Source of the DNA: Cytophagaceae bacterium
GTDB taxonomy: Bacteria > Bacteroidota > Bacteroidia > Cytophagales > Spirosomataceae
Assembly (NCBI GenBank): GCA_947494535.1
Contig: CANLVU010000010.1
Coordinates: 1-37,813 of the forward strand
DNA length: 37,813 nt
Direction: 5' to 3'
The position numbers and the translations under genes are program-made. Shown one piece after another: positions 1-37,813 of this stretch (within the stretch, counting starts at the first letter, position 1; each line of letters starts with the position of its first letter). The notes beneath the pieces are model-generated. The model had not been told where the DNA came from, did no database searches, and saw nothing but the letters and a program-made list of their open reading frames with translations.

Positions 1-1
1 A

Positions 2-148
2 TTGGAAATGGGATGTTTGCCGGGAACTGAAGTCGTATTGACTCATTTGGCACCTTTCGGCGACCCTATCGCCATTCGCGTTTCTGGTTCATATATCCTC
101 TCTATGCGGAGAGAAGAAGCGGAAACGATGTTGATTAAACGAACATAA
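2..148 (+). CDS. feoA: FeoA family protein, 3' end only
   Basis: This is the last 48 codons of a small SH3-like FeoA domain, cut by the window edge. The visible pattern PGTEV, then APFGDP, then a closing R-x-E-EA segment is the usual C-terminal half of FeoA. FeoA is a small cytoplasmic partner of the FeoB ferrous iron transporter. The reading frame runs unbroken from base 2 to a TAA, and feoB begins 3 bp later in the same frame, so the two are surely cotranscribed. The N-terminus, promoter and any Fur or Fnr site lie outside the window. Confidence 0.88.
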   Translation: MEMGCLPGTEVVLTHLAPFGDPIAIRVSGSYILSMRREEAETMLIKRT

Positions 149-151
149 ATT

Positions 152-2278
152 TTGGCAAAAACACCTATAATAGCACTGATTGGCAATCCCAATGCAGGAA
201 AGTCGTCCCTCTTTAATTCCTTAACGGGGTTAAATCAGAAGACGGGTAATTTTCCGGGGGTGACGATGGAGAAGCATACGGGGATTTGGGAATTAGAACC
301 CAAGCGCTCGGTGGAAATTTTAGATTTGCCAGGTATTTACAGTATCTATCCGAAGTCCATCGACGAGGAACTAGTCATTAATATTTTAGGGGATCCGAAA
401 CATCCAGATTTTCCGGATATGGCGATTGTCGTCGCTGATGCCTCTAATTTAAAGCGCAATTTGCTCTTATTTTCACAAGTGAGGGACTTAGGAATTCCGA
501 CGGTCTTAGCTTTGAACATGATTGATGTGGCGGAAAATGAGGGTTATGTCATTAACTCCATCAAATTAGCGCGCGAGTTGAATGTGGAAGTAGCAGAAGT
601 AAATGCTAAAAAGGGGATAGGTCTGAATGGATTAAAGCTAGCTGTTATTAAGACCTTAACGAATCGCTATGCCTCTAATGATGCGTTGCCTTTACCTATT
701 TCAGAGGAACTTATTCAGGACGTTCAAGCAGAATTTGGGGAGGCCGAGCCTTACCGTTCACTATTGTGGTTAATGGAACATGATCGCATGAAGATGTTCT
801 CGAAACAGCAAAGGGAGTCATTAGATGCTATTCAAGCTAAACATCAGTTTTCAGGGAAAAAATACCAGTCTGAAGAGACGGTCAAGCGTTACGAACAAAT
901 AACCGAAGTCGTGGATCGCTGCGTGATAAATTTAAATCGCCAGTGGGATGCGGTGCCTGTCAAAACCTGGACGGATCGTTTAGATAAATTCTTTTTACAT
1001 CCGGTAGGCGGCTATGTATTCTTTCTAGCTATTCTTTTTGTGATGTTCCAGGCGGTATTTACCTGGGCAACTTACCCGATGGATGCGATTGATGGTGGTG
1101 TTGCTTCGTTAAATGATTGGCTGAAAGGGATCTTGCCTGACTCCGCTTTGACGGGATTATTGACAGATGGTCTGATTGCCGGTATTGGGGGTGTTTTGAT
1201 CTTTATTCCGCAGATTGCCTTCTTGTTTTTGTTTATCTCCCTGTTAGAGGAAACAGGTTATATGTCGCGCGTGATGTTCATTATGGACAAATTAATGCGT
1301 CGCTTTGGCTTGAATGGAAAGTCGGTAGTGCCCTTGATTTCTGGAGTTGCATGCGCGGTGCCGGCGATTATGAGTACACGTTCGATTGGTTCGTGGAAGG
1401 ATCGCTTGATTACGATTTTGGTGACACCCTTGATGTCCTGTTCCGCGCGCCTACCTATTTATACGGTCCTAATTGCCCTGGTGGTGCCGGAGAAAAATAC
1501 GTTGTTCGGCTTATTTAACCTACAAGGGGTTGCCTTGTTCGGGTTGTATTTGTTAGGATTCTTCATGGCATTGGTTTCTGCCTGGGTGATGAAAGTGATT
1601 TTGCAGGCCAAAGAAAAGAGTTATTTCATCATGGAATTGCCTACCTACAAGGGGCCACGATTTAAACACGTAGCCTTGACCATTTGGAATTCGGTGAATG
1701 CGTTTGTGTTTGAGGCGGGTAAAATTATTGTAGCGATTTCCATTGTTTTATGGGTGTTAGCGAGTTATGGACCCGGGGATGAAATTCCCAAAGCAGAAGC
1801 CAGAATTCGCCTAGAAAATCCAACCTTGACGGGTATAGGTTTAGAGAATAAAATTTCAGCGGAGAAATTAGAAAAGTCCTATGCGGGGCATTTTGGGAAG
1901 TTTATCGAGCCGGCGATTCGACCACTCGGTTATGATTGGAAAATCGGAATTGCCTTAATCACTTCCTTTGCGGCCCGCGAAGTATTTGTGGGGACGATGT
2001 CCACCATCTACAGTATGGGAGGCGAAGTGGATAATGAAAATGCGACCATCAAAAATCGGATGCGTGCGGAGATTAATCCAGCGACTGGAAAGCCGATGTA
2101 CGATGCTGCTTTGGGATTTTCTTTGTTGATATTCTATGCTTTTGCAATGCAATGTATGAGCACGCTAGCTACGACATACCGCGAGACGAAATCGTGGAAA
2201 TATCCGTTGATCCAGTTTAGCTATATGACGGCTTTGGCCTATTTATCAGCCTTCGCCGTCTATCAACTGTTATCTTAG
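152..2278 (+). CDS. feoB: Ferrous iron transporter B
   Basis: FeoB imports Fe(II) across the inner membrane. The N-terminal G domain shows G1 GNPNAGKS at residues 11-18, G3 DLPG at 58-61 and G4 NMID at 122-125. A linker follows, then a polytopic membrane region with the conserved segments EETGYMSR and CAVPAIMSTR. At 708 aa it is normal length. The start is TTG: the G1 motif is only 11 residues in, and the next in-frame ATG (before EKHTG) would delete it. The gene lies 3 bp after feoA in the same frame. Its TAG stop overlaps the stop of the convergent thioesterase gene by four bases. The family is certain; the TTG start is a strong inference. Confidence 0.96.
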   Translation: MAKTPIIALIGNPNAGKSSLFNSLTGLNQKTGNFPGVTMEKHTGIWELEPKRSVEILDLPGIYSIYPKSIDEELVINILGDPKHPDFPDMAIVVADASNLKRNLLLFSQVRDLGIPTVLALNMIDVAENEGYVINSIKLARELNVEVAEVNAKKGIGLNGLKLAVIKTLTNRYASNDALPLPISEELIQDVQAEFGEAEPYRSLLWLMEHDRMKMFSKQQRESLDAIQAKHQFSGKKYQSEETVKRYEQITEVVDRCVINLNRQWDAVPVKTWTDRLDKFFLHPVGGYVFFLAILFVMFQAVFTWATYPMDAIDGGVASLNDWLKGILPDSALTGLLTDGLIAGIGGVLIFIPQIAFLFLFISLLEETGYMSRVMFIMDKLMRRFGLNGKSVVPLISGVACAVPAIMSTRSIGSWKDRLITILVTPLMSCSARLPIYTVLIALVVPEKNTLFGLFNLQGVALFGLYLLGFFMALVSAWVMKVILQAKEKSYFIMELPTYKGPRFKHVALTIWNSVNAFVFEAGKIIVAISIVLWVLASYGPGDEIPKAEARIRLENPTLTGIGLENKISAEKLEKSYAGHFGKFIEPAIRPLGYDWKIGIALITSFAAREVFVGTMSTIYSMGGEVDNENATIKNRMRAEINPATGKPMYDAALGFSLLIFYAFAMQCMSTLATTYRETKSWKYPLIQFSYMTALAYLSAFAVYQLLS

Positions 2279-2724
2279 AAAGAAAAGGGAATCGAAGTTG
2301 CCGCCAGGTTACTTACCCCTTTTGCGAGCAATTTGCCTTCGGCATTGTGCAGTTTAGCCTCTATATTAGCGATTCTCTTACCCACCCGATGAACTTCTGT
2401 TGTAACAGTAATTTTTTCGTTTGCCTTAGCTCCGAATAAGAAATCGATGTACAAATTGATGGTCACATATAAATGATCAATTTTGACTGTGATTAAAGTC
2501 ATGCCCATCATCTCATCCAGCATCGCAGAAATGACGCCTCCGTGAATGACACCCGCATGATTTAATTGATCTGGACGAACAATGAATTCTGCCGTTAATT
2601 TACCCGCTTCAGCTTTAACTAAGGTGCCATCTAACCATTTTCCAATGGGTGCCGGATTACCGTCGGCGATTTTTTTATGTAGATTTTGATTCAGAAATGC
2701 GAGTACTTGTTCGTTTGGTTCCAT
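2275..2724 (-). CDS. PaaI-type hotdog thioesterase
   Basis: A 149-residue single hotdog-fold protein of the PaaI/YbgC-like acyl-CoA thioesterase group. The signature is the stretch NHAGVIHGGVISAMLDE, where the HGG and the following acidic residue form the active-site region of PaaI-type enzymes. It probably hydrolyses an acyl-CoA or aryl-CoA in the cytoplasm; the substrate cannot be told from sequence. It lies 29 bp downstream of the DUF2147 gene on the same strand and is probably read from that gene's promoter. The stop codon is shared with feoB on the other strand (TTAG). Confidence 0.85.
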   Translation of the reverse strand: MEPNEQVLAFLNQNLHKKIADGNPAPIGKWLDGTLVKAEAGKLTAEFIVRPDQLNHAGVIHGGVISAMLDEMMGMTLITVKIDHLYVTINLYIDFLFGAKANEKITVTTEVHRVGKRIANIEAKLHNAEGKLLAKGVSNLAATSIPFSF

Positions 2725-2753
2725 TTTATATTTATATGCTTAGGCGGTTTTGG

Positions 2754-3173
2754 TTAAGATCGAGTCCAGGTAGATGTTCTGCCAAACATCGCTACACCCA
2801 CAAAACCACGAATGTCCAGTGTTTTGTTCCCATCTTTTATTTTTAAAATACAATCGTAGGTCTTTCCTGAATTCGGATCGTAAATAGTTCCGTTTTCCCA
2901 AGAAGATCCAGTAAACTTGAAGTTTTTTAAGATGACTGCACCTAATAAGTCGCGGCTACGTAATTTTTCGTCTGGGTTTTTTCCATCTTTTCTGCCCGTT
3001 GTTTTACCCCAGGAAATTTTACCAAAATATTGATCTCCTTGTTTAAAAATGGTAATCTTTCCATCTTTTTCCTGTGAAAGCCATTCTCCCAGAATAGCGT
3101 CAGCATTAGAATTCGCAAGGCTTGTAAGGGAAATTAAAAGGAGTGTAAAAAAGGAGAAAATAGTTTTTTTCAT
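2754..3173 (-). CDS. DUF2147 family secreted protein
   Basis: About 139 residues after choosing the ATG that begins MKKTIFSF; the ORF track starts 11 codons earlier, but that start would push the signal peptide inward. A hydrophobic signal peptide of about 20 residues is followed by a domain with GEWLSQEKDGKITIF and a late region GKTYDC, fitting DUF2147. These are small periplasmic or exported beta-rich proteins of unknown function found widely in Bacteroidota and Proteobacteria. A minus-strand -7 box (CAAATATA, read TATATTTG) lies 22 bp upstream. The thioesterase gene follows 29 bp downstream. Confidence 0.8.
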   Translation of the reverse strand: MKKTIFSFFTLLLISLTSLANSNADAILGEWLSQEKDGKITIFKQGDQYFGKISWGKTTGRKDGKNPDEKLRSRDLLGAVILKNFKFTGSSWENGTIYDPNSGKTYDCILKIKDGNKTLDIRGFVGVAMFGRTSTWTRS

Positions 3174-3195
3174 CTTACATGATGTTTTAGTGAAA

Positions 3196-3203
3196 CAAAT
3201 ATA
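3196..3203 (-). promoter_or_regulatory. Candidate -7 box for the DUF2147 gene
   Basis: On the minus strand this reads TATATTTG, an exact match to the Bacteroidota -7 consensus TAnnTTTG. It is 22 bp before the chosen ATG at 3173. No clear -33 TTTG is present at the usual distance, so confidence is moderate. The comA promoter lies just to the right on the opposite strand, making this a divergent promoter region. Confidence 0.5.
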
Positions 3204-3225
3204 CAAACGAATCTAGTTTATCAGG

Positions 3226-3257
3226 TTTGTGGCAATCAAATGGAATGCTTATTTTTG
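3226..3257 (+). promoter_or_regulatory. Promoter of the ComA-like gene
   Basis: TTTG at 3226-3229, a 20 bp spacer, then TATTTTTG at 3250-3257 match the Bacteroidota sigma-70-type promoter at both elements. The expected transcription start near 3263 falls downstream of the ORF-track start at 3229, which supports the ATG at 3301 as the real start of the next gene. Confidence 0.75.
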
Positions 3258-3300
3258 TAGGCATTTGGCACAAAACCGTACCAATCCATTAATAAACTAT

Positions 3301-4062
3301 ATGAATTATCATTTAAATCAAATTCCTGAACGTACAACTAAACCGCGTCAAAAAGGTTTAACGATGGTGATGGATAAAGGACTAAGTCTGCGTCAAGTAG
3401 AAGATTTCTTAGAGACCAGCGCTGATTATACCGACATCGTAAAATTAGGCTGGGCAACTTCCTATGTCACACCTAATTTAAAAGAGAAATTAGCTATATA
3501 TAAATCAGCTGGCATTCCGGTCTATTTTGGAGGTACGCTTTTTGAAGCCTTTTATATCCGTGGTCAATTCGAAGATTACCGTCGTCTGTTAGACGAATTC
3601 GGTATGGAGCATGCGGAAGTTTCGGATGGTTCGATCGAAATGGAGTCTGACATTAAGTGTGAATTAATTCGCACGTTGGCTACACAGGTGACCGTACTTT
3701 CAGAAGTGGGTTCTAAGGACGAAGCAAAAATTATCCCTCCTTATAAGTGGATTAAATTGATGCGCATGGAATTAGAAGCGGGTGCTTGGAAAGTAATCGG
3801 AGAGGCGCGTGAAGGAGGTAATGTGGGGTTATTCCGTGCATCTGGAGAGGTTCGCCAAGGTTTAGTAGAAGAAATTTTAACGGAGATTCCAGAGGAGAAA
3901 ATCATCTGGGAGGCACCGCAAAAATCACAACAAGTTTGGTTCGTAAAACTAGTAGGAGCGAACGTAAACGTAGGAAATATTGCTCCTCAGGAAGTAGTTT
4001 CACTAGAAACGATTCGTTTAGGATTACGTGGCGATACGTTTGACCACTTCTTAACGAAATAG
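3301..4062 (+). CDS. Phosphosulfolactate synthase (ComA/YitD family)
   Basis: A 253-residue TIM-barrel protein of the ComA family, whose archaeal members add sulfite to phosphoenolpyruvate to make phosphosulfolactate, the first step to coenzyme M; Bacillus YitD is a bacterial homologue. Family features visible in order are MVMDKGL near residue 25, KLGWATS, FGGTLFE, a GEAREGGNVG segment and a closing ETIRLGLRGDTF. I chose the ATG before NYHLNQIPERT because the promoter lies just upstream and the ORF-track N-terminus looks non-coding. Bacteroidota make no coenzyme M, so the product here is probably sulfolactate or another C3 sulfonate (inference). dedA and aroE follow at 5 bp and 1 bp gaps. Confidence 0.87.
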   Translation: MNYHLNQIPERTTKPRQKGLTMVMDKGLSLRQVEDFLETSADYTDIVKLGWATSYVTPNLKEKLAIYKSAGIPVYFGGTLFEAFYIRGQFEDYRRLLDEFGMEHAEVSDGSIEMESDIKCELIRTLATQVTVLSEVGSKDEAKIIPPYKWIKLMRMELEAGAWKVIGEAREGGNVGLFRASGEVRQGLVEEILTEIPEEKIIWEAPQKSQQVWFVKLVGANVNVGNIAPQEVVSLETIRLGLRGDTFDHFLTK

Positions 4063-4067
4063 TTCGG

Positions 4068-4697
4068 ATGCTGCAGCTCTTGTTAGATCTATTAAAGGAT
4101 CCCTTAACTTTTTTGTCGGAATTCATTGCCGCTCACGGCGCATTGACCTATGGTCTCTTGTTTCTGATTGTATTTGTAGAAACGGGATTAGTGGTGATGC
4201 CTTTTTTGCCAGGGGATTCCCTATTATTTTCGGTGGGCTTATTAGCTGCTGCAAGTGGTCAGTTATCTTTAGGAACGGTGATTCCCTTGTTAATCGGGGC
4301 GGCTCTTTTAGGAGATCAAGTCAACTATTTTATTGGTAAATACTTTAGTAACATCATTCGAGAGCGCGAACAGGTCTTGTTTTTGAAGCGCAAGCACATT
4401 GAAGAAACAGAGGAGTTTTATGCCAAATATGGCCCCAAAACGGTTATCCTAGCGCGTTTCATTCCTATCGTTCGCACCGTAGCTCCTTTCGTGGCGGGTG
4501 CAGGTCGCATGTCTTATCCTGTTTATTTGTTGTACGGCTTTCTAGGGGCTACCCTATGGGTCAGTAGTATTTCTACGGCTGGCTATTTCTTAGGCGATAA
4601 CGAATTTGTGAAGGCAAATTTCGAGAAAGTTGTTTTAGGAATCGTGGGTGTTTCTGTTTTGCCTATTCTTTGGGGATTGATTTCAAAACGCAAATAA
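4068..4697 (+). CDS. DedA family (VTT domain) membrane protein
   Basis: A 209-residue polytopic inner-membrane protein of the DedA/SNARE-associated family. Supporting segments are FLPGDSLLF near residue 46, GDQVNYFIGKY, and the family hallmark ARFIPIVRTVAPFVAGAG near residue 125, which carries the conserved arginines and prolines. Some DedA proteins flip polyprenyl phosphate or phosphatidylethanolamine across the membrane and affect proton-motive force; the substrate of this one is not known. The gene sits 5 bp after the ComA-like gene and 1 bp before aroE, so the three form an operon, though no functional link is evident. Confidence 0.9.
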   Translation: MLQLLLDLLKDPLTFLSEFIAAHGALTYGLLFLIVFVETGLVVMPFLPGDSLLFSVGLLAAASGQLSLGTVIPLLIGAALLGDQVNYFIGKYFSNIIREREQVLFLKRKHIEETEEFYAKYGPKTVILARFIPIVRTVAPFVAGAGRMSYPVYLLYGFLGATLWVSSISTAGYFLGDNEFVKANFEKVVLGIVGVSVLPILWGLISKRK

Positions 4698-4698
4698 G

Positions 4699-5457
4699 AT
4701 GGCTATCTCGCATTTATATGGTCTGATCGGCTATCCTTTAGGTCATTCTTTTTCCAAAGCCTATTTTACCGAAAAATTCGAAAAGCTGGGTCTCTCTGAA
4801 ACTCACGCTTACGAGCAATTTCCCATTCCCAGCATCGATGAATTCAAAGCGATATTAGCTGCGAATCCGAATCTGAAAGGTCTAAACGTGACCATCCCTT
4901 ACAAGCAATTGGTCATGCCTTTGCTGGATGAGATCGATTTAGCTGCCGCCACGATTGGTGCAGTCAATACTATTAAAATCGCTGAAGACGGCTATACCCG
5001 TGGTTATAATACTGATTATTGGGGATTTCGTACGACGGTGGAGTTTTGGGATAAATTTAAAAACTTCGGATCCTTAAAGGCCTGCGTTTTAGGTCAAGGA
5101 GGGGCTGCAAAGGCGATCATTGTGGCCTTAGAAGATATGGGATTTGAGGTAGTTAAAGTTTCTCGTCAAGCTTCGGATGAAACGGTGACCTACGAATCTA
5201 TGCCTTCACTCATGGAAGAAATCGGCCTTATCGTCAATACAACCCCGCTAGGAATGTTTCCAAAGGTAGACGACAAGCCGCCTATTCCTTACGAATTGCT
5301 GAACAAGCAACATTATTTATACGATATCGTCTATAACCCATTAGAGACTGCTTTCTTGAGAGCGGGACTGGAACACAACGTGGGAGGCATCTATGCCGGA
5401 TTGGAGATGTTACAAGGCCAGGCTGATAAGGCTTGGGAGATTTGGCAGAAAAACTAA
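4699..5457 (+). CDS. aroE: Shikimate dehydrogenase
   Basis: Reduces 3-dehydroshikimate to shikimate with NADPH in aromatic amino acid synthesis. The substrate domain has GYPLGHSFSK (11-20) and NVTIPYK ending in catalytic Lys69, and NTDYWGF supplies catalytic Asp106. The nucleotide-binding loop GQGGAAKA is at 132-139, and the C-terminal YAGLEMLQGQA helix closes the active site. At 252 aa it is normal for short AroE. The start lies 1 bp after dedA. The stop is shared with the convergent PyrR-like gene (CTAA). aroC, another gene of the pathway, lies about 5.6 kb away in a separate unit. Confidence 0.96.
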   Translation: MAISHLYGLIGYPLGHSFSKAYFTEKFEKLGLSETHAYEQFPIPSIDEFKAILAANPNLKGLNVTIPYKQLVMPLLDEIDLAAATIGAVNTIKIAEDGYTRGYNTDYWGFRTTVEFWDKFKNFGSLKACVLGQGGAAKAIIVALEDMGFEVVKVSRQASDETVTYESMPSLMEEIGLIVNTTPLGMFPKVDDKPPIPYELLNKQHYLYDIVYNPLETAFLRAGLEHNVGGIYAGLEMLQGQADKAWEIWQKN

Positions 5458-5957
5458 GCTAAATACACCCCTCTTTTTGCTGGATCTGACAAGATCACTT
5501 GCACGTGCTCGGAAAGCGTCGTTGAAAGTTCATACCCTTTATAATCCGCCGAAATTGGAAAGCGCTTATAGTTTCGATCTACGATGACAGCCACTTGTAT
5601 GCGTTTTACGTGCATGCTTAGGAAAGGGGCTAAACTGTAGGAAAAAGTGCGACCCGTGTTCAAAACGTCATCTACCACGATGATTACCTTGTTCTCTAAG
5701 GCATCTGTTCCCCCTTCGAATTTTACCGGGCGCTCGTAGGGATGTTCCTTGTTTAAGTCAATTTTGACTGGAATGGCTTTGATTTTTGAGATACTTTTGA
5801 TCTCCTGGCACAACAGCTCGGCGAAAGCGAAACCCTCGCCTACGATTCCCGCGATAACAATTTCGGTCTCTTCGAAGTTATTCTCATAGATTTGAAAGGC
5901 AATTCTACGGATTTTTTGAAGGAGGGCAGGACCATCGAGAACTTGTTTGGCAGACAT
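5454..5957 (-). CDS. pyrR: Phosphoribosyltransferase, PyrR-like
   Basis: A 167-residue type I phosphoribosyltransferase. The PRPP-binding signature VIIVVDDVLNTGRT is at about residues 91-104, preceded by a GIVGEGFAFAE loop. Size and motif resemble PyrR (bifunctional pyr regulator and uracil phosphoribosyltransferase), the usual annotation of these proteins in Bacteroidota. RNA-binding attenuation by PyrR is established in Firmicutes; I see no attenuator near carB here, so a purely enzymatic role is possible. A minus-strand -7 box lies about 40 bp upstream. It is convergent with aroE, sharing CTAA. The fold is certain, the exact substrate is not. Confidence 0.8.
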   Translation of the reverse strand: MSAKQVLDGPALLQKIRRIAFQIYENNFEETEIVIAGIVGEGFAFAELLCQEIKSISKIKAIPVKIDLNKEHPYERPVKFEGGTDALENKVIIVVDDVLNTGRTFSYSLAPFLSMHVKRIQVAVIVDRNYKRFPISADYKGYELSTTLSEHVQVILSDPAKRGVYLA

Positions 5958-5996
5958 AGGGATTGCTTTAATTCAAATTGTACGCTTTAAAATTAC

Positions 5997-6004
5997 CAAA
6001 ATTA
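5997..6004 (-). promoter_or_regulatory. Candidate -7 box for the PyrR-like gene
   Basis: The minus strand reads TAATTTTG, an exact TAnnTTTG match, ending 39 bp before the ATG at 5957. A -33 TTTG is not obvious. Confidence 0.45.
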
Positions 6005-6054
6005 TCCAATTTTCGTACCTTTACGCCTTAATTAGCGTTTAAAAATCATTCCTT

Positions 6055-6603
6055 ATGTCTAAAATGTACGGTGCTCAACAGCGCCAAATGCAAGCACCTT
6101 CGAATCCACTAGCGATTAAAACGAAGAAATTCGCGTTAGAAAAAAACAAGTTTGTCGGCTTGTGTATGCGTCAGCTTTTCTCTAACCAATGGAAGTTTGC
6201 GTTTATTCCTTTGGTACTTGTTTTAGGAAATGTGGCTTTGAATTTAACGGGAACGTATAAAAACTACTGGATCTATATTTTCATTGCGGTCGGTGCCATC
6301 GGATATATTCTTTTCTGGTTGATTCAATTTACAGGAATCACTCAATTAGCCCAATACAAGCAATTATTTGACAAATACCGCTATGAAATTGATAGCCGCC
6401 AAATCTTCATGAAGCTTTCTGATAAAGAAGGTGGAATGATTAAATGGGATATGATTGTAGGGGCTTACAAGGACAAGGATTCGTATATTTTAGAAATGGG
6501 TAAATACCAATTTCTGCACTTGCCATTTAGCGTATTCAATAACGATAATGACAAAAAGTTACTGGATAAAATTTTGCGCGACAAGGGGTTTTTAAATTCC
6601 TAA
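6055..6603 (+). CDS. YcxB-like membrane protein
   Basis: A 182-residue protein with a basic N-terminal segment, two closely spaced transmembrane helices (roughly residues 45-65 and 72-92), and a C-terminal soluble domain. The pattern of a beta-rich tail (YEIDSRQIFMKLSDKEGGMIKWDMIVGAYKD and so on, then LPFSVF) is that of the YcxB-like C-terminal domain. Function is unknown; such proteins may sense or bind at the membrane. The stop lies 1 bp before ruvX, so the two are cotranscribed. A near-consensus TACCTTTA about 30 bp upstream may be its promoter. Confidence 0.7.
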   Translation: MSKMYGAQQRQMQAPSNPLAIKTKKFALEKNKFVGLCMRQLFSNQWKFAFIPLVLVLGNVALNLTGTYKNYWIYIFIAVGAIGYILFWLIQFTGITQLAQYKQLFDKYRYEIDSRQIFMKLSDKEGGMIKWDMIVGAYKDKDSYILEMGKYQFLHLPFSVFNNDNDKKLLDKILRDKGFLNS

Positions 6604-6604
6604 G

Positions 6605-7018
6605 ATGGGGCGCATTCTAGCCATTGATTTTGGGTTGAAAAGGACTGGTATTGCTGTCACAGATCCCTTGCAGATTATTGCAAATGGGTTAGACACAGTT
6701 CCTACACATACGCTACTAGCTTTTCTTCAAAGCTATTTTGCCAAGGAAACGGTGGATCAAGTAGTCATCGGGATGCCTAAAAACCTAGATAATACGGACA
6801 CGGATTCCACCGCTGGAGTTCGAATTTTTATTAAAAGCTTCCGCAAGAAGTTCCCCTTAATCCCTTTAGAAGAACACGACGAACGCTTTACGTCTAAGCT
6901 CGCGATGCAGGCGATGATTGCGGGAGGGATGTCGAAGAAAGACCGAAGAGAAAAAGGGACGGTCGATCGGGTATCTGCCACGATCATTTTACAATCGTAT
7001 TTAGAATCTAAATCATAA
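6605..7018 (+). CDS. ruvX: Holliday junction resolvase-like RuvX (YqgF)
   Basis: A 137-residue RNase H-fold protein. The first acidic residue is in LAIDFG near the N-terminus, GMPKNLDN is the usual middle motif, and DERFTS carries another conserved acidic position. YqgF/RuvX proteins take part in pre-16S rRNA 5'-end maturation and have been proposed as alternative Holliday junction resolvases; most bacteria carry one copy. Length is typical. It begins 1 bp after the YcxB-like gene and ends at a strong terminator that also serves the convergent PhyH gene. Confidence 0.92.
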   Translation: MGRILAIDFGLKRTGIAVTDPLQIIANGLDTVPTHTLLAFLQSYFAKETVDQVVIGMPKNLDNTDTDSTAGVRIFIKSFRKKFPLIPLEEHDERFTSKLAMQAMIAGGMSKKDRREKGTVDRVSATIILQSYLESKS

Positions 7019-7052
7019 AAAAAGCGGCCCTTCGAAAAGAGCCGCTTTTTTT
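7017..7052. terminator. Bidirectional intrinsic terminator
   Basis: Twelve-base arms AAAAAAAGCGGC (7017-7028) and GCCGCTTTTTTT (7041-7052) pair perfectly around a 12-base loop that can itself form CTT-CGAA-AAG. GC-rich core with A and T flanks gives a U-tract on both strands. It lies between convergent ruvX and the PhyH gene and overlaps both stop codons. Confidence 0.93.
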
Positions 7053-7878
7053 ATTTCGTTACTACTTTCGCAAAGCGGTGGTAGAATGGAGTCTTACTTT
7101 GATCTGTTTTCGGTTTGTATTTTCCGGTGATAATGGGAACATACATAACGCGCCGACGGGATTTTTCGCCTACATTAGGAGAAACCTCTACGCGGTGCCA
7201 TAAGCGGCCATCGTGTATCGTTAAATCGCCACGTTCGATCTCGAACGCCGCCTCTCTTGGATCTGGTTTGTGGTCGATGAATTGCTTCTTACCGAATAGC
7301 AACTTCAAAACCCCTTGCGTATGTGTGCCAGGAAGTACGCGTAAACCACCATTAGAAGAAGGGCAATTATCTAGGTGAATCCCTACGTTTAACATCGGAA
7401 GGATTTTTTGGCCTAAAAATAAATCACGCGGGCTATCAGTGTGCCAGCCCATTTGGCTAAACTTTGAATTCGGTTGATTTATGTAATGATTGAAAACCAA
7501 TCCATCTTTTTCATCCTCGCTAATGCGACCTTCATAAGGGGATAGTAATTCAATCAGCAATTGCAAGCGTGGATCTCTGATTAATTCCGCTAAAACAGGG
7601 CTAAACTGATTTGTGAAGCACATGCGCTGAATCATCGGGTTTCCTTCGTGGTCTTTACCAAACTTTAATGGAATCCCTTTCACTTTTTCGATACCTTCTT
7701 CTAGCCATTGCTTCTCAATTTTCGCTAATTCCGAAATGAAAATTTCCGCTGTTTCAGGTTCAATAAACTTCTTAAATTGAATTACTCCATACTTCTTGAA
7801 GTATTCTTTCTGCTCTTCCGTTAGCTTCTCACCTAACGTAAAGGTTTTGTTTTCAAATTTCGCAGATGGTTTTCTCAT
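7051..7878 (-). CDS. Phytanoyl-CoA dioxygenase (PhyH) family oxygenase
   Basis: A 275-residue non-haem Fe(II)/2-oxoglutarate-dependent oxygenase. The iron-binding triad is visible as H146 and D148 in GWHTDSPRD and H228 in RLWHRV, in a double-stranded beta-helix core. A downstream RRRVMYVP stretch probably carries the 2-oxoglutarate-binding arginine. PhyH-family enzymes hydroxylate fatty acyl chains or small metabolites; the substrate is not readable here. The gene stands alone, convergent with ruvX across a shared terminator, and divergent from the outer-membrane protein gene at 8019. The 140 bp upstream region holds no clear consensus promoter. Confidence 0.88.
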   Translation of the reverse strand: MRKPSAKFENKTFTLGEKLTEEQKEYFKKYGVIQFKKFIEPETAEIFISELAKIEKQWLEEGIEKVKGIPLKFGKDHEGNPMIQRMCFTNQFSPVLAELIRDPRLQLLIELLSPYEGRISEDEKDGLVFNHYINQPNSKFSQMGWHTDSPRDLFLGQKILPMLNVGIHLDNCPSSNGGLRVLPGTHTQGVLKLLFGKKQFIDHKPDPREAAFEIERGDLTIHDGRLWHRVEVSPNVGEKSRRRVMYVPIITGKYKPKTDQSKTPFYHRFAKVVTK

Positions 7879-8018
7879 AAGGTAATGGTAATGAATTCGG
7901 GATGCAATTTACGGCAATATGACTGAATTATAGTTATCGTCTTCCGATTTTCTACTTAAATTCAAGTTTTTGGTCTAAAAAACACCGACCTTAGCAAATT
8001 AAATTTATGATCACCCCA

Positions 8019-8864
8019 ATGAAAAAATCAATATTTATTGCCTTGTTAAGTTTGTTGAGTCTTACTTCTTTTTCTCAACAAACGAATAAAAAAGGCTCTT
8101 ATTATATCACTTGGGGGTATAATCGATCTGCCTATGCAAATTCGGATATCCGGTTTGTGGGTCCAGGTTATGATTTTACGTTGTTAAATGCAAAGGCATT
8201 AGATTTCCCTACCCCCGTTAGTGACTTTAGAACTTATGTAGATCCCGAATTGTTATCCATTCCGCAGTTTAATTTCCATGCAGGCTATTTTATAAAGGAC
8301 AATCTTTCGATTAGTATTGGTTGGGATCACATGAAATACGTGGTAACAGATGGTCAAACAGTGAGCGTGACTGGCTTTGTTAATCCGCAGACTTCAACTC
8401 CAGCCATTACCGTAAACCCAGCTTATGTGGGTACGTTTAACCAAACGCCGTTAGAATTAGATCCAGATAAATTTGTCCATTTAGAACATACGGACGGCTA
8501 CAACTACGCTTCGATTGAAATAGAACATTACAAAACCCTTTTCCAAAGTAAGAAGAGTCGTTTCGCGATAGATTGGATGCAAGGAATTGGGATAGGTGCT
8601 TTAGTGCCTCGTTCTGATGTCTATGTTTTTGGGGTAGGCAAAAATAATTATTGGAATCTGGCCGGTGGTGGCGCTTCCTTGAAGACAGGTTTAAAGTTTA
8701 ATTTCTCTAAATTATTGTTCTTCGAAACGACTTTTAAGACGGGGGCAACAAAATTATGGGATATTCGTACCACGGGCCGTTCGGTCGATCATGCGGAGCA
8801 GGCTATCTATTTTGTTGAATTTTATGGAGCTTTAGGCTTTATTTTAAAAGGTTCTTCTAAATAA
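8019..8864 (+). CDS. Outer-membrane beta-barrel-like protein, unknown
   Basis: About 281 residues from the ATG before KKSIF; the ORF-track ATG four codons earlier also exists, but MKK is the better signal-peptide start. A signal peptide ends near SFSQQ. The rest alternates polar and aromatic residues (YYITWGYNRSAY, FNFHAGYF, SISIGWDHMKYV) and finishes with a strand-like GALGFILKG, as in small outer-membrane barrels. I do not recognise a named family. It is likely an outer membrane protein (inference). The next gene, 37 bp on, is another outer-membrane-type protein on the same strand. Confidence 0.7.
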   Translation: MKKSIFIALLSLLSLTSFSQQTNKKGSYYITWGYNRSAYANSDIRFVGPGYDFTLLNAKALDFPTPVSDFRTYVDPELLSIPQFNFHAGYFIKDNLSISIGWDHMKYVVTDGQTVSVTGFVNPQTSTPAITVNPAYVGTFNQTPLELDPDKFVHLEHTDGYNYASIEIEHYKTLFQSKKSRFAIDWMQGIGIGALVPRSDVYVFGVGKNNYWNLAGGGASLKTGLKFNFSKLLFFETTFKTGATKLWDIRTTGRSVDHAEQAIYFVEFYGALGFILKGSSK

Positions 8865-8901
8865 ATTTTTAGGCTAGACTAAAAAATACTATCTTCGAGG
8901 T

Positions 8902-9633
8902 ATGTTTGCTCGGATTGTATTCTTTTTACTTTGGTCTGTCGTCACTCTTGCTCAGAGTGAGGGGCGTATTGAAACTGATCGCCCAGATCAAACGGAATGC
9001 CCTTTCATTGTTAAAAAAGGATTTATACAAGCCGAAATAGGCTTTAATCGTTCTAATCGAGAATACCTGTTTCCTACTTCCTTGTTGAAATACGGCTTGA
9101 GTAAGCGATTAGAATTGCGCTATGTTTCCGTTCTAGCCCAAGAGCCGGGTCAGCAGACTCGTTTTCAAACAGAGGCCATCGGATTTAAATGGGCCTTATT
9201 TCAGCCTTCAGGTTGGAAACCTCGAACCTCTGTGATCGTTCACTATAATTGGGACCACCAAAACCGGGATTTTTCAGAAAAAAACTTGCGTGGCCACTCG
9301 ATAGGTGACGTGGTTTTTACGATGCAAAATGATTTCAATGAGCGCTCTGGCATTGGGTACAATGTAGGAGCCGAACTACATTCAAATGGATCCTTTGAGG
9401 GAATTTATCGGGTGGCACCTAGTGTATTAATTGGTAAAAAGGGTTATGCCTATGTCGAGGTATTTGGAAGGTTTCCCGCCTCTGAATTCGCGGATCATTC
9501 TTATGACGCAGGATTTGCCTATTATGTGAATGATGACTTAAAATTAGATATATCAGCAGGCCAAAGTTTTCTCCATCCGGAAGATCATTATGTGGCGATT
9601 GGTTTATCTTTTCGTCTTCGAATTTTTCGATAA
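8902..9633 (+). CDS. Outer-membrane transporter-like protein (Phenol_MetA_deg type)
   Basis: A 243-residue exported protein: signal peptide ending near TLAQSEG, then the motif IETDRPDQTE and predicted beta strands to a C-terminal aromatic strand. The DRPD-TE opening is typical of the PF13557 'MetA-pathway of phenol degradation' barrels, which are common in Bacteroidota and have no firmly known substrate. The ATG is kept because it precedes the signal peptide directly. A TATCTTCG stretch ending 5 bp before the ATG resembles a -7 box; if used, the mRNA would have almost no leader. The upstream barrel gene may instead be cotranscribed. Confidence 0.72.
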   Translation: MFARIVFFLLWSVVTLAQSEGRIETDRPDQTECPFIVKKGFIQAEIGFNRSNREYLFPTSLLKYGLSKRLELRYVSVLAQEPGQQTRFQTEAIGFKWALFQPSGWKPRTSVIVHYNWDHQNRDFSEKNLRGHSIGDVVFTMQNDFNERSGIGYNVGAELHSNGSFEGIYRVAPSVLIGKKGYAYVEVFGRFPASEFADHSYDAGFAYYVNDDLKLDISAGQSFLHPEDHYVAIGLSFRLRIFR

Positions 9634-9668
9634 TGCGGTCTTTGCTTAGGATTTCTTAAATTGCAGCA

Positions 9669-11042
9669 ATGAGGCGTTTTTTCTATTTCTTCTGGGTCTT
9701 TTTGCTCGCTATCACCGAGTTGAATGCACAAGCCACATTGCTCGTGGGGGAGAAATCAATCACGTTAGAGGAGAATTTTTCTTTGTCTTTCATCATTAAA
9801 TCAGCCAACGCGAGTATCGAGACTCCCATTTTTAAATTTCCAGAATTGCCTGGATTGCGAAAATTAGGAGTTTCCAGGTCGAAAGCGACTGATATTCAAA
9901 ATGGGGAATCGGTTTATTCCTATACATTCTCCCAATATTATCAGGCATCCGCCACCGGCTCACTACTCATTCCACCAGCTGAGGTGATCGTTAATCAGCA
10001 ATCTTTAAAAACAGAAGCCTTTGCCTTGCTAATCAGTGAGTCAGCGCAAAAAGAAGAGGTTGTGGAAGATACCAAGGCGCAAATTGAAGATTTATTTAAG
10101 GGCCAAAGTTCCCTTTTTCTAGCCCTCACCTCCACCCAATTTCAGCCATTTGTGGGTCAAGGATTTACGTTGAAATTCTCTTTATTTATTCCAGATGATA
10201 ATTCGACGCGTTATAGTTTTGATCGAAACGATGTACAAATTCCTCCTCTGATTCAGAAAATAAGGCCTAAAAACTGTTGGGAAGAAAGTTTTGGCCTCCA
10301 GGAAGTAAAAGTCTCCAAGGTAGTTTACAAGAATAAAAAATATACCGAATATCGCTTCTTTCAGTCGACCTTTTTTGCTTTAGATGCGAAGAAAATAGTG
10401 ATACCCTCCCTGAGTTTACACTTATTGAAAAATAACGAGAAGGTAGTATTTAGTTCGAAACCCATCGTTATAAGTCCGAAGGAATTACCTAATCATCCTT
10501 TGAAAGGGAAGATTCCTGTGGGAGATTTTCACCTAGAGGAGACCCTTTCGCAAGTTCAGGTTCAGACCGGGGACACGGTGGCTTATATTTCGAGTGTGGT
10601 GGGCGACGGTAATAGCATCCTCTGGGATTCCAAATTAATCGAGTCGGATTACTTTCTCAATTTCTACCCTGTAGGGACTCAAAGTTCCGTTTATCCCTAT
10701 GGAGATAAAATGTTCGGCAATAAAACAGAGAAAATACTGATTATTCCATCGCAACCGGGTAAATTTGCACTGAAATCCTATTTTAACTGGATCTTCTTTA
10801 ATACCCGAACAGCGGCTTACGACACCTTGCGTTCTGAGGCAATTTTAGCGGTAAGCGGTCAGCCTTCCGATCGCCTTTTGAATACGCAAACCGAAACGAT
10901 GTTGCTGTATCGGGGACTCGAAAAGTTAGCAGCGGATAAAGTGATTGGTTATCGCTGGAATGATTGGAAACAGATTTTTAATGCTTTACTAGGGCTAGTT
11001 TTATTCTGGCTTTTCATTTTGATAATTAAGGCCAAAAAATAA
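9669..11042 (+). CDS. BatD-like protein
   Basis: A 457-residue protein with a signal peptide ending near LNAQATL, a long beta-rich periplasmic region, and a single C-terminal transmembrane helix ([15 protein letters not shown]). The repeated arrangement of Ig-like blocks starting [17 protein letters not shown] and [16 protein letters not shown] is that of BatD (PF13584, 'oxygen tolerance'). BatD normally works with the MoxR ATPase and the VWA proteins BatA/BatB. None of those partners is in this window; the neighbours are an outer-membrane protein upstream and aroC 4 bp downstream. It may serve a distant Bat complex. Confidence 0.82.
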
Positions 11043-11046
11043 TAAT

Positions 11047-12138
11047 ATGGGCAGTATATACGGTAAAATATTTCAAATTAGCACCTTTGGTGAATCTCAT
11101 GGCGCTGCGGTTGGGGTAGTAGTGACGGGTTGTCCAGCGGGAGTCGATTTTGATTTTGATTTTATTCAATCTGAATTGGATCGCCGTAAACCGGGCCAAT
11201 CGCGCATCACGACCCAACGCAAGGAAGCCGATTCAGTAGAAGTAGTATCAGGCGTTTTCGAGGGAAAAACAACAGGCACGCCCATTGCGATGTTAGTTTG
11301 GAATGAAGACCAACGCTCGAAAGATTATTCACATATTGCGAATCAATTCCGTCCTTCGCACGCCGATTTTACCTACCAAGAAAAATATGGCATCCGCGAT
11401 TACCGTGGAGGTGGCCGTAGCTCGGCGAGAGAAACGGTGGCGCGTGTGGCTGCTGGAGCTTTGGCAAAATTAGTCTTAAACCAAATAGGTGTAAAAATAA
11501 CCGCTTACGTTTCACAAGTGGGAACCTTGAAATTAACAACGCCCGTAGAGCAATTGGATTTAGGGGTTGCAGAAACAAACGCCGTGCGTTGCCCCGATAC
11601 CAAATTAGCCGAAGAAATGTTCACCTACATCGACGAAATCCGCAAGCAAGGGGATTCTGTAGGGGGCGTCGTTTCTGCCTACATCACGGGTTGCCCGGTG
11701 GGTTTAGGCGAGCCTGTATTTGATAAATTGCATGCCGAATTAGGTAAAGCGATGTTAAGTATCAACGCGGTAAAAGGTTTTGAATATGGTTCTGGATTCG
11801 AAGGAGTAGGATTACGCGGATCTCAGCATAACGATATTATTATAAAAGACGAAGCAGGCAAAGTAAGCACAGTCACTAATCATTCAGGGGGTATTCAGGG
11901 TGGTATTTCGAATGGAGAGCCCATCTATTTCCGTGTAGGGTTCAAGCCTGTGGCTACCATTATGCAGGATCAGGATAGTTTGAACAATTCTGGCGAAAAA
12001 ATTGTTGTATCCGGCAAAGGTCGCCACGACCCTTGCGTTGTACCGCGTGCAGTGCCTATTGTGGAGGCGATGTCAGCGATTGTGTTGTTGGATTTCTATT
12101 TACGTCATCGCTTGACTAAAATATCAGACGTTTTATGA
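11047..12138 (+). CDS. aroC: Chorismate synthase
   Basis: Converts 5-enolpyruvylshikimate 3-phosphate to chorismate using reduced FMN, the last step of the shikimate pathway. The three family signatures are clear: FGESHG near residue 13, [16 protein letters not shown] near 120, and [17 protein letters not shown] near 320. At 363 aa it is normal length. The ATG is 4 bp after the batD stop, and the gene end overlaps the tadA start by four bases (ATGA), so translation is probably coupled. Confidence 0.97.
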
Positions 12139-12575
12139 TTCCAAACGAGGATGAATATTACATGAGCCTCGCGCTTAAACAGGCGGAGCGGGCTTTAGAG
12201 GACGAAGAGATTCCGGTAGGGGCGGTCGTGGTTTGCCAAGGTAAAATCGTGGCAAAGGCCTACAACCAAACGGAAATTTTGACCGATGTAACGGCTCACG
12301 CAGAGATGATAGCGATTACTTCTGCCGCACAAACAATCGGCGCTAAGTACTTAAAAGATTGCACGCTTTACGTGACTTTAGAGCCTTGCCTGATGTGCGC
12401 TGGAGCTATTTATTGGTCACAATTAGGGCGATTAGTGTACGGTGCTTCAGAAGAGAAGCGCGGTTTTGAAAAACTTGGAACAGGGATTTTACACCCGAAG
12501 ACAGAGATTGTTGGAGGGGTTTTGGCAAATGAATCAGAACAACTATTAAAGGAGTTCTTTTCCATGCGACGCTAA
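12135..12575 (+). CDS. tadA: tRNA-specific adenosine deaminase
   Basis: A 146-residue zinc cytidine/adenosine deaminase. Metal site HAEM with catalytic Glu near residue 53, and PCLMCAGA with the two zinc cysteines near 85. The sequence around them ([19 protein letters not shown]) and the length match TadA, which deaminates A34 to inosine in tRNA-Arg(ACG). Guanine deaminase-like relatives share the fold, but the C-terminal Leu- and Phe-rich tail ending FFSMRR favours TadA. It overlaps aroC by ATGA and ends 4 bp before the heptamer repeat block. Confidence 0.9.
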
Positions 12576-12579
12576 TAAA

Positions 12580-12680
12580 ATGGTAAATGGTGAATGGTAA
12601 ATGGTAAATGAAAAGTCAAAAACATTCACCACTTACCATTCACCATTAAAATACCATTCACCATTCACCATTTACCATTT
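12580..12680. repeat. Heptamer tandem repeat with inverted blocks
   Basis: Four copies plus three bases of the heptamer ATGGTRA run from 12580 to 12610. After a 12-base spacer the complementary heptamer (TYACCAT) appears in two blocks, 12623-12647 and 12653-12680. The outer arms can pair over about 25-30 bases with few mismatches, giving a long cruciform or RNA hairpin between tadA and sodA. No coding potential. It is not a CRISPR: the units are contiguous and there are no spacers of constant size. Confidence 0.9.
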
Positions 12681-12705
12681 ATAACACCATTTAAACTAAA
12701 ATAGT

Positions 12706-13317
12706 ATGTCATTTACATTAGCCCCATTACCGTATGCAAACAATGCGTTAGAGCCGCATTTTGATGCATTAACCATGGAAATTCACCACGATCGTCACCA
12801 CAATGCGTATGTGACGAACTTGAACGCAGCGGTAGCTGGAACGGAGTTAGAAGGAAAGTCTTTAGAAGAATTATTCACTTCTATCTCTACATTATCTCCT
12901 GCGGTTCGTAATAACGGCGGTGGTCACTTTAACCACGATTTATTCTGGAATATCTTATCGCCAAACGGTGGTGGAGCCCCAGTAGGCACTTTAGCGAAAG
13001 CAATTGATGCGAAATTTGGTTCTTTTGATGCCTTCAAAGAAGAGTTCAAGAAAGCAGGTTTAACACGTTTTGGCTCAGGCTGGGCGTGGTTAGTAGCGCA
13101 GAAAGATGGTTCAGTAGCCGTTTCTAGCACTCCTAACCAAGACAATCCTTTGATGGATGTGGCTGACGTAAAAGGCTTCCCAGTGATCGGATTAGATGTT
13201 TGGGAGCACGCGTACTATTTGAAATTCCAAAACAAGCGTCCAGATTACATCGACGCATTCTGGAGTGTAGTGGATTGGAACAAAGCGGAAGCGCGTTACC
13301 AAGCAGCTCAGAAATAA
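12706..13317 (+). CDS. sodA: Superoxide dismutase, Mn type
   Basis: A 203-residue Fe/Mn superoxide dismutase that disproportionates superoxide in the cytoplasm. Metal ligands by position are H27, H77 (in GGHFNH), D164 and H168 (in DVWEHAYY). The presence of Gln145 in NQDNPL together with Gly before the HFNH motif is the manganese-type arrangement; iron enzymes carry the Gln near the second ligand instead. Cambialistic activity cannot be excluded. The gene stands alone between the heptamer repeat and an intrinsic terminator. No consensus promoter is seen, so it may be read from within the repeat region. Confidence 0.95.
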
Positions 13318-13326
13318 AACAAATGG

Positions 13327-13356
13327 ACGGGAGGATGAAAATTCTCCCGTTTTTTT
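13327..13356 (+). terminator. Intrinsic terminator of sodA
   Basis: Perfect 7-base arms ACGGGAG (13327-13333) and CTCCCGT (13344-13350) around a 10-base loop, followed directly by a run of T. It starts 10 bp after the sodA stop. Confidence 0.9.
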
Positions 13357-13364
13357 CGGCTTTC

Positions 13365-13396
13365 TTTTGCAATATTGGAAGCTTTGCGTATTTTTG
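13365..13396 (+). promoter_or_regulatory. Promoter of tRNA-His
   Basis: TTTTG at 13365-13369, 19 bp spacer, TATTTTTG at 13389-13396: both elements fit the Bacteroidota promoter. Transcription would start a few bases before the tRNA at 13408. Confidence 0.75.
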
Positions 13397-13407
13397 CAGT
13401 CCCAAAT

Positions 13408-13482
13408 GGCGGTTGTAGCTCACTCGGTTAGAGCACTGGTTTGTGGTACCAGGGGTAGTGGGTTCGAATCCCATCATCCGCC
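13408..13482 (+). tRNA. tRNA-His (GTG)
   Basis: The anticodon stem CTGGT/ACCAG encloses the loop TTGTGGT, giving anticodon GTG (His). The gene encodes the extra 5' G at position -1 that histidyl-tRNA synthetase needs, facing C73. The D arm (GCTC...GAGC) and the T arm with TTCGAAT are normal. One acceptor-stem pair is a T-T mismatch (5 with 68 by my fold). After C73 the genome reads CAA, so the full CCA tail is not encoded. It has its own promoter and a terminator directly after it. Confidence 0.93.
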
Positions 13483-13483
13483 C

Positions 13484-13517
13484 AAAAAGCCTCAGTAGAA
13501 ATACTGGGGCTTTTTTT
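13484..13517 (+). terminator. Intrinsic terminator after tRNA-His
   Basis: Arms AAAAAGCCTCAGTA and TACTGGGGCTTTTT pair with one mismatch around GAAA and end in seven T. It begins two bases after the mature tRNA end, separating it from the carotenoid gene. Confidence 0.92.
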
Positions 13518-13530
13518 GTGTTATTTTGTC

Positions 13531-13550
13531 TACATTTGTTTAGAAAACAA
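13531..13550 (+). promoter_or_regulatory. -7 box and overlapping palindrome upstream of the carotenoid gene
   Basis: TACATTTG (13531-13538) is an exact -7 match 16 bp before the ATG at 13555. Overlapping it, TTGTTT-AGA-AAACAA (13536-13550) is a perfect 6-base inverted repeat that would cover the transcription start. That is the position expected of a repressor operator, and the CarH-like regulator is encoded in the same unit (inference). A good -33 TTTG at 19-20 bp is lacking. Confidence 0.5.
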
Positions 13551-13554
13551 TCGT

Positions 13555-14193
13555 ATGAACCCTGTATTTCTCAAACGTTTTTTGATTGTCTTATATGCTG
13601 CCGGCTTAATCGGAATGCATTTGCCTGCAACAGCATCACTTTTTACTTCTTTAGTACCTCTAACACTTTGGTTTACAGCTTTCATTTGTGTGGTTTATTT
13701 TCCCAAGCCCTCGTTTCAAGCGTATCTTTTTTTAGCTTCTCTTGCCATTGCTGGTTGGTTTTTAGAGGTGCAAGGAGTAAGGACGGGTCAAATTTTCGGG
13801 GTTTATAGTTATGGGAAGACCTTAGGATTTAAGTTGATTAACGTACCCATCACCATTGGCTTGAATTGGCTTGTGCTTGTCTTAGCGACTAGTGCCTTAG
13901 TGGAAGAATGGAATATTGCTGGTAAAATCAGCAAAGCGGCGATAGGAGCTGGACTGATGACAGCATTGGATTTTTTAATCGAGCCGGTGGCCGTGCATTT
14001 TGATTTCTGGACTTGGGCCGGAATTCAGGTGCCTACGCAAAACTTTTTAGCTTGGTGGATGGCCTCGTTCTTTTTTCATTTAGCCTATCAAAATACGCCA
14101 TTCCCTTCCAAATCAAGTCTTTTTAGACTCATTGCTGCTCTACAGTTTTTATTCTTTTTAGGACATTGGCTACTTTTACAATTTAATTTCTAA
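13555..14193 (+). CDS. Carotenoid biosynthesis protein (CruF-like, DUF422)
   Basis: A 212-residue polytopic membrane protein from the ATG before NPVFLKRF; the ORF-track start 13 codons earlier lies upstream of the -7 box and inside the terminator. Conserved family segments are GVYSYGKTLG...NVPITIGLNW in the middle and LDFLIEPVAVHFDFWTW near residue 145, ending in a further helix. This family (PF04240) includes CruF, a carotenoid 1',2'-hydratase acting on the psi end group, and related proteins of carotenoid pathways. Which reaction is catalysed here is not settled by sequence. The B12-dependent regulator follows 25 bp downstream. Confidence 0.83.
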   Translation: MNPVFLKRFLIVLYAAGLIGMHLPATASLFTSLVPLTLWFTAFICVVYFPKPSFQAYLFLASLAIAGWFLEVQGVRTGQIFGVYSYGKTLGFKLINVPITIGLNWLVLVLATSALVEEWNIAGKISKAAIGAGLMTALDFLIEPVAVHFDFWTWAGIQVPTQNFLAWWMASFFFHLAYQNTPFPSKSSLFRLIAALQFLFFLGHWLLLQFNF

Positions 14194-14218
14194 ACATTTT
14201 TCTAACTCCCGTGTTACA

Positions 14219-15106
14219 ATGTTGATGAACGTGTACTCTATAAAGGATTTAGAGAATTTTAGTGGCATAAAAGCTCATACGATACGTATTTGGGAGCAGC
14301 GGTATCACTTACTTCAACCAGTTCGGACTGAAACGGGGATTCGTACCTATTCTGACAATGAGTTAAAGCGAATTTTAAATATTGCGACTCTTCAAAATAA
14401 AGGAGGGATCAAGATTTCCAAAATTGCTGAATTATCCGAAGCTGAAATTTCTGAAAAAATTCTTGAACTTTCCGGTGGTGATTTAGATTATCCAGAACAC
14501 ATTCAAGCCATTACCGTAGCGATGATGGACTTGGACGAGTATCGTTTCCAGGTGTTAGCAAAGTCCATTACGGATGCGTATGGTTTTGAAAACTTTATGC
14601 TTCGGGTGATTTATCCTTTTTTGACGCGATTAGGTACTTTATGGCTTTCTGGTTCTGTGGGACCAGCTCAGGAGCACTTTATCACGCATTTAATTCGTCA
14701 GAAAATTATTGCTGCCATTGATTCTCAAATGGCAAAACCGAAAGCGAATGCAAAGAAATTTTTATTGTATCTGCCAGAAGGTGAAATGCACGAAATTGGA
14801 TTACTATTTGCGAGTTACTTAATCCGCGCTCGCCAGCATTCAGCGGTATACTTAGGTCAATCTTTGCCTTTTGATGAATTATGTTTGGCCTACGAAATAC
14901 ACCAACCCGATTATGTCTTCAGTGTATTTACAACCGAACCATCACAGGATGTATTGCCTGCTTATGTGGCAGAATTAGACAAGCATATTCCAGATTCCCA
15001 AATATTATTGACAGGATACAATGTATTGCACTCTCCCGAACCTATTCCGGCAAGAATTCAGCTGATTGGAGATTTCAATACCTTAATTGAAATGATTGAA
15101 TCTTAG
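14219..15106 (+). CDS. MerR-type B12-binding regulator, CarH/LitR photoreceptor-like
   Basis: A 295-residue regulator. The N-terminal MerR helix-turn-helix spans about 5-55 (HTIRIWEQRY, then RTETGIRTYSD). The middle helical domain holds W142 and E152-H153, an exact Wx9EH, the upper-face adenosylcobalamin signature of CarH. The C-terminal cobalamin domain has E189-x-H191-x-x-G194, with His as the lower axial ligand. In known CarH proteins, AdoCbl drives tetramer repressor binding in the dark and light breaks it up, so carotenoid genes turn on. The later GG loop is degenerate (LTGYN). The gene follows the CruF-like gene by 25 bp. A start at the third codon (ATG) is also possible. Confidence 0.88.
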   Translation: MLMNVYSIKDLENFSGIKAHTIRIWEQRYHLLQPVRTETGIRTYSDNELKRILNIATLQNKGGIKISKIAELSEAEISEKILELSGGDLDYPEHIQAITVAMMDLDEYRFQVLAKSITDAYGFENFMLRVIYPFLTRLGTLWLSGSVGPAQEHFITHLIRQKIIAAIDSQMAKPKANAKKFLLYLPEGEMHEIGLLFASYLIRARQHSAVYLGQSLPFDELCLAYEIHQPDYVFSVFTTEPSQDVLPAYVAELDKHIPDSQILLTGYNVLHSPEPIPARIQLIGDFNTLIEMIES

Positions 15107-16167
15107 CTGAAGCTAGTGTCTAGCTTTGTCGCATCTTCCACGAACTGTTTCACTTGTTGCTCCTGATCTTTGGGACAAATCATTAATACATTTCCGTGTT
15201 CAGCCACGATGTAATTCGATAAGCCGTGAATCACTACTAATTTATCTTTAGGGGCTTTAATGATGCAATCCTTTGTTTCATATAACATGGCATTCGCATC
15301 AACTGCATTCAATTGATCATCTTTTTCATTGATCTCATGCAAAGATTTCCACGTGCCTAAATCCGACCAGCCGATATCCGCCAAGATCACTTTTACATCA
15401 CGTGCTTTTTCCATCACCCCATTGTCCATCGAAATGCTCTTGCAAACGGCATAGACCTTTTTAATAAAACCAGGCTCTTCTTCGGTGTAATAATAGGCTC
15501 GACCTTCTTCGAATTGCTCAGCAAGTCGAGAAAGATGTTTGGTTAGTTCGTGTTTGAAGGTGGGAATCGAGAAAACGAAAATTCCTGCATTCCATACATA
15601 GTCACCACTTTCTAAAAATGCCTCGGCTAATTCTAAGTTAGGCTTCTCGGTAAATGTTTTTACCGTTTTTGCCGCCTCTGCAGAGTCATGGTATTGTATA
15701 TAGCCATAACCTGTATCAGGGCGAGTAGGAACAATTCCTAAAGTCACTAATACGGGTTCATTTTTAGCCACCTCAATGGCTTCATTAATCCGGGCTTTAA
15801 ATGCCTCCTCTTTTAAGATCACATGATCGGCTGGGGCAACAATTAGCTTTGCTTTTGGGTGCTTTTTGCTAATCTTATAGGCCGCATAGGCGATGCAAGG
15901 AGCTGTATTTTTACGCTGGGGTTCTTTTAAAATTTGATCTGGACTAAGAAAAGGGAGTTGTTCTTGAACGATGCCTGCGAATTCTTCGCTGGTTACGACA
16001 TAGATATTTTCTTTCGCTACAATTCCATCAAAACGTTCTGCCGTTTGTTGCAGCATCGTTTTTCCTACGCCTAAAACGTCGTGGAATTGTTTGGGATAAG
16101 TACTTCTGGAGATGGGCCAAAATCGGGTTCCGATTCCACCCGCCATAATTACAAGGCAGTTAGGCAT
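15103..16167 (-). CDS. manC: Mannose-1-phosphate guanylyltransferase
   Basis: A 354-residue nucleotidyltransferase making GDP-mannose from mannose 1-phosphate and GTP, a precursor for polysaccharides and GDP-fucose. The N-terminal signature AGGIGTRFWPISR is followed by the PKQF lysine motif; VAPADHVI and FTEKPN match the central active-site motifs. It is the short form with no C-terminal phosphomannose isomerase domain. The ATG before PNCLVIM is chosen; the 11 extra ORF-track codons overlap the upstream gene's end. It starts 4 bp after the DUF3089 gene and shares TTAG with the CarH-like gene. Confidence 0.92.
   Translation of the reverse strand: MPNCLVIMAGGIGTRFWPISRSTYPKQFHDVLGVGKTMLQQTAERFDGIVAKENIYVVTSEEFAGIVQEQLPFLSPDQILKEPQRKNTAPCIAYAAYKISKKHPKAKLIVAPADHVILKEEAFKARINEAIEVAKNEPVLVTLGIVPTRPDTGYGYIQYHDSAEAAKTVKTFTEKPNLELAEAFLESGDYVWNAGIFVFSIPTFKHELTKHLSRLAEQFEEGRAYYYTEEEPGFIKKVYAVCKSISMDNGVMEKARDVKVILADIGWSDLGTWKSLHEINEKDDQLNAVDANAMLYETKDCIIKAPKDKLVVIHGLSNYIVAEHGNVLMICPKDQEQQVKQFVEDATKLDTSFS
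15110..15126. terminator. Candidate hairpin at the CarH-like/manC convergence
   Basis: AAGCTAG-TGT-CTAGCTT has perfect 7-base arms with a 3-base loop, extendable by G-T pairs. It begins 4 bp after the CarH-like stop and lies inside the last codons of manC. The following T-run is short (TTTGT), so it is only a possible terminator. Confidence 0.4.
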
Positions 16168-16171
16168 AGAC

Positions 16172-17203
16172 TTATTTTTGGCTGAGGAACGTGTTAACAC
16201 GTAATACAGCGTTTTCTCTAATATTTTGGTAGTATAAATTGATGTCCGCCTTGTGCCAGTTTTTCAATTTGACAAAAGAACGACCAGGAACGTAGGGTGT
16301 GTTCGTCCACAAGACACCTAAATGGTTTTGCGCATCCGCAAATTCTTTTACGTATTTAAAACCATAGGAAACTCCCCCTATGTTCTTTTCTTTCGAGGCA
16401 AAACCCTCATCCGTGGACCAGGTTAAAGGATTTACCGAGGCCAATTCCGTCACCGTACCTGGATGCCAAGGCGGTAAATAACCTTGTAAAAAAGTGGTAT
16501 AGGCAATAAAGCAACCTGTTTGATTCGGGCTTGTGCAAACCGGTATTTGGGTAAAAATATTTTTAGGAGTCGCAATTCCAATGATGTAAGCAGCTACGAG
16601 TTGCTTACCTAATTCTTTGCCATCAAAGAATTCTTTTAATAATCGTGTTGCATGAACCGTACCTTGGCTGTGACCTGCAATGATGATAGGGCGACCCTTG
16701 TTTTCTTTGGCTAAATAATACTCAAAAGCTCTTTTCACATCAGAATAAGCTACATCTAACGCAGCTGCTTTGTCCTCTTTGTATTCGGTAACAAAAGCTT
16801 GGTAATGTGCCTGACGATAGCGCGGGGCAAAAACTCGCCCTGCTGCATTAAACGCAGTGGCTTGATTTAAGATGGTCGAGCTATCTGTGCGCATATTTAA
16901 CGCTGCATCTGTCATAGAAGCATTCCAAACGTATTCGTTTTCTGGTTTATAGGTAAATATGGTGGGGTGAATAAAGAAGACATCGGCTTTAGATTCAGCC
17001 TGATTATCTTTCAAAAAGGACTTGCGCGGGACTAAATCTGCTGCGTCATAGCGAGACGGCAAGGCTGACCAAGCGGCAGGATCTGCATAATCTCCTGCAG
17101 CTGGCTGCGGAGCATCCTTCCACCGGGTATTCAAGACATACATCTTTTGATTGCTCGCGCATGCACTTAACAGAAATAGAGAAAAAATGAAGAGTGCTCT
17201 CAT
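16172..17203 (-). CDS. DUF3089 lipoprotein, alpha/beta-hydrolase-like
   Basis: A 343-residue exported lipoprotein: hydrophobic signal, lipobox LLSAC with Cys15, then a DUF3089 domain. Supporting features are ADVFFIHPT near residue 73, the nucleophile elbow GHSQG with Ser179, and the RAFEYYLA helix before it. The family looks like lipase or esterase enzymes, but no substrate is established to my knowledge. It sits 4 bp upstream of manC on the same strand, and a minus-strand -7 box (TAGCTTTG) lies 17 bp before its ATG. A cell-envelope role is suggested by the lipidation and by manC. Confidence 0.83.
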   Translation of the reverse strand: MRALFIFSLFLLSACASNQKMYVLNTRWKDAPQPAAGDYADPAAWSALPSRYDAADLVPRKSFLKDNQAESKADVFFIHPTIFTYKPENEYVWNASMTDAALNMRTDSSTILNQATAFNAAGRVFAPRYRQAHYQAFVTEYKEDKAAALDVAYSDVKRAFEYYLAKENKGRPIIIAGHSQGTVHATRLLKEFFDGKELGKQLVAAYIIGIATPKNIFTQIPVCTSPNQTGCFIAYTTFLQGYLPPWHPGTVTELASVNPLTWSTDEGFASKEKNIGGVSYGFKYVKEFADAQNHLGVLWTNTPYVPGRSFVKLKNWHKADINLYYQNIRENAVLRVNTFLSQK

Positions 17204-17219
17204 TGGTTAAATTTATAGA

Positions 17220-17227
17220 CAAAGCTA
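17220..17227 (-). promoter_or_regulatory. Candidate -7 box for the DUF3089-manC unit
   Basis: The minus strand reads TAGCTTTG, an exact TAnnTTTG match, ending 16 bp before the ATG at 17203. No clear -33 element is visible in the AT-rich stretch behind it. Confidence 0.5.
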
Positions 17228-17257
17228 CTAGTTTAATCTTCCTTTTTAAAATAAAAT

Positions 17258-17273
17258 AATGGAACGGTCCATT
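17258..17273. promoter_or_regulatory. Inverted repeat, possible operator
   Basis: AATGGA-ACGG-TCCATT: perfect 6-base arms around four bases, in the AT-rich gap between the divergent DUF3089 and uvrA genes. It stands out as GC-containing within an A/T stretch. No known binding protein can be assigned. Confidence 0.35.
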
Positions 17274-17360
17274 GCGATTAATTTATTTTTTTTAAAAGCA
17301 GTAAATTTTTTCTTTTAACGAAATCATCCATTTAATATTATTAAAATTAGTTTGAGTCTG

Positions 17361-17395
17361 CCCCTTTAAGGGGAGCCTCTTTTTTTGTACCTTTG
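17361..17395 (+). promoter_or_regulatory. uvrA -7 box with upstream palindrome
   Basis: TACCTTTG (17388-17395) is an exact -7 box, 22 bp before the ATG at 17418. Where a -33 TTTG should be, the sequence instead holds CCCCTT-T-AAGGGG (17361-17373), a perfect 6-base inverted repeat. A repressor or activator bound there could control uvrA; a damage-response role is a guess. Confidence 0.5.
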
Positions 17396-17417
17396 TGGAT
17401 CGATCGATTCCCAACCT

Positions 17418-20252
17418 ATGGCTTCAAACGCGTCAGATTCTACCGGATTTTCCCACATTCAAGTGCTGGGTGCACGCGAGCATAATTTAAAGAATATAGA
17501 TGTATCCATTCCGCGCAATCAGCTCGTAGTGGTGACAGGTATTTCGGGGTCGGGAAAATCGTCTTTAGCCTTTGATACGATTTATGCAGAGGGCCAAAGA
17601 CGTTATATGGAATCCTTCTCCGCTTACGCCCGTTCTTTCCTAGGAAACATGGAACGTCCGGACGTAGACAAGATCGAAGGCCTTTCGCCGGTGATCTCTA
17701 TCGAACAAAAGACAACCTCTAAAAACCCGCGTTCTACGGTAGGAACGACCACTGAAATCTATGATTTCTTGCGTCTATTATATGCACGTGCTGGGGAGGC
17801 ATTTTCTTACCTTTCAGGCGAGAAAATGGTGAAGCAATCCGTCGATCAAATCATCGAGACCTTATTAACCCAATTCAATAAAGGTAAAGTAGTGTTACTA
17901 GCGCCTGTAGTCAAAGGCCGTAAAGGACATTACCGCGAGTTATTTGTGCAAATCGCAAAGTGGGGCTATACGAAGGTGCGGATTGATGGGGAGATTTTTG
18001 ACATCGAACCGAAGATGCAGGTCGATCGTTTTAAAGTACACGATATCGAAATAGTGGTCGATCGTTTAGTGGTGGCAGAGGACGAACGCTTGCGTTTATC
18101 CCAGAGCCTACAAACGGCGATGAACCAAGGCAAAGGACAAGTCTACGTCCTAGATGCTAAGAATAAATTACATTATTTCTCCCAGACCTTAATGGATCCG
18201 GCGACAGGTTTGTCTTATGACGAACCCGCTCCGAATACCTTTTCGTTCAACAGTCCTTATGGCGCATGCCCTTGTTGCAATGGCCTGGGAGTGGTAGAAG
18301 AGATCACAGAAGATTCTGTTATTCCAGATCGTTCTTTGAGCATTATCCGCGGGGCGATTGCGCCCATCGGGGAATACCGGGAGCTTTGGATATTTAAGCA
18401 ATTAGAAGTGCTCTTAAAGCCCTTCAAAGTTGGCCTTTCTACCCCTATCGCGAAGTTTCCAGCGGAGGCCGTGGAATTAATGTTGTATGGTTCTGATGCG
18501 CCAGTTGCTGTGCCGTCGAAGAAATACGAGGGAACCGAATGGAATACGAAATACGATGGTATCGTGAACTTTTTGAAGCGCCAGCAAGAGTCGGGTTCTG
18601 ACAAGACGCAAGACTGGTTAAAGGATTTCATGATTATTAAGAAATGTCCAGAATGCGAGGGCTATCGCTTGAAGAAAGAATCCTTGCACTTTCGTATCGC
18701 AGATAAACACATTGGGCAATTAGTCCAAATGGATATCACCGAACTGGAGGCCTGGTTCTCTGACGTAGAAACACGGATGAGCGATCGCCAGCAGCAGATC
18801 GGGGTAGAGGTCTTGAAAGAGATTAGAAAACGGGTGGGCTTTTTAACCCAAATCGGCTTGACTTATTTGACACTCGATCGTCCGATGAAAAGTCTTTCGG
18901 GTGGAGAGGCGCAGCGGATTCGCTTAGCGACCCAGATAGGGACGCAACTCGTGGGTGTTTTGTACATCATGGACGAACCGAGTATCGGTTTGCACCAGCG
19001 AGATAACGAGAAATTGATACAAGCCTTAAAAGATTTAAGGGACTTAGGTAATTCGGTGCTAGTCGTGGAACACGACAAGGACATGATGCTGGAGTCTGAT
19101 TATATTTTGGACATCGGTCCGGGCGCTGGACGTCACGGCGGAAATGTGGTGGGTTCAGGTACCCCTTCCGAGTTTTTGAAATTGAAGACGCCTACGGCGG
19201 CTTATCTGAATGGGGCTTTAGAGATTGCTATTCCATCCGTTCGTCGAAAAGGCAATGGTTTGAGCATTGAATTGAAGGGGGCGACTGGGAATAATTTGAA
19301 GAATGTATCGGTGAAATTACCCTTGGGTACTCTGACAGTGGTGACTGGGGTTTCTGGGTCTGGTAAATCGACCTTGATACACGATACCTTGGTATTGAAA
19401 TTGAAGCAGCATTTCGATCGCACGAAGCGAGATGCGATGCCACATAAAGCAATTACGGGTTTAGAAAATATTGATAAAGTCATTGAGGTAGACCAAAGTC
19501 CGATCGGCCGTACGCCTCGTTCTAATCCTGCCACGTATACGAATATGTACAGCGACATTCGTACGCTGTATTGTGAATTACCAGAATCAAAAATACGCGG
19601 ATACAAGGCGGGACGATTTAGTTTCAATGTGAAAGGTGGCCGTTGTGAAGGTTGTGAGGGAGCGGGTCGCAAGAAGATTGAGATGGAGTTTTTGCCAGAT
19701 GTGTTGGTGGAATGCGAAACATGCAAGGGGAAACGCTTTAACCGCGAGACTTTGGAGGTTCGATTCAAGGGTAAATCGATCTCCGATGTACTGGATATGA
19801 CGGTCGAGCAGGCTTTGGAATTCTTTGAAAACCAACCGCGTATTTTCCGCCGTGTGCAGACTTTGGCAGAAGTAGGTTTAGGCTATATCACCTTAGGTCA
19901 ACACGCAACCACCCTTTCAGGGGGAGAAGCACAGCGCGTTAAATTAGCAGAAGAACTATCGAAAAAGGATACCGGTAAGACGCTATATGTCTTAGATGAG
20001 CCTACCACTGGATTGCACTTTCAAGATGTGCGCCTGTTATTAGATGTGTTACAGAAATTAGTCGATAAAGGGAATACGGTTTTGATCATCGAACACAATA
20101 TGGATGTGATCAAAGTGGCCGACTATATAATCGATATGGGGCCTGAAGGGGGTAACGCTGGGGGTCAATTGCTGGCGAGCGGAACTCCGGAGCAGATTGC
20201 TAAAGAGAAAAATAGTCACACGGGACGCTTTTTGAAAAAGGAATTATCGTAG
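17418..20252 (+). CDS. uvrA: UvrABC excinuclease subunit A
   Basis: The DNA damage recognition ATPase of nucleotide excision repair, 944 residues from ATG 17418. Two ABC modules are complete: Walker A GISGSGKS near residue 41 with signature LSGGEAQRIRLA and Walker B YIMDEPSIGLH, then Walker A GVSGSGKS with LSGGEAQRVKLA and LYVLDEPTTGLH. Zinc sites appear as CPCC/CPEC and CEGC/CETC. The ORF track begins at an upstream TTG that overlaps the -7 box and would precede the transcription start, so I rejected it. It is monocistronic or heads the next block, whose first ATG is 35 bp beyond the stop. Confidence 0.97.
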   Translation: MASNASDSTGFSHIQVLGAREHNLKNIDVSIPRNQLVVVTGISGSGKSSLAFDTIYAEGQRRYMESFSAYARSFLGNMERPDVDKIEGLSPVISIEQKTTSKNPRSTVGTTTEIYDFLRLLYARAGEAFSYLSGEKMVKQSVDQIIETLLTQFNKGKVVLLAPVVKGRKGHYRELFVQIAKWGYTKVRIDGEIFDIEPKMQVDRFKVHDIEIVVDRLVVAEDERLRLSQSLQTAMNQGKGQVYVLDAKNKLHYFSQTLMDPATGLSYDEPAPNTFSFNSPYGACPCCNGLGVVEEITEDSVIPDRSLSIIRGAIAPIGEYRELWIFKQLEVLLKPFKVGLSTPIAKFPAEAVELMLYGSDAPVAVPSKKYEGTEWNTKYDGIVNFLKRQQESGSDKTQDWLKDFMIIKKCPECEGYRLKKESLHFRIADKHIGQLVQMDITELEAWFSDVETRMSDRQQQIGVEVLKEIRKRVGFLTQIGLTYLTLDRPMKSLSGGEAQRIRLATQIGTQLVGVLYIMDEPSIGLHQRDNEKLIQALKDLRDLGNSVLVVEHDKDMMLESDYILDIGPGAGRHGGNVVGSGTPSEFLKLKTPTAAYLNGALEIAIPSVRRKGNGLSIELKGATGNNLKNVSVKLPLGTLTVVTGVSGSGKSTLIHDTLVLKLKQHFDRTKRDAMPHKAITGLENIDKVIEVDQSPIGRTPRSNPATYTNMYSDIRTLYCELPESKIRGYKAGRFSFNVKGGRCEGCEGAGRKKIEMEFLPDVLVECETCKGKRFNRETLEVRFKGKSISDVLDMTVEQALEFFENQPRIFRRVQTLAEVGLGYITLGQHATTLSGGEAQRVKLAEELSKKDTGKTLYVLDEPTTGLHFQDVRLLLDVLQKLVDKGNTVLIIEHNMDVIKVADYIIDMGPEGGNAGGQLLASGTPEQIAKEKNSHTGRFLKKELS

Positions 20253-20258
20253 TTTTAT

Positions 20259-20274
20259 TTTACATTTATGTAAA
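20259..20274. promoter_or_regulatory. 16-bp palindrome between uvrA and the Fe-S gene
   Basis: TTTACAT-TT-ATGTAAA has perfect 7-base arms and lies 14 bp before the ATG of the membrane Fe-S protein. There is no T-run after it, so it fits an operator better than a terminator. The regulator is unknown. Confidence 0.4.
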
Positions 20275-20287
20275 TTCTGCATCAACG

Positions 20288-21601
20288 ATGAACTATTTGC
20301 CTCAATTGTTATTTATCGCCCTTTTAGGGGGAATGGCCTACCTTATTTTTCAGCGGTTTTCGCTTATTATTCAAACCATTCGTTTAGCTCGTCCAGTAGA
20401 ATTAAGCGATCATCCTTTTGAGCGATTTAAGCGAATGGCGCTCTTGGCTTTCGGCCAAAAGAAGATGTTTACTAAGCCTCTAGTTGGCTTTTTTCACTTC
20501 CTGCTCTACATCGGATTTGTTTTAATCAATATCGAAGTTTTAGAGATTGTATTGGATGGTATTTTAGGAACACATCGTCTTTTCGCTCCTTTCTTAGGGA
20601 GTTTCTATGCCGGTTTAATGAACTTTTTTGAACTCTTAGCGGGGGGTGTTTTTGTAGCTTGTGTTTTCTTTTTTCTCCGTCGCGGGGTATTTCGCACAGG
20701 TCGTTTACAAGCCTCAAATCACAAAGAATTAACAGGTTTTCCAGTGAAGGATGCCTACCAAATTTTACTCATTGAGGTCGTTTTGATGGTAGCCTTGTGG
20801 GTGATGAATGGAACAGATGCCGTATTACAAACGCGAGGCCTGGAGCATTATCAGCCGGTGGGATCGTTTATTATCTCGGGTCAATTTATTGGCTTTTTAT
20901 CGACACTATCTACGGAGGCTCTCCAGGTTTTAGAACGGGTCGCTTGGTGGTTTCACATCTGCGGAATTTTAGCTTTTGCTCTTTATGTGACGTATTCAAA
21001 ACATTTGCACATCTTTTTTGCCTTTCCGTCCGCGTATTTCTCCAGCCTGGAATCTTCTGCGAAGATGTCTGCGATGCCAGCGGTAACGCACGAGGTCAAA
21101 TTGATGCTGGGTCAACCAGTGGAAGAGCAGCCAGTAACGAACGCGAAGTTTGGTGCTAAAGACGTGATGGATTTAACCTGGAAGAATGCCTTAGACGCCT
21201 ATTCGTGTACGGAATGTGGCCGATGCACGGAGCAATGTCCGGCAAATCAAACGGGTCGCGCCCTCTCTCCTCGGAAGATTATGATGGATACTCGCGATCG
21301 CTTAGAAGAGGTAGGCGGTATTTTGAAGGCAAATAAAGGGACTTTCGTGGAAGATGGAAAATCATTGTTTGATCGAATTTCTGCTGAGGAATTGCGTGCC
21401 TGTACGTCTTGCCAAGCCTGTGTAGAGGCTTGCCCGATGGAGCTTTCTCCCTTGAGTATCATCTTAGAGATGCGTCGCTTCCAGATTATGGAGCTTTCAG
21501 ATGCGCCGGGCGCGTGGAATGCGATGTTTGCAAATGTGGAGACGAACCAAAGTCCTTGGAAATTTAACCCTGCCGATCGTTTGAATTGGGCAAAAGAATA
21601 A
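20288..21601 (+). CDS. Membrane Fe-S oxidoreductase, HdrC/NarI-like
   Basis: A 437-residue protein with five or so N-terminal transmembrane helices (residues 1-235) carrying histidines such as H70 and H223 that could hold haem b, as in NarI-like domains. A cytoplasmic part follows with two [4Fe-4S] sites: C307/C310/C313/C317 and C372/C375/C378/C382. This is the electron-relay half of HdrCB/DUF224-type quinone-linked oxidoreductases. The catalytic CCG half is encoded three genes later at 23465. In single-chain relatives the two halves are fused and pass electrons from electron-transfer flavoprotein to menaquinone; the same role here is inference. Confidence 0.85.
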   Translation: MNYLPQLLFIALLGGMAYLIFQRFSLIIQTIRLARPVELSDHPFERFKRMALLAFGQKKMFTKPLVGFFHFLLYIGFVLINIEVLEIVLDGILGTHRLFAPFLGSFYAGLMNFFELLAGGVFVACVFFFLRRGVFRTGRLQASNHKELTGFPVKDAYQILLIEVVLMVALWVMNGTDAVLQTRGLEHYQPVGSFIISGQFIGFLSTLSTEALQVLERVAWWFHICGILAFALYVTYSKHLHIFFAFPSAYFSSLESSAKMSAMPAVTHEVKLMLGQPVEEQPVTNAKFGAKDVMDLTWKNALDAYSCTECGRCTEQCPANQTGRALSPRKIMMDTRDRLEEVGGILKANKGTFVEDGKSLFDRISAEELRACTSCQACVEACPMELSPLSIILEMRRFQIMELSDAPGAWNAMFANVETNQSPWKFNPADRLNWAKE

Positions 21602-21604
21602 GCT

Positions 21605-22594
21605 ATGAAGAAAATACTTGTCGTTTTAGTTCTGTTGATAGGCGCCTATTTTGTAGGACCTAAACCAGAGGCGCCGGTGCTTACGCCTAGCGCGAGTTGG
21701 ACGGACATCCCGGATTCAGCTCAAGCCCTACCTGCTTATATCGCTTCGAAAGAATCGAAGACGGTGTTGAAACCGGGGAATGAGGCGCGCATTGTTTGGG
21801 CAGATACCGCTCAGCCTAAGAAGACTAAAATCGTTTTCATGTACGTGCACGGTTTCTCTGCCTCTCCCATGGAAGGTGATCCTTTGCACCGCGAGTTGGC
21901 TCAGCATTTCGGTGCGAATCTATTACTAGCTCGCGTGGCAGGTCACGGAGTGCCTGATTCGGATTCCACCTACGCGACGGTGACGGCGGATGAATATTAC
22001 CAAAGTGTGGAAAACTACTATGCCATCGCGAAGAAATTGGGTGATGAGGTGGTGGTTTTGGGGACCTCTTTTGGAGGAGCGATGTCGCTTATCTTAGCGG
22101 CAAATCATCCAGAAATAAAGGCTTTGATGCTCTATGGTCCTTGCATCGCGATTAAAGATCCGAATGCAACTTTGTTGGATAATCCTTGGGGCTTGCAAAT
22201 GGCTCACTTGATAACGGGAAGCGATTACCGAGATATTCCAGTGATGGCGCCAGGACATGCGGAGAATTGGAGCTTGCATTACAGACTAGAAGGCGTGGTG
22301 GCAGTGCAAAACTTATTGACACATGCGATGACGAAAGAAGTCTTTGAAAAGGTAAAAATCCCCGTATTCATGGGCTATTATTACAAGGACGAGGAGCACC
22401 AAGATAACGTAGTTTCGGTGGATGCGATGAAAGTGATGTTTGAACAATTAGGTACGCCAGTTGGTTTGAAAAAGTCAGAGGCTTTTCCTAATTCTGGAAA
22501 TCATGTGATAACCTCTAATTTATTAGGCAAATTGACAGATAAACCGATTGCGTCATCTGAATTATTTTTACGAAATGTGGTTAAACTAAACTAA
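21605..22594 (+). CDS. Alpha/beta hydrolase, membrane-anchored or exported
   Basis: A 329-residue serine hydrolase with an N-terminal hydrophobic segment (about residues 4-17) that is either a signal peptide or an anchor; there is no lipobox. The oxyanion region VHGFSASP is near residue 81 and the nucleophile elbow GTSFGG has Ser155. A late GNHVI near residue 298 likely gives the catalytic histidine. Overall it looks like an esterase or monoacylglycerol-lipase-type enzyme; the substrate is unknown. It lies 3 bp after the Fe-S gene and 1 bp before the hydroxylase gene, in the middle of a tight operon. Confidence 0.83.
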   Translation: MKKILVVLVLLIGAYFVGPKPEAPVLTPSASWTDIPDSAQALPAYIASKESKTVLKPGNEARIVWADTAQPKKTKIVFMYVHGFSASPMEGDPLHRELAQHFGANLLLARVAGHGVPDSDSTYATVTADEYYQSVENYYAIAKKLGDEVVVLGTSFGGAMSLILAANHPEIKALMLYGPCIAIKDPNATLLDNPWGLQMAHLITGSDYRDIPVMAPGHAENWSLHYRLEGVVAVQNLLTHAMTKEVFEKVKIPVFMGYYYKDEEHQDNVVSVDAMKVMFEQLGTPVGLKKSEAFPNSGNHVITSNLLGKLTDKPIASSELFLRNVVKLN

Positions 22595-22595
22595 G

Positions 22596-23465
22596 ATGGG
22601 GCCTACTTTAATTTTATACGCAGTACCTTTTTTCCTATTCACGGTCATAATGGAATCGTACATCGTCTACAAAATGAACCGGGATTTCGTGGAGGCGAAG
22701 GATTCGATGACGTCCATCGGGTTAGGTTTAGGTAATTTAGGAGTTGGTTTTTTGACGAAAGCGATCACCTTCGGGGCCTCTTTTTATGTCTACAATAACT
22801 GGAAATTATTCGATTTAGGCCAAACTTGGCCTGTCTGGGTACTCGCCTTTTTCGGGGAGGATTTGACCTATTATTGGGTGCACCGCATCTCACATGAGAT
22901 CCGTTTTTACTGGGCTTCTCATATGGTGCATCATTCGTCACCTAAGTATAATTTAGCCGCAGCGCTTCGCCAAACCTGGACAGGTACTTTATCAGGGGGC
23001 TTTATTTTTTGGCTTTGGCTACCATTGATCGGGGTTCATCCATTTATCGTCATGTTTTTCCAGCAAACGAGTTTGCTATATCAATATTGGATTCACACGG
23101 AATTGATTAACAAGATGCCGCGTTGGTTTGAATATATCTTGAATACGCCGTCGCACCACCGCGTGCACCACGGGACGGATTTAGATTATTTAGATACGAA
23201 TTACGCGGGGGTATTGATCATTTGGGATCGGATGTTTGGTTCTTTTGTTACGGAAAATCAGCGGCCTTCTTATGGGTTGACGAAACAAATTGAAAGCTAC
23301 AATCCAGCGAAAATTGCTTTTTACGAATGGGTGCAGATGGTCAAAGATGTGGCCAACGCTAAAAGTATGAAAGGTGTTATAGGCTATATTTTTGGGCCTC
23401 CAGGTTGGAGTGAAGATGGAAGTCGATTAACAGTTACGCAAATGCGCGAGCAACAGAAGAAATAA
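22596..23465 (+). CDS. Sterol desaturase / fatty acid hydroxylase family protein
   Basis: A 289-residue polytopic di-iron membrane enzyme. The histidine clusters are HRISH (96-100), HMVHH (109-113) and HHRVHH (187-192), with hydrophobic helices before and between. The superfamily includes sterol desaturases, fatty acid 2-hydroxylases and carotenoid hydroxylase relatives; all use O2 and electrons from a carrier. Bacteroidota rarely make sterols, so a fatty acyl or other lipid substrate is likelier (inference). The Fe-S genes on both sides could conceivably supply electrons. Its last base overlaps the next ATG. Confidence 0.87.
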   Translation: MGPTLILYAVPFFLFTVIMESYIVYKMNRDFVEAKDSMTSIGLGLGNLGVGFLTKAITFGASFYVYNNWKLFDLGQTWPVWVLAFFGEDLTYYWVHRISHEIRFYWASHMVHHSSPKYNLAAALRQTWTGTLSGGFIFWLWLPLIGVHPFIVMFFQQTSLLYQYWIHTELINKMPRWFEYILNTPSHHRVHHGTDLDYLDTNYAGVLIIWDRMFGSFVTENQRPSYGLTKQIESYNPAKIAFYEWVQMVKDVANAKSMKGVIGYIFGPPGWSEDGSRLTVTQMREQQKK

Positions 23466-24238
23466 TGGAGACGATTAAAACGATGGCTGAGTACGCCGCA
23501 GCGGGGGAGCAGCCAGAATTTCTTTTTTGGGTAGGATGTGCCGGTTCTTTTGATGACCGTCACAAGAAAGTGACGAGAGCTTTTGCAGAGATTTTGCAAA
23601 AGGTAGGCATCAGTTTCGCCGTCTTGGGTACAGAAGAATCATGCACTGGGGATCCAGCTCGTCGCGCGGGGAATGAATTTTTATTCCAAATGCAAGCGAT
23701 GTCTAACATCGAGGTATTAAACCTCTATGCCGTAAAGAAAATTGTGACTGCTTGCCCGCATTGTTTTAATACCCTCAAGAATGAATACCCTACGCTAGGC
23801 GGGAATTATGAAGTGATTCACCACAGCCAGCTTTTGGCAGAATTAATCAGCTCCGGTAAAGTGAAGGCCTCCGATGGCTCCACTGTAGAACAAGTGGCCT
23901 ACCATGATTCCTGCTATTTAGGCAGGGCAAACGGGATTTATGAAGCACCACGGGAGATCATTTCAGGATTAAAAAAGGATTTGGTCGAGCTGAAAAGTTG
24001 CAGAACAAAAGGTTTATGCTGCGGAGCGGGCGGCGCACAAGTATTCAAAGAACCGGAAACGGGAGGCGAAGACGTGCAGGTGAAAAGAGTGCAAGAAATG
24101 GTCGACTCTGGAGTCAGCAAAGTGGCCTTAGCGTGCCCCTTCTGCATGGTCATGGTCCAAGACGGATTAAATAAAGTAGGCAAAGAAAAACACATCCAAG
24201 TAGTAGATTTAGCTGAGTTAGTGCAGCAATCCATGTAA
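23465..24238 (+). CDS. CCG-domain Fe-S protein, HdrB-like
   Basis: A 257-residue protein with two cysteine-rich CCG domains. The first is degenerate (VGCAG, then ESCTGDP, then ACPHC). The second is complete: DSCYLGR, LCCGAGG, ACPFC. In heterodisulfide reductase such a pair binds noncubane [4Fe-4S] clusters; related domains occur in GlpC, LutA and DUF224 proteins. It is most likely the catalytic partner of the membrane Fe-S protein at 20288. The ATG overlaps the preceding TAA by one base. I considered lactate oxidation (LutA), but LutB and LutC are absent. Confidence 0.87.
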   Translation: METIKTMAEYAAAGEQPEFLFWVGCAGSFDDRHKKVTRAFAEILQKVGISFAVLGTEESCTGDPARRAGNEFLFQMQAMSNIEVLNLYAVKKIVTACPHCFNTLKNEYPTLGGNYEVIHHSQLLAELISSGKVKASDGSTVEQVAYHDSCYLGRANGIYEAPREIISGLKKDLVELKSCRTKGLCCGAGGAQVFKEPETGGEDVQVKRVQEMVDSGVSKVALACPFCMVMVQDGLNKVGKEKHIQVVDLAELVQQSM

Positions 24239-24242
24239 TATT

Positions 24243-24716
24243 ATGTATTTATCCATTGAACAAATGCCCGATGATTCCCGCGTATGGGTTTACCAGGCGA
24301 ACCGTAAATTTACTGTTTCGGAAATCGAATCGATTGAGCAATACCTAGCACCTGCCTTAACCCAATGGGCGGCTCACGGGGCAGGATTAAACGCCTCTTT
24401 CGAGATTCGCTTTCAGCAAGTGATCGTCATAGCGGTGGACGAAACGGTAAATGCAGCGTCCGGTTGTTCGATCGATGCATCGACACGTTGGTTTAAGGAA
24501 ATGGGGGCAAACTTAGGAATTGACTTCTTCGATCGCAGCACGGCAGTGGTGGAGGACGAAGAGCTGACGTTGATCCCTCTGACGGCTTTGAAAAATAACC
24601 CCTTATTAGCACCATCCACTCAGATTATTCCGCTACAAACGGAGTCTTTAGGCGCTTACCGCGCAGGCTGGTTGCAAGCAGCAAATACCACTTGGTTACA
24701 ACGTTATTTCGCATAA
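24243..24716 (+). CDS. Conserved Bacteroidota protein, misnamed 'ABC transporter ATPase'
   Basis: A 157-residue soluble protein of a family that in Bacteroidota annotations is often called 'ABC transporter ATPase'. The sequence has no Walker A, no LSGGQ and no Walker B, so that name is unsupported. Visible features are an opening with RVWVYQANRKF, a central SGCSIDASTRWFKEMG with a possibly functional Cys, and a C-terminal NTTWLQRYF. Function unknown. It lies 4 bp after the HdrB-like gene and 1 bp before msrC, and is cotranscribed with both. Confidence 0.75.
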   Translation: MYLSIEQMPDDSRVWVYQANRKFTVSEIESIEQYLAPALTQWAAHGAGLNASFEIRFQQVIVIAVDETVNAASGCSIDASTRWFKEMGANLGIDFFDRSTAVVEDEELTLIPLTALKNNPLLAPSTQIIPLQTESLGAYRAGWLQAANTTWLQRYFA

Positions 24717-24717
24717 G

Positions 24718-25209
24718 ATGGCAGAGGATTTAGTAAAAATAGACGGAACCCGCGAAGAAAAATACGCGTCATTATATCCCCAAATTCAATCACTCCTAGC
24801 GGGTGAAACAGATAAATACGCGAACCTAGCAAATATTGCGGCGGCAGTTCACGAGGTGTTTGGTTTTTTCTGGGTGGGGTTCTACTTAACGAAAGAAAAT
24901 CAATTAGTCTTAGGGCCATTCCAAGGTCCTGTCGCTTGCACGAGAATTCCATTTCACAAGGGAGTTTGCGGCCATGCGTATACCACAAAAGAAACGGTAT
25001 TAGTACCTGACGTGGAAGCATTCCCGGGCCACATTGCCTGCGCATCAGCGTCGAAATCGGAGATCGTATTGCCTGCGATTGTGAATGGGGAGGTCGTACT
25101 TGTTTTCGATCTAGATTCAGATCAATTAGCGGACTTTTCTGAAGTGGATCAGCAAGGACTAAAGAAAATAATCGGATTAATTGAGGAGTCTTGGACTACG
25201 TGGTCTTAA
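24718..25209 (+). CDS. msrC: Free methionine-R-sulfoxide reductase
   Basis: A 163-residue single GAF-domain enzyme that reduces free Met-R-sulfoxide. The three redox cysteines are C74, C84 and C108; their spacing (10 and 24) is the same as in the characterised E. coli and yeast fRMsr proteins. The fold markers FWVGFYL and FQGPVACTRIP also match. Cytoplasmic, with electrons normally from thioredoxin. It is the last gene of the Fe-S/lipid operon, 1 bp after the unknown protein. The stop is shared with psd (TTAA). Confidence 0.95.
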   Translation: MAEDLVKIDGTREEKYASLYPQIQSLLAGETDKYANLANIAAAVHEVFGFFWVGFYLTKENQLVLGPFQGPVACTRIPFHKGVCGHAYTTKETVLVPDVEAFPGHIACASASKSEIVLPAIVNGEVVLVFDLDSDQLADFSEVDQQGLKKIIGLIEESWTTWS

Positions 25210-25865
25210 GCTAATTTCGCGATCACCGTTTCGCCACCTACTGGTTTGTCATCTAGATTAACACAGATTTCTGCGTCGAGTGGCAAGTAGATATCGATGC
25301 GACTACCGAATTTAATGAAGCCAAATTCCGTCCCCTGCACGACCGCATCCCCTTCTTTTGCATACCAGCAAATACGTTTCGCTAAAGCCCCTGCAATTTG
25401 ACGGAATAATACCTCCGTGCCATTTTCATGCTTTACTACGTAGGTTGTACGCTCGTTTTCAGTACTCGATTTAGGATGCCAAGCGACTAAAAATTTGCCT
25501 GGGTGGTATTTAAAATACGACACGATTCCAGAGATTGGATTGAAGTTAATGTGCACATTGATAGGTGACATAAAGATCGAAATCTGGCGGCGCGGTCCTT
25601 TGAAATATTCGGTTTCGACGGTTTCCTCGATAACCACTACTTTACCATCAGCCGGAGCGATGATATGTTTAGGGTTAAGTTCGGTGTGACGCTTGGGAAC
25701 ACGAAAAAATTGTAAGATAATCAGGAAGAACAAGGAAGTGATGACAACGATAGCCTCTCTTAAATAAACATTTTCAGGGAAGAAATTAGCAACCAGGCCA
25801 TTAATAACTAATACGATTAGTAATGAAGTGAATAATAGGGTCCGTCCTTCTCTGTGTAATGTCAT
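25206..25865 (-). CDS. psd: Phosphatidylserine decarboxylase proenzyme, short type
   Basis: A 219-residue proenzyme making phosphatidylethanolamine. Two N-terminal hydrophobic segments (about 8-28 and 36-54) anchor it. APADGKVV, then PINVHINFNP, then FGSRIDIYLP are the conserved motifs. The self-cleavage site that yields the pyruvoyl group lies at G187-S188. This is the small form lacking the extra N-terminal region of E. coli Psd. Divergent from the kelch-like gene and convergent with msrC. Confidence 0.93.
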   Translation of the reverse strand: MTLHREGRTLLFTSLLIVLVINGLVANFFPENVYLREAIVVITSLFFLIILQFFRVPKRHTELNPKHIIAPADGKVVVIEETVETEYFKGPRRQISIFMSPINVHINFNPISGIVSYFKYHPGKFLVAWHPKSSTENERTTYVVKHENGTEVLFRQIAGALAKRICWYAKEGDAVVQGTEFGFIKFGSRIDIYLPLDAEICVNLDDKPVGGETVIAKLA

Positions 25866-25885
25866 GCGTTGAATGCTAAATAACC

Positions 25886-25914
25886 TTGTTAATTTACAAA
25901 ATTAGTTATTTTTG
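25886..25914 (+). promoter_or_regulatory. Promoter of the kelch-like gene
   Basis: TTG at 25886-25888, 18 bp spacer, TATTTTTG at 25907-25914. The expected transcription start is just before the ATG at 25934, which supports that start rather than the ORF-track ATG at 25886 (inside the promoter). Confidence 0.65.
25897..25904 (-). promoter_or_regulatory. Candidate -7 box for psd
   Basis: The minus strand reads TAATTTTG, an exact TAnnTTTG match, 31 bp before the psd ATG. It overlaps the spacer of the opposite-strand promoter, so the two transcription units may compete for polymerase. Confidence 0.45.
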
Positions 25915-25933
25915 GGGACGCAACCACAATTCC

Positions 25934-27355
25934 ATGCTAAAAAAAGCGAGTCTGTTCCTCTTCTTGTTTATTCAAATCGCTTACAATGGGCTTGGACAGT
26001 TTATTAAATGGCAAGAGGATCACTCAGTAAATTATTTACGCTTAAACCTCATTACGCGTGAAATTGATCGCTTTAATCTGGCCACAGAATGGGTGAAATT
26101 AGATACCATTAAGTCCGAAAATGTGGATTTCCGTGAAATTCTTCCTACCGCTGAGGGTATTCATGAATTTCGGATTAATCAAACTTCCACCTACTATTTA
26201 ACGATTCATTGTACAGGGCAAGTATATCTATTAGATAAATCTAAATGGACCTTAAAGCGTATAGATCATACTTTTTTTCGTGGAGCTAATTGTAAGAGTA
26301 GTGTGTTTATGCGGGGAGAGGATATTTATTCCTTTGGTGGCTATGGCTTCTGGAGATCAACGAATATCATTACTAAATATGATTTCATTGCCAAAGAATG
26401 GTTAAGTATAGCCGCAGAAGGAGACATGCCTGAGTCAATATTCGATGGAATGGCAGGGTATTCATCTAAAAAAGATCGTTTTGTTCTTTTGAGCACCGTA
26501 AATATGAACGATACGGAAAAGAAGACCGCTTTTAATCGTGATTATGGTATTTATGAGTATGATTTTTTTAACCAAAAATTCACGCGAACCGGAGAAATTA
26601 AGTTACCGATTGTTTTGAATTTTCTGGATTCAAAAGAAACGAAACCCTTTGTATTTAATGGCCGGTATTTTATTATCTCCGATAAACCGAACAAAGAATT
26701 TGCCTATGATACCATGTTTTTCATTGATGTGGAGGATAATTATAAGGTCTACCAATGGAAAAATCCACACCGTATTTACCTAAATGCGCAACAACAGGGG
26801 GATGCCACAGAATCTTACATGCATGTAAGTGGGGATTCCCTTATTTGGTCGAATAATTTAGTAAAAGCTTCACTAGATGAGCCTGGATATACGGTAGCCT
26901 CCTTGCAAACTTTATTAAATGAATCAGAATACATTGGTACGTTGGATGAAGGAACCTGGGTTGAGAAGTTTTCTATTTTGGGTGGGATTACTTTAGGAGT
27001 TATGTTAATCATTTTTATTTTCATTGTTTACAATCGATATCAACTGAATAAGTTAAATAAGTCGATTCGATTAATGCTGGGAGCAAATGAGCGTTTATTT
27101 TTAGATTTTTTGATCTTGAATTACGATCAAGGATTCGTGAATGGTCATCAAATCATTGCTTTTTTTGGCAAACACAAAAGTTCTCCTGAATCTCAAAGGC
27201 AGTTCAGGGCTAAATTAATAGAGAACTTTACCAAAACCCTGGGTTTGATTTTTGCTGATCTGGAAATTTTAGATATTCAATTAGATGAACGGGATCAACG
27301 TATGTTTACGTACCGTTTGCAATCAGAAATCTACAAAAAGCTTAAAAGTCTCTAA
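25934..27355 (+). CDS. Kelch-like periplasmic propeller with one TM helix and cytoplasmic tail
   Basis: About 473 residues from the ATG before LKKASLFL. A signal peptide ends near GLGQF. The long exported part has kelch-like features: YSFGGYGFWRSTNIITKYDF resembles a kelch blade, followed by YSSKKDRFVLLS. One transmembrane helix (around residues 345-365, TLGVMLIIFIFIV) leads into about 108 cytoplasmic residues, helical, with SPESQRQFRAKLIENF that could be a divergent winged helix (uncertain). The layout suggests a one-component membrane signal protein, but I cannot name a family. It is convergent with the lipoprotein gene, sharing CTAA. Confidence 0.65.
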   Translation: MLKKASLFLFLFIQIAYNGLGQFIKWQEDHSVNYLRLNLITREIDRFNLATEWVKLDTIKSENVDFREILPTAEGIHEFRINQTSTYYLTIHCTGQVYLLDKSKWTLKRIDHTFFRGANCKSSVFMRGEDIYSFGGYGFWRSTNIITKYDFIAKEWLSIAAEGDMPESIFDGMAGYSSKKDRFVLLSTVNMNDTEKKTAFNRDYGIYEYDFFNQKFTRTGEIKLPIVLNFLDSKETKPFVFNGRYFIISDKPNKEFAYDTMFFIDVEDNYKVYQWKNPHRIYLNAQQQGDATESYMHVSGDSLIWSNNLVKASLDEPGYTVASLQTLLNESEYIGTLDEGTWVEKFSILGGITLGVMLIIFIFIVYNRYQLNKLNKSIRLMLGANERLFLDFLILNYDQGFVNGHQIIAFFGKHKSSPESQRQFRAKLIENFTKTLGLIFADLEILDIQLDERDQRMFTYRLQSEIYKKLKSL

Positions 27356-27897
27356 TCTTTAAAGATGATGATCGGGTCTGTTTCAATCGTATTGCTTTGA
27401 TTGAATGCGTTATCTCTGATGAAAATTTTGAACTTTAAGGTATCGTTCTTCTCTGTAAACTGCGGGCTATAACCCTTATAAAAGGCATAGACAAATTGTG
27501 TGGAATAGTCGATGCTACCCTCAACAGGTCCCGATTTTTGATTAGGCTTAAAGTTGAAATTCATCAAACCGCCTAGCGCAGGAGTGAATGTAATGGGAAT
27601 AAATACTCCATTCTTCTGTAGTAAAATGGCTACCTCAAAATTGCGAAAATCCTTGTATTTAACGTCGGATTTTAGTTGAGATTCCGTTAATCCTAAATCA
27701 CCTTCAGCGTCTTGAAAATTAATACTCATAATAACCGAATCGATTTTCGTCGTTCCGCCAAAACCATCATTACTCGTTTTTGTAATCTTCTGAATGGACT
27801 TAAATGAAATTGCTGGCGTAGAGCTAAAGCTAGGTTCTTGTACACAAGCTCCTATACTCAATAAAATAAGGGTTACAACTCCGGCTAATTTTCGCAT
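27352..27897 (-). CDS. Predicted lipoprotein, unknown
   Basis: A 181-residue exported protein: signal peptide with lipobox LSIGAC and Cys18, then a beta-rich domain. The stretch INFQDAEGDLGL resembles the D-EGD calcium-type or cadherin-like loops seen in many Bacteroidota lipoproteins. The C-terminus FIRDNAFNQSNTIETDPI is similar in style. No function can be given. It stands alone, in a 4-base overlap with the kelch-like gene, and is divergent from the LuxE-like gene 70 bp away. Confidence 0.7.
   Translation of the reverse strand: MRKLAGVVTLILLSIGACVQEPSFSSTPAISFKSIQKITKTSNDGFGGTTKIDSVIMSINFQDAEGDLGLTESQLKSDVKYKDFRNFEVAILLQKNGVFIPITFTPALGGLMNFNFKPNQKSGPVEGSIDYSTQFVYAFYKGYSPQFTEKNDTLKFKIFIRDNAFNQSNTIETDPIIIFKD
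27355..27366. terminator. Small palindrome at the kelch-like/lipoprotein convergence
   Basis: ATCTTTAAAGAT, a perfect 12-base palindrome touching the shared CTAA stop. It has no loop of its own, so a hairpin would need to open the centre; only a weak terminator or binding-site candidate. Confidence 0.25.
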
Positions 27898-27938
27898 TGA
27901 TTCATTCGAATTTCGACAGTAAAGTTAATGATTTGCGT

Positions 27939-27946
27939 TAATTTTG
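27939..27946 (+). promoter_or_regulatory. Candidate -7 box for the LuxE-like gene
   Basis: TAATTTTG, an exact TAnnTTTG match, 22 bp before the ATG at 27968. No clear -33 TTTG at the usual distance. Confidence 0.45.
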
Positions 27947-27967
27947 TGCTACATCAGGTAAAATCAA

Positions 27968-29008
27968 ATGGATCAAGCGATCGCACAAGAAAGGGAGAGT
28001 TTAAAAAGGCGGGTCTTGCAAATGCAGGAATCCGAATTTGAGGCGCTGGCTTTGGACGTGTTTCGTTTTCAGGCTGCATATAATCCACTTTATCAGCAGT
28101 ATGTGCAAATGTCAGGTGTCTCGCCGGAAAAGGTGGAGCATTGGACGTTGATTCCTTATTTACCCATTGAATTATTTAAAAGTCACCTGATTTTAACGGG
28201 TTCGCAGCCCGTCTTATTCTCTTTTGAAAGCTCCGGAACGACGGGTCAAATCCCCTCCAAACACCCCGTTTGTGATCCCGGATTCTATCAAGAAATTTCG
28301 AAAATTGCCTTTGAGCGCGAGTATGGACCATTGAGCGATTACCATATTTTTGCTTTGTTGCCCTCGTATTTAGAGCGCTCTACTTCCTCGTTGGTATTCA
28401 TGATGGATCATTTCATCAAGGCTTCAGGCTCTGAGTTGTCTGGCTTTTATTTGAATCAATACGCTTCTTTAGTGCAAGCTATGCGTGATGCCTTAGCAAC
28501 AGACAAGAAGGTCTGGCTGATGGGCGTCACCTTTGGGTTGTTAGATTTAGTGGATTCAGGTATCGATTTGTCTTTCTTGAAAGAGCACCAGGATCGTTTG
28601 ATTGTGATGGAGACGGGTGGGATGAAAGGTCGCCGCGAGGAGTGGATTCGCGATAAAGTGCATGCCTATTTGCAAGAGAAAATGGGACTTGATTCGATCG
28701 CCTCTGAGTATGGAATGACCGAGTTATTTTCGCAAGGTTATGCGAAATCTCAAGGGATATTTACTCCGGCTTATACGATGCGGGTTTGTTTAAGGGAGGT
28801 CAGCGATCCGTTTGCTTTAGTGACTCAGCCGCATAAAACGGGGGGGATAAAAGTGGCGGATTTGGGAAACATCGATTCCTGTTCCTTTATTGAAACTAGA
28901 GATTTAGGGTCATTAGAAGACGATGGAATCCGATTTAAAGTATTAGGCCGCTTCGATAATTCTGAGATGCGCGGCTGCAGCCTGATGGTCTTAGGGATGG
29001 GGAACTAA
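27968..29008 (+). CDS. LuxE-domain acyl-protein synthetase-like protein
   Basis: A 346-residue member of the LuxE (PF04443) branch of the adenylate-forming superfamily. FESSGTTG at about 86-93 is the phosphate-binding loop that grips ATP, and EYGMTELFSQGY near residue 238 is the equivalent of the conserved YGxTE motif. LuxE proper activates and transfers fatty acids for bioluminescence, but no lux genes are here and stand-alone LuxE-like proteins are common in Bacteroidota. The probable reaction is activation of a carboxylic acid as an acyl adenylate; substrate unknown. Its 3' end overlaps moaE by 18 bp on the other strand. Confidence 0.83.
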   Translation: MDQAIAQERESLKRRVLQMQESEFEALALDVFRFQAAYNPLYQQYVQMSGVSPEKVEHWTLIPYLPIELFKSHLILTGSQPVLFSFESSGTTGQIPSKHPVCDPGFYQEISKIAFEREYGPLSDYHIFALLPSYLERSTSSLVFMMDHFIKASGSELSGFYLNQYASLVQAMRDALATDKKVWLMGVTFGLLDLVDSGIDLSFLKEHQDRLIVMETGGMKGRREEWIRDKVHAYLQEKMGLDSIASEYGMTELFSQGYAKSQGIFTPAYTMRVCLREVSDPFALVTQPHKTGGIKVADLGNIDSCSFIETRDLGSLEDDGIRFKVLGRFDNSEMRGCSLMVLGMGN

Positions 29009-29410
29009 CCAGGAAGAGCCGTCCTCATAGAATTCATTTTTCCAAATAGGTACTTCTTTTTTCAAGGTATCAATCAACCACTCACAGGCTTTGAATGCTT
29101 CTGCTCGGTGTACGGAAGTCACCCCGATAAGCACGGCAATGTCCCCGATTTCCAATGGTCCCGTTCTGTGAACTAAAGCTATTCGCTCGATGGGCCATTT
29201 TTTAGAAGCTTGATCGCACAATAATTCGATTTGTTTCAAAGCCATAGGAGGGTAGGCATCCATCGTCAATGCTTTGACGTCTTTTCCCTGATTTTTATTT
29301 CTGATGGTTCCAATAAATAGACAAATGCCTCCGGCTACCGGATCCTGTAAAAATTGGTAGTAGGGGTCGATCGAAATTGCTTCGGCGCTTAAGTCGATTT
29401 TGTGAATCAT
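28991..29410 (-). CDS. moaE: Molybdopterin synthase catalytic subunit
   Basis: A 139-residue MoaE, which with thiocarboxylated MoaD converts precursor Z to molybdopterin. Conserved blocks are GGICLFIGTIRNKNQGK near residue 27, the dimer and active-site segment HRTGPLEIGD, HRAEAFKACEWLID, and KKEVPIWKNE with the catalytic lysines. No other moa/mog/mod gene is in the window. It overlaps folA by four bases (ATGA) downstream of it, an odd but probably chance partnership, and runs 18 bp into the LuxE-like gene. Confidence 0.94.
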   Translation of the reverse strand: MIHKIDLSAEAISIDPYYQFLQDPVAGGICLFIGTIRNKNQGKDVKALTMDAYPPMALKQIELLCDQASKKWPIERIALVHRTGPLEIGDIAVLIGVTSVHRAEAFKACEWLIDTLKKEVPIWKNEFYEDGSSWLVPHP

Positions 29411-29895
29411 TTTCGGCTGTAAGTCAAATAGCTGTATTGGTAGGTATTTTTCTCATCGGTTACGCCCCGTTCTTTTTCGGTAACGGTCCATTGATCCGCT
29501 GAAATTTCTGGAAAAAAGGCATCGCCCTCGAAAATGTCGTGCAATTGTGTGACCAAAATTTGGTCTGCCACAGCTAATGATAAGGCATAAATTTCAGCAC
29601 CTCCTACGATGAAAATATCTTCGCGACTTAATGATTTAGCCTTCAAGATGGCTTCTTCGATGGAATTCGTGCAAACCACACCTTCGATCTGTAAGCCAGG
29701 TGTGCGAGAAATGACGATGGTCGTTCGATTAGGTAGCGGCTTGCCTATGGAGTCATAGGTCTTGCGCCCCATAATAATTACGTGACCCGTGGTTAAGGCC
29801 TTGAATCTTTTTAGATCCGCCGGCAAATGCCAAATCAGTTCATTGTTTTTTCCAATGACCCGGTTTTCATCAAAAGCAACGAGTATTTTTATCAC
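29407..29895 (-). CDS. folA: Dihydrofolate reductase
   Basis: A 162-residue DHFR reducing dihydrofolate to tetrahydrofolate with NADPH. The N-terminal VIGKNNELIWHLPADL holds the Trp and acidic active-site residues (Trp-His-Leu-Pro-x-Asp), GRKTYDSIGKPLPNR is the NADPH site, and FIVGGAEIY is the conserved glycine loop near residue 95. Normal length. It heads a two-gene unit with moaE; a minus-strand -7 box lies 19 bp upstream. It is divergent from carB. Confidence 0.96.
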   Translation of the reverse strand: MIKILVAFDENRVIGKNNELIWHLPADLKRFKALTTGHVIIMGRKTYDSIGKPLPNRTTIVISRTPGLQIEGVVCTNSIEEAILKAKSLSREDIFIVGGAEIYALSLAVADQILVTQLHDIFEGDAFFPEISADQWTVTEKERGVTDEKNTYQYSYLTYSRK

Positions 29896-29914
29896 GATTT
29901 CTACAATTTGTTGT

Positions 29915-29922
29915 CAAAAATA
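29915..29922 (-). promoter_or_regulatory. Candidate -7 box for folA-moaE
   Basis: The minus strand reads TATTTTTG, an exact match to TAnnTTTG, ending 19 bp before the folA ATG. No -33 TTTG at the usual distance. Confidence 0.5.
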
Positions 29923-29970
29923 AGGGAATTTTTGGGTTCTGCCTCACCTATACAAAAGTCTCTTTTTTAT

Positions 29971-30001
29971 TTTGCAAATCGACCCTAAAACGCTAACTTT
30001 G
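29971..30001 (+). promoter_or_regulatory. Promoter of carB
   Basis: TTTG (29971-29974), 19 bp spacer, TAACTTTG (29994-30001): a textbook Bacteroidota promoter. It gives a 5' leader of about 60 bases before the GTG start, in which I see no attenuator hairpin. Confidence 0.82.
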
Positions 30002-30070
30002 CACAATTTTGGAGCTTAACCAAAAGCACTAAAAAAGACATATACATTCAGCATTTAATTTATACCCCCT

Positions 30071-32905
30071 GTGCCTAAAGATTCCTCGATTAAATCCGTC
30101 CTAATTATTGGTTCTGGTCCCATTGTGATCGGTCAAGCTTGTGAATTTGATTATGCTGGTTCCCAAGCCGCCCGTTCTTTACGGGAAGAAGGTATTGAGG
30201 TGATCTTGATTAACTCAAATCCGGCGACAATCATGACCGATCCGATCAATGCGGATCATGTTTATTTGAAGCCTTTAGAGAAAGCATCGATCATACATAT
30301 TTTAGAAAATCACCAAGTAGATGCGGTTTTACCCACCATGGGAGGTCAAACTGCCTTGAACCTAGCGATTGACTGTGATGCGGCCGGGATTTGGGAAAAA
30401 TATGGTGTTCGAATCATCGGTGTAGATATCAAAGCCATTGAAACGACGGAAGATCGCGAGAAATTCCGTTTGAAGATGATTGAAATCGGGGTAGGTGTAT
30501 GTAAAGGTCGTACGGCTCGTTCGTTCCTGGAAGGAAAAGAGATTGCACAAGAAACAGGATTCCCGCTAGTGATTCGCCCATCATTTACCTTAGGCGGAAC
30601 GGGTGGAGGTTTCGTGCACGATCCGAAAGATTTTGATGCAGCTTTGAACAAAGGTTTGCACGCTTCTCCTACCCATGAGGTGTTAGTAGAGCAATCCATC
30701 ATGGGTTGGCAAGAATACGAATTAGAACTCTTACGCGATAATTTAGGGAACGTAATTATTATCTGTTCGATCGAAAACTTCGATCCGATGGGTATTCATA
30801 CGGGGGATTCGATTACCGTGGCGCCAGCGATGACGCTTCCAGATACGATCTACCAGCGCATGCGCGACATGGCTATCAAGATGATGAACGCCATTGGTCA
30901 GTTTTCAGGGGGATGTAACGTACAGTTCTCTTTGAACCCAGAGACAGATGAGATTATCGCGATTGAGGTTAATCCTCGGGTATCTCGTTCTTCGGCTTTG
31001 GCCTCTAAAGCAACCGGATATCCGATTGCAAAGATCGCTGCGAAAATGGCGATTGGTTATAATTTAGATGAGTTAACGAATGCGATTACGGGAACGACGT
31101 CAGCTTATTTCGAGCCGGCCTTAGACTACGTGATTGTGAAAGTGCCGCGTTGGAATTTTGACAAATTCAAAGGCGCAGATCGCACCTTAGGATTGCAAAT
31201 GAAATCGGTGGGTGAAACGATGGGTATCGGCCGTAATTTCCAAGAAGCCTTGCAAAAAGCGTGTCAATCGTTAGAGATCAAGCGTAACGGGATGGGTGCA
31301 GATGGAAAAGAATTACGCGATCAAGATGCCATTTTATACTCCTTAGCGAATCCATCTTGGAACCGTTTATTCCACATTTACGATGCCTTTAAAATGGGCA
31401 TTTCCTTCAAAACGATTCAGCAATTAACGAAGATCAACAAATGGTTCTTGAACCAAATCGAAGATCTAGTGCGCGTGGAAAAAGAGATGGAGAAATTCTC
31501 GATCCACAACATCCCGACGATTTTATTAGAAGAAGCGAAGCACAAAGGTTTTGCAGATCGCCAAATCGCCCACACCTTACGTTGCCTAGAATCAGAGGTA
31601 TACGACAAGCGTAATGCGGTAGGCATCAAGCGTATTTACAAATGTGTAGATACCTGTGCGGCAGAGTTTGAAGCGAAGACACCGTATTACTACTCGACTT
31701 TTGGACAAGAAGGAGCTTCTGCTGTTTTAGATAATGAATCCGTTTCTTCGACGAAGAAAAAGGTAGTCGTTTTAGGTTCAGGTCCTAACCGCATCGGACA
31801 AGGAATTGAGTTTGACTACTCATGTGTACACGGCGTTTTGGCCGCGAAGGAAGCAGGTTATGAGACGATTATGATCAACTCGAATCCAGAGACAGTTTCG
31901 ACTGACTTTGACATCGCAGATAAATTATACTTCGAACCCGTATTCTGGGAGCACGTATACGATATCATCCAACACGAAAAACCGGAGGGCGTAATCGTTC
32001 AGTTAGGGGGCCAGACAGCCTTGAAATTAGCTGAGAAACTCTCGAAATACGGCATCAAAATCTTAGGGACTTCCTTCGAAGCCTTGGATTTAGCAGAAGA
32101 CCGTGGTGCGTTCTCGAGTTTATTAAAAGACTTAAATATTCCATATCCTAGATTTGGGGTATGTGAGGATGCAGACAATGCTGCGGCTTTAGGTCGTGAA
32201 TTAGGTTATCCATTGCTTGTGCGCCCATCATATGTATTGGGAGGTCAATCGATGAAAATCGTGATCAACGAACAAGAATTAGAGCAACACGTAGTGGATA
32301 TCTTACGCGATATCCCAGGTAATAAAATTTTATTAGATCACTTCTTAGAAAACGCGATCGAGGCGGAGGCAGATGCCATCTGTGACGGAGAAGACGTTTA
32401 TATTATCGGATTGATGGAGCACATCGAGCCGGCGGGTATCCACTCTGGGGATTCGCACTCGGTTTTACCTCCATTCGATTTATCGGATCATGTGATCAAG
32501 CAAATCGAAGATCACACGCGAAAAATTGCCGTGGCATTGAAGACCAAAGGTCTATTGAACATCCAGTTCGCCGTAAAAGACGAAGTGGTGTACATCATCG
32601 AAGCGAATCCTCGCGCCTCTCGTACCGTTCCCTTCATTTGCAAGGCTTACCAAGAGCCTTACGTGAATTACGCAACGAAGGTGATGTTAGGAGATAAAAA
32701 AGTAAAAGATTTTAATTTCAAACCAGTGAAAAAAGGTTTCGCGATCAAAATCCCGGTATTCTCCTTCTCTAAATTCCCGAATGTAAACATGGAATTAGGG
32801 CCAGAAATGAAGTCGACGGGTGAGGCAATCTATTTCATTGATGATTTGAAGGACGATTTCTTCCGCAAAGTATATGGTGAACGAAATTTATATCTAAGTA
32901 GATAA
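30071..32905 (+). CDS. carB: Carbamoyl-phosphate synthase large subunit, short form
   Basis: A 944-residue CarB making carbamoyl phosphate for arginine and pyrimidines. The two homologous halves begin with LIIGSGPIVIGQACEFDY (near residue 11) and VVLGSGPNRIGQGIEFDY (near 568), each followed by an ATP-grasp domain (FTLGGTGGG and YVLGGQSM loops). The protein stops soon after GPEMKSTGE. Full-length CarB such as that of E. coli continues about 130 residues with the methylglyoxal-synthase-like domain that binds ornithine, UMP and IMP; that domain is missing here. The following DNA encodes a different gene, so this is a real end. The start is GTG. Confidence 0.95.
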   Translation: MPKDSSIKSVLIIGSGPIVIGQACEFDYAGSQAARSLREEGIEVILINSNPATIMTDPINADHVYLKPLEKASIIHILENHQVDAVLPTMGGQTALNLAIDCDAAGIWEKYGVRIIGVDIKAIETTEDREKFRLKMIEIGVGVCKGRTARSFLEGKEIAQETGFPLVIRPSFTLGGTGGGFVHDPKDFDAALNKGLHASPTHEVLVEQSIMGWQEYELELLRDNLGNVIIICSIENFDPMGIHTGDSITVAPAMTLPDTIYQRMRDMAIKMMNAIGQFSGGCNVQFSLNPETDEIIAIEVNPRVSRSSALASKATGYPIAKIAAKMAIGYNLDELTNAITGTTSAYFEPALDYVIVKVPRWNFDKFKGADRTLGLQMKSVGETMGIGRNFQEALQKACQSLEIKRNGMGADGKELRDQDAILYSLANPSWNRLFHIYDAFKMGISFKTIQQLTKINKWFLNQIEDLVRVEKEMEKFSIHNIPTILLEEAKHKGFADRQIAHTLRCLESEVYDKRNAVGIKRIYKCVDTCAAEFEAKTPYYYSTFGQEGASAVLDNESVSSTKKKVVVLGSGPNRIGQGIEFDYSCVHGVLAAKEAGYETIMINSNPETVSTDFDIADKLYFEPVFWEHVYDIIQHEKPEGVIVQLGGQTALKLAEKLSKYGIKILGTSFEALDLAEDRGAFSSLLKDLNIPYPRFGVCEDADNAAALGRELGYPLLVRPSYVLGGQSMKIVINEQELEQHVVDILRDIPGNKILLDHFLENAIEAEADAICDGEDVYIIGLMEHIEPAGIHSGDSHSVLPPFDLSDHVIKQIEDHTRKIAVALKTKGLLNIQFAVKDEVVYIIEANPRASRTVPFICKAYQEPYVNYATKVMLGDKKVKDFNFKPVKKGFAIKIPVFSFSKFPNVNMELGPEMKSTGEAIYFIDDLKDDFFRKVYGERNLYLSR

Positions 32906-32906
32906 G

Positions 32907-33161
32907 ATGCTTAAAATAATTGCAATCATCTTGGTTATGATTTATGTGGTTATACCGCTACTTCGTTTTTTAATGAAGGGCTATGTAATCACGCAAGTGC
33001 ACAAAAAGATGTCAGAGCAGGATATTCGCTCGAAGCAAGCTTCGAAGGCGCGCACCCGCAAAGAAGGAAGCATAGATGTTGACTTCGTGCCACCCTCTAA
33101 ATCAAAGACTAAGCCTGCAGACGAGGATGATTATGTTCCCTACGAGGAAATTAAGGAATAA
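32907..33161 (+). CDS. DUF4834 family small membrane protein
   Basis: An 84-residue protein with an N-terminal transmembrane helix (about residues 3-22), then a basic stretch with many K and R and an acidic tail DEDDYVPYEEIKE. This fits DUF4834, a small Bacteroidota-only family of unknown function. It starts 1 bp after the carB stop and is surely cotranscribed. The cytoplasmic tail is low-complexity, so a scaffold-like or membrane-associated role is conceivable but unproven. Confidence 0.72.
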   Translation: MLKIIAIILVMIYVVIPLLRFLMKGYVITQVHKKMSEQDIRSKQASKARTRKEGSIDVDFVPPSKSKTKPADEDDYVPYEEIKE

Positions 33162-33195
33162 TAAGTTGCACCGCGCACAGGTAAATTATTTTCTT

Positions 33196-33450
33196 ATGAA
33201 AACATGCGCTTTGACGTCTATCTTCATCTTTATCGTTTTTGTAGGCTTTAGCCAACAGAAAAACTATAAGAATCAGATAAATCGGACTTTAACTGAAAAA
33301 GTAAATTTGCAGCAAACGGTGGAGGAAAAAGAAATCAAGCCTTCAACTCAAACACCCAAGTATCAACAAAAATCGCCCAGTGTGGAATGGGTTGACACCG
33401 TGAAAAAGAAAAACAGCTCATACAAACAACATGGTGGGATACCTAACTAA
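33196..33450 (+). CDS. Small secreted protein, unknown
   Basis: An 84-residue protein from the ATG before KTCALT; the longer ORF-track version starts out of frame inside the DUF4834 gene. A signal peptide ends near GFSQQ. The mature part is short, lysine- and glutamine-rich, probably disordered (KVNLQQTVEEKEIK, TQTPKYQQKS). No family recognised. It lies 34 bp after the DUF4834 gene and may share its transcript. Because it is short, coding status is probable, not certain; the signal peptide is the best support. Confidence 0.55.
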   Translation: MKTCALTSIFIFIVFVGFSQQKNYKNQINRTLTEKVNLQQTVEEKEIKPSTQTPKYQQKSPSVEWVDTVKKKNSSYKQHGGIPN

Positions 33451-33504
33451 GTAGACTTAAACCGATTACTGAATAAGTGCCTTAACCGTTATGCAAATCG
33501 CGTG

Positions 33505-34077
33505 TTAGGAGGAGGCTGGCAAAACAAGCGACTCGATGACTCTGGGAAAATCACGGTGCTCTAATTCTTGACCTTTTTTGGCAACATCCTCAGCTTTATC
33601 CGTAGGTAACACCGGGAACGAACTCTGGAAAATCGTCGTACCTTCATCATACTGTTCATTCACATAGTGAATCGTTATCCCCGATTCTTTCTCCCCAGCT
33701 GCAACGACCGCCTCATGCACAAAATGACCGTACATCCCTTTTCCGCCAAATTTCGGTAATAAGGCCGGATGTATATTCACGATTCTTTGTGGAAATGCCT
33801 GTACAAACTGCGAAGGAATCAACCACAAAAAACCAGCCAAAATGATCCAATCCGTTCTCAAGGATTGAACTTCTTTTAACACCGTTCCGTTCTTATAGGA
33901 TTCTCTGTCAAAAACGCGGCATGGCACACCTAATCGCTCCGCTCGCTGAATAATCCCCGCTGAAGGGTTATTGCAGTAAATGTGGGTGATTCGAACCTGA
34001 TCGGATCCTTTGAAATGTTCGATGATATTTTCGGCATTAGAACCCGAACCAGACGCAAATAAGACGAGATTTTTCAA
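33505..34077 (-). CDS. purN: Phosphoribosylglycinamide formyltransferase
   Basis: A 190-residue folate-dependent GAR transformylase of purine synthesis. The start FASGSGSNAENI binds the GAR phosphate. The catalytic triad is N101 and H103 in VNIHPALLPKF plus D144 in EQYDEGTTIF. Normal length. A -7 box lies on the minus strand about 20 bp upstream. It is divergent from bshA and convergent with the small secreted gene. Confidence 0.96.
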   Translation of the reverse strand: MKNLVLFASGSGSNAENIIEHFKGSDQVRITHIYCNNPSAGIIQRAERLGVPCRVFDRESYKNGTVLKEVQSLRTDWIILAGFLWLIPSQFVQAFPQRIVNIHPALLPKFGGKGMYGHFVHEAVVAAGEKESGITIHYVNEQYDEGTTIFQSSFPVLPTDKAEDVAKKGQELEHRDFPRVIESLVLPASS

Positions 34078-34097
34078 AGGTTATCAGTTGTTTACTA

Positions 34098-34105
34098 CAA
34101 ATTTA
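34098..34105 (-). promoter_or_regulatory. Candidate -7 box for purN
   Basis: The minus strand reads TAAATTTG, an exact TAnnTTTG match, ending 20 bp before the purN ATG. No clear -33 element. Confidence 0.45.
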
Positions 34106-34129
34106 CATTCTTTCAGCTAAATTTAAGGC

Positions 34130-35281
34130 ATGAAAATAGGGATCGTTTGTTATCCGACGTATGGCGGAAGTGGTGTGGTGGCAACAGAGCTGGGCAAAGC
34201 TTTGGCATTGGCTGGTCACGAAGTGCACTTCATTACCTATACGCAGCCCCCTCGATTGGATATTTTTTCGGAGAATATCTTTTACCACGAAGTTTCTGTG
34301 GCGTCCTATCCTTTATTTGAATACCTGCCTTATGAGTCTGCCTTAGCCAGTAAAATGGTGGATGTGACCATCAACGAGAAGTTGGATTTAATCCATGTGC
34401 ATTATGCAATTCCTCATGCCTCGGCAGCTTATTTAGCGAAGCAAATATTAAAATACAAGGGTATTCACGTGCCGGTTATTACAACCTTGCATGGAACGGA
34501 TATTACTTTAGTGGGGCGTGATCCGTCTTTCGAGCCGGTGGTTACTTTTTCGATTAATGAATCGGATGGCGTGACGGCGGTTTCGGAGAGTTTGAAGAAT
34601 GACACCTATAATGAATTTGAGATTTTGAGTCATATTGAGGTAATTCCCAATTTTATTGATTTACAACGTTTCCAAAAACGTCCGCACGAGCACTTTAAGA
34701 AATCGCTTTGCCCTAATAGGGAGAAGCTATTGATGCATACCTCGAACTTTAGAAAAGTGAAGCGTATTCAGGATATTGTAAAAGTATTTGCGCTCGTTCG
34801 TAAAAAAATACCGGCGAAATTAGTCTTTATTGGTGATGGTCCAGAACGTTCTGGAATAGAAGCCCTTTGCCGGGAATTAGAGGTACAAAATGATGTGCGT
34901 TTCTTAGGTAAGATGGATGGGATAGAGGAGGCTTTGTCATTAGCGGATCTATTTTTACTCACCTCTGAAAAAGAAAGTTTTGGTCTAGCCGCCTTAGAAG
35001 CGATGGCCTGCGAAGTACCTATTATTTCATCCAATGCCGGCGGTATTCCAGAAGTAAATATTCATGGGGTCACCGGTTATGTAAGTGAAGTAGGGGATGT
35101 GGAAGATATGGCGGCTAATGCCATTAAAATGCTATCTGACCCTATTTTGCATGATAAAATGAAGGCTAATGCCCTGAAACGTGCGCAGGAATTTGACATC
35201 GTAAAGATCTTACCCTTGTACGAAAAGTTCTATGAACGCATTACTTCGAAAAGCTGGAAATTTCCTAAACAGAACGATTAA
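34130..35281 (+). CDS. bshA: N-acetyl-alpha-D-glucosaminyl L-malate synthase
   Basis: A 383-residue GT4 glycosyltransferase that joins N-acetylglucosamine from UDP-GlcNAc to L-malate, the first step of bacillithiol. BshA markers are the start CYPTYGGSGVVATELGKAL, TLHGTDITLVG near residue 122, and the GT4 donor site ESFGLAALEAMACEVPIIS with GGIPEV near residue 285. bshB and bshC are not in the window. Bacillithiol is known in Firmicutes and several Bacteroidota as the glutathione replacement. Its 3' end overlaps folK by 17 bp on the other strand. Confidence 0.94.
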   Translation: MKIGIVCYPTYGGSGVVATELGKALALAGHEVHFITYTQPPRLDIFSENIFYHEVSVASYPLFEYLPYESALASKMVDVTINEKLDLIHVHYAIPHASAAYLAKQILKYKGIHVPVITTLHGTDITLVGRDPSFEPVVTFSINESDGVTAVSESLKNDTYNEFEILSHIEVIPNFIDLQRFQKRPHEHFKKSLCPNREKLLMHTSNFRKVKRIQDIVKVFALVRKKIPAKLVFIGDGPERSGIEALCRELEVQNDVRFLGKMDGIEEALSLADLFLLTSEKESFGLAALEAMACEVPIISSNAGGIPEVNIHGVTGYVSEVGDVEDMAANAIKMLSDPILHDKMKANALKRAQEFDIVKILPLYEKFYERITSKSWKFPKQND

Positions 35282-35750
35282 CCTGGCTGCTATCTTCGCA
35301 TTCTTCCAAAAGTGCCACCATGGTTTTGCCCGAAGCAGGGTTTTTAAAAGTCGGCGCTATCTCTGCCAGCGGAGCTAAGATAAATTTACGTTCAGCGATA
35401 CGCGGATGTGGGATGCTTAAATCGGATTCTGCGATGATTACATCGCCATAAAATAGAATGTCTAGATCGAGCGTTCGAGGTCCCCAACGTTCTTTTCGTT
35501 CCCTGCCAAATTCCCGTTCTATTTCGAGTAGTTCCGTTAAACAGGCCTCGGGTTTCAATGTGGTGGTCACAAGAACTACTTGGTTTAAAAAGTCCGCTTG
35601 TGGGATGGGACCCCAGGCTTCCGTTTGGTACACAGAAGAGTAAACGGAGATTTTTCCAATTTTTTTTTCAATTAGCGGGTAGGCCCCCTCGAATATTTCC
35701 CGGGTATTTCCTAGATTGCCGCCTAAAGAAAGGAAGAGCTGAGTGATCAT
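35265..35750 (-). CDS. folK: 6-hydroxymethyl-7,8-dihydropterin pyrophosphokinase
   Basis: A 161-residue HPPK of folate synthesis. LSLGGNLGN at the start binds the pterin, and RKERWGPRTLDLDILFYGD near residue 85 is the Mg-ATP signature with the two aspartates; PHPRIAERKFILAPL completes the set. Single-domain form, not fused to folB or folP. It is convergent with bshA. folA is also in the window but 5.4 kb away in another unit. Confidence 0.96.
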   Translation of the reverse strand: MITQLFLSLGGNLGNTREIFEGAYPLIEKKIGKISVYSSVYQTEAWGPIPQADFLNQVVLVTTTLKPEACLTELLEIEREFGRERKERWGPRTLDLDILFYGDVIIAESDLSIPHPRIAERKFILAPLAEIAPTFKNPASGKTMVALLEECEDSSQVNRSV

Positions 35751-35776
35751 CTCTTAAAATTACTAATTTCTGCGCT

Positions 35777-36346
35777 ATGCACCCGAATTATTCTGTGGAG
35801 GATTTAGAACCTGGCATGCTTTTGTTAGCCGAGCCCTTCTTAGAGGACCCCTCTTTTCATCGTTCGGTGATTTTGCTTTGTGAGCACACGAATGCTCATT
35901 CTTTTGGTTTAGTGCTGAATAATAAGCAGGAAATTGTCTTTGATTCTTTTGTGGATGAGAAGGTGCTAGAGGATGTTCCCTTGTATTCTGGAGGCCCGGT
36001 GGATCCTACGATTATGCAGTTTGTGCACCGTAGACCTGATTTAATTCCGGATGGGGTGTTAATTGGTCCGGGCATTTATTGGTCCGGAAGTTTCGAAGTC
36101 GCGATTGATAAGGTGGTGGCCGGAGAGATTGGCTTTGATGAAATCAAATTTTTTATTGGCTATTCGGGTTGGGGAGCGGGTCAGCTAGAGCGCGAGGTGA
36201 AGTCGAATGCCTGGATTTTGCATCCTGGGAATGACAAATTGGTGTTTGATGAAACGCATGAGCGTTTATGGCGTAAGATTATGTATGCCAAAGGCGGTGA
36301 TTTCAGAGTGCTCTCCACCTATCCAGACGATCCTAATTTGAATTAG
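35777..36346 (+). CDS. YqgE/AlgH family protein
   Basis: A 189-residue protein of the YqgE/AlgH (DUF179) family. Conserved features are PGMLLLAEPFLEDPSFHRSVILLCEH at the start, SFGLVLN, YSGGPVDP near residue 71, and GYSGWGAGQLEREV near 130. Function is not settled; AlgH was first linked to alginate regulation in Pseudomonas. It starts 26 bp after the divergent folK gene and is convergent with recG, sharing TTAG. Confidence 0.93.
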   Translation: MHPNYSVEDLEPGMLLLAEPFLEDPSFHRSVILLCEHTNAHSFGLVLNNKQEIVFDSFVDEKVLEDVPLYSGGPVDPTIMQFVHRRPDLIPDGVLIGPGIYWSGSFEVAIDKVVAGEIGFDEIKFFIGYSGWGAGQLEREVKSNAWILHPGNDKLVFDETHERLWRKIMYAKGGDFRVLSTYPDDPNLN

Positions 36347-36347
36347 G
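36332..36347. terminator. Candidate hairpin at the yqgE/recG convergence
   Basis: CCTAATT-TG-AATTAGG: perfect 7-base arms with a 2-base centre, covering the shared TTAG stop of yqgE and recG. No real T-run follows on either strand, so it may be a weak terminator or a pause site. Confidence 0.35.
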
Positions 36348-37813
36348 AAATTCTTGCCCAGTTGGTCGTGTCTTTACGCTGAGAACGTACTTGTTCGCGG
36401 ATCATTTGATAACCAGGCTTTTCAAGATTAGGATCCTCCTCTAAGATTTTATGGGCTGTTTCGCGGGCTACTTTTAGTATTTCACCATCTTTAGCCAGAT
36501 CGGCGATCATCAAGTCGATGGCACCACTTTGGCGGGTGCCAGAAATGTCTCCCGGACCGCGTAATTGCAAATCGACTTCAGCGATTTCGAATCCGTTATT
36601 GGTTTTTACCATCGTTTCGATTCGTTTCTTCGTATCTGCAGAGATTTTATAACCTGTCATCAAGATGCAATAACTCTGTTCTGCCCCTCTTCCGACGCGC
36701 CCTCTTAGCTGGTGCAATTGAGATAACCCGAACCTTTCTGCACTTTCGATGATCATAATGGAGGCATTGGGTACGTTAACCCCCACCTCGATGACCGTGG
36801 TGGCCACCATAATTTTTGTCTCGTTTTTCACGAAACGGGCCATTTCGATATCCTTGTCAGCGGGTTTCATCTTTCCGTGTAAGATTCCCAAAGGGACCTC
36901 CGGGAAAGCCCGCGAAATACTTTCGTATCCGTCCATCAGGTCCTTGAAGTCCATTTTCTCGGATTCCTCGATCAAAGGATAGACAATATAGATCTGACGA
37001 CCTTTGCTTAACTCGTTTTGGATGAAACCAAAAACCTGCAAGCGGTGGCTATCGTAGCGATGTGTGGTCTGAATGGGCTTGCGGCCCACAGGTAATTCGT
37101 TAATTATCGAAATATCTAAATCTCCATACAATGTCATGGCCAAAGTCCGAGGAATCGGCGTTGCTGTCATCACTAAAATGTGCGGATGAAACGCCTTATT
37201 CTTATCCCAAAGCTTCGCCCGCTGTGCTACCCCGAACCGGTGCTGCTCATCAATAATACACATGCCCAAGTTCTTAAACTGCACTGAATCTTCGAATAAA
37301 GCGTGAGTTCCTACTAGAATCTGCAATTTTCCGGACTGCAAATCCTCATGTAATCCCACGCGGTCTTTCTTCTTTACCGAACCCGTCAGTTTCGCAATCG
37401 TAATGCCTAATAGGTCCGCAAATTGCTTCAGTCCTTGGTAATGCTGGTCTGCCAAAATCTCTGTGGGTGCCATCAAACAGGCTTGCGTCCCATTATCAAT
37501 CGCCAAAAGCATAGAAATAAAGGCCACAATCGTCTTTCCTGACCCCACATCTCCTTGTAGCAATCGATTCATCTGTTGGCCAGATCGCATATCGGCAAAT
37601 ATCTCTCGAATCACCTGCTTCTGCGCATTGGTTAATTCGAAAGGCAGGTGTTCTTGATAGAACTTAGTTAATAAAGCTGCGGAAGAAAAGATTTGGCCCG
37701 GGAATGCCACCTTGCGAATTAGGTTCTGCTTAATTAATCGCAGTTGATTATAAAAAAGCTCCTCGAATTTCAGTCGGCGCCGAGCTTGGTGAAGCCAGTT
37801 TTCGCTTTGGGGC
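36343..37813 (-). CDS. recG: ATP-dependent DNA helicase RecG, C-terminal part
   Basis: Frame is open from the window edge to the TAA, giving about 489 residues of a protein usually near 700, so the N-terminal wedge domain is largely missing beyond the window. The helicase motifs are complete: Walker A GDVGSGKT, IIDEQHRFGV (motif II, DEQH), MTATPIPRT, and LRGRVGRG (motif VI). RecG remodels stalled forks and branched DNA. The ORF track starts at an internal GTG (before AFPGQIF); the preceding codons read in frame (for example FEELFYNQLRL), so I extend it to the edge. Confidence 0.95.
   Translation of the reverse strand, partial: PQSENWLHQARRRLKFEELFYNQLRLIKQNLIRKVAFPGQIFSSAALLTKFYQEHLPFELTNAQKQVIREIFADMRSGQQMNRLLQGDVGSGKTIVAFISMLLAIDNGTQACLMAPTEILADQHYQGLKQFADLLGITIAKLTGSVKKKDRVGLHEDLQSGKLQILVGTHALFEDSVQFKNLGMCIIDEQHRFGVAQRAKLWDKNKAFHPHILVMTATPIPRTLAMTLYGDLDISIINELPVGRKPIQTTHRYDSHRLQVFGFIQNELSKGRQIYIVYPLIEESEKMDFKDLMDGYESISRAFPEVPLGILHGKMKPADKDIEMARFVKNETKIMVATTVIEVGVNVPNASIMIIESAERFGLSQLHQLRGRVGRGAEQSYCILMTGYKISADTKKRIETMVKTNNGFEIAEVDLQLRGPGDISGTRQSGAIDLMIADLAKDGEILKVARETAHKILEEDPNLEKPGYQMIREQVRSQRKDTTNWARIS

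Follow-up and report, generated by a model that had tools for sequence, protein, structure and literature searches.

The stretch of DNA analysed here (the window; 37,813 nucleotides) is contig 10 of the 2.03 Mb, 81% complete genome of a freshwater Aquirufa-type bacterium, and the closest named relative found is Aquirufa antheringensis, with 94% identity in the protein of interest. As the initial annotation had it, a CruF-like carotenoid gene (ATG at 13555, stop codon at 14191–14193) precedes a carH-like gene on the same strand by 25 bp; position 13531, where that annotation began, lies 24 bp 5′ of the cruF ATG. The features of the locus are as follows.

13409–13483, forward strand: tRNA-His
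13515–13538, forward strand: promoter-like TTTG-N12-TACATTTG 5′ of cruF-carH, of the Bacteroidota −33/−7 type
13555–14193, forward strand: CruF-like ORF, candidate carotenoid 1,2-hydratase (Pfam PF04240 Caroten_synth, 3e-25, above the Pfam cut-off)
14164–14199, forward strand: very weak operator-like sequence spanning the cruF stop codon (position weight matrix (PWM) score −2.1; significance doubtful)
14219–15106, forward strand: carH-like gene, 295 aa (alternative start ATG at 14225), encoding a MerR DNA-binding domain, a cobalamin-binding four-helix bundle and a Rossmann domain
14234–14440, forward strand: MerR winged-helix DNA-binding domain, residues 6–74 (Pfam PF13411 MerR_1, 1.7e-14)
14504–14707, forward strand: B12-binding_2 four-helix bundle, residues 96–163 (Pfam PF02607, 3.4e-7)
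14642–14677, forward strand: Wx9EH motif of the adenosyl pocket, W142 (codon 14642–14644), E152 and H153 (codons 14672–14677)
14645–14647, forward strand: Leu143, aligned with His132 of Thermus thermophilus CarH (TtCarH), the light-state cobalt ligand
14783–14800, forward strand: ExHxxG motif, E189, H191 (lower axial cobalt ligand) and G194
15008–15022, forward strand: LTGYN (L264-T-G266-Y-N268) in place of the GG loop

The tRNA-His and a terminator-like hairpin 3′ of it part sodA from cruF and carH, so that the latter pair looks like a unit of its own, and its two genes are probably cotranscribed. The CruF function of the neighbour rests on PF04240 together with the presence of CrtD elsewhere in the genome. 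The ORF falls below the NCBIfam CruF equivalog cut-offs, its best model giving 58.8 bits where 154.7 are required. Elsewhere in the window, an ORF of 489 aa (25886–27355) gave no Pfam match at 1e-5.

The regulator is a CarH-type protein, as first proposed, and its fold and pocket match Thermus CarH in both sequence and structure. Its best PDB sequence matches are Thermus LitR/CarH (3whp, 6.8e-19; 5c8d, 8.2e-19), and Foldseek, given an AlphaFold2 model with a pLDDT of 86, ranks 5c8d, 5c8e and 5c8f first, followed by CtMerR (8jbt) and the cobalamin domains of TtCarH. Pfam, and the model compared with 5c8d/5c8e, thus place it in the CarH, or LitR class I, architecture. In the profile comparison, CarH is the best NCBIfam model, but the NF052513 equivalog reaches 92.3 bits against a cut-off of 400, which is a score threshold rather than a biological feature. 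Class II LitR proteins (PplR and PmlR2 of Pseudomonas), whose regulon includes photolyase, share the MerR domain and four-helix bundle but do without the second B12-binding domain (PMC9758184); the window protein has that Rossmann domain, complete with H191, and a class II identity was discarded.

Within the family, 144 of 151 genomes have a CarH-like match, in a few cases a weak one confined to the DNA-binding domain, and so do 35 of 148 genomes sampled across the phylum (threshold 1e-20); some Bacteroidota genomes (G199, G292 and G228) hold two or three CarH-like paralogues. In a tree with limited sampling, a partial, long-branched TtCarH row and a bootstrap that is not settled, the Bacteroidota proteins split from TtCarH and Bdellovibrionota relatives with support of 99/99. 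The Bdellovibrionota proteins (loci L075–L081) show a replacement of W131, with V at the aligned column, while E141, H142 and H177 are kept, and no carotenoid genes were recognised near them.

The residues that hold cobalamin in TtCarH (W131, E141, H142 and H177) correspond to W142, E152, H153 and H191 of the window protein, and these, together with E189 and G194, are intact at the positions given by the initial annotation. W142, E152, H153, E189 and H191 are each kept in 61 of 61 Bacteroidota relatives. A second alignment, in which the window's own protein stands with 29 relatives from other families (30 rows in all), retains W in 30/30, E152 in 30/30, H153 in 28/30 and H191 in 29/30. Conservation among homologues holds for Wx9EH, E189 and H191 and is less strict for G194, which varies to S, A or P (S or A in many relatives), a trait of the clade; an automatic pattern search that suggested loss of ExHxxG in many relatives was set aside, as in the alignment E189 and H191 persist and G194 alone varies. 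The window protein also has the light-response signature published as GxxW, EH, GxxH and GxxxP (PMC11796333), although members of the second set often have Asn in place of the G of GxxH. The altered GG loop had been read as a degeneration special to this gene. That reading is not supported: nearly all the Bacteroidota proteins compared (both sets) have Tyr or some other residue in place of the second G, so the change is no peculiarity of the window gene.

A candidate operator emerged from the regions upstream of an extracytoplasmic function (ECF) sigma gene, in the form of the palindrome TTTTGTTTAA-N16-TTRAACAAAA, and across Bacteroidota TGTTTAA-N16-TTRAACA is found, far more often than chance would allow, in front of carH, crtI or an ECF-sigma-crtI-crtB operon. 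A search of 378 kb, made up of 27 carH loci from outside Aquirufa, gave for the core TGTTTAA/TTNAACA 13 exact matches at a spacer of 16 and at most one at any other spacer, and for the related TGTTTA-N18-TAAACA 16 matches against 0.07 in a Markov control. In 29 loci of other families, independent of the discovery, 32 matches occur where 0.085 would be expected, and matches fall at two adjacent spacers only; the spacer longer by one base also gave 7. These sites lie 36–96 bp (in one case 236–291 bp) 5′ of carH, or just 5′ of crtI or the sigma gene; because each locus is a short stretch around carH, their closeness to that gene is partly a matter of construction, a bias that touches neither the spacer specificity nor the whole-genome search. 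Genome-wide, a perfect site lies 5′ of sigma-crtI-crtB in 25 of 25 Aquirufa-type genomes, where a reversed control pattern gave almost none; when two mismatches were allowed, the control gave equally many matches, so only perfect sites were used. The window's genome has exactly two, 42 bp apart and both 5′ of its ECF-sigma-crtI-crtB operon. In three complete or near-complete genomes that lack carH (G073, G101 and G030), a comparison limited to carH and the site found no operator site. One operator-like site in a genome without carH (G045) lies between unrelated genes, and it was taken as chance, the control also giving one. The palindrome is assigned to the CarH-like protein as its putative binding site purely by association. 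In relatives, sites also precede photolyase/SDR clusters and genes for fasciclin-domain proteins, which suggests a wider light regulon. Such sites are found at L065:15979, L142:1502, L063:6404, L143:1502, L147:1502 and L161:1502.

The initial annotation had the photoreceptor controlling the adjacent cruF, and although the 25 bp spacing and shared strand favour cruF as the main target, we consider this unlikely. The window contains 32 three-mismatch matches to the consensus where 26.5 are expected, and its best PWM scores range from −1.0 to −3.6, far under the training sites (at least 18.6) and the two sites at the crt promoter (38.9 and 38.7). The very weak stretch at 14164 and the top-scoring position of the cruF-carH promoter (−3.6, at 13514) do rank second and fourth within the window, and several relatives of the genus have a AAACATTTT half-site at the position of the cruF stop; in several relatives, an operator site lies between cruF and carH, which counts against cruF as the target. 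A look by eye for direct repeats of the 11-bp TtCarH type in the cruF promoter turned up nothing convincing. With operators in the window at chance level and perfect ones in front of ECF-sigma-crtI-crtB on another contig (contig 73; the CrtD gene is on contig 38), the claim about cruF gives way, and the target is likely to be the main crt operon elsewhere in the genome. The broader link to carotenoid genes, on the other hand, stands, through both the predicted operator at the crt promoter and the crt-cluster neighbours of carH in the phylum. In Pontibacter, Botryobacter and Mariniradius, carH sits in a cluster with crtZ, an ECF sigma gene, crtI, crtB and cyclase candidates (names given by sequence inspection; for the window's own genome the identities of crtI, crtB and sigma were checked), and in many other families carH is followed directly by crtI or by that ECF sigma gene. 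Many genomes have the palindrome immediately upstream of carH.

Taken together, the regulator is most likely an adenosylcobalamin (AdoCbl) light sensor that would act on the main crt operon in trans, and we hold with good confidence that it represses transcription in the manner of CarH (LitR class I), dependent on AdoCbl and inactivated by light, with TGTTTAA-N16-TTRAACA palindromes keeping sigma-crtI-crtB shut until light arrives. In the dark, AdoCbl would be held by H191 from below and by the W142/E152 pocket from above, giving a tetramer that binds the palindrome; with tandem palindromes covering the promoter of ECF sigma-crtI-crtB, the operon would be shut. Light would cut the Co–C bond, the adenosyl group would leave, the tetramer would dissociate, and carotenoid synthesis would be turned on. 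The cruF and carH genes themselves would be transcribed from an ordinary promoter that has no good CarH operator.

The light-state step of this scheme would have to differ from that of TtCarH. The upper cobalt ligand formed there by His132 is replaced by Leu143 in the window protein, and in about 90 Bacteroidota relatives the position is L, I, Q, M, V, T, N, S, R, G or A and never His, so that a bis-His photoproduct of the canonical kind is unlikely; the light state would be expected instead to be a water-ligated cobalamin. We did not count His132 as defining CarH, since CtMerR does without it. In one study, the H132A variant of TtCarH mostly kept its tetrameric state when illuminated, although an earlier report saw disassembly (PMC10442372). 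CtMerR has Arg at this position, and light nevertheless converts its tetramer into monomers (PMC11796333). A light switch in the window protein is thus plausible, whereas the canonical photoproduct is not. One may nevertheless envision a repressor that depends on AdoCbl yet is practically blind to light, sensing B12 or redox state, the missing histidine leaving the tetramer in place after photolysis. The consistent replacement of His132 (L, I, Q, V and M among others) and the behaviour of H132A in light speak for it; CtMerR, the retention of the adenosyl-holding W142 and E152, and operator sites in front of photolyase clusters and crt genes, which point to light, make it quite improbable. We thus retain the light-inactivated repressor as the preferred reading.

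As to the direction of control, the protein might instead be an activator of MerR type at the crt promoter. A dyad that straddles the promoter region is usual for MerR activators, and the one described here does straddle the crt promoter region. Many genomes, however, have the site immediately 5′ of carH, as in autorepression, and the characterised CarH proteins cited here repress (PMC8156234), so that activation appears very doubtful.

The host would need B12, as the initial annotation pointed out, and the genes for its supply are in fact present: the window's genome has a BtuB-like receptor gene behind a cobalamin riboswitch, a PduO-type adenosyltransferase above cut-off, and MetH. Methylmalonyl-CoA mutase (MCM), in contrast, is found in none of 21 genomes of the genus, and no B12-dependent ribonucleotide reductase was found in the window's genome, whose reductase is of class I; a NrdJ-like match proved to be class I NrdA. 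CarH is therefore the main user of AdoCbl found, riboswitch sensing possibly apart, in a search for other AdoCbl enzymes that relied on the B12-binding Pfam domain. The link between the adenosyltransferase and CarH is no more than suggestive, because in one genome (G030) the enzyme occurs where carH is missing and so must not depend on CarH for its retention. In the BtuB-like gene (L163:4905–7034; own copy L164:4373–6400), a 7/21-bp tandem repeat, some 180 bp long and with units of the AGTCGCT type, lies at the 5′ end of the coding sequence, just 3′ of the riboswitch; gain or loss of 7-bp units there would alter the frame. Least credible of the alternatives is a repressor in the manner of Myxococcus xanthus CarA, which shares the architecture, represses crt genes and, with a canonical B12-binding motif, binds its operator independently of B12 (PMC8156234), so that the window protein would answer to another signal or an antirepressor: the relaxed G194 and GG loop of the clade would fit, but the window protein keeps the pocket and its host the B12 supply, W, E, H and the H177 equivalent are nearly invariant across the phylum, suggesting a cofactor in use, and the genus retains an adenosyltransferase while lacking MCM and NrdJ.

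Set beside the known systems, the light-inactivated CarH repressor proposed here resembles TtCarH (PDB 5c8d/5c8e/5c8f; LitR class I) in its three domains, its pocket residues and its link to carotenoid genes, but identity is only about 23%, Leu stands for His132, the GG loop is altered, and the operator predicted here takes the form of an inverted repeat whose halves stand 16 bp apart rather than tandem 11-bp direct repeats. On these comparisons, the Bacteroidota branch most likely differs from TtCarH in both its light-state ligand and its operator design. CtMerR (Chloracidobacterium thermophilum; PDB 8jbs/8jbt), an AdoCbl photoreceptor from a different phylum, has a cobalamin domain whose fold matches the model (16% identity in the structural alignment), is likewise without His at this position, and demonstrates that light-driven monomerisation is possible in that state (PMC11796333). 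In Nonlabens spongiae, also a member of the Bacteroidota, a MerR-type gene heads a crt cluster beside crtI, crtB, crtD and cruF, a likeness of gene context alone; CruF was functionally tested there and the MerR gene was assigned no function (PMC11855829).

At the level of the phylum, we propose tentatively, and with somewhat less than even confidence, a distinct Bacteroidota CarH branch in which His132 is replaced throughout and light switching would proceed without bis-His cobalamin, which shares the inverted-repeat operator TGTTTAA-N16-TTRAACA 5′ of carH, crt, photolyase and fasciclin genes, and for which streamlined Aquirufa may keep its AdoCbl-making enzyme largely for light sensing. Light-induced pigment is known in Bacteroidota. 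In a light-responsive Chryseobacterium, car/lit genes were reported absent and an unknown regulator was proposed (PMC7064467). Aquirufa isolates are red when grown in daylight (PMC11861422), a dark-grown comparison not being found in the literature searched, and many Aquirufa strains carry rhodopsin genes (PMC11861422, PMC10821818). In the open-access literature, to which the search was confined (subscription papers lay outside its scope), we found no characterised Bacteroidota CarH and no description of this operator. Published work on TtCarH and CtMerR disagrees as to whether the His132 ligand is needed, and the Bacteroidota branch offers a natural test of that need in CarH-type switching. 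A widespread CarH branch and its predicted operator would together give Bacteroidota a concrete candidate regulator and a testable list of targets.
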